A stretch of DNA of 64,000 bases from an uncultured Ruminococcus sp. GTDB lineage: Bacteria; Bacillota; Clostridia; Oscillospirales; Ruminococcaceae. The notes under the pieces are model-generated. The model did not search any database and was not told the DNA's origin. It saw only the letters and a list, made by a program, of their open reading frames with translations. Every line of letters begins with the position of its first letter. Position 1 is the stretch's first letter. Shown here one piece after another: positions 1-64,000 of this stretch. Both the position numbers and the translations under genes were made by a program. The stretch is from NCBI GenBank assembly GCA_902786965.1, contig CADAEJ010000010.1, positions 35,696 through 99,695 on the forward strand, given 5' to 3'.

Positions 1-317
1 GGAAGATTGATGTCTGCTATCGAGTCATACCATATAACATCGCAGACATGATCTACCTTTGCAAGCTTTGCCTCCAGCTTTTTCACGTCCTTGTCCTGCA
101 TACCGTCTATCATCACGAATGCAAAGCCGCCCTTGCCGAATTCATCGAGCATGATGTCCTGACCTTTCATAGTGTCAAGGTCTTTTGGCAGGTAGGAGAG
201 GATATCGTAGTTTATCCTCGTGCCGAGCATTCCGATAAGGGACGGTACAAGCAGTACGAAGCTAAGGATCAGTATGATGAATCTGCCCTTAACGACTGCC
301 TTGCCGAATTTGTACAT
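1..317 (-). CDS. MMPL/RND-family exporter, N-terminal part (cut by window edge)
   Basis: Only the first 105 codons are in the window; the C-terminal part lies beyond the left edge. The protein begins MYKFGKAVVKGRF, followed by one hydrophobic helix at about residues 13-31, then a soluble stretch containing INYDILSYLPKDLDT and GGFAFVMIDG. A single helix followed by this NYD-LSYLP segment is typical of the first extracytoplasmic loop of MMPL/YdfJ-type exporters of the RND superfamily, which move lipids or drugs out of the cell. The ATG at 317 follows an AAGGGG ribosome site 10 bases upstream; an ATG at 325 is in another frame. The divergent TetR gene and the shared operators imply induction by a ligand of that regulator. 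Substrate unknown. Confidence 0.8.
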   Translation of the reverse strand, partial: MYKFGKAVVKGRFIILILSFVLLVPSLIGMLGTRINYDILSYLPKDLDTMKGQDIMLDEFGKGGFAFVMIDGMQDKDVKKLEAKLAKVDHVCDVIWYDSIADINL

Positions 318-366
318 TTATACATTACCCCTTTCAAATGACTGTTGTTATTTGCTTTAACCAAAT

Positions 367-515
367 AATGACCAATAGTCATTTTGTTTATTGAACCCAT
401 TGTATCACAAAAATGACCAATAGTCAATATCCAAAACTGAAAAAATTGACCGTTGGTCATATTTTTGTATACTTTGACAACTTAACCGTTTTATAAAAAC
501 TGACTATTGGTCACT
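367..515. promoter_or_regulatory. Four-copy TetR-type operator array
   Basis: Four palindromes of the form TGAC-N5-GTCA lie at 367-383 (AATGAC CAATA GTCATT, perfect 6-base arms), 412-428, 445-461 and 499-515. Copies 1 and 2 carry the spacer CAATA, copy 4 its reverse complement TATTG, and copy 3 CGTTG. Centres are about 45, 33 and 54 bp apart. Copy 2 covers the exporter -35 box, copy 1 lies just downstream of the exporter start site, and copy 4 sits directly upstream of the regulator -35 box. The arrangement fits autoregulation plus repression of the exporter by the adjacent TetR protein; this is inference from position and symmetry. Confidence 0.8.
399..427 (-). promoter_or_regulatory. Promoter of the MMPL exporter
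   Basis: On the minus strand TTGACT (427-422) and TACAAT (404-399) are separated by exactly 17 bases. The -35 box and half the spacer lie inside operator copy 2 (412-428), so a bound repressor would exclude RNA polymerase. Confidence 0.75.
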
Positions 516-523
516 TTTGCCCC

Positions 524-552
524 TTGACAAGCTCAATGCAAGCGTTTATAAT
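524..552 (+). promoter_or_regulatory. Consensus promoter of the TetR gene
   Basis: TTGACA at 524-529 and TATAAT at 547-552 with a 17-base spacer: both hexamers match consensus. Operator copy 4 ends nine bases before the -35 box. Confidence 0.85.
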
Positions 553-601
553 TTATTTGACATATAAAAAATGCGCCCTGTGCGCACAAGGAGCTGAAAA
601 A

Positions 602-1207
602 ATGGGCAAGCTTGATGCTAACAAAAAGCAGAAGGAAACTTCACTTCTGGATACCGCCTTCAACCTTTTCACAACAAAAGGTCTGACCAAGACCTCCATT
701 TCTGAAATCGTAAGCAACGCAGGTGTGGCAAAGGGCACGTTCTACCTTTATTTTAAAGATAAGTACGACCTGCGCAACAGACTTATCGCACATAAATCAT
801 CACAGATGTTCAAGCAAGCTCTCGCGCAGATGAAGGCGACCAAAATGGAGCATGACTTTGAAAGTGATATTATTTTTGTAGTCGATAACATCATAAACCA
901 GCTTACTGAAAACAAGGCAACTTTGAATTTCATTTCAAAGAATCTAAGTTGGGGAGTGTTTAAAAATGCCCTCACTACCAAGTCGAGCGATAAAGACGTT
1001 GATTTTGCAGACGTTTACAATATGATAATCGAGAACGCGCCGAACACTGTTAAAGACCCTGAAATAATGATGTTTATGATAATCGAGCTTGTAAGCTCGA
1101 CCTGCTACTCGTCCATACTTTATTCCGAGCCGTGCGATATCGGTACGCTTAAACCCCACCTGTACAAAAGCATCAAGCATATCCTGCACGACCATATTGA
1201 TTATTGA
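602..1207 (+). CDS. TetR/AcrR-family transcriptional regulator
   Basis: A 201-residue repressor. Residues about 15-60 form the usual TetR DNA-binding domain: LLDTAFNLFTTKGL, then TSISEIVSNAGVAKGTFYLYF, the recognition helix motif, followed by KDKYDLRNRL. The remaining helical domain is not recognisably related to a named ligand class. The ATG at 602 is chosen because AAGGAG (588-593) is spaced eight bases from it; an upstream in-frame TTG at 524 would lie inside the promoter. It is divergent from the MMPL exporter and almost certainly binds the four palindromes between them, controlling both genes. It ends in a bidirectional terminator shared with purD. Confidence 0.93.
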   Translation: MGKLDANKKQKETSLLDTAFNLFTTKGLTKTSISEIVSNAGVAKGTFYLYFKDKYDLRNRLIAHKSSQMFKQALAQMKATKMEHDFESDIIFVVDNIINQLTENKATLNFISKNLSWGVFKNALTTKSSDKDVDFADVYNMIIENAPNTVKDPEIMMFMIIELVSSTCYSSILYSEPCDIGTLKPHLYKSIKHILHDHIDY

Positions 1208-1225
1208 CAGATCACAAATTCCCAT

Positions 1226-1269
1226 AAAAAAGAGTGACTGAACATTTTATCGTTCAGCCACTCTTTTTC
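1226..1269. terminator. Bidirectional terminator between tetR and purD
   Basis: A-run, then AGAGTG-a-CTGAAC (1231-1243), loop, GTTCAG-c-CACTCT (1252-1264) and a T-run. It ends the tetR transcript on the plus strand and the purine operon on the minus strand. Confidence 0.88.
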
Positions 1270-1271
1270 TT

Positions 1272-2630
1272 TTACTGTCTTAGATACACACCGTTTTCCT
1301 CGATGTATTCTTCCATATCCTCTTTGTATTCAAGCTCAAGAGGATCGCCGCTGTCAAGCGCCTTGAGCGCGCGCTGACCAATATCTTTGCGGTAGTGAAC
1401 GTCCTCCCAGTTTATCTTGCTGACAGCCTCGTAGCTCTTGTCGAGCGCACCCTGCAGGGTGAGAGCCGTGCAGGTGACACCAAGCACACGTCCGCCGTTG
1501 TTTGTGAACTTTCCGCCCTCAAGCTTTGTGCCCGCGTGGTAAACGAAAGCACCGTCGACCTGACCCTTATCGTCAAGTCCTGTTATCTCGTAGCCCTTCT
1601 TGTAGCTTGTCGGGTAGCCGCCGCTTGCCATAACAACGCAGGTGCAGTAGCCGCTTTTCCAGCCGATATTGACATCAGATAATCTGTGCTCGTAAATAGC
1701 CTCAAATATCTCGCAAAGATCGCCGTCAAGCATCGGCAGAACCACCTGTGTCTCGGGATCACCGAAGCGGCAGTTGTACTCGATCACCTTCGGTCCCTTC
1801 GGCGTGAGCATCAGCCCGAAATACAAACAGCCCTCAAAGGTACGTCCCTCTGCGTTCATAGCATTTATCGTCGGCAGGAAGATCTTTTCCATACATTCCT
1901 TTGCGATATCCTCCGTGTAGTACGGGTTTGGCGCAACAGTGCCCATTCCGCCGGTGTTCAGTCCCAGATCGCAGTCAAGCGCTCTTTTGTGATCCATCGA
2001 GGAGATCATCGGCACGACCGTCTTTCCGTCCGTGAACGACAGCACCGATACCTCGGGTCCTGTCAGGAATTCCTCCACCACGATAGTCGAGCTGCTCTTG
2101 CCGAATTTCAGCTCGTCGATCATCGAGTGTATAGCCTCCACAGCCTCCTGTTCGTTCTGCGCAAGTATAACGCCCTTGCCAAGTGCAAGTCCGTCAGCCT
2201 TGATGACAGCAGGGTAGGTGTTTTGCTTTTTAACATAAGCGATAGCCTCCGCGCTGTTGTCAAAAACCTCGTAGGCTGCGGTAGGAATGTTGTACTTTTT
2301 CATCAGCTCTTTAGAGAATACCTTGCTTCCCTCGATAATAGCCGCGTCCTTTTTCGGACCGAATGTCTTGAAGCCTGCAGCCTGGAGAGCATCGACCATA
2401 CCCAGCACCAGCGGATCATCGGGAGCTACCGCGACCATATCCACACCGAGCTTTTTTGCAAGCGCCACAACGCCGTCGATGTCAGTCGCCGCAACATCAA
2501 AGCACTGTGCGTACTTTGAGATACCGCCGTTTCCCGGTGTGCAGTACAGCTTGCCGACCTTTTTTGACTCTGCAAGCTTCATTATAATTGCGTGTTCACG
2601 GCCGCCGCCGCCAACAACGAGTATATCCAT
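1272..2630 (-). CDS. purD: Phosphoribosylamine-glycine ligase (GAR synthetase)
   Basis: Joins glycine to 5-phosphoribosylamine with ATP, the second step of purine synthesis, in the cytosol. The 452-residue protein opens with the family signature MDILVVGGGGREHAI and has the PurD N domain (GNGGI at about 34), the ATP-grasp domain (SKVFSKELMKKYNIPTA near 105, KADGLALGKGV near 145, VVEEFLTGPEVS near 185) and the C-terminal part with GMGTVAPNP and EYNCRFGDPETQ. It is slightly longer than the roughly 420-430 residues usual for the family. The ribosome site GGGGAGG lies nine bases before the ATG. It is the last gene of the operon, 21 bases after the AICAR formyltransferase and directly before the shared terminator. 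Confidence 0.97.
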   Translation of the reverse strand: MDILVVGGGGREHAIIMKLAESKKVGKLYCTPGNGGISKYAQCFDVAATDIDGVVALAKKLGVDMVAVAPDDPLVLGMVDALQAAGFKTFGPKKDAAIIEGSKVFSKELMKKYNIPTAAYEVFDNSAEAIAYVKKQNTYPAVIKADGLALGKGVILAQNEQEAVEAIHSMIDELKFGKSSSTIVVEEFLTGPEVSVLSFTDGKTVVPMISSMDHKRALDCDLGLNTGGMGTVAPNPYYTEDIAKECMEKIFLPTINAMNAEGRTFEGCLYFGLMLTPKGPKVIEYNCRFGDPETQVVLPMLDGDLCEIFEAIYEHRLSDVNIGWKSGYCTCVVMASGGYPTSYKKGYEITGLDDKGQVDGAFVYHAGTKLEGGKFTNNGGRVLGVTCTALTLQGALDKSYEAVSKINWEDVHYRKDIGQRALKALDSGDPLELEYKEDMEEYIEENGVYLRQ

Positions 2631-2651
2631 AAATCTGTCCTCCCCAAGTGA

Positions 2652-3833
2652 TTAGTGGTGGAAAAGTCTGATACCTGTGAATGCCATAGCGATGCCGTAC
2701 TTGTTGCAGGTCATGATAACGTGGTCATCACGGATAGATCCGCCCGGCTCTGCAATGTAAGCAACGCCCGACTTTTTAGCTCTTTCAATGTTGTCACCGA
2801 ATGGGAAGAAAGCGTCAGAGCCAAGGCAAACATCCTTGTTCTTGGCTATCCATTCCTTCTTTTCCTCGGCAGTCAGCACCTCGGGCTTTACCTTGAAGAG
2901 TGTCTGCCATACGCCGTCAGCAAGCACATCGTCATGCTCGTCGGAGATGTAAACGTCGATAGTGTTGTCGCGGTCCGGACGTCTGATGTCGTCAACGAAC
3001 TGCAAGCCAAGTACCTTTGGGTGCTGCCTCAGCCACCAGATGTCAGCCTTGTTGCCTGCAAGTCTTGTGCAGTGTATCCTTGACTGCTGACCTGCACCGA
3101 TACCGATAGCCTGTCCGTTCTTAACGTAGCAAACAGAGTTTGACTGTGTGTATTTGAGTGTGATAAGCGAGATAACAAGGTCAGTCTTTTTGTCATCGGG
3201 GATATCCTTGTTTTCGGTAACGATATTTGTGAGCATATCGTTGTCTATCTTCAGCTCGTTTCTGCCCTGCTCGAAGGTAACGCCGTATACCTGCTTTCTC
3301 TCGATAGGTGCGGGAACATAGCTCTCGTCTATCTGAATGATGTTGTATGTGCCCTTTCTCTTTGATTTGAGTATCTCAAGAGCCTCGTCGGTGTAGCCCG
3401 GTGCGATGATGCCGTCTGATACCTCGCGCTTGATAAGGTTTGCAGTACAAGCGTCACACTCGTCTGAAAGCGCGATAAAGTCGCCGTAGGAGGACATTCT
3501 GTCAGCACCTCTTGCCTTTGCATAAGCGCAAGCCATAGGTGTCAGCTCGCCCAGATCGTCAACAAAGTAGATCTTCTTTTCAGTCTCCGTCAGGTGAGTG
3601 CCGATAGCCGCACCAGCAGGTGAAACGTGCTTGAAAGAGGTTGCGGCGCAAAAGCCCGTAGCCTTTTTAAGCTCCTTTACCAGCTGCCAGCCGTTAAACG
3701 CATCAAGCAGATTGATGTAGCCCGGCTTGCCGTTAAGCACCGTGATAGGCAGCTCCTTTCCGTCCTCCATAAAGACCTTTGACGGCTTCTGATTAGGGTT
3801 GCAGCCGTACTTTAAAAGCATTTCGTTTGCCAT
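2652..3833 (-). CDS. purH: Standalone AICAR formyltransferase (PurH C-terminal domain only)
   Basis: Transfers a formyl group from 10-formyl-THF to AICAR to give FAICAR, the ninth step of purine synthesis. At 393 residues it corresponds to the formyltransferase half of PurH; the usual N-terminal MGS-like IMP cyclohydrolase domain is absent. Recognisable pieces are LKYGCNPNQKPS at the start, TSFKHVSPAGAAIG, GDFIALSDECD, KYTQSNSVCYVKNGQAIGIGAGQQSR, the SDAFFPFGD segment and AEPGGSIRDD near the C terminus. The ATG at 3833 is nine bases from GGAGG; a TTG six bases upstream would be only three bases away from it. Final ring closure is presumably done by the separate PurO-type gene in the same operon. 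Symbol used in the sense of the domain, not a bifunctional enzyme. Confidence 0.93.
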   Translation of the reverse strand: MANEMLLKYGCNPNQKPSKVFMEDGKELPITVLNGKPGYINLLDAFNGWQLVKELKKATGFCAATSFKHVSPAGAAIGTHLTETEKKIYFVDDLGELTPMACAYAKARGADRMSSYGDFIALSDECDACTANLIKREVSDGIIAPGYTDEALEILKSKRKGTYNIIQIDESYVPAPIERKQVYGVTFEQGRNELKIDNDMLTNIVTENKDIPDDKKTDLVISLITLKYTQSNSVCYVKNGQAIGIGAGQQSRIHCTRLAGNKADIWWLRQHPKVLGLQFVDDIRRPDRDNTIDVYISDEHDDVLADGVWQTLFKVKPEVLTAEEKKEWIAKNKDVCLGSDAFFPFGDNIERAKKSGVAYIAEPGGSIRDDHVIMTCNKYGIAMAFTGIRLFHH

Positions 3834-3887
3834 TTTCAATTACCTCCGTTTATGTTTTATAGCATTTTACTATTGTAAAAACGTGAA

Positions 3888-5897
3888 CTATTTTTTCTTC
3901 CAGAACTCCTTGTTGAAGTAGTCCGAGTTCTGCTGGATCTGCTCGGTCAGCTTGTCCCTGCCTATCTCCTCCGCAAGCGTCTGCCTGCCGCTGAAAAGAT
4001 CGGTGCCGAGCCCAAGCCTGTCGCCCTTTATCTGCGCACCCAGCGCCGAAAGGGTAGTGGGGAACATATCCATAGGCGCAAAGATGCGGTTCTTTGCATT
4101 TTCAGGGGACTTTTGTGCGTTTATAAAGCAGTTGTACGGCGAGCGCTCGTAGCCGTCCTCCTCAAATTCGATACCCTTTGGAAAATGCTCTGCGATGTGA
4201 TCGCCCGTGATGATAACGACCGTGTCCTCCCAGTAGGGCTTTGTTTTGAGCCACCTGATAAACTCGTCCACCTGCCGTGATGTGCAGCCGACAGCCGCAG
4301 CATAGTTATTTCCTACGCTCTTGTCGCAAAGCGCGCAGCGGTAGCCCTCCTCAAAGCTGTGTGTGTCCATCGTGTACATCGTCACCGCAAAAGGCTTGCT
4401 TCCCTTTGCAAGCTCGTCTATTTTAAGTTTTGAGAACTCAAACATTTTTCTGTCCTCAAAGCCCCACATCTTGAAGTAGTCCTTGGGGATAAGTCCCTCG
4501 TCACGCGCACTGTTCAGGTCAAAAATATTGCTGTCCTCGTACCTGCCGACATAGCTGTTGTACGCCGCAAAGTTTGAATCCGACCCCTCGATGAAAAGCT
4601 GCTCGTAGCCGTTATCGTGCAGCAGATCCTCCAGCCTTGTCAGCGAGGGCAGAAAGCTGTTAAGCTCGTCCATATTGTTGCGCATTTTCCCCAGCGGAGT
4701 CATCAGTACAACTCCCGAGGTCTGCGCAATAGTCGCGCCCATAGTGTATGCGATGCTCGGCGCTCTGACTATCGAGCCGCCAAGCTTGTCGGTGTGAGAA
4801 AAGTTTATGTTGTCCTTTGCAAGCTTTGTAAGCTCGGGCATAAGATCATAGTTTTGCAGACCGCCGTTTTCAGGAGCCGCAAAGGAGTTTTCTATCGACT
4901 CCAGATAAAGATAGATAAGATTTTTCTTCTTCTCGGGGAATATCACATTCTCGCTGCTCGGAGCAACATAGTACTGCTCGTAAAGCTGCGATGTGTGCAT
5001 CTGATTGTATATGTACGAGAACGTGCCTGTTTCCCAGAACAGCGCCGTTACCGAAAACACGGGTATCACCGCCCACGCAGCGATGCGCGTGTGTTTTGCA
5101 TTTGCGGTCAGTCCGCCCTTTTTGTCGGGGCATCTGAAATTCAGCCTTTGTGCTCGCGACATTCTCACGAGCCTTATGCACAAAAGCACCGCCGCGATAA
5201 CTGCAATGCAGGCATAAAGTATCAGCTTGTGTGCCATTTCGGGAGTGTATCCGTCATTTGCAAACTGCACCGTGAACATTATCGCCTCAATATCCATACT
5301 CGGAAAATGAATGTGCAGAAATACCGTTGCCGTGAGCAGCAGCGCACTTATCGCCATCAGCACGCAGCCGATAACAAGCAGCAGCTTTTTCACACGGCTC
5401 GGCTTTTCATCGCTTTTTTCGGTGCTGAATATCGGCTGCACACAGATAAGTACTGTCCTGTACAGCTTTGCAGGCTTAAAGCCCTTTTCCGCCAGAAACG
5501 ATATAAGTCTGTGCGCAAGCAGTATCCCCGCGCAAATGCACAGCGGCTTGAGCCATATCATAAACCATTTTAGCAGCTCGTGCGGACCTTCCGAGAACTC
5601 GGTGCGCATATAGCTGACCGATTTAGTGTAGCCCGTATTTACAAACACATAAATACCTATCAGACGATACAGCCACAGCGGCGAGCGCACAGGTGCTGCA
5701 GCAGGCAGCCAGAAAAGCGTGAGGCTTAAAAAAGGGCACAGTGCATACACCGCAAACTCCGCTGCACTGACGCTGAAAAACGTCAGCACCATATGCATCA
5801 GGCGCACAGTCACCGCAAGCGATGCCGCCAGCGTGAAAAGGATATGCCCCCGCGGATTTCTCCTTATGCTTTTCATATATAATGAAAACAGCCTCAT
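3888..5897 (-). CDS. LTA synthase / phosphoglycerol transferase-type membrane sulfatase-fold protein
   Basis: A 669-residue membrane enzyme. About six hydrophobic segments occupy residues 15-300, followed by an extracellular sulfatase-fold domain. It contains NLIYLYLESIENSF (the first metal-binding Glu), GGSIVRAPSIAYTMGATIAQTSG (the Thr in YTMGA is a candidate nucleophile, by similarity to MdoB/LtaS enzymes), a TMDTHSFEEG segment and VVIITGDHIAEHFP (metal-binding Asp-His). Relatives move glycerol phosphate from phosphatidylglycerol onto teichoic acids or glycans. It lies inside the purine operon, between a small unknown gene and the AICAR formyltransferase, with 36 and 48 bases on either side and no terminator seen. 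The ribosome site before the ATG is weak (GGGG). Exact acceptor unknown. Confidence 0.85.
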   Translation of the reverse strand: MRLFSLYMKSIRRNPRGHILFTLAASLAVTVRLMHMVLTFFSVSAAEFAVYALCPFLSLTLFWLPAAAPVRSPLWLYRLIGIYVFVNTGYTKSVSYMRTEFSEGPHELLKWFMIWLKPLCICAGILLAHRLISFLAEKGFKPAKLYRTVLICVQPIFSTEKSDEKPSRVKKLLLVIGCVLMAISALLLTATVFLHIHFPSMDIEAIMFTVQFANDGYTPEMAHKLILYACIAVIAAVLLCIRLVRMSRAQRLNFRCPDKKGGLTANAKHTRIAAWAVIPVFSVTALFWETGTFSYIYNQMHTSQLYEQYYVAPSSENVIFPEKKKNLIYLYLESIENSFAAPENGGLQNYDLMPELTKLAKDNINFSHTDKLGGSIVRAPSIAYTMGATIAQTSGVVLMTPLGKMRNNMDELNSFLPSLTRLEDLLHDNGYEQLFIEGSDSNFAAYNSYVGRYEDSNIFDLNSARDEGLIPKDYFKMWGFEDRKMFEFSKLKIDELAKGSKPFAVTMYTMDTHSFEEGYRCALCDKSVGNNYAAAVGCTSRQVDEFIRWLKTKPYWEDTVVIITGDHIAEHFPKGIEFEEDGYERSPYNCFINAQKSPENAKNRIFAPMDMFPTTLSALGAQIKGDRLGLGTDLFSGRQTLAEEIGRDKLTEQIQQNSDYFNKEFWKKK

Positions 5898-5933
5898 TCT
5901 TCTGACCCCATAAAGTACATTTTTTTGTACAGT

Positions 5934-6356
5934 TTATTCCTTCTTTTTCTTTCTTCTTATAGATATTTTTCTTGGCTTTTTCTCTTTTTCTTTAATATAT
6001 TCCTGCACCTTGTGTACATCATCGACTTTAGTAAAGCTCTTCTGCGGATCTACAAATCCGTAATCACCCGTAAGCTCTCTGCCAACGTAGATGTGTACCT
6101 CGGTGCGTCCGCCCCTGTACTCGTTTTTCATACTTCCGTTGAGCGTTGCGATAACAAGCTCGCCCGTACCCTTTATCTCACCGATAAGGTTGAGCTTTGT
6201 CGCGATAGGCAGTCTGCCTTTCTGCACAGCCATTTCCTCGCCGTCTATAACAAGGCGTGTCCTGCCCTTGTTGACTATCAGTATCTCGTGACCGTTGTAT
6301 TCGGCGCGCCACGCCTCGTGGTCACCCATTTTATAAGCAACTGTTTCGGTAGCCAT
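5934..6356 (-). CDS. Conserved-looking small basic protein of unknown function
   Basis: A 140-residue soluble protein with no signal peptide or membrane segment. The body (EAWRAEYNGHEILIVNKGRT, LVIDGEEM, GTGELVIATLNGS) looks like a small all-beta domain, and the C terminus is strongly basic, ending in runs of Lys and Arg (ISIRRKKKKE). The ATG follows GGAGG by seven bases. It lies 13 bases downstream of the IMP cyclohydrolase and upstream of the LTA synthase-like gene, so it is surely part of the purine operon transcript. I do not recognise the family; a nucleic-acid-binding role for the basic tail would only be a guess. Confidence 0.75.
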   Translation of the reverse strand: MATETVAYKMGDHEAWRAEYNGHEILIVNKGRTRLVIDGEEMAVQKGRLPIATKLNLIGEIKGTGELVIATLNGSMKNEYRGGRTEVHIYVGRELTGDYGFVDPQKSFTKVDDVHKVQEYIKEKEKKPRKISIRRKKKKE

Positions 6357-6369
6357 TTCAAACCTCCGC

Positions 6370-7086
6370 TTATTTCGAGTATTTGTTTACGACCTTTGTT
6401 GTTGCCTTGCCGCTGTGTATATCAATGAACCTTACAAACAGCGATACCTTGTTATCCTCGTTCAGAGCATTCCAAAGTCCGTTTGTGAACTCGTCAATAT
6501 CGTTTGGTATCTCTATCTTTTCAGGCTCGCCCTCAAAGCTTGGCAGCGGATTACCGTCGCCCATATAGGTGTGGATAAAGTGACCCACGCCGTTTAAAGG
6601 ATTTGTGTATGTGAAAGTAAATCTCTCCGCGCAGTCAGGATTTCCGTCAGCTGACTTGATGATGTTCATAGCGTAGTTGTACTCGCCGCCGCCAACGTGC
6701 ATTATTCCCGAGATACGAGGAGTATAGTTGGGAGCGTCGTCCTCATACAGCCTTGTGCGCAGAGCCTGCTCAAAGGTCTGCTGATTGTCCATAAGCTCGT
6801 ATATAGTGTCAGTCTGGTCGCCGTTTGTAACGATAGTCTTGTTGCCAAGCACGCGCACAGGGGAGTAGATGATAAGGTGCGGGTCTGTCAGCTTGCTCGG
6901 GTCGGCAGCCTCGGTCTTTATGCCGTCAGCAGTTTCGGTAAAAACTCTGTTTCTTGAGTTTACACTTCTGCCCATAATAAAGTACGCAGTAACAGCGTTC
7001 TTTCCGTCAGCACTCTTTCCGATGATAATGCCTCTGCCGGGGTAGCTGTTGGTCTTTAAAGCCTCATAGATATCAATAGTTTTCAT
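6370..7086 (-). CDS. purO: IMP cyclohydrolase, archaeal PurO type
   Basis: A 238-residue protein that should close the purine ring by converting FAICAR to IMP. The sequence matches what I know of the IMP_cyclohyd (PurO-like) family: NSYPGRGIIIGKSADGKNAVTAYFIMGRS, SRNRVF, LIIYSPVRVLGN, ISGIMHVGGGEYNYAMNI and GVGHFIHTYMGDG. The family is named from methanogens but occurs in Clostridia next to PurH proteins that lack their cyclohydrolase domain, exactly the situation here. The ATG at 7086 has GGAGG eight bases upstream; an upstream in-frame ATG at 7107 has no ribosome site. It sits between a GNAT gene and a small unknown gene of the same operon. Confidence 0.87.
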   Translation of the reverse strand: MKTIDIYEALKTNSYPGRGIIIGKSADGKNAVTAYFIMGRSVNSRNRVFTETADGIKTEAADPSKLTDPHLIIYSPVRVLGNKTIVTNGDQTDTIYELMDNQQTFEQALRTRLYEDDAPNYTPRISGIMHVGGGEYNYAMNIIKSADGNPDCAERFTFTYTNPLNGVGHFIHTYMGDGNPLPSFEGEPEKIEIPNDIDEFTNGLWNALNEDNKVSLFVRFIDIHSGKATTKVVNKYSK

Positions 7087-7121
7087 ATTCTTACCTCCAT
7101 ATATCATATTAGTCCTCTATA

Positions 7122-7625
7122 TTATTTTCTGACTGCCTTCATATTTATGCAGTCCCATTTTTCGCCGCCGAACTCAAAGCATTCCCTTTCGGTGTCCGTC
7201 GGGATAAACCCTGCCGCCTTGTAGCAGCCCAGCGCACTTTCGTTGCAGGCGAAAACGCCAAGCGTTACAGTATGCGCACCGAAAATCTCAAATGCGTATT
7301 TCAGCGCCTGCGAGAGCATCTGCTTGCCAAAGCCCTTACCGCGCATATCGGGCGAAATGATGATGAACCCCATATGTATGCTGTTGTTTACGCAGTCTGC
7401 TTTTCTGAAAATAAAGTGTCCGCACACTCTGCCGCTGTCGTCCAGCGCCGTCATGAACCACGCATTGTCGTCTTTGCAGAATTCATCGTACCTGTCACAT
7501 AGCTGCTGTGCGGTCATCGGGAACCTATACATTCCCGCACACCATTTCATAAAGCTCTTTTCATCGGTCAGCCAGCCTGCGATCATCTCGCTGTCCTGCC
7601 GCTTGAACGGTCTTAATCTTATCAT
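7122..7625 (-). CDS. GNAT-family N-acetyltransferase
   Basis: A 167-residue acetyltransferase of the RimJ/RimL-like GNAT branch. It starts MIRLRPFKRQD and has the acetyl-CoA-binding motif A, MGFIIISPDMRGKGFGKQML at about residues 84-103, followed by the motif B segment LGVFACNESALGCYKAAGF. The substrate cannot be read from sequence. A GGGAG ribosome site is six to eight bases before the ATG. It is embedded between purN and purO with gaps of about 36 bases, so it is co-transcribed with purine genes; a link to purine or formyl metabolism is possible but unproven. Confidence 0.88.
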   Translation of the reverse strand: MIRLRPFKRQDSEMIAGWLTDEKSFMKWCAGMYRFPMTAQQLCDRYDEFCKDDNAWFMTALDDSGRVCGHFIFRKADCVNNSIHMGFIIISPDMRGKGFGKQMLSQALKYAFEIFGAHTVTLGVFACNESALGCYKAAGFIPTDTERECFEFGGEKWDCINMKAVRK

Positions 7626-7662
7626 TTTGCTTCTCCCTATAATGTTTTTTTGTATTTTGTAT

Positions 7663-8286
7663 TTATTCTGTATAAGCTCTGCCGTCTTTTATCTTTATCC
7701 TGCCCTCGCAAAACAGTGAAACAGCCTTTGGCAGCAGCTTCCACTCGACATTTTCCATTATCCTGCGCTGCAAAACCTCGGGGGTGTCATCGTTTTGCAC
7801 ATTCACCGTTCCCTGAAGTATTATCGCGCCCGCGTCAGCCTTCTCGTTGACGAAATGCACAGTCGCCCCCGATACCTTAACGCCGTATTCAAGAGCCTTT
7901 TCGTGTACCTTCAGCCCGTAGAAGCCCTCGCCGCAAAAGCTTGGTATCAGCGCAGGGTGAACGTTTATTATCCTGTATGGGTATGCCTTTGTAACGCACT
8001 CGTCAAGTATCGTCATAAAGCCTGCAAGCACAACAAGGTCAGCGTTCTGCCTGTTGAGCTCGGCAAGTATAGCCTCGCTGTACTGCCTGCTGTCTGCATA
8101 TTCCTTCCTTGGTATCACAACGGTGGGTATATCCGCCTTTTTTGCCCTTTCAAGAGCAAAAGCACCCTGCTTTGAGGAGATAACGCAGCTTATCTTTCCG
8201 CCCTTTATCTCACCACGGCTCTGCGCGTCGATAAGCGCCTGCAAATTCGTTCCGCCGCCCGAAACAAGCACAACTATATTTTTCAT
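7663..8286 (-). CDS. purN: Phosphoribosylglycinamide formyltransferase (GAR transformylase)
   Basis: Uses 10-formyl-THF to formylate GAR, step three of purine synthesis. The 207-residue length is normal. Family marks: NIVVLVSGGGTNLQALIDA at the N terminus (phosphate-binding loop), VLAGFMTILD, the catalytic INVHPALIPSF segment (Asn and His) and GATVHFVNEKADAGAIILQ with the catalytic Asp. It follows purM by 19 bases. The ribosome site AAGGAAAAAG precedes the ATG. Confidence 0.97.
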   Translation of the reverse strand: MKNIVVLVSGGGTNLQALIDAQSRGEIKGGKISCVISSKQGAFALERAKKADIPTVVIPRKEYADSRQYSEAILAELNRQNADLVVLAGFMTILDECVTKAYPYRIINVHPALIPSFCGEGFYGLKVHEKALEYGVKVSGATVHFVNEKADAGAIILQGTVNVQNDDTPEVLQRRIMENVEWKLLPKAVSLFCEGRIKIKDGRAYTE

Positions 8287-8305
8287 ATCTTTTTCCTTAA
8301 ATCAA

Positions 8306-9352
8306 TTATTCCGTGATGACTACGCCGTAGTCTGCCTCGATAAGCTCGCCCAGCACATAAGCGTCCTCGCCCGCAGCCCTGATAGCCTCGATAGCCTTGT
8401 CAGCATCAGCCTTGTCAACAACTACCGTCATTCCAACGCCCATGTTGAACGTGTTGAACATATCTCTTTCGGGGATATTTCCCGTCTTTGCGATAAGGTC
8501 GAAGATAGGCAGCACCTGAACGCCCTTTCTTGATATCTTCGCTGAAAGCCCCTTTGGAAGCGAACGCGGGATATTCTCGTAGAAGCCGCCGCCCGTGATG
8601 TGTGAGATGCTCTTGACATTCACGCTGTCAAGCAGGCTCATTATTGCCTTGACATATATCCTCGTCGGTGTGAGAAGCACCTCGCCGAGAGTTTTTCCGC
8701 CAAGCTCGTCATAGGTCTTGGCAAGGCTCTCCTCGCTCACGTCAAATACCTTTCTTACAAGGCTGAAGCCGTTTGAGTGAACGCCGCTTGATTTGATAGC
8801 GATCATAACGTCGCCTGCCTTCTGCTTGCTCGGATCGATTATCTTGTCCTTGTCAACAACGCCCACAGAGAAGCCTGCAAGGTCGTAGTCCTCGTCAGGC
8901 ATAAGACCGGGATGCTCCGCGGTCTCGCCGCCTATAAGCGCGCAGCCTGCCTGAACGCAGCCCTCTGCCACGCCCGAAACTATCTGTGCTATCTTCTCGG
9001 GGTAGTTCTTTCCGCACGCTATGTAGTCAAGGAAGAACTGCGGCTTTGCACCGCAGCAGATGATGTCGTTTACGCACATAGCCACACAGTCGATGCCGAC
9101 AGTATCGTGCTTGTCCAGCAGAAAAGCGATCTTTATCTTTGTGCCAACGCCGTCTGTGCCCGATACCAGCACAGGCTTGTTTATGCCCGTCATATCAAGC
9201 TCGAACAGTCCGCCGAAGCCGCCGATGCCGTCAAGCACGCCCTTTGTGGTAGTCCTTGCAACATACTGCTTCATAAGCTCGACTGCCTTGTAGCCTGCGG
9301 TAACGTCAACGCCCGCGTCCTTGTAGCTGTTTGAATAGCTGTTATTGTTCAT
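8306..9352 (-). CDS. purM: Phosphoribosylformylglycinamidine cyclo-ligase (AIR synthetase)
   Basis: ATP-dependent closure of the imidazole ring, FGAM to AIR, step five. The 348-residue protein has the normal layout: [89 protein letters not shown] and [13 protein letters not shown]. These are the metal and ATP-binding motifs of the AIRS/PurM fold. It is directly downstream of the damaged purF and upstream of purN. Confidence 0.97.
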
Positions 9353-9389
9353 TATAACTTGTCCTTTCGTTGTATGTTATATTTGGTCA

Positions 9390-10762
9390 TTATCCGATGC
9401 AGTTTTCTTTGCCGTTCCAGCAGTAGGTGCAAAGCTTGCAGCCTTCAAGCTCGACTGCCTTGACAGTGCCCTCGAGCGACTGGAATTCAAGCGATGTGAG
9501 TTCAAGCCTGCGGCATATCTCATCTCTGAGCAGCCTGCCTCTTTGCGTGTTGGAATCGCTGTACTCGTTGATATATTTAACGCCCTCAACGCCCTCGTGC
9601 TCGTCGATTATCTGCCTTGCGATAAGCTCAAGCTCCGAATTGCTGCGTGAGAAGTTCAGGTATTTGCAGCCGTACATTATCGGCGGGCAGGCAGAGCGCA
9701 TATGAACTTCCTTTGCGCCGTTCTCATAGAGAAACTCGACCGTTTCTCTCATCTGAGTGCCTCTTACTATGCTGTCATCAACAAACAGCAGCTTTTTGCC
9801 TTTGATAAGGTCGTGTACGGGGATCAGCTTCATCTTTGCGACCTTGTTTCTCATCGACTGGTTGGTAGGCATAAAGCTTCTCGGCCAGGTCGGAGTATAT
9901 TTTATGAACGGTCTTGCAAACGGTATGCCGCTTCGGTTTGCATAGCCTATCGCGTGCGGGGTACCTGAGTCGGGAACGCCGCAGACGTAGTCAACATCGG
10001 GCAGCCTGCCGTTCTTGATATCGTTTTCCGCCATTATCATACCGTTTCTCATTCTCATAGCCTCAACGTTCTTACCCTCGTAGGTGGCATTCGGGTAGCC
10101 GTAATAAGTCCATAAAAATGTACAGATGCTCATTTTGTCGGTGCCCTCGGCAAGTATCTCGTAGCCGTCCTTGTTCAGCTTCAATATCTCGCCTGCCTTC
10201 ATCTCGTGGCAGGTAGAATAGCCAAGCTTCATATACGCAAAATCCTCAAACGAGAAACAGAAACCGTCTGATCTTTTTCCTATGAGTATCGGCAGCTTGC
10301 CTGCCTTATCCCTTGCGCAGATGACCGAATCCTTGAGCATGATGACGAGCGACATGGTGCCCTGTATCTTGCTTTGAGCATATCTGATGCCGTCAACAAA
10401 ATTGTCCTTTTGAGCTATCAGCGCACCGATAAGGTCTGCTGAATTTATCGAACCGCTGCTCATCGCTTCAAAATTCGCACAGCCGCTTTGAAGAAGCTCG
10501 TCTGCGATATCACTTGCGTTATGTATCACACCTATCGAGCATATAGCGTAAAGTCCCAGCTTTGAGCGATCTCAACATCTTTTTCAAATTTAGTACGAAA
10601 CGGAGAATTCTCAATGCTGTGGATATTCCTCTGAAAGCCCAGATCAGCGGAATAAGATGTCATACCGCCGCGCCTTGTACCCAGATGTGAATGATAATCC
10701 GTCCCGAAAAATACATCCTGAATGCAGTCATTAGCCGAAACTGCTCCGAAAAAACCACCCAT
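9390..10762 (-). pseudogene. purF: Amidophosphoribosyltransferase, frame broken by an apparent internal deletion
   Basis: Codes for the first committed enzyme of purine synthesis, in two frames. The 5' part (10762 down to about 10535) gives MGGFFGAVS, TDYHSHLGTRRGGM, NIHSIENSPFRTKFEKDVEIA and then runs into a stop. The 3' part, open from about 10565 in another frame, gives SKLGLYAICSIGVIHNASD and continues to the C terminus, with the PRPP loop KLLFVDDSIVRGTQ and a terminal CKLCTYCWNGKE. Family members have some 20 more residues between FEKDV and LGLYAI (a GIGCISD-type segment), so about 60-70 bases, not a multiple of three, seem missing near 10550. The N terminus is Met-Gly-Gly, without the Cys that is the nucleophile of classical PurF. 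Either a real lesion or an assembly error. Confidence 0.88.
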
Positions 10763-10813
10763 AACTAAATCACCTGAACCCTTTTTGAAATGTATTTGCC
10801 AAAGATATCATCA

Positions 10814-11311
10814 TCAGATATCCTTCAGTGTTTCCTGAAGAGCAGCATCCTTAGCAGCAACGCCGTCTATCATAGCCTGCTTTTCAGCCTCGAGCTTTTT
10901 GGAAAGCTCCTCATCGGAAAGCGCAAGCATCTGAATAGCGAGTATCGCAGCGTTCTTTGCGCCGTCGATAGCTACCGTAGCAACAGGTATGCCCGAGGGC
11001 ATCATAACAGTTGCCAGCAGCGCGTCCATACCGTCAAGTGCAGCAGACTTGCAGGGGATACCGATAACAGGCAGTGTTGTGTGTCCTGCGATAACGCCCG
11101 CAAGGTGCGCAGCCATTCCCGCAGCGCATATGATAACGCCAAAGCCGTTTGCCTTTGCATTTGCAGCAAACTCGCTTGCAAGCGCAGGTGTGCGGTGTGC
11201 GCTCATAACGTGGCACTCGTAATCAACACCGTAGTTTTTCAGCTCTGCTATCGCTTTTTTTACAACAGGCAGATCGCTGTCCGAACCCATGATCACAGCT
11301 ACTTTTTTCAT
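10814..11311 (-). CDS. purE: N5-carboxyaminoimidazole ribonucleotide mutase
   Basis: Converts N5-CAIR to CAIR, step six of purine synthesis. The 165-residue protein has the class I PurE motif set: [47 protein letters not shown] and [19 protein letters not shown]. The ATG at 11311 is chosen because GGAGG (11324-11320) is eight bases away; the ATG at 11317 would be only two bases away. It is the first enzyme gene of the operon and its ribosome site directly follows the T-run of the leader terminator. Confidence 0.97.
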
Positions 11312-11323
11312 TTTCATTACCTC

Positions 11324-11359
11324 CGAAAAACAAAAAACTGCAACTTGACCGTTGCAGTT
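11324..11359 (-). terminator. Attenuator-like terminator in the purine operon leader
   Basis: On the minus strand a perfect nine-base stem, AACTGCAAC-ggtcaa-GTTGCAGTT (11359-11336), runs straight into TTTTTG TTTTT and then the purE ribosome site. The terminator is therefore inside the operon leader, after the promoter and before purE. The stop codon of the leader ORF (11360-11358) overlaps the first two bases of the stem. Confidence 0.8.
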
Positions 11360-11483
11360 ATATTTTACCCGTATTTGTCTGTATGCGTGAAGACATAATT
11401 GAGTGCGCAAAAGCAAAGCGGTAAGTGCCGTGACAGCAGTATCCGCCGATTGCGTATGGAGTTGATGAACCGAAGATATTCAT
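11358..11483 (-). CDS. Possible 41-residue leader peptide upstream of purE
   Basis: A short ORF with a strong ribosome site, GGAGGG, five to six bases before its ATG at 11483. It starts MNIFGSSTPYAIGGY, continues CCHGTYRFAFAHSIM and ends NTGKI. Its TAA stop touches the 5' arm of the terminator that precedes purE, so a ribosome ending here would cover the stem. That geometry suggests a translated leader that controls readthrough. I know of no family for it. It may instead be a chance ORF; the position of the ribosome site and stop make me favour a real one. Confidence 0.5.
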   Translation of the reverse strand: MNIFGSSTPYAIGGYCCHGTYRFAFAHSIMSSRIQTNTGKI

Positions 11484-11554
11484 AAAAAGCCCTCCGCACG
11501 TGATTTTTGCGTTTACAAGCACGCCTTTTGTGCAACAGAAAAACTCACAATATA

Positions 11555-11583
11555 ATTGTACAATATTTGCTTTTAAATTTCAA
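11555..11583 (-). promoter_or_regulatory. Promoter of the purine operon
   Basis: Minus strand TTGAAA (11583-11578), 17-base spacer, TACAAT (11560-11555). The predicted start near 11548 gives a leader of about 235 bases before purE. I looked for a guanine, PRPP or ZTP riboswitch core in that leader and did not find one. Confidence 0.75.
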
Positions 11584-11667
11584 CACCCGCGCATATAAAA
11601 TTTATGTCAATTTCTTTCGACAGAATTGTGAATTTTAACCACGGCTCGTATAATGCTTATTCTTTTG

Positions 11668-11892
11668 TCACAAGAATTGGTTTCGTGAAAGCTGCTGCGC
11701 GTTTGTCATATCGTCCACAAGCTGCTGCATCTCGCTCACGGAATGAGCGTTGTGGCTGTCTCTTATAAGCTGCTGCTTCTGCACGGGCGAGAGCTTGTTG
11801 AAAACGTCAAACGCGAGCACGTTCTGCGCCATCGCCATAGAAAGCCCCAGCGGTATATCCTGCGGCGAGTAGACAGGCTTTATCTTTTTCAT
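11668..11892 (-). CDS. Small conserved protein of unknown function
   Basis: A 74-residue protein, MKKIKPVYSPQDIPLGLSMA at the start, then MAQNVLAFDVFNKLSPVQKQ and QQLIRDSHNAHSVSEMQQLV. The order of a PLGL-A-AQN stretch, a LS-xx-KQ helix and a final SxxEMQxLV helix recurs in small clostridial proteins I have seen without an assigned role. The ATG at 11892 follows GGAGGG by seven bases; the longer in-frame start at 11952 has no ribosome site. Its 5' untranslated region contains a seven-base stem, ACGGAAA/TTTCCGT, at 11916-11934. A -10-like TATAAT lies at 11947-11942 but no convincing -35 box accompanies it. Confidence 0.75.
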   Translation of the reverse strand: MKKIKPVYSPQDIPLGLSMAMAQNVLAFDVFNKLSPVQKQQLIRDSHNAHSVSEMQQLVDDMTNAQQLSRNQFL

Positions 11893-11989
11893 ATCATTCC
11901 CTCCTTTTTGTGATGACGGAAAAACTCTTTCCGTACCGCATATTATACCCACTATCTGCGATTATAAACACATAGTCCGAAAATTGCTG

Positions 11990-12018
11990 TTGACAGCACC
12001 TTTTCATTTTGTTATACT
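11990..12018 (+). promoter_or_regulatory. Promoter of rsmA
   Basis: TTGACA (11990-11995), 17-base spacer, TATACT (12013-12018). Confidence 0.8.
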
Positions 12019-12051
12019 CATTACAGTTAATGATTTTCGGAGGTCTTGGCA

Positions 12052-12912
12052 TTGGATAATTTGTGGAATATCGCAACGATAAAGTCTGTAATGGAAAAGC
12101 ACGGCTTTACGTTCTCAAAAGCGCTCGGTCAGAATTTTCTCGTCAACCCGTCCGTCTGCCCGAAGATAGCAGAGCTTGGCAACGCCAAAAAAGGCTTCGG
12201 CGTGCTTGAGATAGGCACGGGCATCGGCGTTCTCACCAACGAGCTTGCAAAGCGTGCCGATAAGGTCGTAGCGATAGAGATAGACAAACGGCTGATACCC
12301 GTTTTGCAGGAAACTCTTGCCGAGTACGACAACGTAAAAATAATCAACGATGATGTTATGAAGGTAGACCTTGCAGAGCTTATCCGGACCGAGTTTGCAG
12401 GGCTTGATGTCGCCGTGTGCGCAAACCTGCCTTACTACATCACCTCGCCCGTCATCATGACCCTGCTTGAACAGCGCCTGCCGATAAAAACCATCACCGT
12501 TATGGTGCAAAAGGAGGCAGGTACGCGCCTTTGCGCAAAAATGGGCACGCGGGAAATGGGCGCGGTCACGGTCGCGATAAACTACTTTGCAAATGCAAGG
12601 GTGCTGTTCAACGTTTCAAGAGGCAGCTTTATGCCGCCGCCGAATGTTGACAGCTGCGTGGTGCAGTTTGAGCTGCGCGATAAAACTCCCCAGGGCGTTA
12701 GTGATGAAGAATTCTTTTTCAAGGTCGCAAGAGGTGCGTTCTCGCAGCGCAGAAAAACGCTGTGCAACTCTGTTTCCTCGGCGCTTTGCATTGATAAAAG
12801 CATAACCGCCGCCGCAATAGAGCAGGCAGGTCTTGACCCGTCGGTGCGCCCCGAAAAGCTGTCTATGCAGCAGCTTATCCTGTTCAGCGAAAATCTCAAA
12901 AGACTGATATGA
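12052..12912 (+). CDS. rsmA: 16S rRNA dimethyladenosine transferase
   Basis: Dimethylates A1518 and A1519 in the 3' hairpin of 16S rRNA during 30S maturation. The 286-residue protein shows FSKALGQNFLVNPSVC, the SAM-binding loop VLEIGTGIGVLTNELA at about 48-63, IEIDKRLIPVL and the catalytic NLPYYITSPVI motif near 123. The C-terminal helical domain (FSQRRKTL, LDPSVRPEKLS) is intact. The start is a TTG at 12052, eight bases from the CGGAGG ribosome site; a TTG at 12046 is too close to it. It has its own promoter and terminator, a single-gene unit ahead of spoIIE. Confidence 0.96.
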   Translation: MDNLWNIATIKSVMEKHGFTFSKALGQNFLVNPSVCPKIAELGNAKKGFGVLEIGTGIGVLTNELAKRADKVVAIEIDKRLIPVLQETLAEYDNVKIINDDVMKVDLAELIRTEFAGLDVAVCANLPYYITSPVIMTLLEQRLPIKTITVMVQKEAGTRLCAKMGTREMGAVTVAINYFANARVLFNVSRGSFMPPPNVDSCVVQFELRDKTPQGVSDEEFFFKVARGAFSQRRKTLCNSVSSALCIDKSITAAAIEQAGLDPSVRPEKLSMQQLILFSENLKRLI

Positions 12913-12918
12913 ACTCAC

Positions 12919-12950
12919 AGCCGTTCCTTGTGAACGGCTTTTATTTTTTT
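12919..12950 (+). terminator. Terminator of rsmA
   Basis: AGCCGTTC (12919-12926), loop, GAACGGCT (12932-12939), then TTTATTTTTTT. Confidence 0.88.
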
Positions 12951-12966
12951 ACGCACAAAAACTAAA

Positions 12967-13018
12967 ATCGACACTTTTCACACGCGCCTTGATGTATGCT
13001 TGGATACGGCTGTAAAAT
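12967..13018 (+). promoter_or_regulatory. Possible spoIIE promoter with a 0A-box-like site
   Basis: TTGATG (12989-12994) and TAAAAT (13013-13018) are 18 bases apart. Just upstream, ATCGACA (12967-12973) is the reverse complement of TGTCGAT, one base from the Spo0A box TGTCGAA. In Bacillus spoIIE is switched on by Spo0A from such sites. A seven-base match is weak evidence by itself. Confidence 0.42.
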
Positions 13019-13055
13019 GTAAAAATCCAAGGATACGAAAGGTGCCGTGATACAA

Positions 13056-15362
13056 ATGGAAAAGTTAAAACATATGATAGGAGCGCATCTTGCAGGGGAT
13101 GAACACAAGCTCGTGCTTGCCGCTGTAATGCTTGTAGCAGGCTTTGTTTCAAGCTTTGGAAAGCTGCTTGGACACCCCTCGCAGATGAATGTCGCCGTTG
13201 CCGTCCTCGCAGGTGAGAATATCCTGCCCGTCTTTGTCGGTTCTGCGCTGGGGTATGCTGTGATGGGCAGCTTCACGCAGGGCGCGGTGCAGCTTTGCGC
13301 GATGCTCGTTATCGCAGGTCTGCGCTGGATACTGCCTGCGGACAAGCTCGGCAGCTTTGGCAGAAAAAGCGAGCCTGCACTTACCTCGCTGATAACCTGC
13401 GGCGTGCTGATACTTTTCAGCTGTGTTATGTCAGCGGCGATGCCCTCAAACAGCTTTCTTACATCGCTGCGTATGATAAATGCACTGCTTTGCGGCTGCA
13501 CGGTGTTCTCGGCGATGAACATTATGCAAAGCAGCGTCCTCAAGGGTATTTACAACATCGGCGGTGTCAACGGGATATACATAGGCATCGTTTATGTGAT
13601 GGCAGTTTCCACACTTACTTCTGTCCCTGCGGGAGTTTTCAACCTCGGCAGAGCAGCAGGCTGCTTTTGTATGCTCATGGCAGTGCGCCGTTTTCATCAG
13701 ACAGGCGGTGCGGTAGCAGGCGCGCTTACCACCTGCGGCGTGCTCATCTGCGCGCCAATGCTTGCGAAAAACACGCTGCTGCTCGCTACATCGGGACTTA
13801 TCTGCGGCGTTTTCGCCTGCTTCGGGATGACCGTCACGGTGCTTGTTTTCATCGCAGTCTCGCTTATCAGCCTTGCCGCACTTGGCGTGAATTCCGATAC
13901 CTTCCCGATGCTCGCCGATATCCTGCTTGGCAGCCTTGTGTTTTTCTGCGTGCCGCTGCCTGCCGTCAAGAAGCTGACACGGCGCATCACAGGCTTTGAA
14001 AGCTCGGTCGATATCGTCAGCCAGACGACAGCATCAAAGCTTGGCTTTGCCTCGTCCGAGATAGGCGAGATACGCTCCCAGCTTTCGCAGGTTACCGCCG
14101 CGATGCAGCGCAGAGCGCATAAGACCGATATCTGCGCGATAGTTTGCAAAGCTGCCTGCACCGATTGCCCATTCGCCAAACGCTGCTTTGAGCATAAGCA
14201 GCAGCTCGACCGTTCGCTTGCCGCGCTTGCACACATCAGCGCAAAATTCAACTGCATCAGCCAAAGCGATGTTACCCTGCACCTGCCGTCCTGCCACCGC
14301 CCAGAGTATATGACCGAGCGCTTCAACCACGCCTACTCGCTTATGATATCCGAGAAAGCAAACGATATGCGTATGGGCGAAATGCGCGGACTTATGTGCG
14401 AGCAGCTATCCTGTATGCAGGATATCCTGCGTGACCTCTCGCTTCGTGCGGGTCAGGTCAGAAGCATCGACACCGCGCTGTCAGCACAGGTGCGCAATTG
14501 CTTTGATGCGCTTGGCTATCCCAATGCAAAGGCGTGCGTCTATGTCGATGACGAGCTTAACCGCCGCGCCGATGTCTACCTTACCGCCGATTACTGCGGC
14601 GACCTTGTTAAGCTGACCTCAAAGGTATCCGCCATAATCGGCTGTGTGCTTGATGTCCCCGTGTGCGTAAAGTCGGAAAACATGACGCGTATGACATTTT
14701 GCGAAACACCTGCGTTTGAGGTGCAGACCGCGTCGTTCTGTGCCTCGCGCAGCGGCGAGTATTCGGGCGATACATACGAGATCATCGACATCAGCGCCGC
14801 AGAAAAGTATATAATCCTCTCCGACGGAATGGGTACGGGCAAGCGCGCACGGCTGGACTCGGTGTTCTCCGTCAGCCTCGTTTCGCGCCTGCTGCGCTGC
14901 GGTATGAGCGTTACCACCGCGCACAAAATGGTCAACTCGATGATGCGCGTCAAGGGTTGGGAGGAGTCCTTTGCTACCCTTGATATTGTCCGCCTTGACC
15001 TGTGCGGAGGCAGCGCTGGACTTATGAAATCGGGCGCAGCCGCAAGCTATCTGTGCCGTGACGGCGGCTTGAAGGTATTCACGTCAGATGCCTTTCCCGC
15101 GGGCATACTGCCTGCCTGCCGCCCCGATACCGCCGATATCAAGCTGTTTGACGGCGATATACTTATGCTCGCATCGGACGGCGTTGAGCAAAGCGCTGCA
15201 CGAAAGCTCGCCGTGCTCTCGCGCAAATGTGCGGATACCGATAAGCTGTGCAGCGAACTTGGCGCGTACTGTATGGACATCTGCGGCGGAGAACCCAAGG
15301 ACGACCTTACTATCATTCTTGTTAAAATAATAAAAAAACGAACAAATTGTTTAAAAGATTGA
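13056..15362 (+). CDS. spoIIE: Stage II sporulation protein E, PP2C-type phosphatase
   Basis: Membrane phosphatase that dephosphorylates the SpoIIAA anti-anti-sigma factor and so activates sigma F in the forespore. The 768-residue protein has about ten hydrophobic helices in residues 20-305 (for example VLAAVMLVAGFVSSFG, GVLILFSCVMSAA), a central region with clustered Cys (VCKAACTDCPFAKRCF), and a C-terminal PP2C domain with YIILSDGMGTGKRA near 580 (catalytic Asp), FATLDIVRLDL, ILMLASDGVEQ and PKDDLTIILVKI at the end. The ATG at 13056 is preferred, about 11 bases from AAAGGTG; a GTG at 13047 is only two bases away. Its presence points to an endospore-forming lineage. The terminator overlaps the 3' end. 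Confidence 0.95.
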   Translation: MEKLKHMIGAHLAGDEHKLVLAAVMLVAGFVSSFGKLLGHPSQMNVAVAVLAGENILPVFVGSALGYAVMGSFTQGAVQLCAMLVIAGLRWILPADKLGSFGRKSEPALTSLITCGVLILFSCVMSAAMPSNSFLTSLRMINALLCGCTVFSAMNIMQSSVLKGIYNIGGVNGIYIGIVYVMAVSTLTSVPAGVFNLGRAAGCFCMLMAVRRFHQTGGAVAGALTTCGVLICAPMLAKNTLLLATSGLICGVFACFGMTVTVLVFIAVSLISLAALGVNSDTFPMLADILLGSLVFFCVPLPAVKKLTRRITGFESSVDIVSQTTASKLGFASSEIGEIRSQLSQVTAAMQRRAHKTDICAIVCKAACTDCPFAKRCFEHKQQLDRSLAALAHISAKFNCISQSDVTLHLPSCHRPEYMTERFNHAYSLMISEKANDMRMGEMRGLMCEQLSCMQDILRDLSLRAGQVRSIDTALSAQVRNCFDALGYPNAKACVYVDDELNRRADVYLTADYCGDLVKLTSKVSAIIGCVLDVPVCVKSENMTRMTFCETPAFEVQTASFCASRSGEYSGDTYEIIDISAAEKYIILSDGMGTGKRARLDSVFSVSLVSRLLRCGMSVTTAHKMVNSMMRVKGWEESFATLDIVRLDLCGGSAGLMKSGAAASYLCRDGGLKVFTSDAFPAGILPACRPDTADIKLFDGDILMLASDGVEQSAARKLAVLSRKCADTDKLCSELGAYCMDICGGEPKDDLTIILVKIIKKRTNCLKD

Positions 15363-15378
15363 TTTGTTCTGTTTTCTT
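15340..15378 (+). terminator. Terminator of spoIIE
   Basis: GAACAAAT (15340-15347) pairs with ATTTGTTC (15362-15369), followed by TGTTTTCTT. The 5' arm lies inside the last codons of spoIIE. Confidence 0.65.
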
Positions 15379-15465
15379 AACGAATAGATCTTAAAAACTT
15401 TTGTGCAAAATATACAAATCAGGTGTGCTAAATATGTGTGATACTGAAATCATTTACTAAAACGC

Positions 15466-15494
15466 TTGCATTATTATTTAAAAAAGGTTAAAAT
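15466..15494 (+). promoter_or_regulatory. Promoter of the glycogen operon
   Basis: TTGCAT (15466-15471), 17-base spacer, TAAAAT (15489-15494). The start would be near 15501, giving a leader of about 68 bases before glgB; no riboswitch was recognised in it. Confidence 0.7.
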
Positions 15495-15568
15495 ATATGT
15501 TGAGGAAGAATGTCCCTTTGCAGACAGAGCTTCTCTTATAAAATCAATAACTTGTCAGGAGGACAGAA

Positions 15569-17626
15569 ATGGCAAATAATATACCAAAGGATTACGAGCT
15601 GCCCGTGTATTTGTTCCACGACGGCACCAACTACGAAACGTACAAGTTCCTTGGCTGTCATAAGGGAGAGATGATGGGCCTTCAGGGCTACTTTTTCAGA
15701 GTATGGGCTCCCCGCGCACAGGCTATCTCGCTTGTGGGTGATTTCAACAATTGGGACGAGCAGGCAAACCCTATGACGCTTATGGGCGAAACGGAGATAT
15801 GGGAAACATTTGTCCCCGGGCTCAAAAGGTTTGATACCTATAAGTTCTGCGTTTTGGGCTGTGACGGCAAAAAGCATATGAAGTGCGACCCTTACGGCAC
15901 GCATATGGAGGTCGCTCCCGATACAGGCTCAAAGGTCTATGACATCAGCGGCTACGAGTGGAAGGACACCAAGTGGCAGGAGGAGAAAAAGACCAAGGAC
16001 ATCTACAATTCCCCTATGAACATCTACGAGGTACACCTCAACAGCTGGAAGACCTGTACGGACGGCAAGTATTATTCCTATACCAAGTTTGCTGATTCGA
16101 TAATCCCGTATCTGACCGAGATGGGCTATACGCATATCGAGTTCATGCCGCTTGCAGAGCATCCATTCGACGGCTCGTGGGGCTATCAGGATATCGGCTA
16201 CTTTGCGCCGACCTCGCGCTTTGGCACACCGCACGAGTTTATGCGTATGATAGACAAGTTCCACCAAGCAGGCATCGCAGTTATCCTTGACTGGGTACCC
16301 GCGCATTTCCCAAGAGATGAAGCAGGACTTTTCGAGTGGGACGGCGGCGCTGCTTACGAGTATGCAGACCCCAAAAAGAGAGATCATCTGACCTGGGGCA
16401 CAAGAGTTTTTGACTACGGCAGAACAGAAGTACGAAGCTTTCTTATCTCAAATGCGCTGTACTGGATTGAGCAGTACCACGTTGACGGACTGAGAGTTGA
16501 CGCAGTCGCATCAATGCTGTATCTTGATTACGACAGACGCGACGGCGAGTGGACACCTAACAAGGACGGCGGCAACCATAACCTTGAGGCTGTCGAGTTC
16601 CTGCAAAAGCTCAATTCCGCAGTATTCTCAAGAGATCCCAATACCTATATGATAGCCGAGGAATCGACCGCATGGCCTATGGTCACAAAGCCTGTTTCCG
16701 ACGGCGGACTTGGCTTTAATTTCAAGTGGAATATGGGCTGGATGAACGATATGCTCAAGTATATGCAGTATGATCCGATAGACAGATCCTTCCACCACGA
16801 TATGCTGACATTCTCGTTCTTCTATGCCTTCAGCGAGAACTTTATCCTGCCTATCTCGCATGACGAGGTAGTTCACGGCAAGGCATCGCTGGTCAATAAA
16901 ATGCACGGCAGCGATGTTGACGGAAAGTTCGCACAGTGCAAGCTGTTCATGGCGTATATGATGGCTCACCCCGGCAAAAAGCTCACCTTTATGGGTGTTG
17001 ATTTTGCACAGTTCAGAGAGTGGGATTACGAGAACGGCCTTGAATGGTTCCTCGTTGACGAGTATGAAAATCACCGCAATTTCCAGCAGTTCACAAAGAA
17101 CCTGAACAATTTCTATAAAAACACCCCTGCTTTGTGGGAAAGAGATTTCAGCTGGGAGGGCTTCAGCTGGATCTCAAACGATGACTTCCGCCAGAGCATC
17201 ATCATCTTCAGACGCTTTGACAAAAACGGCGGAGAGATCATCGCCGTGTGCAACTTTGTCCCCGTTGAGAGAAAGTCGTATTGCTTCGGCGTTCCCTACA
17301 AGGGCAAGTATACCGAGGTGTTCAACTCCTCGACAGCCGACGGCAAGCCGGGAACGAACGGCACCGTCAAGAGCGTCGAGCAGGCTATGCACGGCTTTGA
17401 GCAGTCGATATGTATCGACATCCCTGCGTTCAGCGTGATGTATTTCACCGTTGAAAAGGAAAAGAAGCGTGCAGCAAGAAAGACTGCTGCCAAAAAGACA
17501 GCATCAAAGAAAACAGCCGCAAAGGCTGAAAGCAAGACCGCTGCAAAGAAAACAGCAGAAAAGAAAGCTGCCGTGAAAACAGCGGAAAAGAAAACATCAA
17601 AAACAGCTAAAAAGGCTGAAAAATAA
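15569..17626 (+). CDS. glgB: 1,4-alpha-glucan branching enzyme with a histone-like Lys/Ala tail
   Basis: Creates alpha-1,6 branches in glycogen. It has an N-terminal CBM48 domain (YFFRVWAPRAQAISLVGDFNNW, about 36-57), then the GH13 barrel: EVHLNSW, GYTHIEFMPLAEHPFDGSWGYQ, VILDWVPAHFP, DGLRVDAVASMLYLDY (nucleophile Asp), AEESTAW (acid Glu) and LPISHDEVVHGK (stabilising Asp). The beta-sandwich domain ends near residue 628. Residues 631-685 are an added tail of Lys, Ala, Thr and Glu with repeats of the type KTAAKK, like histone H1. Family members normally end without it. GGAGG lies eight bases before the ATG. First gene of the glgBCDA operon. Confidence 0.96.
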   Translation: MANNIPKDYELPVYLFHDGTNYETYKFLGCHKGEMMGLQGYFFRVWAPRAQAISLVGDFNNWDEQANPMTLMGETEIWETFVPGLKRFDTYKFCVLGCDGKKHMKCDPYGTHMEVAPDTGSKVYDISGYEWKDTKWQEEKKTKDIYNSPMNIYEVHLNSWKTCTDGKYYSYTKFADSIIPYLTEMGYTHIEFMPLAEHPFDGSWGYQDIGYFAPTSRFGTPHEFMRMIDKFHQAGIAVILDWVPAHFPRDEAGLFEWDGGAAYEYADPKKRDHLTWGTRVFDYGRTEVRSFLISNALYWIEQYHVDGLRVDAVASMLYLDYDRRDGEWTPNKDGGNHNLEAVEFLQKLNSAVFSRDPNTYMIAEESTAWPMVTKPVSDGGLGFNFKWNMGWMNDMLKYMQYDPIDRSFHHDMLTFSFFYAFSENFILPISHDEVVHGKASLVNKMHGSDVDGKFAQCKLFMAYMMAHPGKKLTFMGVDFAQFREWDYENGLEWFLVDEYENHRNFQQFTKNLNNFYKNTPALWERDFSWEGFSWISNDDFRQSIIIFRRFDKNGGEIIAVCNFVPVERKSYCFGVPYKGKYTEVFNSSTADGKPGTNGTVKSVEQAMHGFEQSICIDIPAFSVMYFTVEKEKKRAARKTAAKKTASKKTAAKAESKTAAKKTAEKKAAVKTAEKKTSKTAKKAEK

Positions 17627-17651
17627 ACTTTAAATTGGTGGGTGAATAATT

Positions 17652-18854
17652 ATGTTCAACAAGAAAGAATGTGTGGCAATGCTTCTTGCGGGCGGACAAG
17701 GCAGCCGTCTGTATGCGTTGACACAGTCAGTTGCAAAACCTGCAGTTCCGTTCGGCGCAAAGTACAGGATAATCGACTTTCCGCTGTCAAACTGCGTAAA
17801 TTCGGGCATAGATACCGTAGGCGTGCTTACACAGTATCAGCCGTTCGTGCTCAACGAGTATATCGGCAACGGTCAGCCGTGGGACCTTGACCGTATCCAC
17901 GGCGGCGTTCACGTTCTGCCGCCTTACCAGACCGCTTCCGGTGCTGACTGGTATTCGGGCACAGCAAACGCTATCTATCAGAACATCAGCTTTGTAGACA
18001 GATATGACCCCGAGTACGTTGTTATCCTCTCGGGCGACCATATCTATAAGATGGACTACAACAAGATGCTCAACTACCATAAGGCGAAGAAGGCAGACGC
18101 GACCATCGCAGTGCTTGACGTTCCAAAGGAAGAAGCATCCAGATTCGGTATCATGATAACCGACGAGGAGGATAATATCATCGACTTTGAGGAAAAGCCG
18201 AAGAATCCTCGCTCGACACTCGCATCAATGGGTATCTACATCTTCACATGGAAAAAGCTCCGTGAGTACCTCATCGCAAACGAGAACGATAAGGAAGCCT
18301 CCAAGGACTTCGGTAAGAATATCATTCCCGATATGCGCGAGGCAGGCGAAAAGCTGGTAGCATACAGATTTGACGGCTACTGGAAGGACGTCGGAACTAT
18401 CGACTCACTTTGGGAAGCAAATATGGATCTTATCAATCCAAATATCCCGATAGATCTGTATGATCCTGCGTGGAAGATCTATTCAAGAAACCCTGTACTG
18501 CCTCCGCAGTGCATAGGACCCGATGCAGAGATCCAGAACTCAATGGTAACCGAGGGCTGCGTTATCAACGGCTCGGTAGAGTTCTCAATGATCTCCGAGG
18601 GCGTTACCGTCGAAAAGGGCGCAGTTATTTACGATTCGATACTTATGCCGGGTGCCGTTATCAAGGCAGGCGCAAAGGTTGAGTATGCAATAGTAGGCGA
18701 AAACACAGTGATAGGCGAAAATGCACAGATAGGTGCAAGACCCGAGACTATCGAGGATAAGGACTCCTGGGGCGTTGCGGTAGTCGGACACAACATCACC
18801 GTTTCCGACGGCGGAACAGTTGCACCTAAGGCTATCATCTACGAAAATATCTAA
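17652..18854 (+). CDS. glgC: Glucose-1-phosphate adenylyltransferase, catalytic subunit
   Basis: Makes ADP-glucose from glucose-1-phosphate and ATP, the committed step of glycogen synthesis. The 400-residue protein has an intact nucleotidyltransferase loop, [16 protein letters not shown], followed by [38 protein letters not shown] (metal-binding Asp), [20 protein letters not shown] and a C-terminal left-handed beta-helix ([22 protein letters not shown]). It lies 25 bases after glgB and 17 before glgD, the usual clostridial pairing in which GlgC is catalytic and GlgD modulates. Confidence 0.97.
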
Positions 18855-18871
18855 GAAAGGACCGAGTAAAA

Positions 18872-19999
18872 ATGGAAGTAAATATGGGTAATGTACTGGG
18901 TCTTGTTTTCGCTAATATGCACGACATGACTCTTGGAGATCTTACAAAGAACAGAACAATGGGTTCTGTCCTCTTCGGCGGAAGATACAGACTTATCGAC
19001 TTTCCTGTGTCGAATATGGTAAACAGCGGCATCAGCGAGGTCGGCGTTATAACTAAATCAAACTATCAGTCCCTGCTTGACCACCTCGGCTCTGCAAGAG
19101 AGTGGGACCTTGCAAGAAAAAAAGGCGGACTTTATATCCTGCCGCCATTCGGAAATGTTGAAAGTACACTTTACAGAGGTCGTATCGAGGCACTTTACGG
19201 TGCTATGAGCTTTATCAAGAACTCAAGAGCGAAGTACGTCGTTCTCTCCGACTGCGACGTTGTTACCAATATCGACTATAAGCCGATAGTTCAGCAGCAT
19301 ATCGACTCGGGCGCGGATATCACCGCCGTTGTCCACACAGGCGTTTATACCTCCGATGAGGTAAAGACTTCGACCGTGTTCAACGTACGCGAGGACAAGA
19401 CCGTTTCATCGGTGCTTATCATGCCCGATATCAGCGGCACCTGCACGATCAGCCTCAATATGTTCGTTATGTCAATGGACTTTATGCTTGATATGATAAA
19501 CGATGCAATGGCAAGAGGCAACGTAAGCTTTGAAAAGAACATTCTTCAGGCAAAATGCAGCGAGCTGAATATAATGACATATGAGTACGATAACTACTTC
19601 AGCAAGCTCAACAGCGTTCAGAGCTACTTCAAGGCTAACCAGATGCTCATCGACCCCGAGAATGCAAAGAAGGTATTCGTTGATAAGAGATCTATCTATA
19701 CAAAAGTCTCTGATAACGCACCTGCAAAGTATGACCTCAACTGCAAGGTCAAGTCATCACTTATCGCAGACGGCTGTATCATCGAGGGCGAGGTTGAGAA
19801 TTCGGTTCTGTTCAGAGGCGTTAAGGTCGGCAAGGGCGCAAAGATAAAGAACTGCATACTTATGCAGGGAACCACCGTCGGCGCTAATGCAGAGCTCAAC
19901 TATCTCATCACCGACAAGAACGTTACCATCAGCGAGAACCACGCGCTTTCAAGCTCACCGAGCTATCCTATGTACGTAGGCAAGGGCGCAAGCGTATAA
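18872..19999 (+). CDS. glgD: GlgD, non-catalytic partner of ADP-glucose pyrophosphorylase
   Basis: A 375-residue paralogue of GlgC. The fold marks are kept (GSVLFGGRYRLIDFPVSNMVNSGI, YVVLSDCDVVTNIDY, a beta-helix C terminus with NSVLFRGVKVGKGAKIKNC), but the nucleotide loop AGGQGSRL of GlgC is replaced by FANMHDMTLG. GlgD proteins of Firmicutes form hetero-oligomers with GlgC and raise its activity; they are not active alone. AAAGGA lies nine bases before the ATG. The order glgC-glgD is conserved. Confidence 0.95.
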   Translation: MEVNMGNVLGLVFANMHDMTLGDLTKNRTMGSVLFGGRYRLIDFPVSNMVNSGISEVGVITKSNYQSLLDHLGSAREWDLARKKGGLYILPPFGNVESTLYRGRIEALYGAMSFIKNSRAKYVVLSDCDVVTNIDYKPIVQQHIDSGADITAVVHTGVYTSDEVKTSTVFNVREDKTVSSVLIMPDISGTCTISLNMFVMSMDFMLDMINDAMARGNVSFEKNILQAKCSELNIMTYEYDNYFSKLNSVQSYFKANQMLIDPENAKKVFVDKRSIYTKVSDNAPAKYDLNCKVKSSLIADGCIIEGEVENSVLFRGVKVGKGAKIKNCILMQGTTVGANAELNYLITDKNVTISENHALSSSPSYPMYVGKGASV

Positions 20000-20016
20000 C
20001 AAAAAAAGCATAAAAG

Positions 20017-20043
20017 GGCAGGGCAGCGCAAAACTGCCTTGCC
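20017..20043 (+). other. Intercistronic hairpin between glgD and glgA
   Basis: GGCAGGGCAG (20017-20026) pairs with CTGCCTTGCC (20034-20043), ten pairs with one G-U. No T-run follows, so it is more likely an mRNA stability or processing element, or a weak terminator, than a strong stop. Confidence 0.6.
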
Positions 20044-20074
20044 TGTAAATACAGCAAATAAAGGGGGCTTGATC

Positions 20075-21487
20075 ATGAATATACTGTATACAGCAAGTGA
20101 GGCTATACCTTACGCGGCTTCGGGCGGACTTGCAGATGTTGCGGGTTCATTGCCTGCGGCGATAAACGCGCTTGGTCACGACTGCCGCGTTGTAATGCCG
20201 TATTACAGCCAGATAAGGCAGGAACTTAAAGACCAGCTTTCATATGTTACCAACTTTACCGTTCCTGTTGCGTGGAGAAACCAGTATTGCGGCGTGTTCA
20301 CGGGCGTTGTCAACGGCGTGACCTATTATCTTCTCGATAACGAGTATTATTTCCAGAGAAACGGACTCTACGGCTTCTACGACGATGCGGAGAGATTTAT
20401 CTTCTTCTCAAGAGCTATACTTGAGCTTTTGCATTATATTGATTTTCACCCCGACATCATCAATGCAAACGATTGGCAGACGGCACTCGTGCCCGTGTAC
20501 TTTGACATCTTCTACCGCTATCAGCAAGGGTATGAGGACATAAAGACGGTGTTCACCATTCACAACATTCAGTATCAGGGACAGTACGGACTTGAGCTGA
20601 TAAATGACATCATGGGCATTCCTCTTTACCATACCGACCTGCTTTCGTATGACGGCGATGTAAACTTTATGAAGTCCGCGATCGAGACCGCCGACAGAGT
20701 GACCACCGTTTCACCAAGCTATGCGTGGGAGATACTCGATCCTTGGTATTCGCACGGAATGGACAGAGAGCTTGTGCATAAGCAGTATAAGCTCAGCGGT
20801 ATACTCAACGGGATAGATAAGACTATCTACGATCCCGCGACCGATAAAGCACTGCCGAAAAACTACGGACTTAACAACAAAGCGGGCAAGCAGACCTGCA
20901 AGAAAAAGCTGCTTGACGAGCTTGGCATGGCAGGCGGCAAGGAGCCTGTTATCGGCATCGTGACGAGATTTGTTTCTCACAAGGGTCTTGACCTTATCAA
21001 GTACGTCTTTGAGGATATCCTGAGGGCAGGCTATAAGTTCGCTGTCTTAGGCTCGGGCGAAAAGATCTACGAGGACTTCTTCAGCGAGATGCACTACCGC
21101 TATCCCGATAAGGTCGGCTTGACGCTTGGCTTTGTACCCGAGCTTTCAAGAAGGATTTACGCAGGTTCTGATATGTTCCTTATGCCTTCGCAGAGCGAGC
21201 CTTGCGGACTTGCACAGATGATAGCCCTTCGCTACGGAACTATCCCCATCGTGCGCGAAACGGGCGGCCTGCGCGATACCATTCACGATGCGGGCGACAA
21301 GGGCGGCAACGGTTTTACCTTCAAGACCTACAACGCACACGATATGCTTGATGCCTGCATGAGAGCAAGAGCATACTACGATAACCGCATGAAGTGGGGC
21401 AATCTTGTAAACACCGCGCTCAAGCAGGACTTTGGCTGGGAAAGATCAGCCAAGCAGTATATCGCGCTTTACGAAGATATTCACTGA
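20075..21487 (+). CDS. glgA: Glycogen synthase (ADP-glucose dependent, GT5)
   Basis: Extends glycogen chains with ADP-glucose. The 470-residue protein starts MNILYTASEAIPYAASGGLADV, where the GGLADV loop is the ADP-glucose-binding motif (KTGGL in other bacteria), and contains INANDWQTALVPVY, FTIHNIQYQGQYG and the GT-B C-terminal signature MPSQSEPCGLAQMIALRYGTIPIVRETGGLRDTI. The ATG at 20075 has AAAGGGGG nine bases upstream; the longer in-frame start at 20039 has none and lies in the hairpin. Last gene of the operon. Confidence 0.96.
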   Translation: MNILYTASEAIPYAASGGLADVAGSLPAAINALGHDCRVVMPYYSQIRQELKDQLSYVTNFTVPVAWRNQYCGVFTGVVNGVTYYLLDNEYYFQRNGLYGFYDDAERFIFFSRAILELLHYIDFHPDIINANDWQTALVPVYFDIFYRYQQGYEDIKTVFTIHNIQYQGQYGLELINDIMGIPLYHTDLLSYDGDVNFMKSAIETADRVTTVSPSYAWEILDPWYSHGMDRELVHKQYKLSGILNGIDKTIYDPATDKALPKNYGLNNKAGKQTCKKKLLDELGMAGGKEPVIGIVTRFVSHKGLDLIKYVFEDILRAGYKFAVLGSGEKIYEDFFSEMHYRYPDKVGLTLGFVPELSRRIYAGSDMFLMPSQSEPCGLAQMIALRYGTIPIVRETGGLRDTIHDAGDKGGNGFTFKTYNAHDMLDACMRARAYYDNRMKWGNLVNTALKQDFGWERSAKQYIALYEDIH

Positions 21488-21524
21488 CCAATGAATATAC
21501 ATTTAATATGCCTGTTAAATGGGA

Positions 21525-21556
21525 AAAAGAGCTGCTTTCAAGCGGCTCTTTTTTTG
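21525..21556 (+). terminator. Terminator of the glycogen operon
   Basis: AGAGCtGCTT (21529-21538), short loop, AAGCgGCTCT (21540-21549), followed by seven or more T. Confidence 0.9.
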
Positions 21557-21565
21557 CGCACAAAA

Positions 21566-21600
21566 CAAAAAAGTCACGGGTTTTTGTTCCCGTGACTTTG
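21566..21600 (-). terminator. Terminator of the LCP gene
   Basis: Read on the minus strand: AAAGTCACGGG (21599-21589), loop, CCCGTGACTT (21580-21571), then a T-run. It faces the glycogen terminator. Confidence 0.9.
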
Positions 21601-21606
21601 CGGTAT

Positions 21607-23274
21607 TTAGTAGAATTGCTGTTGCTGCTGCTGATCCTGCGGCTGTGCCTGCGCGTTAGGGTCTGCATTGGTCTGCTGCTGACCGCCGCCTGTGGTGTAG
21701 GTGTACTGATTGATAGTACCTGCCTCCATCTTCTTTATCGCTTCCTCAACGGTTGTCGAGTCACCGTAGATCATATCAAGAAGCAGTGTGCAGCACTTGT
21801 CGTAATCAGGAACAAGCACCGCCATCTGATTGATGACCTCCTCCGTAAAGTACGGATAATGCGGCATCTGTACCTGGCAAACTTTGTATCCTGCGATCTC
21901 ACTTGCGTTGAGTATCAGCGATGCGATCTCGCCGTCTGTAATGTCTGTAGTTACCTGCGGAGCGACCTTGTTGATAAGGCTGTCCAGCTCTATAAGACCG
22001 AGGTTTCTGACCTTTGCAATAACAGCGGTGAGCATCTCACGCTGCCTTTCTGTTCTGCCGTAGTCATCGCCGCAGCCCTCTCTGATACGCGCATAAGCAA
22101 GCGCCTGGTTTCCGTTGAGGTGCTGCTTGCCCTGCTGTTTTACATAATCCTTCGTCGGAGGATTTTTGAGGTAATAGTTGTGCTCGCGTACAGCCTCGTT
22201 GATAACTGCGAATTCATCAGCATTTACGTCCATATCAACGCCGCCGATAGCCTCGACAACATCCATGAACGAGTAGAAGTTTACAAGGATGTATCTGTCT
22301 ATCTTAACGTTGTAGAACTGCGCGATGGTATCTTTGAGCAGCGGTATTCCGTTGTGCCAGTAAGCAGTGTTGAGTCTGCCCATGCCGTAGCCGTTGATGT
22401 TGATATACTGGTCACGCAGGAAAGAGGCAAGAACTATCTTCTTTTTCTCTTTATTGATAGAAACAAGCAGCTGAACGTCTGTATTTCCGCGCTCACCCGA
22501 AGCGGTGTCACGCAGGTCCTCGCCGACGATAAGTATGTTCATAACATTGTCGTTGGTGATAGGCTGCTGCCTCTTGGAGAGCATCTCCTTGAGCTTTTTC
22601 TCCTGATCCTCTTTACTGATCGTATCAGGCTTTGAGACCAGCTGGCTGCTGTCAGTAGGTGCAGCACCCGAGTTTACCTTGGTGTCGGGGTTTCTGTTGA
22701 GTTTGCCCGTGTAGCTGAAAAACAGTGCGATAACAACTCCCGCGATAAGTGCCAGCGTGAGCACTATCGAAACCACCGTTATAAGGATAGTCTTTTTCTT
22801 CTTTGACCAGCCCTTTTTCTTTACCTGCGGCTTTTCACCGTTCTGCGCCCTGCGCTGTCCTTCCGGTCTTGGTCTTTGCCCATCGGGACGAGGTCTGCGC
22901 TGTCCGTCAGGACTCGGCCTTTGCCCATCAGGACGTGGTCTTTGTCCGTCGGGACGCGGTCTGTGCTGACCGTCGGGTCTTGATCTTTGTCCATCGGGGC
23001 GAGGTCTGCGCTGCCCGTTTGGACGAGGTCTGCGCTGCCCATCAGGACGCGGTCTGCGCTGTCCGTCGGGACGAGGTCTGCGCTGCGGCTGATCCTCTTC
23101 AAAGTCGATTATAGGCTTTATATCCTCTGCTTTTGCAGCATTTTCGGCAGGATTCTTATTCTCTCCGGCGATATCTGTTACTTCACCGGCGGATCTTTCA
23201 ACATCCTCTGCCGGCAGCTCGTTTTCTGCATCGCCAGGATTATTATTTATATTGTTAAGCTCTTCGTTGTCCAT
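21607..23274 (-). CDS. LytR-CpsA-Psr (LCP) family cell-wall ligase with an RPDGQ-repeat N terminus
   Basis: LCP proteins attach teichoic acids or capsule to peptidoglycan. Layout of the 555 residues: acidic Asn/Glu start; residues 65-142 made of about twelve copies of RPRPDGQR or RPDGQ; basic KKK; a membrane helix at about 161-187; an extracellular LCP domain from about 235, with NILIVGEDLR, NTDVQLLVSI, ASFLRDQYIN (Arg-Asp), AIGGVDMDV, LNGNQALAYARIREGCGDDYGRTERQREML; and a Gln-rich tail. The repeat is on the cytoplasmic side by the topology of the family. The ATG at 23274 is chosen over a TTG six bases upstream. A hairpin, GTTCCT/AAGGAAC (about 23296-23311), lies just ahead of the start, and the nearest good ribosome site (AAGGAG) is upstream of that hairpin. 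Confidence 0.93.
   Translation of the reverse strand: MDNEELNNINNNPGDAENELPAEDVERSAGEVTDIAGENKNPAENAAKAEDIKPIIDFEEDQPQRRPRPDGQRRPRPDGQRRPRPNGQRRPRPDGQRSRPDGQHRPRPDGQRPRPDGQRPSPDGQRRPRPDGQRPRPEGQRRAQNGEKPQVKKKGWSKKKKTILITVVSIVLTLALIAGVVIALFFSYTGKLNRNPDTKVNSGAAPTDSSQLVSKPDTISKEDQEKKLKEMLSKRQQPITNDNVMNILIVGEDLRDTASGERGNTDVQLLVSINKEKKKIVLASFLRDQYININGYGMGRLNTAYWHNGIPLLKDTIAQFYNVKIDRYILVNFYSFMDVVEAIGGVDMDVNADEFAVINEAVREHNYYLKNPPTKDYVKQQGKQHLNGNQALAYARIREGCGDDYGRTERQREMLTAVIAKVRNLGLIELDSLINKVAPQVTTDITDGEIASLILNASEIAGYKVCQVQMPHYPYFTEEVINQMAVLVPDYDKCCTLLLDMIYGDSTTVEEAIKKMEAGTINQYTYTTGGGQQQTNADPNAQAQPQDQQQQQQFY
22849..23082 (-). repeat. In-gene tandem repeat coding for RPRPDGQR
   Basis: About twelve degenerate 18-24 base units inside the LCP gene. 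Single-base changes between units alter the residues slightly (RPNGQ, RSRPDGQ, RPSPDGQ, RPRPEGQ). The translated unit is kept while third positions vary, so the repeat is under protein-level constraint. Copy number is likely to vary between strains. Confidence 0.9.
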
Positions 23275-23352
23275 ATACAATACTCACATATGTTCCTTGC
23301 GAGGAACCTTTCTCCTTTCGTTATACTTCTTTTATGCATAACACACAAAGAT

Positions 23353-23381
23353 ATTATACACTATAAATGGTTTTATTTCAA
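23353..23381 (-). promoter_or_regulatory. Promoter of the LCP gene
   Basis: Minus strand TTGAAA (23381-23376), 17-base spacer, TATAAT (23358-23353). Confidence 0.82.
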
Positions 23382-23538
23382 CAGATAATTTGTTACAAAT
23401 CTTAAAAGCAAAGCGGCTCGGTATTTGTCTAATTGGCTGGGTATGTATGCTAAAAGCTGCCATTTTGTGCTTACTGCACGCATCTGCGATACTTTGCGCA
23501 CAAGAAGAAAAAAGTATATTAAATTTTTGAAAAAGCAC

Positions 23539-23567
23539 TTGCAATTTTAAGCCGATTGTTGTAAAAT
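23539..23567 (+). promoter_or_regulatory. Promoter of the UPF0371 gene
   Basis: TTGCAA (23539-23544), 17-base spacer, TAAAAT (23562-23567). Between this and the LCP promoter (about 23382-23538) I see no further gene or RNA. Confidence 0.7.
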
Positions 23568-23602
23568 AAAAAGCGAAATTTTGTATTGGAAGGAAATCTG
23601 AA

Positions 23603-25072
23603 ATGAATAGCAGCAAGATCGGTTTTGACAATGAAAAATACCTGAAAATGCAGTCAGAGCATATCCGCAGCAGGATCGACAGCTTCGGCGGAAAGCTTTA
23701 TCTTGAATTCGGCGGCAAGCTTTATGACGACTACCATGCTTCCCGTGTACTGCCCGGCTTCAAGCCCGACAGCAAGCTTCAGATGCTCATGCAGCTCAAG
23801 GACGAGGCAGAGATAGTTATCGTCATCAATGCGGGCGATATCGAGAAGAATAAGGTCAGGGGAGACCTCGGCATCACTTACGATGTTGATGTTTTAAGGC
23901 TTTACAAGGTGTTTACCGACATCGGACTGTATGTAAGCTCGGTAGTTCTGACACAGTACGAGGGTCAGCGCCAGGCAGATGCTTTCCAGAAGCGTCTTGA
24001 AAGCTTTGGCGTAAAGGTCTACCACCACTATAAGATCAACGGCTATCCTTCCAATCTTCAGCTTATAATGAGCGATGAGGGCTATGGTAAAAACGATTAC
24101 ATCAAAACCGAGCGCAAGCTGGTCGTTATAACCGCACCCGGACCGGGCAGCGGTAAAATGGCAACCTGCCTCTCGCAGCTGTATCACGAGTATAAAAGGG
24201 GCATTGCCGCAGGCTATGCCAAGTTTGAAACATTCCCGATCTGGAACCTGCCGCTTCGTCACCCCGTCAATATCGCGTACGAGGCTGCAACATCAGACCT
24301 TAACGATGTTAATATGATCGACCCGTTCCACCTTGAAGCGTACGGCAAAACGACGGTAAACTACAACCGTGATGTCGAGATATTCCCCGTACTCAACGCA
24401 ATGTTTGAGAAGATAATGGGCGAGTCGCCGTACAAGTCGCCTACGGATATGGGCGTAAATATGGCAGGCAACTGCATCATTGATGACGATATCGTATGCC
24501 GCGCTGCCAAGGACGAGATAGTCCGCAGATACTATGTTGCGATGTGCGGCAAAAAGAAGGGCTTTGTCTCGGATGAGGAGATACTCAAGCTTGAGCTTCT
24601 GATGAAACAGGCAGGCGTTGCTGCAACAGACAGAAGCGTTGTCACCGCTGCACTTGCGCGTGAGGAGCAGACAGGCGGACCTGCCGCTGCAATGGAGCTG
24701 CCCGATGGCAGAATGATAACAGGAAAGACCTCAAACCTTATGGGAGCAGCTTCTGCGGTACTGCTCAATGCGCTCAAAGCACTTGGCGGTATAGATGACG
24801 ATGTGCTGCTTATGTCGCCGCAGGTCATCGAGCCTATACAGAACCTCAAAATACAGCACCTGGGTAACCGCAATCCGCGTATACATACCGATGAGGCTCT
24901 TATCGCGCTGTCGATATGTGCGGCAACCGACGATAATGCGCGTCTTGCTATGGAGCAGCTTGAAAAGCTCAACGGCAGCGAGGTACACTCGACCGTTATC
25001 CTTTCGCCCGTTGATGAGAGGACTTTCAAGCGTCTTGGCATCAACCTGACGTGCGAGCCAAAATTTAACTGA
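23603..25072 (+). CDS. UPF0371 / DUF1846 family protein
   Basis: A 489-residue soluble protein matching the DUF1846 family throughout: MNSSKIGFDNEKYLKMQSEH, ILEF-type start YLEFGGKLYDDYHASRVLPGF, KVYHHYKINGYP, VVITAPGPGSGKMATCLSQLYHEY (a P-loop-like glycine-rich segment near 180), GYAKFETFPIWNLPL and NYNRDVEIFPVL. A structure in this family shows Rossmann-like domains, but I know of no firmly established reaction. It is a single-gene unit with its own promoter and terminator. Confidence 0.93.
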   Translation: MNSSKIGFDNEKYLKMQSEHIRSRIDSFGGKLYLEFGGKLYDDYHASRVLPGFKPDSKLQMLMQLKDEAEIVIVINAGDIEKNKVRGDLGITYDVDVLRLYKVFTDIGLYVSSVVLTQYEGQRQADAFQKRLESFGVKVYHHYKINGYPSNLQLIMSDEGYGKNDYIKTERKLVVITAPGPGSGKMATCLSQLYHEYKRGIAAGYAKFETFPIWNLPLRHPVNIAYEAATSDLNDVNMIDPFHLEAYGKTTVNYNRDVEIFPVLNAMFEKIMGESPYKSPTDMGVNMAGNCIIDDDIVCRAAKDEIVRRYYVAMCGKKKGFVSDEEILKLELLMKQAGVAATDRSVVTAALAREEQTGGPAAAMELPDGRMITGKTSNLMGAASAVLLNALKALGGIDDDVLLMSPQVIEPIQNLKIQHLGNRNPRIHTDEALIALSICAATDDNARLAMEQLEKLNGSEVHSTVILSPVDERTFKRLGINLTCEPKFN

Positions 25073-25090
25073 TATAAGTAACATTATACA

Positions 25091-25119
25091 AAGACAGGGC
25101 ATTTTCCCTGTCTTTTTTT
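25091..25119 (+). terminator. Terminator of the UPF0371 gene
   Basis: AAGACAGGG (25091-25099), loop CATTTT, CCCTGTCTT, then seven T. Confidence 0.92.
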
Positions 25120-25129
25120 GTGAAAATAC

Positions 25130-25158
25130 TTGAAATCAAAGCGCAAAAGTGGTATAAT
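25130..25158 (+). promoter_or_regulatory. Promoter of recG
   Basis: TTGAAA (25130-25135), 17-base spacer, TATAAT (25153-25158). The start near 25165 leaves a short leader, which supports the GTG start at 25191. Confidence 0.8.
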
Positions 25159-25190
25159 AATTATGAATGAGAATATCGGGAGGTGACAGG

Positions 25191-27227
25191 GTGAACAGCG
25201 AGCTGGAAAAGCCGATGACCAGCCTTAAAGGCGTGGGGCAGAAAAGGGCAGAGGTATATGAAAAAGTCGGCGTAAAAACCGTCTACGACCTGCTTTGCTA
25301 TTATCCCCGCGACTATCTCGACCTTACCGTGACCACCCCCGTTTCCGATACGCAGATCGGCGAGCAGGCGGTCATTAAGGTAACTATCGTGAAAAAACTC
25401 CCAGAAGCGCGCATACGCAAGGGATTGAGCGTGTTCAAGGCTGTCGCCACTGACGGCACCGCCGACATCACCATCATCATCTATAACAGCAGCTACGCCT
25501 TTGCGCAGCTGCAGCTCGATAACGAGTACATAATGATAGGCAAGATAACGGGCACATATATCCGCAGGGAAATAAACTCACCGCTGGTTTTCCCGGGCAA
25601 TACCGCCGAAAAGCTGCAGCCCGTATACCGCCTCACCGAAGGGCTTACCCAGCATATGCTGCGACAGACGATACGCGGCGCGCTTGCACAGTGCAGGCAG
25701 TTCATCTTTGAACCGCTGCCGCAGCGCATCAGGCGCGAAAACGAGCTTTGTGCCGAGGAATATGCGATAAACAATATCCATTTCCCAAAGGACTTTCACG
25801 GCTTTGAGCTTGCAAAAAAACGCCTTGTGTTTGACGAGCTGCTCGTGCTTCAGCTTGCGATGTCCGTGATGCGTCACCGCAGCAGAGAGCAGACGGGATA
25901 CCGCCTCAAACCCGCGGATATGCAGCCTTTTTACGACAGCCTGCCGTTTGAGCTCACAAGCTGTCAGAAAAAAGCCGCGCTCGAATGTATCGACGATATG
26001 CAAAAGCAGTTCCCGATGAACAGGCTCGTGCAGGGCGACGTAGGCTCGGGAAAGACCGCAGTTGCCGCAGCCGCAGCGTACTTTGTATATAAAAACGGCT
26101 GCCAGTGCGCACTTATGGCACCCACAGAGGTGCTCGCCGCACAGCATTATGAAACGCTCAAAGGCTTTCTCGAACCGCTCGGCGTGAAGATAGCCCTGCT
26201 GACAGGCGCGCTTACCGCAAAGCAAAAGCAGCAGGTCAGGCAGCAGATAGAAAGCGGCGGATTTGACGTTGTTGTGGGTACACACGCACTTGTCCAGCAG
26301 TCTACCGCCTTTAAAGACCTCGCACTCGTTATGACCGATGAACAGCATAGGTTCGGTGTCAAGCAGCGTGCAGCGCTTGCGCAAAAGGGCAGCTGCCCAC
26401 ATAAGCTCGTTATGAGCGCAACGCCGATACCGAGGACTCTCGCGATGATGATATACGGCGATCTCGATATCTCCGTGCTTGACGAACTGCCAAAGGGCAG
26501 ACAGCCGATAAATACCTACGCAGTCACAGGCAAGCTGCGTGAAAGAGCGTTCAATTACGTGATCAAGCACCTCGAGCAAGGCAGGCAGGGCTATGTCGTC
26601 TGCCCGATGATAGAGGAGTCCGATGCAGAGCTGAAAGATGTCAAGTCATATACCGAAACGCTGAAAAAAGGCGCTTTGCGCAGCTACCGCATAGGGCTTT
26701 TGCACGGCAAGCTCGCAAGCGATAAAAAGGAACAGATAATGGCTGATTTCAAAGCACATAAAATAGACCTGCTCGTTTCAACGACCGTTGTCGAGGTCGG
26801 CGTCGATGTGCCCAATGCAACTATAATGGTCATCGAAAATGCCGATAGGTTCGGACTTTCACAGCTTCATCAGCTGCGAGGCCGCGTCGGCAGAGGACAG
26901 TATAAGTCCGACTGCGTGCTGATAACCGATAACGTCAACGAAACGACCAAAAAACGCCTTAAAATACTTTCCTCGACAAATGACGGCTTTGCTATTTCCG
27001 AGGAGGACCTCAAGCTTCGCGGTCCGGGTGACTTTTTCGGCGACAGGCAGCACGGCCTGCCGAAACTGAAGATCGCCGATATGTCGCAGGATATGGGCGT
27101 TTTAAGGCTCGCACAGAAAACTGCAAAACAACTTACCGATGATGATCCGCTGTTGGAAAAACCAGAAAACAAAGGGCTCAGAGAGCTTGTGGAAAAGCTT
27201 TTCGCAGACGGGCTTACAGATAATTAA
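25191..27227 (+). CDS. recG: ATP-dependent DNA helicase RecG
   Basis: Branch-migrating helicase that regresses stalled forks and processes Holliday junctions. The 678 residues hold the N-terminal wedge/OB domain (LKGVGQKRAEVYEKVGVKTVYDLL, YYPRDYLD), helicase motif I GDVGSGKTAVAAAAA at about 281-295, APTEVLAAQHY, the DEQHRFGVKQR motif (II), MSATPIPRTLAMM (III), and the C-terminal motifs STTVVEVGVDVPNATIMVIENADRFGLSQLHQLRGRVGRG. The GTG at 25191 follows GGGAGGTGA by five bases; an in-frame ATG at 25167 lacks a site and lies at the predicted transcript start. It is followed after 17 bases by a LUD-domain gene. Confidence 0.97.
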   Translation: MNSELEKPMTSLKGVGQKRAEVYEKVGVKTVYDLLCYYPRDYLDLTVTTPVSDTQIGEQAVIKVTIVKKLPEARIRKGLSVFKAVATDGTADITIIIYNSSYAFAQLQLDNEYIMIGKITGTYIRREINSPLVFPGNTAEKLQPVYRLTEGLTQHMLRQTIRGALAQCRQFIFEPLPQRIRRENELCAEEYAINNIHFPKDFHGFELAKKRLVFDELLVLQLAMSVMRHRSREQTGYRLKPADMQPFYDSLPFELTSCQKKAALECIDDMQKQFPMNRLVQGDVGSGKTAVAAAAAYFVYKNGCQCALMAPTEVLAAQHYETLKGFLEPLGVKIALLTGALTAKQKQQVRQQIESGGFDVVVGTHALVQQSTAFKDLALVMTDEQHRFGVKQRAALAQKGSCPHKLVMSATPIPRTLAMMIYGDLDISVLDELPKGRQPINTYAVTGKLRERAFNYVIKHLEQGRQGYVVCPMIEESDAELKDVKSYTETLKKGALRSYRIGLLHGKLASDKKEQIMADFKAHKIDLLVSTTVVEVGVDVPNATIMVIENADRFGLSQLHQLRGRVGRGQYKSDCVLITDNVNETTKKRLKILSSTNDGFAISEEDLKLRGPGDFFGDRQHGLPKLKIADMSQDMGVLRLAQKTAKQLTDDDPLLEKPENKGLRELVEKLFADGLTDN

Positions 27228-27244
27228 ACACGGAGGGACTATTT

Positions 27245-27907
27245 ATGCAAACTAACGAACAGATAATGGAAATGCTGCGAAAGACCGCAGATGCGCTTGA
27301 AAAGAACAATATGCAGGCTTTCGTTGCGCAGGATTGCCGACAGGCTGTCAATCTCGTAAAGGACCTTATGGCAGAGGGTGAAACTATCTCCTGCGGCGGC
27401 TCGGTGAGCCTGGAGCAAAGCGGCGTTATGGAGCTTATGAAAAGCGGCAGCTATAACTTCCTTGACCGTTCAAAGTGCGAAACAAGGGAGGAAACGGAGG
27501 AAATATACCGCAAGGCTTTCTGCGCCGATACCTACCTTACGTCTGCCAATGCAGTCACAATGAACGGCGAGCTTTATAATGTTGACGGCAACTCAAACCG
27601 CGTAGCTGCAATAGCTTACGGGCCAAAGTCGGTCATTTTCATAGTCGGCTGCAATAAGATAGTCAAAGACCTCGACGAAGCGGTTTTGCGCGTTAAACAG
27701 ACCGCCGCACCGCACAATACCGTCAGACTTCAGCTCGATACACCATGCTCAAAAACAGGGGAGTGCTTTAAATGTGCAGGCGGAAAGGATACCGCATCGG
27801 GCTGCCGCAGTGAGAAAAGAATATGCTGCAGCTATCTCGTTTCGGGCTACCAAAGAAACAAAAACAGGTATAAGGTAATTCTGGTCGCGCAGCCTCTTGG
27901 TTATTGA
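27245..27907 (+). CDS. LUD-domain protein (LutC/YkgG-like)
   Basis: A 220-residue member of the LUD (DUF162) family; LutB and LutC, which share this domain, take part in lactate oxidation. Visible marks are ISCGGSVSLEQSGVM, NAVTMNGELYNVDGNSNRVAAIAYGP, IFIVGCNKIVKDLDEAV, and a cysteine-bearing C terminus: TPCSKTGECFKCAGG, then RICCSYLVSGYQR and KVILVAQPLGY. The clustered Cys could bind metal. No LutA or LutB is nearby; the gene is instead behind recG, probably in the same transcript. The standalone clostridial version has no established substrate. No clear terminator follows; 27908-28093 is AT-rich and I see nothing else in it. Confidence 0.88.
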   Translation: MQTNEQIMEMLRKTADALEKNNMQAFVAQDCRQAVNLVKDLMAEGETISCGGSVSLEQSGVMELMKSGSYNFLDRSKCETREETEEIYRKAFCADTYLTSANAVTMNGELYNVDGNSNRVAAIAYGPKSVIFIVGCNKIVKDLDEAVLRVKQTAAPHNTVRLQLDTPCSKTGECFKCAGGKDTASGCRSEKRICCSYLVSGYQRNKNRYKVILVAQPLGY

Positions 27908-28093
27908 TATTTAACAAAATATCCGAAATCTTTTGCAGCATTGTGCGACTTGTACATAATTTGTTAGCATTATAGCAAAAGTTACTCTTCATTTTCGTTA
28001 ATTAGTTAATTCAGCTATCTTATTTGTGTATTATGTATAAAATCGAGTGTTGTATTTCGTTGGAAAATTGCTGTGAAAAGTGTTGAAATCCCC

Positions 28094-28122
28094 TTGCTTA
28101 AAAGACAAAAAGATGTTATAAT
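28094..28122 (+). promoter_or_regulatory. Promoter of the type IV pilus operon
   Basis: TTGCTT (28094-28099), 17-base spacer, TATAAT (28117-28122). A second TATAAT at 28152-28157 has no matching -35 box. Confidence 0.75.
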
Positions 28123-28265
28123 GTATAAAATGCATAATGTGTGTATTGTGCTATAATGCAGATAAATACAAGTGCATTACATGGTGGAGGTGTATCTTAG
28201 AAAATGAAAACTTATACCTATGTTGCCAAGGACACTTCGGGTAAGACCATAAAAGGCAGGAGGTC

Positions 28266-29375
28266 ATGGACAGAGTCTATGAACAAGGTCTGTATCTCGT
28301 AAGTTACTCCGAGGCGCTTGGTGGATCGAAGAAATCGGCGTACAAGTTCAAGACTAAAGAGCTTGCATTCGCGTGCAGACAGCTTGCAGCGATGGTAACG
28401 TCAGGTCTTACGATCGTCAAGGCGCTCAACATTCTCTACAGAGAAGACGAGAAGCCAAGATCAAAAGCAGTATGGCAGGACGTTTACGACGAAGTTCAGA
28501 AGGGTGCCAGCCTTACGGAAGCACTCGAAGGCAAGAAGGGTTGTTTCCCTGACTTCCTTATCTCGATGGTAGACGCGGGTGAGACCGCAGGTAACCTTGA
28601 CGTAACGCTTCAGCGTCTGAGCGACTACTACGCTAACTCAAACAAGCTGAACAACAAGGTAAAGAGTGCGATGACATACCCTATCATCCTGGGTATTCTG
28701 TGTCTGGCAATGGTTGTCGGAATGTTCACGTTCATCATGCCTATATTCGCAGGACTTATGGAAGAGTCGAAGATGCCTGCGCTTTCAAAAGCGCTGTTTG
28801 CGATAAGTGACTTTATAAAGGGCAAATGGTACATATTGCTCATAGCACTTCTCGTTATCATCTTTGGCTGGATCTACGCTCTTAAAGTTGAATCGGTAAG
28901 ACTTAAATTTGACTACTTTAAAATCAAAATGCCGGCGGTCGGAAAACTGATGGTAAAGATCTATGAAGGTAAGTTCGCAAGAACTCTTTCATCTCTTTAT
29001 TCCAGCGGTATCCCGATGATCGACTGCCTCCAGAGATCGTCGAGAATACTTGGCAACGCTTATGTTGACAAGATGTTCATTCAGGTAGTAGATGACGTTA
29101 AACAGGGTTCACCAATGTCACAGGCTCTTGCAAAGACCGAGATCTTCGAGGGTATGTTCACCTCGATCATCTACGTCGGAGAAGAATCCGGTGCGCTGGA
29201 TGAGATCCTTGAGAAGACCGCAGACTACTACGAAGAAGAAGCTGACGCAGCTGTTACAAGACTTGTAGGACTTATGGAGCCTTTGCTTATCGTCTTCATG
29301 GGTGTTGCAATCGGTCTTTGTCTCGCAGGCGTGTTCCCGTTGCTCTACGGCAGCTTGGAAGGTCTCGAAAACTAA
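28266..29375 (+). CDS. pilC: Type IV pilus inner-membrane platform protein PilC, 5' end frameshifted
   Basis: PilC/GspF platform protein that couples the PilB/PilT motors to pilin assembly. Two GspF domains: FKTKELAFACRQLAAMVTSGLTIVKALNIL and the second copy IYEGKFARTLSSLYSSGIPMIDCL; hydrophobic helices IILGILCLAMVVGMFTFIMP, WYILLIALLVIIFGWIYAL and LLIVFMGVAIGLCLAGVFPL. The natural start is probably the ATG at 28204 (GGAGGTG upstream), which gives MKTYTYVAKDTSGKTIKGR, a typical PilC N terminus, but that frame stops at once. The family frame resumes at DRVYEQGLYLVSY (about 28266). Some 8-9 codons with a length of 3n+1 bases appear to be missing near 28258. The listed start is the first ATG in the main frame. 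Confidence 0.85.
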   Translation: MDRVYEQGLYLVSYSEALGGSKKSAYKFKTKELAFACRQLAAMVTSGLTIVKALNILYREDEKPRSKAVWQDVYDEVQKGASLTEALEGKKGCFPDFLISMVDAGETAGNLDVTLQRLSDYYANSNKLNNKVKSAMTYPIILGILCLAMVVGMFTFIMPIFAGLMEESKMPALSKALFAISDFIKGKWYILLIALLVIIFGWIYALKVESVRLKFDYFKIKMPAVGKLMVKIYEGKFARTLSSLYSSGIPMIDCLQRSSRILGNAYVDKMFIQVVDDVKQGSPMSQALAKTEIFEGMFTSIIYVGEESGALDEILEKTADYYEEEADAAVTRLVGLMEPLLIVFMGVAIGLCLAGVFPLLYGSLEGLEN

Positions 29376-29428
29376 TAAAGAAAAAACAGTGGGAAATCAC
29401 TGAATAATTATAAGAGGTGAAAGAATAA

Positions 29429-30982
29429 ATGCTGTCTTTTGATTTTTCAGATAGACAAATAAATGTTGTTAAGGGTGATAACACCGGAAGCAGGATCAAG
29501 ATCGAGAAGTCACTGACTATCGATGTTCCTGAGGATATGATCCTCAACGGAGAGGTCATAAACCTTTCCGGACTCAATGAGATAATATCCGCACAGCTCA
29601 AGAATGAAATGATGAACGATAAGGAAGCTATCGTAACCTTCTCGTCAAGCAACATCGTTTTCAAAGAGCTTATCGTACCAAAGGGCAAGGGCGCAGAGTT
29701 CCTTACAATGGTACAGAACCAGATGGCACAGGAAATGGGACTTTCTGATGACTACTCCATTTCTTATTCGATAGTCGGCGAAGCAGGTGCAGATAACCCG
29801 GGCGCAGTTAAGGTGCTCGCAACTGCCTGCCCAAGCTCGATAGTTGACAGCTTCAGAAAGCTGTTCGGTGTGCTCGGCATCTCGCTGAAGTCGGTAAATA
29901 TCGGATGTAACTCCATCTCCAGAATCGTTCTTGCAGATAAGAGCAATCTCGATAAGATGCCTCTTCTCGTCTGCCAGCTCGATGAGAACTTCCTCGGACT
30001 TACATTGTTCGAGAACGGTCAGATGGCATTCGCAAGATACGTTCCTATCTCTCCTGATGATTATGAGAGCGAGGATTACCTCATGGAAGCTCTCAACGAG
30101 AACATCTTCAGAATGGAGCAGTTCAATAAGGCAAGAGGCGGCACGGGTCTTGAAAACGTAATACTCTACGGCAGGATCGATGACTATATTAAGATAGTTG
30201 ACGCTCTTGACGGACTTGATATCAAGGCTTCTGTACTCTCTGTTCCGACTCAGATCACAGGATATGAGAACGTTGAGTTCACAGTGTTCGCAAACGCTAT
30301 CGGTGCTCTCTACAGAAGAGATAAGCAGACCGAAAGGATCAACCTCCTCGAAGTTGACCAGATGCAGGGCAAGACCGGAAGCGGTATCTCGCAGACCTTC
30401 ATCACAGGTATGATCATCGCTGCTGCTTCTGTTGTACTTATCGCAATAGTAACCATCTTCGTTAACATAAGCAGAGGCTCGGTCGAGGACGATATCGACA
30501 AGACCAACCAGGAGATCGCTGAGGCAGATAAGATAATCGCAGAGCAGAAGGTGCTGCACGATAAGCTGACACTTATCCAGCAGTGGAATATGCTCGCAGA
30601 TGCTGCTAAGACAAATATGGCAACTACACCTTTCATCAACCAGGATAAGTTCGATGAGATCAAGAAGATAATGGATGAGCATAAGGCTACTTATAAGGGT
30701 ATTGCTTATGACAGCGCAACAGGCTCTATCACATTCACAGATGTTGCCGTTGATACTCAGAAAGATGTTAAGATACTTTGTGATGCGTTTGACAAATCCA
30801 AGTATGTTGCAAAAGTCGGATACTCCGGATATGAAGGTAAGGGCGCACAGCTTGATTCTTCCGGAAAGCCGATCGAAACAAGTTCAAAGGCAGAGGGCGA
30901 TTCCTCACAGCAGGATCCGAACGCAAACAAGGTCGTTCTTAAGCAGCTTATATTAGAATTGAAGGGAACAGGTGAGTTATAA
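29429..30982 (+). CDS. pilM: Fused PilM-PilN type IV pilus assembly protein
   Basis: A 517-residue protein that joins two alignment-complex parts normally encoded separately. Residues 1 to about 310 are the actin-like PilM part: MLSFDFSDRQINVVKGD, EAIVTFSSSNIVFKELIVPK, KSVNIGCNSISRIVLA and ENVILYGRIDDYIKIVDAL. A single membrane helix follows at about 324-347 (ITGMIIAAASVVLIAIVTIF), then a PilN-like coiled coil (SVEDDIDKTNQEIAEADKII) and a small alpha/beta domain ending in LKQLILELKGTGEL. In other systems PilM sits in the cytosol bound to the N-terminal peptide of PilN; fusion makes that contact permanent. Its TAA overlaps the ATG of the next gene. Confidence 0.85.
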   Translation: MLSFDFSDRQINVVKGDNTGSRIKIEKSLTIDVPEDMILNGEVINLSGLNEIISAQLKNEMMNDKEAIVTFSSSNIVFKELIVPKGKGAEFLTMVQNQMAQEMGLSDDYSISYSIVGEAGADNPGAVKVLATACPSSIVDSFRKLFGVLGISLKSVNIGCNSISRIVLADKSNLDKMPLLVCQLDENFLGLTLFENGQMAFARYVPISPDDYESEDYLMEALNENIFRMEQFNKARGGTGLENVILYGRIDDYIKIVDALDGLDIKASVLSVPTQITGYENVEFTVFANAIGALYRRDKQTERINLLEVDQMQGKTGSGISQTFITGMIIAAASVVLIAIVTIFVNISRGSVEDDIDKTNQEIAEADKIIAEQKVLHDKLTLIQQWNMLADAAKTNMATTPFINQDKFDEIKKIMDEHKATYKGIAYDSATGSITFTDVAVDTQKDVKILCDAFDKSKYVAKVGYSGYEGKGAQLDSSGKPIETSSKAEGDSSQQDPNANKVVLKQLILELKGTGEL

Positions 30983-31797
30983 TGAAATTGAATCATAGAG
31001 ATAGGGTATTAATTACAATTTTGTTTGTAGCTATAGTCTGGGCCGTAGGTATCTTCGTTTTCATAGTTCCTGCATTCCAGGAACTCGGCACAAAGAAAGA
31101 CGAGCTTAATTCTCTTCAGGTAACACTTTCTGAAAAACAGGATCAGATCGAAAAGGATAAGGATCTTCCACAGAGGATCGAGGAAGAGTTTGCAAAGTCT
31201 GAAGAGCTTGCAAAGAACTTCTACAATGAGCAGACAACACAGCAGGCAACAGATACTGTTGACCAGCTGCTTGATGACCAGAAGCTTACAAACACAGATA
31301 TGAAGATCGGTGAGCTGAAGGTAACAACACTCAAGCCGTTCACATATGTATCAAAGGATCCTACAGCTGATATTGATAATAAGGCAACCGAATATGAAAA
31401 GATCGGTGCAAGCTCAGTTGTTGATTCAAGAGCTCAGCAGTTCGACCCGCAGACCAAAACAACTAACGACGGTGCACAGTATACTGTTGATCCTCGTGCA
31501 GGTCTTGGAATGAGAAGCTATGAGATCAGCTTCCACTTTGAGGGCGTTTACGGCGACGTTCAGAAGTTCTGCGAACAGCTTACAAAGAACGTTCCTAACA
31601 GTATGCTCGTAAGCAAGCTTGAGATCACCGATGTTACCGGTATGGATCGTACGAGTGACGACAGCTCTTCGTCATCATCTGCACCTGAAAGCAAGAAAGA
31701 AGACGGAAAAGAAAAGACTATTGATGATAATGAGATCGAGGGAGATATCACAGTTACTATCATCATCATCAAGAAGCCTACAAAGCCCGAATTCTAA
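30982..31797 (+). CDS. pilO: PilO-like type IV pilus alignment protein
   Basis: A 271-residue bitopic protein: short cytoplasmic start, membrane helix at about 10-31 (VLITILFVAIVWAVGIFVFIV), a coiled coil (LNSLQVTLSEKQDQIEKDKD) and a periplasm-facing-type domain with YEISFHFEGVYGDVQKFCEQL, the ferredoxin-like part of PilO. The region after LEITDVTGMD is a Ser/Asp/Glu-rich linker before the last strand. The ATG overlaps the pilMN stop by one base (TAATG), indicating translational coupling. Identification rests on layout and position more than on motif identity. Confidence 0.78.
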   Translation: MKLNHRDRVLITILFVAIVWAVGIFVFIVPAFQELGTKKDELNSLQVTLSEKQDQIEKDKDLPQRIEEEFAKSEELAKNFYNEQTTQQATDTVDQLLDDQKLTNTDMKIGELKVTTLKPFTYVSKDPTADIDNKATEYEKIGASSVVDSRAQQFDPQTKTTNDGAQYTVDPRAGLGMRSYEISFHFEGVYGDVQKFCEQLTKNVPNSMLVSKLEITDVTGMDRTSDDSSSSSSAPESKKEDGKEKTIDDNEIEGDITVTIIIIKKPTKPEF

Positions 31798-31811
31798 ACA
31801 ATAGAAACGAA

Positions 31812-31844
31812 TTGGTAGGCTGGCGTCAAAAACCGGTCTGCCAA
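31812..31844 (+). other. RNA hairpin with wobble pairs between pilO and the PilX-like gene
   Basis: TTGGTAGGCTGG (31812-31823) and CCGGTCTGCCAA (31833-31844) pair over all twelve positions if three G-U pairs are allowed. It is therefore a structure at RNA level. No T-run follows. It could set the ratio of assembly proteins to pilins by protecting or cleaving the mRNA. Confidence 0.55.
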
Positions 31845-31908
31845 ATCGTGCTATATAATGGTATACGATAATGGTAAAAGTTTTAATGATTATGAAAGGG
31901 TGGTAAAG

Positions 31909-34251
31909 ATGAGATCAGACTCTAAAAAGAGAAGTGCCAATAAGTCTGGTGCTGTTCTTGTCACAGCTGTCTGCGTATTGATCATCATGTCGATACTTAT
32001 GACTGCAACAGTTGGTTATGTCTCGGTCAACCGTAAAAAGACCAACTCGAACTACAGCCACAAACAGGCTTATCTGACCGCTTCAACGACTCTGCAAGGC
32101 TTTGTAGAGCAGATCAGACTCGCTACTGCTAAACCTGCAGCTGACGGTTCGGGTCCTGAAGGTTCTGCAACATCAGTAGCTGAGCAGATGAAAAACATCA
32201 ACGCGCTCAAGGCACTTGCCGCTGCAAACGGCGGTAAGGGAACTACCAAACCGGTAACCTACAACGGTACTAACGGCAACTTCTACAAAGTAGGTACAAC
32301 TCAGCTCAACATCAAACAGGAAAACGGCAGTGAGGACAACCTCATCGTTACCGCTATCACAACATATGGCGGAGTTACAGAGAAGGTTGCAGCTCACATC
32401 TCCACAACAACCAAGAAGAAGCCTGCAAGATTTACAAACACTATCGAGCAGATCGGTAAGCAGTCAATGTATCTGGATAACCTGAACGTTGTCGGTGACA
32501 CCGCTATTCTCGAGCAGGGCAATACAACAAAGCAGTATTCACTCGGAAACAGAATGGAGCTTCAGGGTTCGCTTTACATCTGGGGTACAGTTGACGGTAC
32601 TCAGATCAACTCCAAGCTGATCCTTATGCCAAACCTTCTTGAACCAGCAAGAGGATCCTTCGTTCAGATCTCTGAGGATTTCAAAAACTATCTCGTTGCT
32701 GAGCCTCGTATGAAGAGAGGCGACGGCTACAACTATGTATTTATCAACGGAACTTGCCTTACTCCAACAGTAAGACTCGGTACAAGCACAACCGGATATG
32801 AAGTTGACCTCATAACTCATGGTATCGACTCCAAGGGCGGCGGATCCAACTGGGTACAGTATGGTAACGTTTATTGCTACGATATCGATCCCGAGCAGGA
32901 GAACACGACCAGAAACGGAGATTTCAAGATCTCCGGCGGTGAGAAGGTCGAGATCAACGGCGATGTTTTCGTAGAGGGTGACCTCGTTATCGGTTCCGGC
33001 TGCGAATTCAAGTGCAAAAACCTTACAGTCTGCGGTACAGTAACCGGTACTCCGATCGTAAGCGGCACCACGAAGACAGGCTCTTCAGCAACACTTGAAA
33101 AGTCCGGCAGAGGATCTGTTCCTACAATGGAATATACATCCGAGGACTATAAGTATATGCCTGAGGACTTCTTCATTAACCGTGACAATATGTCCAGCGG
33201 TGACTTCAAGTCCAAGTATATGGCTTTCTATAACGGAAGCAATACAAAGGATATGTTCAAGGACTTCGGTTTCTACGAGGATCCTACAACTCATGCAACA
33301 TTCAACTTCCACGTAACAGAGAGCTGCGCTATCAACGGCGGCAGCTATGCAAATGAAGCAAACGGCGGACTTATAAACAACAAGGGCGTAAAGATGGACT
33401 GCGCACGTACAGTTCTTATCGATGTTACCGATTCTACAGGCGATGTCCTTATCATGCTCAAGAACGGTGTTGTTCTTGCAAGAGATACCGAGATCGTTGT
33501 AAGAAACAGATCTGCTAAGACTCAGGTCACACTTGAGGACGGTACAACAGAAATGCAGCATAAGTACAACTGCTACTTTGTATCTGATTCAGGCGCAACG
33601 ATCGCTGCTGACGGCGAGACCGCAAAGGGCGTTAAAAAGCATAAGAACTCTAATCCTGGTTCCTTCTCGTTCGACTGTCTGTGTCTGTATGACTTTGATA
33701 CCTATACAAGAATGTTTGATTCTTCATACTACACAGCAAAGAGCGGCGGTGCTGCAACCAGAAGCTCTATCCAGAACGTTCAGCCTAAAGCAAACTTTGT
33801 TTATAACCCGACACATAATACATCCCTTGCTCTCGCAGGTAAGGATGTTTACTGCCCGGGTGCATCAAGCATAATCCTGCTTATCGGTGAAGGCTTCAGC
33901 TTCGGTCCTGCATATACACCTGATGCAGCGGGTACAGGCGGAAGTTTCACAGGTGCCGGAAACACCAACCAGTCATTTATCGAGGCAACAGTTTACGGTC
34001 CTCAGGGATACTTCGGTATCAAGACCCAGCATATGAAGATGAATATCATCAACTCCGAAGGTCAGCTTTATGACTTTGACAATAAGCCTGTTCTCGGTCT
34101 TGGCGTGTTCATCGCAAGCGTATTCAATTCACAGAACGAATCAACCTACGTTTACACAGAGCCTTCAGGCAACTGCGTACTTGCTAACGCAAAGGGCAGC
34201 AAGGAAGGAAATATCACCGGATTTGAACTTGACAGATACGATCACTACTAA
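31909..34251 (+). CDS. Large PilX-like pilus-associated surface protein
   Basis: A 780-residue protein with a short basic start, one membrane helix (SGAVLVTAVCVLIIMSILMTATVGYVSV, split around residue 14-41) and a long extracellular part. The helix followed by KQAYLTASTTLQGFVEQIR resembles PilX/PulK-type minor components, whose N terminus is like a pilin but without the strict G-F-T-L-x-E site. The body is rich in Thr, Gly, Asn and beta-strands (FKISGGEKVEINGDVFVEGDLVIGSGCEFKCKNLTVCGTV has a beta-helix look; given here in pieces: GDVFVEGDLVIGSGC, FKCKNLTVCGTVTG). GGGTGG is five bases before the ATG. Such proteins often cap pili; size here is unusual. Confidence 0.72.
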   Translation: MRSDSKKRSANKSGAVLVTAVCVLIIMSILMTATVGYVSVNRKKTNSNYSHKQAYLTASTTLQGFVEQIRLATAKPAADGSGPEGSATSVAEQMKNINALKALAAANGGKGTTKPVTYNGTNGNFYKVGTTQLNIKQENGSEDNLIVTAITTYGGVTEKVAAHISTTTKKKPARFTNTIEQIGKQSMYLDNLNVVGDTAILEQGNTTKQYSLGNRMELQGSLYIWGTVDGTQINSKLILMPNLLEPARGSFVQISEDFKNYLVAEPRMKRGDGYNYVFINGTCLTPTVRLGTSTTGYEVDLITHGIDSKGGGSNWVQYGNVYCYDIDPEQENTTRNGDFKISGGEKVEINGDVFVEGDLVIGSGCEFKCKNLTVCGTVTGTPIVSGTTKTGSSATLEKSGRGSVPTMEYTSEDYKYMPEDFFINRDNMSSGDFKSKYMAFYNGSNTKDMFKDFGFYEDPTTHATFNFHVTESCAINGGSYANEANGGLINNKGVKMDCARTVLIDVTDSTGDVLIMLKNGVVLARDTEIVVRNRSAKTQVTLEDGTTEMQHKYNCYFVSDSGATIAADGETAKGVKKHKNSNPGSFSFDCLCLYDFDTYTRMFDSSYYTAKSGGAATRSSIQNVQPKANFVYNPTHNTSLALAGKDVYCPGASSIILLIGEGFSFGPAYTPDAAGTGGSFTGAGNTNQSFIEATVYGPQGYFGIKTQHMKMNIINSEGQLYDFDNKPVLGLGVFIASVFNSQNESTYVYTEPSGNCVLANAKGSKEGNITGFELDRYDHY

Positions 34252-34269
34252 TACAGGAGGCGGTATACT

Positions 34270-35028
34270 ATGAAAAAAGTTAATAAAAATGGTATGACCC
34301 TTGTTGAAGTGATCATCTCGATGGCAATTTTGAGCTGTATAGCTGCGATGTTTGTAACCATCGCAGTTTCAGCCAAAAATAAGAATGCCGAAACATATAT
34401 CCGCGGTAATGAGATGTATGAGCAGGCAGCAGCTGCCGAGGCTTTCAATACCAAAACTGACTACGGTTCACACTGTAAGATCAGTAAGCTGATGGCATCT
34501 GCATCTGATAATAATTTCAATATTATCGCTGATTTCGGTACACTTACACTGAAAAACAAGGCATACGGCTTTGAGGTAAAAAGACAGGAACAGGATAAGA
34601 GAGATGAGAACTATCAGCTCAGATTCTTCAGAAGCGAAAATGCTTCTACTATCGTTCCTAACCCCGATGCAGGCGAGTTCTGTATCAAGATCTATAACAA
34701 CTCAGGCGTCGAGCAGCATCTTACATTGAGCGCTGCGTGCGGAAGATTCTTTAACGATAAGAATAAGTCCGAAGGCGATCATCCTTCATTCTTTGTAGCT
34801 AACGATGATAAGAACGAGATCGGTTATGCTGCAGGCGACGATGCAGAGCTGTTCAGAGTATGCAACTGGGAAGATGAATCGGTCGTTTATTACACTTTCA
34901 ATGAAGTCAACCTTGCTAACTTTATGGAGATCAAGGACGGTAAAGTGACCGGTAATGTCATCATTCATATCTGCGATGGACTTCAGTTCAAGAACCAGGC
35001 AGAGTATGAAGCAGAAACTGGTGTGTGA
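34270..35028 (+). CDS. Type IV prepilin-like protein (252 residues)
   Basis: Starts MKKVNKNG, then the prepilin cleavage site with MTLVEVIISMAILSCIAAMF: Gly before the cut, Glu at +5, and a hydrophobic helix. The prepilin peptidase encoded nearby should cut after Gly8 and methylate Met1. The globular part (YGFEVKRQ, FCIKIYNNSGVEQHLTLSAA) is not from a family I can name. GGAGG is nine bases before the ATG. Longer than usual major pilins (140-180 residues), so more likely a minor pilin. Confidence 0.85.
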   Translation: MKKVNKNGMTLVEVIISMAILSCIAAMFVTIAVSAKNKNAETYIRGNEMYEQAAAAEAFNTKTDYGSHCKISKLMASASDNNFNIIADFGTLTLKNKAYGFEVKRQEQDKRDENYQLRFFRSENASTIVPNPDAGEFCIKIYNNSGVEQHLTLSAACGRFFNDKNKSEGDHPSFFVANDDKNEIGYAAGDDAELFRVCNWEDESVVYYTFNEVNLANFMEIKDGKVTGNVIIHICDGLQFKNQAEYEAETGV

Positions 35029-35038
35029 GGTGAGCCGC

Positions 35039-37042
35039 ATGAATATTGGAAAGAAAAGCAATAAAAACGGTTTTACCCTCGTTGAGCTTATTGTCGTAGT
35101 TGTTATCTTCGGTATGATAATGGGTGCAATACTTAACTTTATGAAACCGGCAAACGAGATACATAACGATACACAGGCAACAATGGATGCCAACGTTATC
35201 AGCTCGGGTCTTATCGAGTATATGGATGACGAGCTCAGATACGCGACCAATGTCCTCGTTCTTAATGGATATATGGGCGTGCCTAAAGTTTCTGATTCCG
35301 GTATGGTAGGTAATTACCCTGTATCATTCACCGATTGTCTCGTGATCGACAATATCAATCCAAGAGGTTATACCAATAAGAATTTTAATCCTTCAGCAGA
35401 TGATACTGCAACAAAACTTGGCTGCAGAGGCAGCATTATAAAGGTTTCCCAGATCAACACCAAAGGCTTTGACTTTAACAACTCCAAGATCGTCAAGGGC
35501 GCTGATTTCTACGATAAGTTCACTTATTCAATAAAGATCGGTTCAAACGTTCTTGATAAGGAATTTGAGGTCAATAACCAGATAAGCACACTTCAGGTAA
35601 GCCTTGTAGCTTATCAGCCTGTTTACAAGAACGGAAGATATGTTTTCACAAAGAAGAAGTTCGACAGAGACACCAAGAACGGTGAGGACGGAACTATCGA
35701 GAAGAATAAGGGCGCTGTGCTGAGCCTTACTAACATCAACATCGACCCTAACGATTCTGCAAAGCTCGTAGTTTGTGAAAACGGTCTTGTTAATCCAGTG
35801 CAGATAATCGGTAAGTTTGAATCTGACGGTTATCCGACACAGACCACTGCACCTGTAGGTGCTACATCCTATCAGCAGGAAATTTACAAAGCTAACAGAC
35901 AGGTATCTATCACAGATACTAACGGCGAAGATAAGAATGTTGTACCAAGATACACATATATCTTCTACCGTAAGAACAAGAGCGCTACCAAGTGCTCCGT
36001 AAACTTCAAATTCTCTGAAACTTCGCCTATCACTCCGGGTGAGGACGTTGGAGATCCTTACAACAACGTAGCAAAGGGAACAACTTTCAAGAACTTCCCG
36101 CCTGCTCCAAGTGCTCCTTCGGGCTACAATGCTCCATACTGGCAGGCTCCCGATGGCTCAATAGTTGATAAGAATGTTGGTTATGCTATCAACGGTGATA
36201 CGACCTTTACACTTGTTTATTCCGAAAAGGCTCCGTCACCCAACGAGGTAACACTCACTTGGCTCAAGCAGGACGGAAGTGTCTATGCAACGACCAAGCA
36301 GGATAAGGCAACAGGTTCTGAAACCGTAACAGCTACACCACCTGCAGGCGCCCCTGTAAATACAGAGTTCAATGACTATGAGTGGGTAGAGTACGGTACA
36401 GGCGCTAAGCTTGCCGATGTTAATGTCAACGGCGAAAAGACCTTCTATCCGAGCGTTACACCTAAGCTGGTAGTTAAGTTCTCGACCGACGGTACAAACG
36501 TTGATTCAGAGATCCGCGTTTCAAAGGGTCAGAAGATACCTACTCATAAGATTCCAGAGGCAGTTGCTTCAAAGATCCCATCTGACAAGATGTTCGATAA
36601 GTGGGTCGTTAAGGGCTCTGATGTTGGAACTGAATCTAAAACCATTGATGCTGATGTTACTTTTGTAGCTAAGTTCAAAGATAAGCCGCCTGTACCTTCC
36701 GGTTCTTCAGTTGTTAAGGTTCATGTTGTTTCTATTAAAGGCGGCAACAATATTATTGCCGTAAGTCCTCAAGACGGCGGACATCAGCTTAAGTATTCCC
36801 TTAAGTCCATTTCAGACACTGTTCATTTTACAGATCATGAAACGTTTTCTGATAAGCTTTCGGCTGGTAAAGTATTAGAGTTTACTTTCTATAATGACGG
36901 CAAAGATAAAAATGGTAACACTGTTGCTAATACAATGAAACTACAGTTTGAGTGGGAAACAGCACGTTCATTTACTTTCAACGGCACAATGACAGAGGTT
37001 TGGTATAAGGACGGTCAGTTCTATGATTCAAACCCGGGATAA
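35039..37042 (+). CDS. Giant type IV prepilin with InlB-like repeats
   Basis: A 667-residue protein that begins MNIGKKSNKNG and then FTLVELIVVVVIFGMIMGAI, a textbook prepilin site (Gly-Phe cut, Glu5). A pilin head follows, then from about residue 320 three roughly 70-residue modules of the Listeria-Bacteroides/InlB B-repeat type (for example KLVVKFSTDGTNVDSEIRV, MFDKWVVKGSDVG, DADVTFVAKF), then a C-terminal domain (about 555-667, VVKVHVVSIKGGNNIIAV, WYKDGQFYDSNPG). That last part is richer in A and T and uses different codons (GTT, ATT, TTT) than the rest. The ATG at 35039 follows GAGGTGA by six bases; it begins ten bases after the previous stop. Likely a tip adhesin or minor pilin. Confidence 0.85.
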   Translation: MNIGKKSNKNGFTLVELIVVVVIFGMIMGAILNFMKPANEIHNDTQATMDANVISSGLIEYMDDELRYATNVLVLNGYMGVPKVSDSGMVGNYPVSFTDCLVIDNINPRGYTNKNFNPSADDTATKLGCRGSIIKVSQINTKGFDFNNSKIVKGADFYDKFTYSIKIGSNVLDKEFEVNNQISTLQVSLVAYQPVYKNGRYVFTKKKFDRDTKNGEDGTIEKNKGAVLSLTNINIDPNDSAKLVVCENGLVNPVQIIGKFESDGYPTQTTAPVGATSYQQEIYKANRQVSITDTNGEDKNVVPRYTYIFYRKNKSATKCSVNFKFSETSPITPGEDVGDPYNNVAKGTTFKNFPPAPSAPSGYNAPYWQAPDGSIVDKNVGYAINGDTTFTLVYSEKAPSPNEVTLTWLKQDGSVYATTKQDKATGSETVTATPPAGAPVNTEFNDYEWVEYGTGAKLADVNVNGEKTFYPSVTPKLVVKFSTDGTNVDSEIRVSKGQKIPTHKIPEAVASKIPSDKMFDKWVVKGSDVGTESKTIDADVTFVAKFKDKPPVPSGSSVVKVHVVSIKGGNNIIAVSPQDGGHQLKYSLKSISDTVHFTDHETFSDKLSAGKVLEFTFYNDGKDKNGNTVANTMKLQFEWETARSFTFNGTMTEVWYKDGQFYDSNPG

Positions 37043-37050
37043 TTTAAAAT

Positions 37051-37124
37051 TTCTTCAGGGCTGTACGAGCGTATAGCCCTGCTGAAAAGAACCCCTTAAC
37101 AGCCAAGGTTGTTAAGAGGCTCTT
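37051..37124 (+). terminator. Two successive hairpins after the pilin genes
   Basis: First stem CAGGGCT/AGCCCTG (37056-37062 with 37075-37081, extended by TAC/GTA and TTC/GAA). Second stem AGAaCCcCTTAACA with TGTTAAGaGGcTCT (37088-37101 with 37109-37122), followed by TTTT. The second may be a weak terminator. Confidence 0.6.
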
Positions 37125-37139
37125 TTGAGCAAAATAATT

Positions 37140-37177
37140 AGCCGCCCGTTTGGTGCGGACGGCTGATATATTTTTTT
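37140..37177 (+). terminator. Terminator of the pilin operon
   Basis: AGCCGcCCG, loop, CGGaCGGCT (37140-37164), then GATATA and seven T. It separates the pilin genes from the converging prepilin peptidase gene. Confidence 0.75.
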
Positions 37178-37178
37178 G

Positions 37179-38000
37179 TCACAAAACCTGATAAGCATCT
37201 TCAAGCATACGGTTGATACCTGTGAATTCAAGGTACCAGTCACCAAGATATGTTCCGAAGAAAAGCGCTATCAGTATTCCGAGTGAGAGGTAAGGCCCGA
37301 AAGCAAACTTTGAGCTTCCGCTGAAATGCTTTTGTATAAGACCTCCGATAGCTCCCGTTACCAGCGCGATGGCAAGTGCAACAAGTATTCCCTTGACACC
37401 AAGGAAAAGTCCGCCCGCTGCCATAAGGATAACGTCACCCCAGCCCATAGCTCTTTCGTGGGAAACAAGTGTGACTATCATAAGCGGTACGCTTGCGGCA
37501 AATATTCCGATAATGTGCTGGCTGATCGGTATATCCTGCGGATACTGGCAGAAAATCATCCTCGGTATCGCCATAACAGCAATGAAAAGCACTACCCATG
37601 AGTTTATCAGCTGTGTGTCCCAATCCATGAAGAAAACCACTACAAGTGCTGATATCATAAGATTGCAAAGCACTACGAACAGCGGATAGGATACCGCGTC
37701 AAAGTATATCGCGGTGATCAGCCATAAAACTCCCGTAAGTGCCTCGACTACCGTGTAGCGCGGCGATATCTTTGCTCCGCAGCTGCGGCATTTGCCTCGC
37801 AGGATGCACCAGCTTATAATAGGTATAAGATCACGGTGCTTGATCTCTTCACCGCAGGTCATACAGTGAGAGTTGCGCTTGATAAGCCCTTCATTTTTCG
37901 GAAGTCTGTAAATGCAGACGTTGAGAAAGCTTCCAACGCAAACTCCGAAAATGAACATGAATACATAGATCACTATGTACGAAATTTCTAATTGACCCAA
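37179..38000 (-). CDS. pilD: Type IV prepilin peptidase / N-methyltransferase (A24A)
   Basis: Membrane aspartyl protease that cuts prepilins after Gly and methylates the new N terminus. The 273 residues include the cytoplasmic zinc domain with paired Cys (SHCMTCGEEI and RGKCRSCGAKI), SPRYTVVEALTGVLW, and the two catalytic aspartates: FMDWDTQLI (near 125) and the GxGD motif in MGWGDVILMAAGG. About eight hydrophobic helices. The only good start is a TTG at 38000, ten bases after GGAGG. It is transcribed away from pilB from a shared 118-base region. Its substrates are the two prepilins upstream. Confidence 0.95.
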   Translation of the reverse strand: MGQLEISYIVIYVFMFIFGVCVGSFLNVCIYRLPKNEGLIKRNSHCMTCGEEIKHRDLIPIISWCILRGKCRSCGAKISPRYTVVEALTGVLWLITAIYFDAVSYPLFVVLCNLMISALVVVFFMDWDTQLINSWVVLFIAVMAIPRMIFCQYPQDIPISQHIIGIFAASVPLMIVTLVSHERAMGWGDVILMAAGGLFLGVKGILVALAIALVTGAIGGLIQKHFSGSSKFAFGPYLSLGILIALFFGTYLGDWYLEFTGINRMLEDAYQVL

Positions 38001-38033
38001 TTTGATGATCCTCCTTTCAGGATACTATACACC

Positions 38034-38062
38034 ATTTTAGCATATATTTTATAAAATTACAA
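38034..38062 (-). promoter_or_regulatory. Promoter of the prepilin peptidase gene
   Basis: Minus strand TTGTAA (38062-38057), 17-base spacer, TAAAAT (38039-38034). No equally clear element for pilB was found on the plus strand of this gap. Confidence 0.7.
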
Positions 38063-38118
38063 TAGTTTAAATAATAAATAATTTACCGCACATACCGTGA
38101 GGAGTTAGGAGAAAAAGT

Positions 38119-39798
38119 ATGAGAAACGGACCAATAGGACAATACCTCGTCGAAAAGAAACTTATTACCGAAGCTCAGCTTCAGGAGGTACTGGCAAAGC
38201 AGAAGGAACAAAAGGGCAAGATCTTCGGTGATGTTATTATCGAGATGGGTTTTGTTACCGATGTTCAGTTCGCAGAAGTTCTTGCTGAAAGACTGAATAT
38301 CCAGTATATCGACCTTGATAATACACCTCTTTCGCACGATGTGGTTATGAAGATCCCTGAAACTGCTGCGAGAAAGTACAACGTTATCGCAGTCGAGAAA
38401 ATGGGTAAACGACTCACCGTCGCTACGAATGACCCTATCAACTTCTACGTTTTTGAAGACCTCAGAGTTATCACGGGCTGCAGCGTATCACCTGTGCTTG
38501 CTACAAAAGCAGCTATCAACAGAGCCATCGGTAAGATATACTCCGAGGGACAGGTTGACAGCGTGGTTGACGAGGCTACTAAGGAGAAAGAAGAAGACGG
38601 TTCATTCTCAATGGACGACCTCGATCTCGCCGAAGGCAGAATCGAAAATGCTCCTATCGTAAAGCTTGCGACAGCTATCGTTGAGAACTCCTTCCGTCAG
38701 AACGCAACGGATATCCATATCGAGCCTTTCAAGGACGTTACAAAGATAAGAATAAGAATAAACGGCGACCTTGTAGAGCTGATGACCTTGTCACCTGCAC
38801 TTCATGTATCGCTCGTAACAAGATTCAAGATCCTGTCAGGTATGAATATCGCCGAAAAGCGTATCCCACAGGACGGCCGTATGTCGCAGGTCATCGACGG
38901 CGCGACAGTTGACCTTCGTGTATCTAATCTTCCAATGGTCTACGGTGAAAAGGTCGTTATTCGTATCCTTGCAGGCGACAGCTCCGTAAGAAGGATACAG
39001 GACCTCGGTATGACCGACTATAACTACGAAAGATTCGTATCCTGCCTCAAGGTGCCTCAGGGCGTTGTCCTTGTAACAGGACCTACAGGTTCAGGTAAAT
39101 CTACAACACTTTACGCAGCTTTGGGTGAGATCGCTAAGCCAAACCTTAACGTAATCACCGTCGAAGACCCTGTCGAAAAGAAGATCGCTAATATCAACCA
39201 GTGTCAGATAAACGAAAAAGCCGGCATGACCTTCGGTGCGGCGCTTCGTTCTATCCTCCGTCAGGACCCTGACATCATAATGGTCGGAGAAATGCGTGAT
39301 ACCGAGACAGCCGAGATCGCTATCAGAGCGGCTATCACCGGTCACCTTGTGCTCTCCACACTTCATACCAACGACGCCGCTTCCACTGTAACAAGACTTG
39401 TGGATATGGGCGTTGAGGCATACATGGTCGCAACCTCACTTATCGGTATCGTAGCACAGCGTCTTACAAAGACCCTTTGCCCTGAATGTAAAAAGCCGAG
39501 AATGTCTACCCCTGAGGAAGAAAAGCTTATGGGTATAGATCATTCGGTAATGGTCTACGATGCAGGCGGTTGCCCTAAGTGCAATAATACAGGTTATAAC
39601 GGACGTACAGCTATCCACGAGATCCTTCTCGCAACACCGAGAATGCAGGTGCTTATCACCTCGGGCGCAAAGGCAGACGAGATCGCAGAGCTTGCTAAAG
39701 AAGAGGGTACACTTCTTCTTCGTGATAACGTTTCCAAACTCGTGCAGAACGGCGTAACATCTATGGATGAGCTTATCCGTGTAACATATGCAGTCTGA
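38119..39798 (+). CDS. pilB: Type IV pilus extension ATPase
   Basis: Hexameric GspE/PilB ATPase that drives pilus polymerisation. The 559 residues have the N-terminal MshEN domain (GPIGQYLVEKKLITEAQLQEVL), the NTD2 segment FRQNATDIHIEPFKDVTKIRIRINGDL (shown in parts: ATDIHIEPF), Walker A GPTGSGKSTT at about 321-330, the Asp box, Walker B-like DPDIIMVGEMRDTETAEIA, the His box LVLSTLHTNDAAST, and the tetra-Cys zinc site CPECKKP and CPKCNNTGY of extension ATPases. Followed after 38 bases by pilT. Confidence 0.97.
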   Translation: MRNGPIGQYLVEKKLITEAQLQEVLAKQKEQKGKIFGDVIIEMGFVTDVQFAEVLAERLNIQYIDLDNTPLSHDVVMKIPETAARKYNVIAVEKMGKRLTVATNDPINFYVFEDLRVITGCSVSPVLATKAAINRAIGKIYSEGQVDSVVDEATKEKEEDGSFSMDDLDLAEGRIENAPIVKLATAIVENSFRQNATDIHIEPFKDVTKIRIRINGDLVELMTLSPALHVSLVTRFKILSGMNIAEKRIPQDGRMSQVIDGATVDLRVSNLPMVYGEKVVIRILAGDSSVRRIQDLGMTDYNYERFVSCLKVPQGVVLVTGPTGSGKSTTLYAALGEIAKPNLNVITVEDPVEKKIANINQCQINEKAGMTFGAALRSILRQDPDIIMVGEMRDTETAEIAIRAAITGHLVLSTLHTNDAASTVTRLVDMGVEAYMVATSLIGIVAQRLTKTLCPECKKPRMSTPEEEKLMGIDHSVMVYDAGGCPKCNNTGYNGRTAIHEILLATPRMQVLITSGAKADEIAELAKEEGTLLLRDNVSKLVQNGVTSMDELIRVTYAV

Positions 39799-39836
39799 GC
39801 CTAATTTAAAATCATATAAATTGGAGGTAAAACACA

Positions 39837-40910
39837 ATGGCAGTAGATATTAACAAGATCCTTGATGAGGCAAGAGCACTTGGATGCTCCGACCTTCACT
39901 TCACCGTAGGTATCCCACCTATCGTAAGACAGGGCGGTAACCTCAGAAAGCTTTCCTCATACCCTGATATGACGGAGATCGAAATTCAGAACATCACCAA
40001 GGATATGTGTAACGATAAGCAGAGACAGCAGATCAAGGACCACATCGATACCGACTTTACATTCGTATCGACCAGAGGCTTCCGTCACCGTGTAAACGTA
40101 TACCGTCAGAGAGGATCAACGGCTATCGCTATCCGTCTTCTGAGAAACGATATACCTACACTTACCGACCTTAACCTTCCTCCCGTACTTGCAGAGTTCG
40201 TTATGAGACCAAGAGGACTCGTGCTTGTAACCGGACCAACAGGTTCAGGTAAATCTACAACACTTGCTGCTATGATCGACTATGTTAATATCCACAAGTC
40301 AGCACACATAATCACAGTCGAGGACCCTATCGAGTACATGCACGCTCATAAGAGATGTATGGTCAATCAGAGAGAGGTCGGCCCCGATGTACCAAGCTTC
40401 TCGCTTTCACTTCGTGCCGCACTCCGTGAGGACCCGGATATCATACTCGTCGGAGAAATGAGAGACTTTGAGACTATCGAAGCCGCTGTAACCGCCGCTG
40501 AAACAGGTCACCTTGTAATGAGCACACTTCATACCACCAACGCTCCTTCAACTATCGACCGTATCATCGACGTATTCCCGGCTCACCAGCAGCACCAGAT
40601 CAGAACACAGCTCGCATCGGTACTTGTAGGTATCTGTACACAGACCCTTTGCCGAACATTTGACGGTACAAGCCGTGTTGCTTGCTGCGAGATCCTTAAC
40701 GCTACTGACTCTATCAAGGCTATGATCCGTGACGACAAGGTTCACCTTATCGGTTCGGCAATGCAGACAGGTAAGGCACAGGGAATGCAGACTATGGATC
40801 AGGAGCTCGCAAAGCTCGTTAAGTCCAGAACCATTTCTATGGACGTTGCTCTTGAAAAGTGCTCAAACGCACAGGACCTCAAGAGATTTATCGCAGACGC
40901 AAGAGCATAA
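39837..40910 (+). CDS. pilT: Type IV pilus retraction ATPase
   Basis: Hexameric motor for pilus retraction and twitching. The 357 residues show the PilT start KILDEARALGCSDLHFTVGIPP, Walker A GPTGSGKSTT at about 133-142, the Asp box ITVEDPIEYMH, Walker B DPDIILVGEMRDFETIEAA, the His box LVMSTLHTTNAPSTIDRIID, and the C-terminal LCRTFDGTSRVACCEI part near where other PilT proteins carry AIRNLIRE. It lacks the tetra-Cys zinc site of PilB. GGAGG is nine bases before the ATG. Confidence 0.96.
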   Translation: MAVDINKILDEARALGCSDLHFTVGIPPIVRQGGNLRKLSSYPDMTEIEIQNITKDMCNDKQRQQIKDHIDTDFTFVSTRGFRHRVNVYRQRGSTAIAIRLLRNDIPTLTDLNLPPVLAEFVMRPRGLVLVTGPTGSGKSTTLAAMIDYVNIHKSAHIITVEDPIEYMHAHKRCMVNQREVGPDVPSFSLSLRAALREDPDIILVGEMRDFETIEAAVTAAETGHLVMSTLHTTNAPSTIDRIIDVFPAHQQHQIRTQLASVLVGICTQTLCRTFDGTSRVACCEILNATDSIKAMIRDDKVHLIGSAMQTGKAQGMQTMDQELAKLVKSRTISMDVALEKCSNAQDLKRFIADARA

Positions 40911-40923
40911 TAAAACAAATCAT

Positions 40924-40959
40924 AAAGCCATACAGATGCTGTTCTGTATGGCTTTTTTT
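40924..40959 (+). terminator. Terminator after pilT
   Basis: AAAGCCATACAG (40924-40935), loop, CTGTATGGCTTT, then a T-run. Confidence 0.93.
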
Positions 40960-40963
40960 GCGC

Positions 40964-40992
40964 AAAAAAAGGTGCTGATGATCGTCAGCACC
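40964..40992 (-). terminator. Terminator after the first EamA gene
   Basis: Minus strand GGTGCTGA (40992-40985), loop, TCAGCACC (40978-40971), then seven T. Confidence 0.9.
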
Positions 40993-40998
40993 CCGGTT

Positions 40999-41874
40999 TT
41001 ATCCCTCTTTTGTCTGAGCCTTTTTGTTGCTGAAAATAAAAACTGTCATCGCCATCGAAATGATGATGATGTATCCCAGCAGGCTCCATATATCAGGCTT
41101 GTCACCGAACATCAGAAATCCAAGCGTTGCGGTGAAAATGATCTGCGTGTAGTCAAATATCGAGATCTCCCGCGCAGGCGCATTGCTGTATGCCGCCGTT
41201 ATCGCGAACTGTCCGCCTGCAGCACCAAACCCCGCAGCAATCAGACAAAGTACCTGCAATATGCTCATCGGGTGGAAGTCTATAATAAGGAACGGCAGCG
41301 TTATCAGGCAGGAGAAAAGCGAGAAGTACGCAACTATCATCGGCCCCTTTTCACCGTGCTGACCGAGATAGCGAACGCAGGTGTATGCAAGTCCCGCAGC
41401 CATACCGCCCAGGAAACCTGCGAGCGACGCAAACAGATCAGCATTCGCAAAGGTCGGTTTGATAACAAAAAGTGCGCCGATAAATGCACCCGTAATCGTC
41501 ACTATGTTGAATAACTTCAGCTTTTCGCGCAGAAAAATAAACGAGAACAACACGCAGAAAAACGGCGACATCTTGTTGAGGATCGATGCGTCCGAAAGCA
41601 CAAGTACATCAATGGCGTAAAAGTTGCCTATCATGCCCAGCGAACCTGCCAGCGACCTTGTAAACAGCACCATCGAGTTTTTTCTCGTCGCACAGCCAAA
41701 TCTTATGTGCTTTTTCTTCATTACTCCCAGCGCGAAAAACAACGCCACAAAGTTTCTGAAAAATACCTTCTGCATCGTCGGCAGGTCGCCCGAAAGCCGT
41801 ACAAATGCAAACATAAACGCAAAGCTGAACGCCGACAGGATTATCAGCAGTATAGCCTTGTTTCTCTTATTCAA
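40999..41874 (-). CDS. EamA/DMT-superfamily transporter
   Basis: A 291-residue protein of ten predicted helices made of two EamA repeats: AILLIILSAFSFAFMFAFVRL with KVFFRNFVALFFAL in the first, and LAGFLGGMAAGLAYTCVRYL with ISIFDYTQIIFTATLGFLMF in the second. LSDASILNKMSPFFCVLFS matches the conserved end of repeat one. Members export amino acids, nucleobases or other small metabolites; the substrate here cannot be read. The start overlaps the stop of the DUF3783 gene by eight bases, so the two are coupled. Confidence 0.92.
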   Translation of the reverse strand: MNKRNKAILLIILSAFSFAFMFAFVRLSGDLPTMQKVFFRNFVALFFALGVMKKKHIRFGCATRKNSMVLFTRSLAGSLGMIGNFYAIDVLVLSDASILNKMSPFFCVLFSFIFLREKLKLFNIVTITGAFIGALFVIKPTFANADLFASLAGFLGGMAAGLAYTCVRYLGQHGEKGPMIVAYFSLFSCLITLPFLIIDFHPMSILQVLCLIAAGFGAAGGQFAITAAYSNAPAREISIFDYTQIIFTATLGFLMFGDKPDIWSLLGYIIIISMAMTVFIFSNKKAQTKEG

Positions 41875-42265
41875 CCTTATCGCTCCTTGTCATAGCCTTG
41901 TGCTCCTGCTCAAGCTCCTTCGCAAGCTGCGATGCAGTCCAGCGCTGATTGTGCGCCGTGCATATCGCCTTGAGTGCGACTGATGCACCGTTTTCGCGCA
42001 TCTGCCGAAGTATACCGTTAAGCTCACCGCCGTCTATCCCCGAGAACACAATAAACTCCTGCGTTACGCTTTGCACTTTGCCGCTCTCTTTAAAACCCGT
42101 GAACCCGAGCAGATACCCAAGCTGCTGACCGCCGCAGTCCGCACCGACAGCTTTGACTTCACCGCCGTATGCTCTCATTATATCCATAAGCTTCGCAGTT
42201 TTCTCATCACTCACATTAACAGCAAGTAACATCTTTTCAAACTTTGTTTTTATTATTGATTTCAT
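41867..42265 (-). CDS. DUF3783-domain protein
   Basis: A 132-residue soluble protein. The C-terminal half, FIVFSGIDGGELNGILRQMR followed by VALKAICTAHNQRWTASQLA and KELEQEHKAM, matches what I know of DUF3783, small clostridial proteins without an assigned function. The N-terminal half (MKSIIKTKFEKMLLAVNVSDE, GQQLGYLLGFTGF) is probably part of the same domain. First gene of a two-gene unit with the EamA transporter. Confidence 0.78.
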   Translation of the reverse strand: MKSIIKTKFEKMLLAVNVSDEKTAKLMDIMRAYGGEVKAVGADCGGQQLGYLLGFTGFKESGKVQSVTQEFIVFSGIDGGELNGILRQMRENGASVALKAICTAHNQRWTASQLAKELEQEHKAMTRSDKVE

Positions 42266-42347
42266 AATTGTTAAACTATGCTCCTGTCGATTTGTAAACC
42301 CTTTAAAACCGCGCTTTGCGTCACATAGCCGCAGCGCTCACTTGTTG

Positions 42348-42376
42348 ATTATATCACACAATTTGTTGCGTGTCAA
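42348..42376 (-). promoter_or_regulatory. Promoter of the DUF3783-EamA unit
   Basis: Minus strand TTGACA (42376-42371), 17-base spacer, TATAAT (42353-42348): both boxes consensus. It is back to back with the GGDEF-EAL promoter, only ten bases apart. Confidence 0.87.
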
Positions 42377-42386
42377 TCAAAAGTGC

Positions 42387-42415
42387 TTGAAATTAGCGGA
42401 TTTATGTGGTATAAT
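42387..42415 (+). promoter_or_regulatory. Promoter of the GGDEF-EAL gene
   Basis: TTGAAA (42387-42392), 17-base spacer, TATAAT (42410-42415). Confidence 0.82.
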
Positions 42416-42449
42416 CAAAATTGACAAATATTATATAAGGAGGGCGAGT

Positions 42450-44120
42450 ATGGGTAAACAGCGCAGTAAAAAAGTCAATGCTGCCATAATTGTTATATGC
42501 TGTATAATGTACCTGCTCATGCAGGTGTGTATGAAAATCTTCACCTCGCAGCAGGAACCTATCGTGTTAGGCTCGATGATTATCCCTTCACAGACTATAT
42601 GCGGTATTTTTTCGCTGATGCAAGTGGTAATAAACATGGTACTTGTGCTTCTGGCAGGCAGAACAGGTTTCAAAGTAGCACGGATGATACTTGCCGTAAA
42701 CCTGTCATGGATGCTGCTGGTAATTGTTTTCAAAAAAATTGGCAGCGCCATCCCGGGACTGTGTATCGTATTTGTAAACTTCTTTATGGTGCTGCTTTTG
42801 CACAGGGTGCTTGAAAAGCTGCGCACTAATGAGGAAGAGCTTGATAAAATGGCGCATTCTGATTCGCTGACGAGCCTGCCGAACCGCCGTGCGTTCAACC
42901 AGGCAATTAAAGAGTATATTGAGTGCGGTGAAAAGTTTGCCATCGCGTTTATAGATATCGACAACTTCAAGAACATCAACGATACGATGGGTCACGACTA
43001 CGGCAACCATGTGCTTATCGAGATAGCCCGCCGCTGGAACAGCATACTCGGTGAAAAGCATTTCCTTGCAAGGCTCGGCGGTGACGAATTCGCTCTTATA
43101 ATCAGCGGGTATAAAGAATCGACCGACGTAAAGGCTCTGGTGGAGAGATATCAGTATACGCTCAAGGAAAAGTTCCTTATCAACGGAAAGGATTTCTACA
43201 TAACCGCCAGCATCGGTGTATCATTCTTCCCCGATAACTCGACCGATCCCTCGATCCTTCTGCGCTATGCCGATACGGCGATGTACAACGCAAAGAGCGA
43301 GGGCAAGCATCAGATATGCCTTTTCAACCAAAAGCAGATGGATCTGATGAATGCCGATGTCGAGGGCGAGAACTTTGTTAAAAACGCCGTCAATGCGCAG
43401 CGTTTCCAGGTAGTTTATCAGCCGCTTTTCAATGCGCGCACGGGCAGGCTTTCGGGCTATGAAACGCTTATCAGGTTCAAGGGCGAAAATGACGAGCTTA
43501 TCCGCCCGTATGAGTATATCCGCATCGCAGAAAAGCTCAACTACATCAGCTATATCGACAAGTGGGTAATGGAAAACTCGATGAAGAAGATGAAGCCCGC
43601 AGTCGATCTTGATCCTGATATCAGGATCTCCATCAATGTTTCGGTAGCGTTTTTGCTCAGCAGCGACTTTTTGAGGACTGTCAAGAAAGCGCTTGCTGAA
43701 ACAGGCTTCCCACCGAAAAACCTTGTCATCGAGGTAACAGAGAACCTGTTCATTTCCTCTGTCGAGGTCGCAAAGGAAGTCCTTTCTGCACTCAAATCAA
43801 TGGGCATAAATATCGCGCTGGACGATTTCGGTACAGGCTATGCATCGCTCAGCTACCTGCATAAGCTGCCTATCGACGTTCTGAAGATAGACAAAACGTT
43901 CATCGACACTCTTAACGAAGAGAACGGTAATGACGAGTTCATTCAGGCGATAATCTCAATGGGACACCTGCTGGGCTGCCTTATCATCGCCGAGGGCGTT
44001 GAAACACAGTCGCAGCTGCAAAAGCTCAAGTCGTATGACTGCGATGTGATACAGGGCTTCCTGCTTGGCAAGCCTATGAGCTACGAGGACGCTTTTGAGA
44101 TCTGCAAGAATAATAAATAA
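42450..44120 (+). CDS. Membrane GGDEF-EAL protein (cyclic-di-GMP turnover)
   Basis: A 556-residue protein with about four membrane helices in residues 10-115 (NAAIIVICCIMYLLMQVCMKI, ICGIFSLMQVVINMVLVLLAG), a diguanylate cyclase domain with DSLTSLPNRRAFNQ and the active site RLGGDEFALI at 208-217, and an EAL domain. The EAL motif reads ETL (338-340, YETLIRF); NVSVAFL, VIEVTENL, DDFGTGYASLSYL (458 on), KIDKTFID and AEGVETQ are all present. Both domains look active by motif, so the protein could make and break c-di-GMP. The ATG follows AAGGAGGG by five to six bases; the reading frame is open far upstream, across the promoter, and that part is not coding. c-di-GMP could act on the pili encoded next door, which is inference. 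Confidence 0.95.
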   Translation: MGKQRSKKVNAAIIVICCIMYLLMQVCMKIFTSQQEPIVLGSMIIPSQTICGIFSLMQVVINMVLVLLAGRTGFKVARMILAVNLSWMLLVIVFKKIGSAIPGLCIVFVNFFMVLLLHRVLEKLRTNEEELDKMAHSDSLTSLPNRRAFNQAIKEYIECGEKFAIAFIDIDNFKNINDTMGHDYGNHVLIEIARRWNSILGEKHFLARLGGDEFALIISGYKESTDVKALVERYQYTLKEKFLINGKDFYITASIGVSFFPDNSTDPSILLRYADTAMYNAKSEGKHQICLFNQKQMDLMNADVEGENFVKNAVNAQRFQVVYQPLFNARTGRLSGYETLIRFKGENDELIRPYEYIRIAEKLNYISYIDKWVMENSMKKMKPAVDLDPDIRISINVSVAFLLSSDFLRTVKKALAETGFPPKNLVIEVTENLFISSVEVAKEVLSALKSMGINIALDDFGTGYASLSYLHKLPIDVLKIDKTFIDTLNEENGNDEFIQAIISMGHLLGCLIIAEGVETQSQLQKLKSYDCDVIQGFLLGKPMSYEDAFEICKNNK

Positions 44121-44131
44121 CTGCATAATTT

Positions 44132-44165
44132 AAGGACTGTCGAAATGCTCGGCAGTCCTTTTTTT
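44132..44165 (+). terminator. Terminator of the GGDEF-EAL gene
   Basis: AAGGACTG (44132-44139), CAGTCCTT (44153-44160) and a T-run. Confidence 0.9.
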
Positions 44166-44206
44166 GTTATAACGCGAATGTATAGCAGCCTATTTGTTAT
44201 AGGTAT

Positions 44207-44235
44207 TTGTAATCGCTTGATTTTTGTGATATAAT
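44207..44235 (+). promoter_or_regulatory. Orphan promoter pointing antisense into an EamA gene
   Basis: TTGTAA (44207-44212), 17-base spacer, TATAAT (44230-44235) on the plus strand. No plus-strand gene follows: the next feature is the 3' end of a minus-strand EamA gene at 44255. A transcript from here would be antisense to that gene or a small RNA. Confidence 0.6.
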
Positions 44236-44254
44236 GTCAGTAAAGAAAGAAAAC

Positions 44255-45139
44255 TCACTGCTTTTGCCTGCCTGTCACGCTCACTATCGCCGAGCCTATC
44301 ATCAGCACCGCGCCGATGATACCAAGCATAGAAAATTCCTCGTGCAGCAGGAAGATTGAAAGCAGCAGTGCAGTCACAGGGTCAACATAGCTGAAAATAG
44401 CGACCGTCTGCGTGCTTAGCCCGTTCATCGAGCCGAAGTACAGCGCGTAGGCAAGCCCCGTGTGAACTATCCCCACAACAAGTATCAGCACCACCGATCG
44501 TGCATCGGTCGGAACATCGGAAAACCCCTGCGAGAGCAGCACATAAGGCAGTATCACAACAGATGCGCTCAAAAGCTGAACCAGCGTCTTTGAAAGCGGC
44601 TCTGTATCAGGCAGCTTTTTGTTGAGTATCACCACCGCCGAGTACAGCACAGCCGCCGCTATGCCAAACGCAATGCCCCTTATCTGCGCAGCGCTTGGTA
44701 TGCCCGTCTGAATTACCCCCGATACGAGGACCATTCCGCTGAATGCCGCGATAACGCAAAGCAGCTTTTTGCCCGTCAGCTTTTCCTTGAAAAAAACAGG
44801 GGAGAGCAGCATAACTATCGACGGCTCAAGATAGTAGCAAAGCGTCGCCGCCGCAACCGTCGTGTATCGGTAGCTCTCAAAAAGAAATATCCAGTTGAAG
44901 CCGATAAGTCCACCCGAGATGAAAAGCAGGATCAGCGCCTTCTTGTCTGCTTTGGGCAGCAAACTCTTTTTGCTAACCAGTTTTATCCCCAGCAGCAGCG
45001 TGCAGCCGATTATACCGCGAAACAGCGCAAGCGCCGATGACGATATCGGTATATACCTGCGGAAAACACCGATGCTGCCGTAGATCAGCATAGAGCTTAT
45101 CAGCATTATAAATGACCTCGGTTCGTTCCTGCGCTCCAC
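44255..45139 (-). CDS. EamA/DMT-superfamily transporter (second copy)
   Basis: A 294-residue ten-helix exporter with two EamA repeats: IMLISSMLIYGSIGVFRRYI and LALFRGIIGCTLLLGIKL, GFNWIFLFESYRYTTVAAATL, YYLEPSIVMLLSPVFFKEKL (end of repeat one) and TVAIFSYVDPVTALLLSIFLLHE (end of repeat two). It is only distantly like the copy at 41 kb, so it probably has a different substrate. Start: a GTG at 45139, about eight bases from AAGGGG, preferred over a GTG at 45148 that overlaps the ribosome site. An orphan promoter fires into its 3' end from the opposite strand. Confidence 0.9.
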   Translation of the reverse strand: MERRNEPRSFIMLISSMLIYGSIGVFRRYIPISSSALALFRGIIGCTLLLGIKLVSKKSLLPKADKKALILLFISGGLIGFNWIFLFESYRYTTVAAATLCYYLEPSIVMLLSPVFFKEKLTGKKLLCVIAAFSGMVLVSGVIQTGIPSAAQIRGIAFGIAAAVLYSAVVILNKKLPDTEPLSKTLVQLLSASVVILPYVLLSQGFSDVPTDARSVVLILVVGIVHTGLAYALYFGSMNGLSTQTVAIFSYVDPVTALLLSIFLLHEEFSMLGIIGAVLMIGSAIVSVTGRQKQ

Positions 45140-45154
45140 GCAGCTCACCCCTTA

Positions 45155-45188
45155 ACAATAAGAGCTTCCCGCCTTTGCGAAAAGCTCT
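45155..45188 (-). terminator. Weak terminator between the CapA gene and EamA
   Basis: Minus strand AGAGCTT (45188-45182) and AAGCTCT (45167-45161) with an inner GC/GC pair, followed by TTATTGTT, a poor T-run. Some readthrough into the EamA gene is likely, since no other promoter is visible for it. Confidence 0.5.
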
Positions 45189-45214
45189 GTGATCATCTTT
45201 ATTGCCGCAAAGTC

Positions 45215-46522
45215 CTATTCGATGCTCAGGAATTCCTTCGGAACGTACTTTGCGAGTATGCTGTCAACATACGCTCTGTTAAAGCCGTCTGCTCTGACAT
45301 AGTTCTTTGCGAACAGCTCATCTGTGTACTTTGCGTAAGGATAGATAGTACAGTTTGTCCATTCACCCTCGTAGCTCTGTCCCTCAAAGTGCGAGATAAC
45401 AGGGATGCACTTTACATTTTCAAGAGAGATCTTACCTGTGGTCTTGTCCTTGATAACATTCATCTTGCCGATAAGACCGATAAGTGAATTCTTATCATAC
45501 ATCGTGTTGAGGAAATTGCCGAGTCCGTAGAAAACAAATGCCTTTGTGCCATCGGGCTTGTTGATGTACTCACTTGTGCTGAGCGCGTGAGCCTGTGTGC
45601 CGATGATAATATCAGCGCCCCATTCTACAAGCTTTGGCGTGATAGTTTTCTGCTGGGTGTTGAGCTCGTTGGTTATCTCTGTGCCGTAGTGACACGATAC
45701 AACAACTACGTCAGCCATCTTGTCAGCCTTCTGTATCTGCGCCTTGACCTTGTCCTCCTGCGAAAGAGTGATGTAAGTCGCCTTTGAACCCGCAGGCAGC
45801 GAAAGACCGTTCGTATGCTCCATATAGCCGACAAATGCGAACTTTATCCCGTTGATCTCTTTGGTCTTGATGTTGTCGCAGTCAGCCTGATCGGCATATA
45901 CACCGTAGTGAAGTATCCCAAGGCTGTCCCAGTATTTGATAGAATCCTGTATAGCCGCCTCACCCTGATCCAGAACGTGGTTGTTGCACATAGATACCGC
46001 GTTGAATCCAAGGCTCTTTACCTTGTCAGCAACAGCCTTAGGTGTAGCAAAGGTCGGGAAAGACCTCGGCGGAACAGTGTCGGTAACGATAGTTTCCTGA
46101 TTGATTATAGCAAGATCGTTGCCCTTTATATAGCTTTCGATAGGCTTGTAAGCGTCGTCAAAATTGTATTTGCCCTTCTGACCGCTTTTCTTTTCAGCCT
46201 CAAGATAGATATTGTCGTGTATAAGATTGTCGCCAACGCACAGCAGCGATACCTTGTATGAAGGCTCCGCAGCAGCCGGTGCCTGTGAAGAGGCATCTGG
46301 TGCAGAACTGCTTTCAGGCTGTGCCTGTGATGAGGATTGATCCTCTCCGCCCTTGCTCTCGTCAGCTTTGGAGCTTGTGTCCTTGCTGACCACAGATGTA
46401 TCAAGGCTTGTGTCCGACTTTTTCAGCGGACCGTCATATATTTCTGTTCCGCAGCCGACAGCGGTGATACTGATGATCGCCGCACAAAAGACGGCAGCAA
46501 GTTTCTTCTTTAAACCTTTCAT
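45215..46522 (-). CDS. CapA-family (poly-gamma-glutamate synthesis-type) lipoprotein
   Basis: A 435-residue secreted protein. A lipoprotein signal ends in ISITAVGC (lipid-bearing Cys24), then a Ser/Asp/Pro linker to about residue 88, then the CapA/PGA_cap metallophosphatase-like domain: VSLLCVGDNLIHDNIYLEA, NLAIINQE-type segment NDLAIINQETIV, VSMCNNHVLDQGEAAI, VVVSCHYGTEITNE, IIIGTQAHALSTSEYI and FVFYGLGNFLNTMY. Family members include PgsA/CapA of poly-glutamate capsules, but most paralogues have no known substrate and no capsule genes are nearby. AAGGAGG precedes the ATG. Confidence 0.92.
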   Translation of the reverse strand: MKGLKKKLAAVFCAAIISITAVGCGTEIYDGPLKKSDTSLDTSVVSKDTSSKADESKGGEDQSSSQAQPESSSAPDASSQAPAAAEPSYKVSLLCVGDNLIHDNIYLEAEKKSGQKGKYNFDDAYKPIESYIKGNDLAIINQETIVTDTVPPRSFPTFATPKAVADKVKSLGFNAVSMCNNHVLDQGEAAIQDSIKYWDSLGILHYGVYADQADCDNIKTKEINGIKFAFVGYMEHTNGLSLPAGSKATYITLSQEDKVKAQIQKADKMADVVVVSCHYGTEITNELNTQQKTITPKLVEWGADIIIGTQAHALSTSEYINKPDGTKAFVFYGLGNFLNTMYDKNSLIGLIGKMNVIKDKTTGKISLENVKCIPVISHFEGQSYEGEWTNCTIYPYAKYTDELFAKNYVRADGFNRAYVDSILAKYVPKEFLSIE

Positions 46523-46574
46523 TTTATTATGTCCTCCTTGTCCTTACCTCAAGTGTCCATACAAATACCCTTAC

Positions 46575-46603
46575 ATTATACCACGCAAAATGCAAAAAAT
46601 CAA
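46575..46603 (-). promoter_or_regulatory. Promoter of the CapA-like gene
   Basis: Minus strand TTGATT (46603-46598), 17-base spacer, TATAAT (46580-46575). Confidence 0.78.
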
Positions 46604-46662
46604 CCGATTTTATAACTTTTCGGCATTTGTTACTGTTTTTGCACCGATCGAATGCAGATTTG

Positions 46663-46691
46663 TTGACATTACCCTATAATAATGGTATAAT
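46663..46691 (+). promoter_or_regulatory. Consensus promoter of the rlmD-moxR unit
   Basis: TTGACA (46663-46668), 17-base spacer, TATAAT (46686-46691), both hexamers perfect. Confidence 0.88.
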
Positions 46692-46723
46692 TAAATGATA
46701 ATTCTTAACTATGGGGAAACACA

Positions 46724-47926
46724 ATGGTAAAACATACAACTATCAACAATTCCACAGGTGAGCGCAGGTGCAGCTGCTTCAAACGCTGCGGCGGCTGCCA
46801 GCTCGATATGCCGTATAAACAGCAGCTTGAGTGGAAGCAGTCCAAAGCGCAGCGTATGCTGTCGCGGTTTTGCAAAGTAGAGCAGATCATACCTATGCAA
46901 AGCCCATATAACTATCGCAATAAGGTGCAGACTGTTTACAGACGCGACCGTTCGGGCAGACTTATATCGGGAGTGTTCCAGTCATCAACGCGCACGCTGA
47001 CAGCGACACAGGATTGCTTTTTGGAGGACACCGCCGCGCAGAGCATAGTCGCCGAGCTTAAAAAGCTGTTCGTATCATTTCGGATAATGCCGTATGACGA
47101 GCGCACTGGCAGAGGGATACTTCGCCACACGCTGATACGCACAGCAAAGCAGACAGGGCAGATAATGCTCGTTATCGTCACAAAGGGCGCGATGTTCCCG
47201 TCAAAGCACAATTTTGTCAAGGCGCTTTTGCAAAAGTGCCCGCAGGTAACAACTGTCGTGCAGAACATCTGCGATGACCCTATGCCGCTTACACTTGGCG
47301 AGCGAAACAACGTTCTGTACGGCAGCGGCAAAATAGCGGACGAGCTTTGCAGCTGCAAGTTCCTTATCTCGCCCGCGTCATTTTATCAGGTAAATCCCGT
47401 GCAGACGCAGACACTTTATGATACCGCCGTCAAAGCCGCAGACATCGCAGAGGGCAAGCGTGTCCTTGACGCATACTGCGGAGTAGGCACGATAGGTATT
47501 GTCTGTGCAAAGCAGGGTGCGCAGGTAGTGGGTGTCGAGAGCAATAAAAGCGCCGTCAGGGACGCCATAGCAAACGCAAGGCTCAACAAGCTGAACAATA
47601 TCCGCTTTGTCAATGACGATGCCGCGCAGTTTATCTGCGAGTCAGCGTACAAGGGCGAAAAATTCGATACCATTATTATGGATCCGCCGCGCGCAGGCTC
47701 GACAGAACAGTTCATCAGCGCCGTTGCCGCAATATCGCCGCACAGCGTTGTGTACGTTTCCTGTAAGATAGAAACGCTCGAGCGCGACCTGAAGCTGTTT
47801 GCAAAATGCGGCTACAAAGCACAGCTTATACAGCCGGTCGATATGTTCCCGCACACAACAGGCATCGAGAACGTTGTGCTGCTAAAGAAAAAAGTAAAGG
47901 AGAATACTAATGGACAGCAGAATTGA
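46724..47926 (+). CDS. rlmD: 23S rRNA (uracil-5-)-methyltransferase, RlmD/TrmA family
   Basis: SAM-dependent enzyme that makes m5U in RNA. The 400 residues start with a four-Cys cluster (CSCFKRCGGC, about 16-25) that fits the iron-sulfur site of RlmD, but the N-terminal TRAM domain is missing, so the protein is short for the family. Catalytic parts: NYRNKVQTVYRRD, FYQVNPVQTQTLYD, SAM loop VLDAYCGVGTIGIVCA, IIMDPPRAGSTEQF, the nucleophile in VVYVSCKIETLERDL, and the base in MFPHTTGIENVVLL. Its end overlaps the moxR start by 17 bases. Whether it acts on 23S rRNA or tRNA cannot be decided from sequence. Confidence 0.9.
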   Translation: MVKHTTINNSTGERRCSCFKRCGGCQLDMPYKQQLEWKQSKAQRMLSRFCKVEQIIPMQSPYNYRNKVQTVYRRDRSGRLISGVFQSSTRTLTATQDCFLEDTAAQSIVAELKKLFVSFRIMPYDERTGRGILRHTLIRTAKQTGQIMLVIVTKGAMFPSKHNFVKALLQKCPQVTTVVQNICDDPMPLTLGERNNVLYGSGKIADELCSCKFLISPASFYQVNPVQTQTLYDTAVKAADIAEGKRVLDAYCGVGTIGIVCAKQGAQVVGVESNKSAVRDAIANARLNKLNNIRFVNDDAAQFICESAYKGEKFDTIIMDPPRAGSTEQFISAVAAISPHSVVYVSCKIETLERDLKLFAKCGYKAQLIQPVDMFPHTTGIENVVLLKKKVKENTNGQQN

Positions 47927-48848
47927 AAAGCTTATCAATAACATAGAGCAGGTGATCGTCGGCAAGACCGAGCCGATAACCAAAATAATCACAGCAATGC
48001 TGTGCGAGGGTCACGTTCTTATCGAGGACGTACCGGGTGTTGGCAAGACACAGCTTATCTCCGCCCTTGCACGAAGCGTTGACGGAAAGTTCAACCGTAT
48101 CCAGCTCACCCCCGACATCATGCCGTCAGACATCGTTGGCTTTTCAATGGTCAACCAGGTGACGCACGAGCTTGAGTATAAGCAGGGTGCGGCAATGTGC
48201 AATTTTCTGCTCGCCGACGAGATAAACAGAGCCTCGCCGAAGTCACAGTCAAGCTTGCTTGAGGTAATGGAGGAGCATCAGATATCCATTGACGGACAGA
48301 CGCATATCCTGCCGACACCGTTTATGACCCTTGCAACGCAGAACCCTGTCGAAACATACGGCACATACCACCTGCCCGAAGCGCAGATGGACAGATTTGT
48401 TATGAAGATATCAATGGGCTATCCCGCTTACGAGGACGAGCTTCACATAATGGAAAACGGCGAGCACAGCTCCAACAGAGCCAAAATGCTCACCCCCGTA
48501 ATGACCACAAATGACATCTCACAGCTTATCGAGGAGGTAAAAAAGGTCGAGGTCAAGCCTTCTGTCAGAAAGTATATCCTTGATATCGTTACCGCCACAA
48601 GAAACAGCCAGTATGTTCGTCTTGGCGTTTCACCAAGAGGCAGTATCGCACTTTTGAGAACATCCAAAGCATACGCCTTTGTCAACGGCAGAAACTATGT
48701 CGTTCCCGATGACGTTAAGGCAGTAATGAGCGAAACACTTGCACACAGAATGATACTCTCGCCAAAGGGCAAAAGCGCGTTTGAGTCAAACGAGCAGGCC
48801 CTGCAGGGTATCTCGATGACAGTTCAATCACCCGTGGAGGCGCAGTAA
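47910..48848 (+). CDS. MoxR-family AAA ATPase
   Basis: A 312-residue AAA+ chaperone-like ATPase. Motifs: EQVIVGKTEPITKIITAML, Walker A EDVPGVGKTQLI (about 40-51), IQLTPDIMPSDIVGFS, Walker B CNFLLADEINRASPKSQSSLLEVMEEHQ, LATQNPVETYGTYHLPEAQMDRF (sensor 1). MoxR ATPases help mature partner protein complexes, and the MoxR-DUF58-transglutaminase row is a very common arrangement. It is followed by the DUF58 gene after four bases. Confidence 0.95.
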   Translation: MDSRIEKLINNIEQVIVGKTEPITKIITAMLCEGHVLIEDVPGVGKTQLISALARSVDGKFNRIQLTPDIMPSDIVGFSMVNQVTHELEYKQGAAMCNFLLADEINRASPKSQSSLLEVMEEHQISIDGQTHILPTPFMTLATQNPVETYGTYHLPEAQMDRFVMKISMGYPAYEDELHIMENGEHSSNRAKMLTPVMTTNDISQLIEEVKKVEVKPSVRKYILDIVTATRNSQYVRLGVSPRGSIALLRTSKAYAFVNGRNYVVPDDVKAVMSETLAHRMILSPKGKSAFESNEQALQGISMTVQSPVEAQ

Positions 48849-48852
48849 AAAC

Positions 48853-50013
48853 GTGTTTAGAAATTTAGCCAACTATGCCTTGTGCATAGCCCTTGCAGTT
48901 CTGCTGTGCGTGTTCGTCAGCGGACTGGGCGGATTGTTCATACTGATACTGCTCGTACTGACGCTGATATTTTCGCTGGTCATCATCTTTGTTTCAAAAA
49001 AGACGGTCAGCGTGAGCACAAAGCTTTCAACTGAGATCGCAAACAAGGGCGAGGACGTTGAGCTTGAGATAACCATCGCAAAATCGACCTTTCTGCCCAC
49101 ATCGTATATAGAGATAACACTTGATATGACTCCCAACATCACCACAGGGCATTTAAAGACCTTCAAGGTCATATCTGCAAGAAGAACAGGCGATATCATC
49201 ACAGTGCCCCTTAAAACCGAGTTCTGCGGTGAGGCAACGGTGCTGCTTGCAGATGTCAGGCTTATCGACTATCTCGGTATCGTCAATATGAAGCTTGCAG
49301 GTGCCGATGACGGGTCGATGCGCTCAGCAGTGCGCATCATGCCGCAGATAAGAGATGCAGGCGTTCAGGCTGATGTGCTCAAGGCTACCTCCGAAAACGC
49401 CGCCGCTTACGAGGAGGACGAGGAGGAGTCCGACGAGTCTGCAATAGGTCTTACGGGCGTTGCAGGCTATGAGCATAGAAAGTACGAAATAGGCGACCCG
49501 CTTAAAAGAGTCAACTGGAAGCTCTCGTCAAAAAGGGACGAGCTTATGGTGCGCCTTGATGATAAGGTGCTGTCAAGCTCGCAGAGCTTTATCCTTGACT
49601 ATCCGCTCGTGACCGTTCCCGACAGAGCGTATTATCAGAACGTTGATATGATAATTGAGGCAAGCCTTTCGCTGTTGTCGATGCTGCTCATGCAGGGCTA
49701 CGAGAGCAGCTATACCTATTATCTCGACGGCTGGCAGACAGTCGATATAAACGATGAAAAAGGACTTTTGTATCTCCAGGAGGAGCTTGCAGGCATAAGA
49801 CCTACTCCCGAGCGTGAGCGAAACGAGGTAGTGCTTGAGGCGGACAGCTCGGTGATATGCTTTACCTGCTGTACCGCCAATATGTCACAGGAGATAGCGG
49901 CATTTTACAAGTCCAAGGGCTGCTCGCTCGTTGTTACCGAGCAAAGCGGCATAAGCAAGATATGTACAAATATGTGGAAGATAACCGAGGATCTCGAGTT
50001 TGTCGCAATGTAA
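48853..50013 (+). CDS. DUF58 protein
   Basis: A 386-residue membrane-anchored protein with two close hydrophobic helices in residues 5-48 (ALCIALAVLLCVFVSGLGGLF, LILLVLTLIFSLVIIFV) and a beta-rich region, then the DUF58 signature YEHRKYEIGDPLKRVNWKLSSKRDELMVR near 210-238. The start is a GTG, twelve bases after GGAGG. DUF58 proteins resemble von Willebrand A domains and are the usual partner of MoxR ATPases. An acidic loop, EEDEEESDE, precedes the signature. Confidence 0.92.
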   Translation: MFRNLANYALCIALAVLLCVFVSGLGGLFILILLVLTLIFSLVIIFVSKKTVSVSTKLSTEIANKGEDVELEITIAKSTFLPTSYIEITLDMTPNITTGHLKTFKVISARRTGDIITVPLKTEFCGEATVLLADVRLIDYLGIVNMKLAGADDGSMRSAVRIMPQIRDAGVQADVLKATSENAAAYEEDEEESDESAIGLTGVAGYEHRKYEIGDPLKRVNWKLSSKRDELMVRLDDKVLSSSQSFILDYPLVTVPDRAYYQNVDMIIEASLSLLSMLLMQGYESSYTYYLDGWQTVDINDEKGLLYLQEELAGIRPTPERERNEVVLEADSSVICFTCCTANMSQEIAAFYKSKGCSLVVTEQSGISKICTNMWKITEDLEFVAM

Positions 50014-50035
50014 CCATTTCTTATCGGAGGAATAA

Positions 50036-52291
50036 ATGCAATTCATCAATAAGCATAAGCAGACGATATCTAAAACGCTGCTGAATTATCTTATGCCGCT
50101 GCTGTTATGCTATTCGGTAATGAGGATAATCATAAAAACATATTTTGCAGCAAGCGCATCGGCTATGACTGCGCTGAGTGTTGTATATATGACAATGCTG
50201 TTTTTCGTCTATGAAAAGATAAAGCCCAGGAAGATACTTCGTGCGATCGTGTTCCTGCTGATCGGCGCGGCGGTAGTCGGTGCCTGCTCGGTGCTTATGA
50301 ACACGGGCTGGCGAAACACCAACGTGTGGTTCATGAACTGGTTCTACGTTTCGGGTACAGATATCGCAAGGGTCAGCGAGTACGAGGCTGTAATATTTAT
50401 CTTTTTCGGTTTTTTCCTTGCATCAGTCGTTTACTATTTCTCAATAATCAGGTTCAGAGCATCGGGATTGATGCTTGCGGTGATACTGCCGTTCATCATC
50501 TACGGAAAGCGTTCATTGAGTATCGACGGCTTTGATATGACCCTTATGGTGACCGTCTATCTCGGTCTTGTGTTCCATTGCAGGCTCACCGCAGACGATG
50601 TCAAGCGCGATACCGTGTTCAACTATTCGTATGTTATAACCGCGCTTGTGTTTGTAACGTTTGTCGGTATGATAACTATGTTCGTGCCAAAGCCGCAGAT
50701 CGAGTCATACCTTGAAAACAACCGCAACTTTTTTGATTTCCGTATCGACAGCGACCTGAACGCCTTTTCATCACTCAATGAGGAATCCTCGGACAGATTC
50801 GGCGCAAGCGCTACGGGTGAAACGATCTTCAGAGCATCTACCAATTCGGGCGAAAGCGTCCTTTATCTGAGAAGGCAGACCTTTGATACTTTCAGACGTG
50901 AAAAATGGGTGTCCAACCGTGACCTGCTCGAGTATCAGAATACGCTGAACGGCAATACCGACCCCACAGCGTCAAACACGGCATATCGCGCGATGATGAT
51001 AAGTGCCGCGCAGAAATATACCCCTGCCGATGCGCAGTTCAAAACTGTATTTGATCAATACGCCGTAGCAAAGCCGCTCTCCGAGAATGACCTGCGTTCT
51101 GTTAGTCTCTATTACGAGGAGTCGTTCAGACCTGCATATATCCCCGCAGTTCTCACCATTGAGCCGCGTGCATCGGACAACACTATCCGTATGGGGCGCA
51201 GTGCGCATTCAGAGGTCTACCCGTATAGCTATAACAGCGAGCTCGGTGATCTGACATATTACTATTATCCCATTACCGGGCAGATGGAAACGCAGGCAAA
51301 GAATATGCCGTTTGATACCGCACAGTTCTATGAACTGCTGAAAGATATGCGCAGTAATGGTGTGATAACGGCAAGGCAGTATCGCAGTATGGATAACATA
51401 AGGTATTTCTATACATCTGATGACTATTACACCATTTCAGACGATATGAAGCAGCTTGCGCAGCAGATAACCATCAACTGTTCCAACGATTATGAAAAAG
51501 CAAACGCTATCGTAAACTATTTTGCAACCAACGGCTATACCTACGATATGGATTATATCCCACCCGATGAGTCGATAGACTACTTTGTATTCCAAAGCAA
51601 AAGAGGCTCGTGTACCAGCTACGCAACAGCTATGACGCTTATGGCGAGAAGTCTTGGTCTGCCGACAAGATATGTCGAGGGCTTTGCCGCATACGAAAAA
51701 GACCCCGATGACCCCAGCAGGATGATAGTCAGAGATACCAATGCCCACGCATTTGTTGAGTGCTTTATCGCAGGTATCGGCTGGATGACCTTTGACCCGA
51801 CAGTCCCCGAGTATATGGCTATAAGAAGCAATGTGGGCGGCAATGCATCGGGTACTATAAGAACAGTCGCAATGTATCTTGGCAGGGCAGCGCTGTTTCT
51901 GGGAGCAGCATTCGTGCTCATTTTCATAATCCTGCTTGACCGCATCGACGAGCGCATTTTCAGAATAAGAAATCACGCAGGACCGCTTGACGTAAGAACG
52001 ATGATTCTTTACCGTCGAGTGATAAAGCTGCTCAACCGTTCGCATACCAAGACATTTGACGGCTATACCCCCGAGGCAATAGGGGAGTATGTCCGCGAAC
52101 TCGGCGGCAATATCGACCTGCTTATCGCACTTTTCCAAAGCACCTGCTTCGGTTCGATAGAGCCGACCCCGCAGCAGTTCGAGCAGGCTTACGAGCAGTA
52201 TAAGCAAAGCTGGAGAGTCATTTCAAAAGGAAAACGCCCCGAAAAGCCCCAAAAAGTCGCAAAAAAGCCGCAAATACAGGGCAATTTGTAA
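50036..52291 (+). CDS. Membrane transglutaminase-like protein (TgpA type)
   Basis: A 751-residue protein with about six helices in residues 15-215, an extracellular region, the transglutaminase-like core and a final helix at about 620-642 (LGRAALFLGAAFVLIFIILL) followed by a cytoplasmic domain. The catalytic triad is visible: Cys in SKRGSCTSYATAMTLMARS, His in DTNAHAFVECFI and Asp in GWMTFDPTVPEY. The core binds or cleaves peptides in wall-linked proteins in some relatives; no substrate is known here. Last of the MoxR-DUF58-transglutaminase row; no clear terminator follows. Confidence 0.92.
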   Translation: MQFINKHKQTISKTLLNYLMPLLLCYSVMRIIIKTYFAASASAMTALSVVYMTMLFFVYEKIKPRKILRAIVFLLIGAAVVGACSVLMNTGWRNTNVWFMNWFYVSGTDIARVSEYEAVIFIFFGFFLASVVYYFSIIRFRASGLMLAVILPFIIYGKRSLSIDGFDMTLMVTVYLGLVFHCRLTADDVKRDTVFNYSYVITALVFVTFVGMITMFVPKPQIESYLENNRNFFDFRIDSDLNAFSSLNEESSDRFGASATGETIFRASTNSGESVLYLRRQTFDTFRREKWVSNRDLLEYQNTLNGNTDPTASNTAYRAMMISAAQKYTPADAQFKTVFDQYAVAKPLSENDLRSVSLYYEESFRPAYIPAVLTIEPRASDNTIRMGRSAHSEVYPYSYNSELGDLTYYYYPITGQMETQAKNMPFDTAQFYELLKDMRSNGVITARQYRSMDNIRYFYTSDDYYTISDDMKQLAQQITINCSNDYEKANAIVNYFATNGYTYDMDYIPPDESIDYFVFQSKRGSCTSYATAMTLMARSLGLPTRYVEGFAAYEKDPDDPSRMIVRDTNAHAFVECFIAGIGWMTFDPTVPEYMAIRSNVGGNASGTIRTVAMYLGRAALFLGAAFVLIFIILLDRIDERIFRIRNHAGPLDVRTMILYRRVIKLLNRSHTKTFDGYTPEAIGEYVRELGGNIDLLIALFQSTCFGSIEPTPQQFEQAYEQYKQSWRVISKGKRPEKPQKVAKKPQIQGNL

Positions 52292-52308
52292 ATAATTTAT
52301 AAAATCTC

Positions 52309-52337
52309 TTGACAAATCGGAATAAGTATTGTAAACT
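52309..52337 (+). promoter_or_regulatory. Promoter of the unrecognised gene at 52.4 kb
   Basis: TTGACA (52309-52314), 17-base spacer, TAAACT (52332-52337). Confidence 0.7.
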
Positions 52338-52374
52338 ATATGTACTTATCACCCTTTTGTAAGGAGGAGACCGT

Positions 52375-52941
52375 ATGGGACTGGGAGAACTCGTATCTTC
52401 GCTGTTTGCGCTCAATACAGATGCACAGCGGCAAAGGCACAACAAGCGCATACTTTTCAGCCGAAGAAGTAAGGCAAATGACGGAAACCCTGATATCAGC
52501 CAGACCACTGCGGTCGGTGAAGAGTGTGTGAGTGAAAGCAGGGCGATAGTCATCGACCCCAGAATGCACTTTGCGATGAGCGTTTCGAGAAATATCGAGC
52601 GCTGCGTGTTCAAGCTTATGAGCGCGCGCAGCAGGTTTGAGCCGTGCAAAGAGTATTTTCGTGCAAGGGATAAAGAGTATGACGAGGAGCAGACGGAGGA
52701 GATATCCTGCAGCAGCGACTATCATGAGATAGTGCAGTTCCTTGTTGACGAGGCTTGCGGCGAGGCATTTGTGTTCATCGAAAAGAACAGAGCCGGCAGG
52801 CTGCGCGTGTATGCACAGTTCCGCAGGAACGAGGACGATGCGGTAGGGCAGTTCTCGTCTGATATGCCAAGCTTTACAGATATCACGAATTGCTATAAAG
52901 CAGGCGATGTCACCTTTGGCAGAATTAAAAGAGAATTATGA
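52375..52941 (+). CDS. Protein of unknown function (188 residues)
   Basis: I do not recognise this family. The protein is soluble, rather acidic in the middle (KEYDEEQTEEISCSSDYHEI) and has a basic Arg/Lys-rich N-terminal third (RQRHNKRILFSRRSK). Near the C terminus EAFVFIEKNRAGRLRVYAQFRRNEDD reads like two adjacent beta-strands. There is no signal peptide or membrane helix. AAGGAGGAG lies five to six bases before the ATG, and the gene has its own promoter and terminator, so it is surely expressed as a single-gene unit. Confidence 0.75.
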   Translation: MGLGELVSSLFALNTDAQRQRHNKRILFSRRSKANDGNPDISQTTAVGEECVSESRAIVIDPRMHFAMSVSRNIERCVFKLMSARSRFEPCKEYFRARDKEYDEEQTEEISCSSDYHEIVQFLVDEACGEAFVFIEKNRAGRLRVYAQFRRNEDDAVGQFSSDMPSFTDITNCYKAGDVTFGRIKREL

Positions 52942-52947
52942 TACAAA

Positions 52948-52981
52948 AGAGGATGCTGTAAAAACAGTATCCTCTCTTTTT
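52948..52981 (+). terminator. Terminator of the unrecognised gene
   Basis: AGAGGATgCTGT (52948-52959), loop AAAA, ACAGtATCCTCT, then CTTTTT. Confidence 0.88.
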
Positions 52982-52994
52982 GTGAAATAGCGCC

Positions 52995-53023
52995 AAAAAA
53001 ACTCCCGCCGTTTCAGCGGGAGC
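52995..53023 (-). terminator. Terminator of the aquaporin gene
   Basis: Minus strand CTCCCGC (53022-53016), loop, GCGGGAG (53008-53002), then a T-run. Confidence 0.88.
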
Positions 53024-53042
53024 TTTTGCTTATGCAAGAAAA

Positions 53043-53831
53043 TTATCTGCGGTTCTTCTTTCTGTTCTTTCCTGCGCCGTTGTTTGGCTTGGCAGGGGAG
53101 CTTGCAGATACAGGTGCATCATCAGTTTCCTGCGCAGCCTCGCTGCCTGACTCAAGAAGTTTGTAAACGATAGCCGCAAGTGCCGCACCAACGAGCGGAG
53201 CAACAATGAATATCCACAGATTGTTCATCGGTGTGCTGTTTCCGTCAAGCGCTGCAACGATAGCAGGGCCAAGGCTTCTTGCAGGGTTTACAGATGTGCC
53301 TGTAAGACCGATGCCGAAGATGTGTACGAATGTCAGCGAAAGACCGATCACCAGTCCGCCGAAGGAGCCGTGCTTGAACTTCTTTGAGGTAACGCCCATA
53401 ATGGTCATTACAAAGATAAATGTCAGCAGACACTCAACGATAAGTCCCGCAGCAATGCTGTCGTGCACGCCCGCAAGACCGTTTGTTCCGTAGCCGCCCG
53501 TCCTGTCGGTGACCTGTCCCAGTCCGAATATGCAGTACAGTATGCCGCCGCCTGCAAAAGCACCGAGACACTGTGCAACAACATAACCGCAGAAATCAAC
53601 GATCTTCAGCTCGCCTCTGATAAGGAACGCGAGTGAAACAGCCGGGTTGATGTGGCAGCCCGAAATGTTGCCGATACAGTAAGCCATCGCCACGATAGAA
53701 AGACCGAACGCAAGCGCAGTCAGGATATAACCGCCGCCGTTGTCAGAGTTGCAGCCTACCAGCATAGCAGTACCGCAGCCAAGAGCAGTCAGCGTAAACG
53801 TGCCGATGAACTCCGCAAAGTATTTTCTCAT
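53043..53831 (-). CDS. Aquaporin (MIP family, AqpZ-like)
   Basis: A 262-residue six-helix channel with both pore motifs, HINPAVSLAF (NPA at 62-64) and TSVNPARSLGPA (NPA at 182-184). By alignment to AqpZ the selectivity filter would be Phe42, His170, Thr179 and Arg185; His170 and Arg185 favour a water channel over a glycerol facilitator. The C terminus is a basic Asn/Lys/Arg tail (KNRRKKNRR-like). The ATG at 53831 follows GAGGAG; an upstream in-frame ATG at 53858 has no site. Single-gene unit. Confidence 0.94.
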   Translation of the reverse strand: MRKYFAEFIGTFTLTALGCGTAMLVGCNSDNGGGYILTALAFGLSIVAMAYCIGNISGCHINPAVSLAFLIRGELKIVDFCGYVVAQCLGAFAGGGILYCIFGLGQVTDRTGGYGTNGLAGVHDSIAAGLIVECLLTFIFVMTIMGVTSKKFKHGSFGGLVIGLSLTFVHIFGIGLTGTSVNPARSLGPAIVAALDGNSTPMNNLWIFIVAPLVGAALAAIVYKLLESGSEAAQETDDAPVSASSPAKPNNGAGKNRKKNRR

Positions 53832-53883
53832 ATCTTCTCCTCTTTCCGCATAAAGCATTATTCAGGTCATAAACCTTAAAATC

Positions 53884-53912
53884 AGTATATCACGCGCATT
53901 TTGCTTTGTCAA
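53884..53912 (-). promoter_or_regulatory. Promoter of the aquaporin gene
   Basis: Minus strand TTGACA (53912-53907), 17-base spacer, TATACT (53889-53884). Confidence 0.85.
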
Positions 53913-53987
53913 TAAATTGTGCAAAATTTGGCTTTATCAGTGACAATTTTCGTACAGTTGAATAAAAAACGCTATCGTTTTCTATTC

Positions 53988-54018
53988 AAAAAAGAAACTC
54001 CCCGTAAGGAGAGTTTCT
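53988..54018 (-). terminator. Terminator of the ABC exporter gene
   Basis: Minus strand AGAAACTC (54018-54011), loop, GAGTTTCT (54000-53993 region), then a T-run of six. Confidence 0.85.
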
Positions 54019-54028
54019 ATTGATCTTG

Positions 54029-56794
54029 TTATTCTGTTCGCAGTGCGACCACAGGGTCCTTCTTTGCAGCGATCCTTGAAGGCAGCAAGCCCGCGATCAG
54101 CGTAAGCAGTATGCTTATGCCGACCAGTATCGCAGCGCCCAATACAGGGATCTGCGCACGCATATTTACGTCTGTCAGACTTGCGATTATCATATTTATC
54201 GGTATCGTCAAAAGATACGAAACTATGATGCCCAGCGCACCCGCAACAAACCCGACAATGACCGTTTCTGCATTGAACACACGGGATATATCCTTTTTCG
54301 AAGCACCGATAGCACGCAGTATACCGATCTCCTTTGTCCTTTCAAGAACAGAGATGTAGGTGATAATACCTATCATTATCGAGGAAACTACCAGCGAGAT
54401 AGCGACAAACGCGATAAGAATGTAGCTTATAGCGCTGATTATCGAGGTTATCGAGGACATCATAAGACCAACATAGTCGGTGTACTCGATAGTGTCTTCC
54501 TCTCTGCCGTCAGCTTTAGCCTTTTTGTTGTAATCCTCGATGATGTCAACTATCTTTTCCTTTGATTCAAAGTCCTTCGGGTAGATGTTTATATAGCTTG
54601 GCTTTTCAAGCTCTGCATAACCCAGCGCAGTCATATTCTGGTCAAACGTCGAATCCGAGGTCAGTCCGTCGCCGCCGCTTTTCTTCAGCAGCTCCATTCT
54701 TTCCTTAGCCATCTTCTGCATAAGGTCGAGCTGCTCGGGTGTCAGCGACTCCATATACTTCTTTTCAGACTCGGTCATCATCTCCGCAGGTGTCTGACCG
54801 TTCATACCCATCATACCTGTATTTCCGCCCTGCTGCTGAGCCATAAGCTGCTGCTTCTGCGCCTCTGTCAGCTTCGGAGTTTTGCCGTCGCCGAATTTAA
54901 GACCTGTGAAAACGTCGATGTCCTTGTTTTCAAGCTGCTGCTTGACTATCTCGCTCTTGCTGACTCTGTCAACAAGGTAGCTTGAAAGTTCGTGTCTGTA
55001 ACCGATGTTGCCGTTTATCGAAGCAGCCGCAGCGTCCTCGTTAGGTCTGATAACGCCGACTACCTTTATCTCGGGGGCAGATTCAAGAGCCTTTTTCATG
55101 AACTCGCTGTCCTTGGACTTATCCACCCACAGATCGCCCTGCTTTTCATATCTGTCCGTAGGCGCGAGCAGCTTAAAGCGCAGCGCGAGCATCTGGTCAT
55201 ATGTGTAAGCCTTCTGTCCTGCATCAAGTCCCTCGACTTTTTGTCCTGCAAAAACCTTAGAAACAATGTTTTCAAGAGGTTTTTTGTCAAGCCAGCCGAG
55301 AGTGTACAGAACGTAGTCGTGTATCTCGTTGTTCTTGTCAACGACCAGAACGACCTCGTCATACTTTTCGGGGAACTTACCTGCAAGCAGGTCATACTGC
55401 TTCTTGATAAGCTCGTCATTGTCGATCATCTCACCGAAGATGTTAGTGCTTTGTCCGCCGAACATACTGCTGCTCATACCCGACATACTTTCCATAGATG
55501 CGCTCATTCCGAACGATTCACCCATACCCATATATTCGCCCAGCGTTGACGGATTGACCTGTTCAATGCCCTTTGAGGTATCGGTGTTGTAGATGTACGG
55601 CGTGGTAGAGTAGGAGTACTGAATACTTGTAACGTACTTTTCAATATCCTTGTTGCCGTCAAGGAATTTCTTGAACTTTTCAAGGTCGTTTATCTTTGTT
55701 TCCTGCATATAGGAATTTATCAGCTTGCTCATCCTGTTCTGCGAGTAGACCTTTTCTTTGTCGTGGTCAACGTCCTTTTTATCTCTGCCCTCAGCCATTA
55801 TCTTCATCATAGACTCCGTGTTCGTAGTCGTCTTTGTGATAGTGAGAGGGTAGCTTGAGAGCGTGTCGCTCTGCACCTGGTCGATGTAGACCTGCACGCC
55901 GTTTGAAAGCGAGAGTATCAGCGCGATACCGATTATACCGATGCTTCCCGCGAAGGATGTAAGTATCGTTCTCGCCTTTTTGGTCATAAGGTTGTTCTTT
56001 GAAAGCGACAGCGCCGTAAGGAAGCTCATAGAGGTCTTGAGCTTTTTGCGTTCTGCCTTGGCAGCCTTTTTCGCAGCCTTTTTGTCAAGCACCTCTTTTT
56101 GCTCGCTCTTTGGGCAGGTGAACGGGTCTGAATCGCTCACTACCTCGCCGTCAAGCACTCTGATTATTCTTGAAGAATAGGTTTCTGCAAGCTCGGGGTT
56201 ATGCGTTACCATAACTATAAGCTTATCCTTTGAGATATTTTTGAGTATCTCCATTACCTGAACGCTTGTCTGCGTGTCCAGCGCACCTGTCGGCTCGTCA
56301 GCAAGCAGGATATCCGGGTCATTAACCAGCGCACGCGCGATAGCCACACGCTGCATCTGTCCGCCCGACATCTGATTTGGCTTTTTGTTCAGCTGATCGC
56401 CAAGCCCGACCTGCTCCAGAGCTTCCTTTGCCCTTTTCTTTCTCTCTGATTTAGAAACGCCCGAAAGCGTCAGCGCAAGCTCAACATTAGCCAGCACCGT
56501 CTGATGCGGGATAAGGTTGTAGCTTTGGAAAACGAATCCGACTCTGTGATTTCTGTACGAGTCCCAGTCAGCGTCCTTGAAGTCCTTAGTAGACTTGCCG
56601 TTGATGATAAGGTCGCCCGACGAATACTGGTCAAGACCGCCGATGATGTTAAGCAGCGTAGTCTTGCCGCAGCCCGAAGGACCTAAGATAGATACGAACT
56701 CGCTGTCGCGGAAGTCCATACTTACGCCCTTGAGCGCCTGGACCTCGGTGTCGCCCGTTTTGTAAGATTTGCATATCTCCTTTAAACTGAGCAT
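54029..56794 (-). CDS. Fused ABC transporter ATPase-FtsX/MacB-type permease
   Basis: A 921-residue exporter or mechanotransmission protein with ATPase and permease in one chain. Residues 1-230: Walker A GPSGCGKTT (38-46), Q-loop at 90, signature MSGGQMQ (142-148), Walker B DILLADEP (161-168), His switch MVTHNPE. A Lys/Ala linker (KKAAKKAAKAERKK) leads to membrane helix one (about 280-300), a large extracellular domain of about 470 residues that is rich in Met, Ser and Gln (SMSGMSSSMFGGQS, GGNTGMMGMNGQTPAEMM), and three C-terminal helices with the FtsX core ISVLERTKEIGILRAIGASKKDI. MacB-type proteins of this class need no separate ATPase. AAAGGAG is about 12 bases before the ATG. Confidence 0.94.
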   Translation of the reverse strand: MLSLKEICKSYKTGDTEVQALKGVSMDFRDSEFVSILGPSGCGKTTLLNIIGGLDQYSSGDLIINGKSTKDFKDADWDSYRNHRVGFVFQSYNLIPHQTVLANVELALTLSGVSKSERKKRAKEALEQVGLGDQLNKKPNQMSGGQMQRVAIARALVNDPDILLADEPTGALDTQTSVQVMEILKNISKDKLIVMVTHNPELAETYSSRIIRVLDGEVVSDSDPFTCPKSEQKEVLDKKAAKKAAKAERKKLKTSMSFLTALSLSKNNLMTKKARTILTSFAGSIGIIGIALILSLSNGVQVYIDQVQSDTLSSYPLTITKTTTNTESMMKIMAEGRDKKDVDHDKEKVYSQNRMSKLINSYMQETKINDLEKFKKFLDGNKDIEKYVTSIQYSYSTTPYIYNTDTSKGIEQVNPSTLGEYMGMGESFGMSASMESMSGMSSSMFGGQSTNIFGEMIDNDELIKKQYDLLAGKFPEKYDEVVLVVDKNNEIHDYVLYTLGWLDKKPLENIVSKVFAGQKVEGLDAGQKAYTYDQMLALRFKLLAPTDRYEKQGDLWVDKSKDSEFMKKALESAPEIKVVGVIRPNEDAAAASINGNIGYRHELSSYLVDRVSKSEIVKQQLENKDIDVFTGLKFGDGKTPKLTEAQKQQLMAQQQGGNTGMMGMNGQTPAEMMTESEKKYMESLTPEQLDLMQKMAKERMELLKKSGGDGLTSDSTFDQNMTALGYAELEKPSYINIYPKDFESKEKIVDIIEDYNKKAKADGREEDTIEYTDYVGLMMSSITSIISAISYILIAFVAISLVVSSIMIGIITYISVLERTKEIGILRAIGASKKDISRVFNAETVIVGFVAGALGIIVSYLLTIPINMIIASLTDVNMRAQIPVLGAAILVGISILLTLIAGLLPSRIAAKKDPVVALRTE

Positions 56795-56847
56795 AGGGTA
56801 GTTTGCTCCTTTCTGCTGTCAATTTGTAAACAAGATCTGACCTATTG

Positions 56848-56876
56848 ATTATAGCATAATTCCTGCTTTTTATCAA
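56848..56876 (-). promoter_or_regulatory. Promoter of the ABC exporter gene
   Basis: Minus strand TTGATA (56876-56871), 17-base spacer, TATAAT (56853-56848). Confidence 0.82.
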
Positions 56877-56945
56877 GCGTATTTCCGAGTTTTTGTCAAT
56901 TCAGCTAAAACAGCGCTTGTACATCTTTATATATGTGTAAAATAA

Positions 56946-56980
56946 GCAAAAAAAGACCGACCCTTTCGAGTCGGTCTTTT
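56946..56980 (-). terminator. Terminator of the DUF896-WYL unit
   Basis: Minus strand AAAAGACCGAC, loop TCGAAAGG, GTCGGTCTT and a run of seven T (56980 down to 56946). A-runs and T-runs flank both sides, so it may act in both directions. The 70 bases between it and the WYL stop hold nothing else that I recognise. Confidence 0.85.
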
Positions 56981-57051
56981 CCCCTTAAAGCTTATCTCTT
57001 TGCTCTCTTCCTCGGGATTTTTACACAAGCTGTAATGATACAGCGTAAAAA

Positions 57052-58038
57052 CTAATCATACTGCTTTCTGATAGTATCAAGTCTTTGCTTTGCAAGCTCC
57101 ACCACGTCAGCCGGAGCAGTTACCTTTGCTCTCTCTCCGAACTGGAAGAGCCAGCCCCAGAATGTAGGCGATATCTGTACCTCTGTATTTATGTAGAAGG
57201 AGTGGTCAGTGCTTTGATGACAAATTATCTTGTCGCCGAACCTGTCGATAACGGTAGCAAGCAATTCGTTTTCAAATTCAAGGGTGATGTTCGTAGGTTC
57301 ACCGCCGTACATACTGTAAACAGACTGCTGATTGTTTACCTCTTTCTTTTCATCATCAGTAAGCTCTCTGCGTTTTTCGCTGTTCACTTTTACGTTAGTC
57401 ATTCGGTCTATCCTGTAACGGCATATCTTCTCGTGCTTGTTACAGTAGCACACAAGGTAGTAATTGTCCTGCTCCCAAACCGTAACGTAAGGGGATACGG
57501 TATACACCAAGCCGTCGTGCTTGAGGACCTTTTTCTTGTTTGAGTTGTAGTCGTAATACTGGAAGGAGATGGTCTTTTTATCAAATATACCTTCCTGTAC
57601 GCTGTTGAGGTTGTAGTAGATCTGCTCGTTGACCGTTCTTGAACGGTCGTTTACGAAAACCTCGCGGCGCAGCTGCTGCGCCTTGTATTCGCTGGTAAGA
57701 CCCTGTATCTTGGCGATAAGCTCCTGCGATTTTTTCTTTGTGAGGAATTTGCAGGAGGCGATAGCGTCTACCAGTACAAAAAGCTCCTCGTCCTGAAAGG
57801 TCCTTGCGCCCATATAATAAGCGTTTGAATGACCGTCCTTGACTGTAACGATATCCATACCGCTGTCAATAAGCGTTTTGATATCGTCATAGATAGTCTT
57901 TCTTTCTGCCTTGATGCCGTACGTTGCAAGTATGTCGATAAGCTTGTTGCCCGTTATCGAGTGATCCTCATCAGTCTTGCGTTCAAAGTACTGCTTCATA
58001 GTCAGCAGCTTCTGCTTTTGTCTTGATAAACCTGCCAA
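57052..58038 (-). CDS. WYL-domain transcriptional regulator
   Basis: A 328-residue regulator. N-terminal winged HTH at about 10-75 (QKLLTMKQYFERKTDEDHSI, ILATYGIKAERKTIYDDIKTLIDSGMDI), then the WYL domain with ISFQYYDYN, YTVSPYVTVWEQDNYYLVCY (the WYL motif reads YYL) and YRIDRMTNVKV, then the C-terminal WCX part (ITLEFENELLATVIDRFG, VQISPTFWGWLFQFGERA). WYL regulators bind nucleotides or nucleic-acid ligands and often control DNA-damage or defence genes; none is adjacent here. The start is a TTG ten bases after GGAGG, one base beyond the DUF896 stop. Confidence 0.92.
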   Translation of the reverse strand: MAGLSRQKQKLLTMKQYFERKTDEDHSITGNKLIDILATYGIKAERKTIYDDIKTLIDSGMDIVTVKDGHSNAYYMGARTFQDEELFVLVDAIASCKFLTKKKSQELIAKIQGLTSEYKAQQLRREVFVNDRSRTVNEQIYYNLNSVQEGIFDKKTISFQYYDYNSNKKKVLKHDGLVYTVSPYVTVWEQDNYYLVCYCNKHEKICRYRIDRMTNVKVNSEKRRELTDDEKKEVNNQQSVYSMYGGEPTNITLEFENELLATVIDRFGDKIICHQSTDHSFYINTEVQISPTFWGWLFQFGERAKVTAPADVVELAKQRLDTIRKQYD

Positions 58039-58039
58039 G

Positions 58040-58261
58040 TTATGATTCCTCCCCGCTGCGTTTCATATCCTTCACCTGAACTGTCGTGCCGTCAGGGCGC
58101 ACAATGACTGTATTGTCCAGCTGCGCCGTGAGATTAGCCACCACGCCCGCCCTGTATTCGTTTCGCAGGACCTCGCGCTCGGCTTTTTCAGCCTGCGTAA
58201 GCTCGCGCTTGCGGGAAATAGCAGTAAGCTCCGACAGTCTGTCAAGCTTTTTCTTCTCCAT
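58040..58261 (-). CDS. DUF896 (YnzC/UPF0291) small protein
   Basis: A 73-residue protein that begins MEKKKLDRLSELTAISRKRE and continues LTQAEKAEREVLRNEYRAGV, the two-helix DUF896 core; the tail VIVRPDGTTVQVKDMKRSGE is an extension. Relatives such as YnzC are small Firmicutes proteins of unclear role. Translationally tight to the WYL gene. AAGGAG is 14 bases before the ATG, which is long, and the transcript start is some 180 bases upstream. Confidence 0.88.
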   Translation of the reverse strand: MEKKKLDRLSELTAISRKRELTQAEKAEREVLRNEYRAGVVANLTAQLDNTVIVRPDGTTVQVKDMKRSGEES

Positions 58262-58450
58262 AAATTTTTACACTTCTCCTTATGCGGACCGCCCATTTTT
58301 GAGTCTTGCCCGTTCAAGAATAGTCAAGGCAGCTTACACAATACCGCCTTTTGTGTCCGAAAATTATCACTTTGCGCACAGATAGTGTTTATTATCTGTA
58401 TTTATTTCTTTTTGTGTACAACAAAATGCCCATTTTCGTCTACGATTGTC

Positions 58451-58479
58451 ATTATAGCACACTATTTCCGAAATTTCAA
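58451..58479 (-). promoter_or_regulatory. Promoter of the DUF896-WYL unit, with a long leader
   Basis: Minus strand TTGAAA (58479-58474), 17-base spacer, TATAAT (58456-58451). The leader to DUF896 is about 180 bases and holds two stems, ACAGATA/TATCTGT (about 58379-58401) and ACACAA/TTGTGT (about 58337-58357). I do not recognise a known riboswitch. Confidence 0.8.
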
Positions 58480-58550
58480 GGCATTTTTGCACAAACTGTC
58501 CAACAAATTTCCCTCCATTTGCACAAATAATAATTATATTGTGTTTGCTC

Positions 58551-58578
58551 TTGCAAAAAGTACAAGATGTGGTATAAT
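58551..58578 (+). promoter_or_regulatory. Promoter of the HTH-yaaO-darA-holB-ricT unit
   Basis: TTGCAA (58551-58556), 16-base spacer, TATAAT (58573-58578). Confidence 0.7.
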
Positions 58579-58641
58579 GTAAGTGAATTATTTCAAATTT
58601 TAAATTGTAAACTTTTTGTTAATCGCACAAAGGGGAACAGA

Positions 58642-58950
58642 ATGAAACACAGGAGAATATCTTTGACGGACGTTGACGGCTACGTTCGTGACAAGTTCTT
58701 TGACTTGACAGACAGCGGCGATACACCGAGCCGATCTCTCGACCTGCACCGTGTGATGTTCGAGCAGACTACCGCCAAGCAGAAGCGCTACCTGCTGATG
58801 TACTACAAGGACAATATGACCATGGACGAGATAGCCGACAGGTGCGGTGTTGCCAAGTCCACCGTATCGCGCACTATCGCGCGGGGACGTGACCGCATAA
58901 TAAAAGGTCTGCGCGACAGCGATCTGCGCAGGCTGCTTGAAAAGCTTTGA
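58642..58950 (+). CDS. Sigma-70 region 4-like HTH protein
   Basis: A 102-residue protein whose C-terminal half is a helix-turn-helix of the sigma factor region 4/LuxR-like type: KRYLLMYYKDNMTMDEIADR followed by CGVAKSTVSRTIARGRDRII. The N-terminal half (RRISLTDVDGYVRDKFFDLT) is not a sigma region 2, so it cannot be a full sigma factor; it may be a small regulator or anti-terminator-like protein. The ATG at 58642 has AAAGGGG seven bases upstream. It begins the transcript that contains yaaO, darA, holB and ricT, with 17 bases to the decarboxylase. Confidence 0.8.
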   Translation: MKHRRISLTDVDGYVRDKFFDLTDSGDTPSRSLDLHRVMFEQTTAKQKRYLLMYYKDNMTMDEIADRCGVAKSTVSRTIARGRDRIIKGLRDSDLRRLLEKL

Positions 58951-58967
58951 TAAAGGAGGGTACAGCC

Positions 58968-60305
58968 GTGTCTGCACCGATAAACGAATTTGTAAGGGCA
59001 TACAGCCAGAGCGGCACAGTGCGCTTTCATATGCCCGGGCATAAGGGAAGGGCTTTCCACGGGCTTGAAGCGCTTGACATCACCGAGATAAGCGGTGCAG
59101 ATTATCTTTACGATGCACGCGGCATAATAGGCCAGAGCGAGGCACAGACCGCACAGGCGTTCGGCAGTGCCGCAACGCTCTATTCCACCGAAGGCTCGAG
59201 CCAGTGCATAAAGACGATGCTTGGCATAGTGCGCCAGAACTGCCGCAGCGAGCGCATGACCGTGCTTGCACCGCGCAACGTCCATAAAGCGTTTATCGAC
59301 GCTTGCATATTGCTCGACCTCGATATAAAATGGCTCTACCCGTTACAGCCGACCACCTCTGTCTGCTGCGCTGACATCACTCCCGAACAGTTTGAGCAGG
59401 CGCTCTCGCAGGGCGGTATCGACTGCTGCTACGTCACAAGCCCCGATTATCTTGGCAATTTTGCTGATATCGGGTCGATAGCCAGGATATGCAAAGCCGC
59501 GAACGTTCCGCTGCTGGTGGATAACGCCCACGGCGCATATACGGCATTCCTGAAGCAAAATGTCCACCCCGTAGCGCTTGGTGCGGATATGTGCTGCGAC
59601 TCCGCGCACAAGACCTTGCCCTGCTACACGGGAGGGGCATATCTGCACATTTCAAAGGGCGCACCCGAGGCGTTTGTAAAGTGCGCCAAAAGCGTGATGT
59701 CGATGTTCGGCTCAACAAGCCCGTCATATCTTATCCTGCAAAGCCTCGACCTTTGCAGCGAAATGCTGCGCTCGGGCGAGTTCTCAAAAGCGCTTGAAAC
59801 CACAGCCGATATGGTAGAAAGCTGCAAGCAAAGCCTTCTTGCACAGGGCTGGGTGCTTTGCGGAAATGAAAAAATGAAGATGACCGTTCACGCTTCACGC
59901 TGCGGATATACGGGTACGCAGCTTGCCGATATGCTCCGCGCAGGCGGTATCGAGCCCGAGTACAGCGATACCGAGTACGTCGTGCTGATGGCAGGCATAT
60001 CCAACACGCAGGCAGACTTTGACACGCTCACGCAGACTATGGGCAGGATACCCGTCAAAGCCCCCCTCAAAACCGACCTTCCGATCATAAAACCGACCCG
60101 CAGAGTATTGAGTGCAAGGCAGGCAGCTTTACAGCCAAGCTATACAGCAGACCTTGAAAAATCGCTTGACAAGGTTTGCGCCTTGACAGTCACCTCATGC
60201 CAGCCGTCAGTGCCTGTCGTGGTCAGCGGCGAGGTAATAAGTGAGGATATAATAAAAATTCTTAAAAGGTATAGCATTTTCTCGCTTAATGTGTTATACT
60301 TATAA
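58968..60305 (+). CDS. Orn/Lys/Arg decarboxylase-family PLP enzyme (YaaO-like)
   Basis: A 445-residue fold-type I PLP enzyme. It shows VRFHMPGHKGRAF at the start, EGSSQCIKTMLGIV, VLAPRNVHKAFIDACIL, VTSPDYLGNFADI, LLVDNAHGAYTAF (PLP-binding Asp and His) and the Schiff-base Lys in DSAHKTLPCYTGGAYL. The C-terminal domain is the short clostridial form. Members decarboxylate arginine, lysine or ornithine, and the substrate cannot be told here. The GTG at 58968 is seven bases after AGGAGGG. In Bacillus yaaO also heads the tmk-darA-yaaR-holB-ricT stretch; here tmk and yaaR are absent. Confidence 0.92.
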   Translation: MSAPINEFVRAYSQSGTVRFHMPGHKGRAFHGLEALDITEISGADYLYDARGIIGQSEAQTAQAFGSAATLYSTEGSSQCIKTMLGIVRQNCRSERMTVLAPRNVHKAFIDACILLDLDIKWLYPLQPTTSVCCADITPEQFEQALSQGGIDCCYVTSPDYLGNFADIGSIARICKAANVPLLVDNAHGAYTAFLKQNVHPVALGADMCCDSAHKTLPCYTGGAYLHISKGAPEAFVKCAKSVMSMFGSTSPSYLILQSLDLCSEMLRSGEFSKALETTADMVESCKQSLLAQGWVLCGNEKMKMTVHASRCGYTGTQLADMLRAGGIEPEYSDTEYVVLMAGISNTQADFDTLTQTMGRIPVKAPLKTDLPIIKPTRRVLSARQAALQPSYTADLEKSLDKVCALTVTSCQPSVPVVVSGEVISEDIIKILKRYSIFSLNVLYL

Positions 60306-60336
60306 TACTATAATCGTCTTCAATAAGGAGGATAAC

Positions 60337-60660
60337 ATGAAACTTGTATATGCTATCGTAAACAGCGATGATGCTTACGCTGTGAATAAAGCGCTCTCGG
60401 GCGCAGGGATAAGAGCCACAAAGCTCGCCTCAACAGGCGGCTTTCTCTCAAAGGGCAATACCACCTTTATGATCTGCTGCTCAAACGAGCAGGTCGATAA
60501 CGTCATCGAGGTCTGCAAGCAGTATTCAAAGAAAAGGATCCAGGCAGTTCCCGCATCGGCTGTGCTTGAAAGAGGCTTTACCGATGCCGAGCCTGTCGAG
60601 GTAACTATCGGCGGCGCGACCATTTTCGTGACCGACATCGAGCGCTTTGAGCAGGTCTGA
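60337..60660 (+). CDS. darA: Cyclic-di-AMP receptor, PII-like (DarA/PstA)
   Basis: A 107-residue trimeric PII-like protein that binds c-di-AMP. Marks: MKLVYAIVNSDDAYAVNKAL, ATKLASTGGFLSKGNTTFMI and CKQYSKKRIQAVP; the TGGFLxxGNTT loop is the ligand-binding segment of the family. AAGGAGG lies six bases before the ATG at 60337. It precedes holB by two bases, the gene order seen in many Firmicutes. The downstream target of DarA is not known. Confidence 0.93.
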   Translation: MKLVYAIVNSDDAYAVNKALSGAGIRATKLASTGGFLSKGNTTFMICCSNEQVDNVIEVCKQYSKKRIQAVPASAVLERGFTDAEPVEVTIGGATIFVTDIERFEQV

Positions 60661-60662
60661 TC

Positions 60663-61661
60663 ATGGGTCTTGACGTCTGCGGAAACAGCACAGCACTTGA
60701 GCTTATCCGCAAAATGATACAAAAGGGCAGAGAGCAGCGCTCGATCATCATACACGGCGAAAAAGGGCTTGGCAAAAAGCAGCTTGCCCGCTATATCGCC
60801 GCGAGCTACCTGTGCAGCCGCCATGACGGCGAACCGTGCGGTAAGTGCAGATCCTGCACAATGGTCATGCACGGCACTCACCCCGATATAATAAACGTGC
60901 AGGCAAACGCCAACGGCAACTATATCGTTGACGATTCTATAAGACCGATAGTTGCCGATTCAGCTGTTATGCCAAACGAAAGCAGGTATAAGGTGTACAT
61001 CATTCCCGATCTTGACAGGTCGGTAAATACCGCCGTGGCGGTGCAGAACATTCTTCTGAAACTGATAGAAGAGCCGCCCGCGCACGTTGTCATAATAATG
61101 ACGGCGCGCAGCAAGGAGATCTTTCTGCCTACCATAGTTTCAAGAACGCTCTCGCTTTCGGTATCCTGCGTCAGCGAGCAGGAGTGTATGCAGTATCTTC
61201 GCGAAAATACCGAGCAGCTTTCCGAAAGTCAGCTTGCCGAGGCGGTCAGCGCAGGGCGCGGCAATATCGGCAGATGTCTGTCCTACCTTGAAAAAGACAG
61301 CTTCTATGACAGCGTGCAGGCTGCGCGCGCGCTTTGCGATGCATCTGTCACCCGTGACGGATACAGTATCCTTGCGGCGCTGCATGGCGTTGAGGGCAAA
61401 AAGGCTCTCGCAAGGGACTGCATAACTCTTTTCGGCGAGATAGTGCGTGATGCCTGTGCTGACAGGCTCGGTGAAACGGACGAAAAGCTGTCTGTGAGCT
61501 GCTATGCACAGGGCGCGCGCAAGCTTTGCTCGTCACTTTCCGCATCAGAGTGTGCAAGACTTTATGATACCGTTTGCGATTATACGGGCAGGATAGATGC
61601 CAACTGCAATCTTTCGCTGACCCTTAACAGCTTTGCCGCAAAGCTTTCACAGGCTGTGTGA
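60663..61661 (+). CDS. holB: DNA polymerase III delta-prime subunit-like ATPase
   Basis: Clamp-loader subunit. The 332-residue protein has a P-loop IIIHGEKGLGKKQLARYIA at about 28-46, the zinc module CSRHDGEPCGKCRSC, HPDIINVQANANGNYIVDDS, and the helical part ILLKLIEEPPAHVVIIMTAR and LPTIVSRTLSLS (the SRC-type region in which the arginine finger of other delta-prime subunits reads SRC; here it is SRT). The C-terminal part is weakly conserved. It is translationally close to both darA and ricT, the usual place. Confidence 0.9.
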   Translation: MGLDVCGNSTALELIRKMIQKGREQRSIIIHGEKGLGKKQLARYIAASYLCSRHDGEPCGKCRSCTMVMHGTHPDIINVQANANGNYIVDDSIRPIVADSAVMPNESRYKVYIIPDLDRSVNTAVAVQNILLKLIEEPPAHVVIIMTARSKEIFLPTIVSRTLSLSVSCVSEQECMQYLRENTEQLSESQLAEAVSAGRGNIGRCLSYLEKDSFYDSVQAARALCDASVTRDGYSILAALHGVEGKKALARDCITLFGEIVRDACADRLGETDEKLSVSCYAQGARKLCSSLSASECARLYDTVCDYTGRIDANCNLSLTLNSFAAKLSQAV

Positions 61662-61693
61662 CTGCTCTTTGGCAAAATAGAAAGGAAAATGTT

Positions 61694-62557
61694 ATGTTGA
61701 AAATAATCGGAGTTCGTTTTAAGAGCGTCGGCAAGGTCTATTACTTTGACCCGCAGGGAAAGGACGTAAAGCAGGGCGATAAGGTCATCGTCGAGACCGC
61801 AAGGGGAGTCGAGTGCGGCGAGGTCGCAGTTGCAGACAGAGAGATCGACGAGAGTACCTTCAATAATCCCATAAAGCCGATAATCCGTATTGCGACCGAT
61901 GACGATATGAAGCGCATCGAGCGCAATAAAGCCAAGGAAAAAGAGGCTTTCAGGATCTGCGAGGCAAAGATCGCAGCACATAAGCTCAATATGAACCTTA
62001 TTGATGTTGAGTGTACCTTTGACAATAACAAGCTGCTGTTTTACTTCACCGCCGAGAACAGAGTAGATTTCCGTGAGCTTGTAAAAGACCTTGCGTCCGT
62101 TTTCAGAACAAGGATCGAGCTGCGCCAGATAGGTGTCAGGGACGAGGCTAAAATGCTCGGCGGACTTGGTGTGTGCGGTCAGCCGTTCTGCTGCTGCCGT
62201 TTCCTTGGCGACTTTCAGCCTGTTTCTATCAAAATGGCGAAGGAGCAGGGCTTGTCGCTCAACCCGACAAAGATATCTGGTACCTGCGGCAGACTGATGT
62301 GCTGCCTCAAATACGAGCAGGACGCCTACGAGGATCTGCTCAAAACAACGCCAAAGCAGGGCGCGATCGTCAAGACCACAAGCGGCAGGGGAGTTGTCGA
62401 GGAGGTCAACCTCATCACAGGCAAGCTTCGCGTTAAGCTTGATAACAACGATACCGTTGCGACCTTTGACAAAAAAGAGGTCGAGGTCATCAAGGACAGC
62501 GTTATCCGCATCGATAAAAACGAGATGAAAGCGCTCAAATCACTGGAGGGTAAGTAA
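61694..62557 (+). CDS. ricT: RicT/YaaT, PSP1-domain protein
   Basis: A 287-residue PSP1 protein of the Ric (Y) complex that in Bacillus helps RNase Y mature operon mRNAs and aids Spo0A activation. Marks: MLKIIGVRFKSVGKVYYFDP, VIVETARGVECGEV, the PSP1 core FYFTAENRVDFRELVKDLA, and two Cys clusters, GVCGQPFCCCRFLGDF and GTCGRLMCCLKYEQ, which coordinate iron-sulfur clusters in the complex. RicA and RicF are not encoded nearby. The ATG at 61694 follows AAAGGAA; its stop overlaps the next start in TAATG. Confidence 0.95.
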   Translation: MLKIIGVRFKSVGKVYYFDPQGKDVKQGDKVIVETARGVECGEVAVADREIDESTFNNPIKPIIRIATDDDMKRIERNKAKEKEAFRICEAKIAAHKLNMNLIDVECTFDNNKLLFYFTAENRVDFRELVKDLASVFRTRIELRQIGVRDEAKMLGGLGVCGQPFCCCRFLGDFQPVSIKMAKEQGLSLNPTKISGTCGRLMCCLKYEQDAYEDLLKTTPKQGAIVKTTSGRGVVEEVNLITGKLRVKLDNNDTVATFDKKEVEVIKDSVIRIDKNEMKALKSLEGK

Positions 62558-63177
62558 TGCCGTCATTTCCCGTTCATATCATCATCGCGCAGATGCTCTG
62601 CGGTGAGATAGGTGTCACAAGCAGACCCGATTTCATGCTCGGCACGATAGCGCCCGACAGCGTCAATCTCAAAGGCTTTGCAAGCCGGGAGGAACGCTAC
62701 GGCGCGCATATCAGAAGCGTTGATTACGCTGTGTGGAAAAAGCAGCTCTCACAGTTTTACAAACAAAACCTTACACGGTTTGAAGACTGTGCCGATTACC
62801 TCAAAGGATATGTTTTCCACTGCATCACCGATATCGCGTGGGACGAGGCTGTGCAGCCAAAGCTGTTCGGGTTTTTGCAAAGCGGCGGCGAGCTTTCCCG
62901 CGAGGAGATAACAAAGCTCAAATGGGAGGAGCTTTTCCGCTTCAACAGCCTGCTTGTAACAAGGCAGGACTTTTTAAGCGCCGTGGGCGAGCTTGAAAAT
63001 GCGCAGCCAAGGGCTATCGCAACAGTTACAGCAAAGCAGGTCAGCGATTACCGCGATTATGTGGTCAGCGATTATAAGGATAAAATATCCGCCGAACCGC
63101 CTCGCTTTCTGAACATCGACCACGCTGCACAGTGCGCAGCGCATACGCTGGAGCTTTACCGACAGATAATAGAGTAA
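62557..63177 (+). CDS. Zinc-dependent phospholipase C-like protein
   Basis: A 206-residue protein with a His/Asp-rich layout like the zinc-dependent PLC family: PVHIIIAQML (His near 7), LGTIAPDSVNL (Asp), YGAHIRSVDY, and GYVFHCITDIAWDE (His and Asp). These would be metal ligands. It has no signal peptide, so it probably works inside the cell and may be a hydrolase of another substrate. Start is coupled to ricT by the TAATG overlap. Assignment to the superfamily is likely, the reaction unknown. Confidence 0.75.
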   Translation: MPSFPVHIIIAQMLCGEIGVTSRPDFMLGTIAPDSVNLKGFASREERYGAHIRSVDYAVWKKQLSQFYKQNLTRFEDCADYLKGYVFHCITDIAWDEAVQPKLFGFLQSGGELSREEITKLKWEELFRFNSLLVTRQDFLSAVGELENAQPRAIATVTAKQVSDYRDYVVSDYKDKISAEPPRFLNIDHAAQCAAHTLELYRQIIE

Positions 63178-63179
63178 CA

Positions 63180-63211
63180 AAAAAGCCGAGGAGTTATCTC
63201 CCCGGTTTTTT
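63180..63211 (+). terminator. Terminator of the ricT operon
   Basis: AAAGCCGaGGAG, loop TTAT, CTCCcCGGTTTTTT, one mismatched pair. It also precedes the stop of the converging mazF. Confidence 0.8.
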
Positions 63212-63216
63212 CGCAT

Positions 63217-63567
63217 CTAAAAAGCGTTCAGCCCGAAACTCACCGACAGCGCCGAGTTCACAGCGTTCATAGAGGTGTTGTCAAGCGCCCCCATCTTCTC
63301 GCGCAGCCTTTGCTTGTCTAATGTACGTATCTGTTCGAGCAGCACCACCGAATCCTTTGCAAGACCGCATTTTCTGCTGTCAAGCTTTATGTGAGTCGGC
63401 AGCCTCGCCTTGTCCTGCTGACTTGTTATAGCCGCCGCGATAACAGTCGGCGAATGTCTGTTGCCCACGTCATTCTGAACTATCAGTACAGGACGTAATC
63501 CGCCCTGCTCCGAGCCGACCACAGGGCTGAGGTCAGCGTAATATATCTCTCCTCTGCGAACAGTCAA
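63217..63567 (-). CDS. mazF: MazF/PemK-family mRNA endonuclease toxin
   Basis: A 116-residue MazF (EndoA) sequence: [21 protein letters not shown] at the start (the beta-1/beta-2 loop), [20 protein letters not shown], then [20 protein letters not shown] and [17 protein letters not shown]. The catalytic Arg (RPVLIVQN) and Thr/Ser (AITSQ) positions of MazF are kept. The start TTG at 63567 is nine bases from GGAG; a TTG at 63582 is upstream. No MazE antitoxin ORF is visible in the 418 bases upstream; as in other Firmicutes it may be far away or the alr gene may follow the edge. Confidence 0.92.
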
Positions 63568-63582
63568 AACAAACAACTCCAA

Positions 63583-64000
63583 TCAGATTTTTTGCGGAAT
63601 CTATCCACACTATGATTATTCCCGCCGTGCAGAGATTTAAACACCCCGCAAGCAGCTTTTGTTTGTTTTATTTTATTCCCATTTTACAAAAGTGTTCCTG
63701 CGGTATATCAGAATTTGTGCACAGCGTGCACCACGCTTGTCCGTCGCATATCGGTTTGAGATGACAGCGGCTTTCGTGCCGCTCCGGGCTTTCACTTTGT
63801 GATAACTGTACAAGAGTAGAGCTGTGTTGTGCAAACCTCAGTAAATCCGCATTTGTTGCGGTATACCTGTCAATTAACTGTGGGTATTCTCTTGGGAGCG
63901 CTTTCTCTCAAACTCTTTTTCTGAACTCTACTACTTTTTCGGGATAAGGTGTCGCAGACACCTTGTGCCGAAAAAGCAATAAAAGGTTTAGGAAAGGGGT
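63583..64000. other. Gene-free right edge (418 bases)
   Basis: No ORF of useful length was found on either strand. It holds a short stem, GCGGC/GCCGC (about 63761-63774), another, CCGC/GCGG (about 63848-63862), and the long inverted repeat listed separately. It ends in GGTTTAGGAAAGGGG, a purine-rich stretch that may belong to a dispersed repeat. mazF must be transcribed from here, but no clear promoter was found. Confidence 0.55.
63934..63976. repeat. Long imperfect inverted repeat
   Basis: CTTTTTCGG-gat-AAGGTGTC (63934-63953), loop GCA, GACACCTT-gtg-CCGAAAAAG (63957-63976). All positions pair except one of the middle three (with one G-T wobble). The A- and T-rich ends resemble a bidirectional terminator; alternatively it is part of a repeat family. 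Confidence 0.65.

Follow-up and report, generated by a model that had tools for sequence, protein, structure and literature searches.

A candidate translation-coupled attenuator in the leader of purE in Ruminococcus and related Clostridia

Background

What controls purE in a Ruminococcus whose purE leader combines a short open reading frame (ORF) with an intrinsic terminator and carries no recognisable riboswitch? The question is raised by a window of 64,000 nucleotides, the whole stretch of DNA analysed here, from an uncultured member of this genus. An earlier note on this DNA had placed ahead of purE a 41-codon ORF with a good Shine-Dalgarno (SD) sequence and a perfect nine-base terminator, had pointed out that the stop codon of the ORF overlaps the first two bases of the terminator stem, and had suggested that the leader might sense translation status, an amino acid linked to purine synthesis or its own peptide.

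In the E. coli pyrBI operon, which serves nucleotide biosynthesis, a translated leader (pyrL) is followed by a terminator that a close ribosome masks, and pausing of RNA polymerase sets and enforces the coupling (PMC4824070, PMC5021804). In the same bacterium, a terminator located a few base pairs past a stop codon is described as nearly silent, being covered by the ribosome, and removal of the ribosome site together with the upstream part of the coding sequence restores it (PMC4824070). RNA polymerase of B. subtilis is reported to outrun the ribosomes (PMC9226507), so that coupling in a Firmicute would have to rest on a pause.

Results and discussion

Anatomy of the purE leader

The ORF, its SD and the perfect terminator described earlier are all present, and every element of the leader lies on the minus strand of the window (Table 1). 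Reading from 11583 to 11317, the order is promoter-like element, SD, ORF, terminator, T-tract (which reaches about 11326), second SD and purE, with a transcription start that would fall near 11548. The overlap between stop codon and stem likewise proved correct, the AA of the leader TAA being bases 1 and 2 of the stem. The SD and the ORF behind it are read directly from the sequence, and from them translation of the ORF is predicted; an SD-like stretch also stands 5' of the leader ATG in relatives, the weakest being that of G024. The window leader, terminator included, folds at a z-score of -3.64. At the far end of the leader, the start codon of purE may be the second ATG, at 11311, and not the one at 11317; the distance from the SD and some relatives point that way.

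Table 1. Features of the purE leader and of purE in the window, in the order of transcription
Feature	Position	Strand	Basis
Promoter-like TTGAAA-17-TACAAT	11583..11555	minus	Consensus scan; similar hexamers and flanks at 27 loci
Shine-Dalgarno GGAGGG of the leader ORF	11490..11495	minus	Sequence; 6 nt before ATG 11483
Leader ORF, 41 codons, ATG to TAA	11483-11358	minus	TAA = 11360-11358
In-ORF hairpin GGCGG...CCGCT, inner UGCU/GGCA	11417..11447	minus	Pairing, covariation and single folds in the genus
Putative RNA polymerase pause	11404..11414	minus	G-10 at 11414, RNA end C at 11405, +1 A at 11404; conserved columns
Intrinsic terminator AACTGCAAC-GGTCAA-GTTGCAGTT	11359-11336	minus	Perfect 9-bp stem, 6-nt loop
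purE	10814..11317	minus	Pfam AIRC (AIR carboxylase, PF00731) 6.2e-61

A further region of the minus strand, at about 11549-11620, upstream of and over the -10 element (AAATTTTATAT, GTGTTGAAATT, ATATTGTACAAT), shows strong conservation across the genus; an operator might be part of this block.

Conservation of the ORF-at-terminator layout

The outcome that the earlier note had named as speaking against its proposal, namely that relatives would lack the ORF or its overlap of stop and stem, did not occur: both are kept in the genus and in the family. Of the 29 genus genomes, 28 gave a PurE match, and at 27 of these 28 loci a terminator lies shortly before the gene. All 27 have an ATG ORF of 37-49 codons whose stop codon lies at -8 to -1 of the stem (+13 in one). 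Under a strict rule, which asked for an SD and for an ORF stop no more than 15 nt from the stem, 26 of the 27 loci were counted; dinucleotide shuffling of the 240 nt that precede the stem gave an expectation of 0.8. The 28th locus of the genus (G001, L203) has the same leader, with the stop at +13; its terminator stands about 530 nt upstream of purE, another stretch intervening between leader and gene.

Elsewhere in the family, 130 genomes outside the genus had a PurE match, and the purE upstream regions of 60 of them were fetched. Two of these loci were short and 19 of the 58 usable ones had no terminator by the rule used, leaving 39 terminator-bearing purE leaders; the strict rule was satisfied by 28 of these, the shuffles giving 1.45. 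A further named set, among the matches listed, comprised 80 loci, of which 43 lacked a terminator and 8 were repeats (two of them within the 43); in this set, which is not phylogenetically independent, 20 of the remaining 31 loci, Pseudoflavonifractor and Candidatus Enterenecus being represented, satisfied the rule against 0.65 expected. Of 75 stop codons, 65 are at -14 to 0 of the stem (mode -1) and 10 beyond the stem start. The frame that ends at the terminator is kept open across relatives; the peptide is hardly kept.

At the level of the class, 76 matches lay in genomes other than that of the window; 39 loci outside the genus were fetched from these, and 13 of the 39 had a terminator. The ORF was counted at two loci (0.28 expected), one of them in the order seen in the window. 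By eye, an ORF running into or near the terminator was recognised in G030, G046, G101, G104, G124, G148, G199, G210 and G182 among 21 loci viewed; the strict count holds only G182 and G199 of these nine. At the family loci L064 (G210), L066 (G124), L071 (G101) and L080 (G148) the short ORFs do not end at the base of the terminator but run into or through it, as does the pyrL ORF of E. coli.

The exact pattern of the terminator occurs once in 23 of the 29 genus genomes and was found in none of the other six. Within the 64-kb window, no second leader of the same design was found.

Riboswitches and PurR

The absence of a guanine, ZTP or PRPP riboswitch ahead of purE, stated earlier from inspection of the letters, was borne out by Rfam scans of the window and the leader, which had no match in the window at gathering score and none to the PRPP riboswitch in window or leader. 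Four leader matches at E<=10 were all at chance level and were set aside. In the genome to which the window belongs, no RF00167 (Purine) was found among the 150 of 194 first-look candidates that were scored, and no RF01750 (ZMP-ZTP) among the 68 of 68 scored; RF00167 was likewise not found in the 29 genus genomes, where scoring covered 93 of the 112-513 first-look candidates of each. Scanned at gathering score, 40 of the 60 family purE loci returned no Rfam match. In purE leaders of other families, 20 of the 39 class-level loci were scanned with Rfam, and seven of these 20 carry a riboswitch on the strand of purE, six of the ZMP-ZTP and one of the Purine type (L208, L210, L211, L212, L213, L215 and L223). 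By position, the leader ORF stands where a riboswitch is often found in other families, and one device may have replaced the other.

No PurR of the B. subtilis type exceeded the curated cut-off in the 29 genus genomes, 25 of which gave weaker matches. Most of these span only positions of about 128-239, which would fit other phosphoribosyltransferases; the best two start at 80-82, and one weak match covers 189-250.

Evolution of the leader peptide

In 17 chosen pairs, which overlap in part and are not phylogenetically independent, pN/pS ranged from 0.17 to 1.66 or was infinite for the leader, compared with 0.02-0.13 for purE. Two pairs had no synonymous change in the leader (G025/G021, with 7 nonsynonymous changes, and G005/G027, with 2). 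Synonymous change was lower in the leader than in purE in 16 of the 17 pairs, the exception being G028/G013, which fits constraint on the RNA itself. Neither these ratios nor the frame changes among leaders indicated the purifying selection on the peptide expected of a ribosome arrest peptide. A role of the peptide as the signal, or as a trans-acting small protein, was rejected in view of pN/pS together with the frame-independent motifs described below.

The Gly-Tyr-Cys-Cys-His stretch singled out earlier does exist, but only the nearest species share it. As also noted, the leader ORF has no codon run of the Trp or His type, and neither a regulatory codon run nor an amino-acid run was shared across the genus leaders. 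Pairing of an antiterminator with the terminator arm was not found on average (mean z -0.15, 27 leaders), though single leaders can pair, at z-scores of -1.54 (the window), -3.06, -1.62 and -1.82. The suggestions that the leader senses a particular amino acid or its own peptide were not upheld: the peptides diverge freely, nucleotide motifs are kept despite frame shifts, regulatory codon runs are not shared, and antiterminators do not stand out. The third suggestion, that translation status is sensed, may hold within translation-coupled attenuation.

A covarying hairpin and a putative pause site within the ORF

In the genus, the ORF contains a hairpin with the consensus GGCRG...CYGYC. The alignment comprised 27 cores, 26 of them genus rows (one duplicate omitted) and one from another genus; 97.8% of its cells are paired, and three of the five pairs are changed on both sides. 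The percentage paired and the covariation score were above those of all 500 shuffles (0/500), and the numbers of changed pairs (38/500) and pair types (337/500) were not clearly so. Covariation in the leaders of relatives, a check proposed with the original observation, is present in this hairpin as judged by the covariation score. Seven sequences have A-U in place of G-C at one pair; in the six of them that belong to the genus, both substitutions hit first positions of codons and change the encoded residue. Length and sequence of the loop are variable. The outer stem appears in single folds of 26 of 27 genus 45-mers, G007 being the exception.

Twelve nucleotides, gapless in the 27 genus rows, separate the outermost pair from the putative RNA end, and hairpins of NusA-stimulated pauses are described as lying 10-13 nt upstream of the pause (PMC12288461). 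Columns of this site are conserved in the genus, with G at -10 in 19, G at -2 in 22, C at -1 in 23 and A at +1 in all 27 of the 27 sequences, and pausing of the polymerase would be its function. The stricter pattern GGN6TGYR is absent from the genus (0/27; shuffles 2.7), and the weaker GN6TGYR is modestly enriched there (17/27 versus 11.4).

Outside the genus, no hairpin was found before the motif (mean z +0.30, n=29). Among 48 non-genus leaders, 29 contain GGN6TGYR, against 5.1 +/- 2.1 in shuffles, and 19 do not; GGN6TGYA occurs in 25 (shuffles 2.9). The base after the motif is A at 20 of 27 distinct sites, compared with 96 of 255 for all TGYN in these leaders. At 31 non-genus loci the pause-like site lies a median of 21 nt upstream of the stem, and the last GGN6TGY uses all three frames (21, 7 and 3 loci); L130 and L149 keep the motif across a 1-nt frameshift. 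This tolerance of frame argues for a signal that is read by the polymerase. A conserved consensus is on record, in the accounts available, for the elemental pause, and reportedly consists of G-10, TG and Y-1, usually with G at +1; GGN6TGY(A) of the non-genus leaders resembles it.

The fraction of A in the genus is 0.33 after the pause site and 0.21 before it, a contrast matched in part by the ends of ordinary ORFs in the window (0.333 versus 0.271); when the 12 nt next to the stem are omitted, the post-pause segment is A-rich at only 10 of 15 non-genus loci. Purine content of the leaders is 0.459 and 0.480, against 0.525 in ORF segments of the window. The purine-poor leaders and the A-rich post-pause segment are real but small effects, and partly general.

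Proposed mechanism and alternative explanations

On the strength of the sequence features and of the analogy, we consider that the purE leader may be a translation-coupled transcription attenuator working like that of E. coli pyrBI, with a probability of roughly 0.66. The leader would probably be a brake released by the ribosome rather than the source of a functional peptide. We infer translation, pausing, masking by the ribosome and the direction of control as follows. RNA polymerase would transcribe the leader and pause inside the ORF (in the genus, after the hairpin), with A as the next base to be added. Given a pause of sufficient length, the leading ribosome would catch up and, at or near the stop codon, cover the 5' arm of the terminator; the hairpin would be blocked and purE transcribed. 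With early escape from the pause, or with the leader untranslated, the terminator would form and purE would stay off. As to the signal, a tentative suggestion is the supply of ATP, or of purine NTPs in general, felt through slow escape from the pause: low ATP would lengthen a pause whose next base is A, which, as a guess, gives the right sign for feedback. The A-richness that follows the pause site would agree with this, but ordinary ORF ends show it in part as well. The leader could then, equally tentatively, be the purine counterpart of pyrBI in Ruminococcus-like Clostridia, a shortage of ATP or purine NTPs prolonging the pause at G-10...GY before A and turning purE on.

Among other explanations, an RNA of the riboswitch kind that escaped recognition is unlikely. 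The hairpin and a GCACUC element would serve as the binding site of a purine compound or would sequester the leader SD, and a ligand would in this way control translation of the leader and through it the terminator. The conserved, covarying hairpin and the fold of the window leader (its terminator included) speak for such an RNA, as does pairing of GCACUC with the SD region, which is slightly stronger within loci (-8.00 kcal/mol) than between loci (-7.26 kcal/mol; permutation p 0.019); with pairing weakly favoured in this way, riboswitch-like control of leader translation has a small probability. However, the pairing is weak in several loci (e.g. -2.9 and -3.5 kcal/mol), the loop is variable in length and sequence, unlike an aptamer, Rfam gave no match at gathering score in the window or in 40 family loci, and leaders outside the genus have the ORF, the terminator and the pause motif with no hairpin found before the motif. 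It is quite unlikely, too, that the leader reports the availability of ribosomes or the rate of initiation rather than purines, the pause merely enabling coupling. Such general sensing would have the very anatomy of the pyrBI-like attenuator, and the sequence does not name the signal; yet the single-copy exact terminator in each of 23 genus genomes and a purine riboswitch undetected among the genus candidates scored suggest purine-specific control, and the window holds no second case.

Ribosome stalling on the leader peptide or on codons for purine-linked amino acids, of the trp/his or TnaC type, appears very unlikely. Core residues (Tyr, Gly, His-Ser) do recur within the genus, and Ser and Cys make up 14.5% and 6.6% of genus leader residues, but the high leader pN/pS, the motif kept in different frames, the missing regulatory codon run and the mean antiterminator z near zero (-0.15) all run counter to it. 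That the terminator is an ordinary upstream one with a chance ORF is barely credible: short ORFs are common in any sequence, yet the layout occurs far above shuffles in three sets of loci.

Relation to known systems

Like pyrBI, the purE leader has a short, SD-bearing ORF that ends at a terminator. It differs in serving a purine rather than a pyrimidine operon, in Clostridia, and in a putative pause with A at +1, unlike the pause sites of pyrBI, which are UTP-sensitive and U-rich. Its stop codon lies at the base of the stem, whereas the pyrBI terminator is described as lying within the leader gene (PMC4824070). The tlrB and vmlR leaders of B. subtilis combine, in a Firmicute, an upstream ORF (uORF), pausing and a terminator, as the purE leader would if its putative pause is real, and there the pause is reported to give time for translation of the uORF (PMC12288461, PMC9226507); these leaders respond through antibiotic-induced ribosome stalling and alternative structures, whereas neither a stall motif nor an antiterminator was found in the purE leader. 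Attenuators of the trp/his type share the leader ORF, the intrinsic terminator and, as a putative feature here, the pause, and differ in having a regulatory codon run and an alternative antiterminator, neither of which was found here. The ZTP and purine riboswitches of the seven class-level loci precede the same gene on the same strand, but no aptamer was found in the purE leader of the window. Two further candidates appear in PMC11109978: the fthC uORF, which likewise joins a uORF, hairpins and a terminator ahead of a one-carbon gene, but in Streptococcus and not in a purine operon; and the FGAM-synthase motif, an RNA element that likewise precedes a purine operon and is given there as a weak riboswitch candidate, with no uORF described in the part of that report available. 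Among the open-access literature matches listed, none concerned a leader-ORF attenuator for a purine operon.

If the pyrBI-like reading is right, translation coupling governs purine synthesis in a large gut clade, in the position that riboswitches often take in other clostridial families, and regulation that depends on coupling exists in Firmicutes, the phylum in which B. subtilis has runaway transcription. With ATP or purine NTPs as the signal, this would be metabolite sensing through the coupling of polymerase and ribosome. Since the pause-like element is conserved and sits at a known gene, sensing of NTPs through pausing can be tested directly.

Genes flanking the leader

Downstream of purE lie a broken purF and then purM and purN, the last two identified by Pfam. 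The purF sequence (9390-10762, minus strand) is split between two frames, one with an N-terminal piece of 76 aa and the other with a C-terminal piece of 379 aa, and it lacks a stretch relative to the intact G016 copy; a true mutation and an assembly error are both candidate causes. On the other side, a small ORF of about 75 aa (11668-11895, minus strand), for which no Pfam match was obtained, ends just upstream of the purE promoter, and sequence resembling its C-terminal part was found upstream of purE in several relatives.
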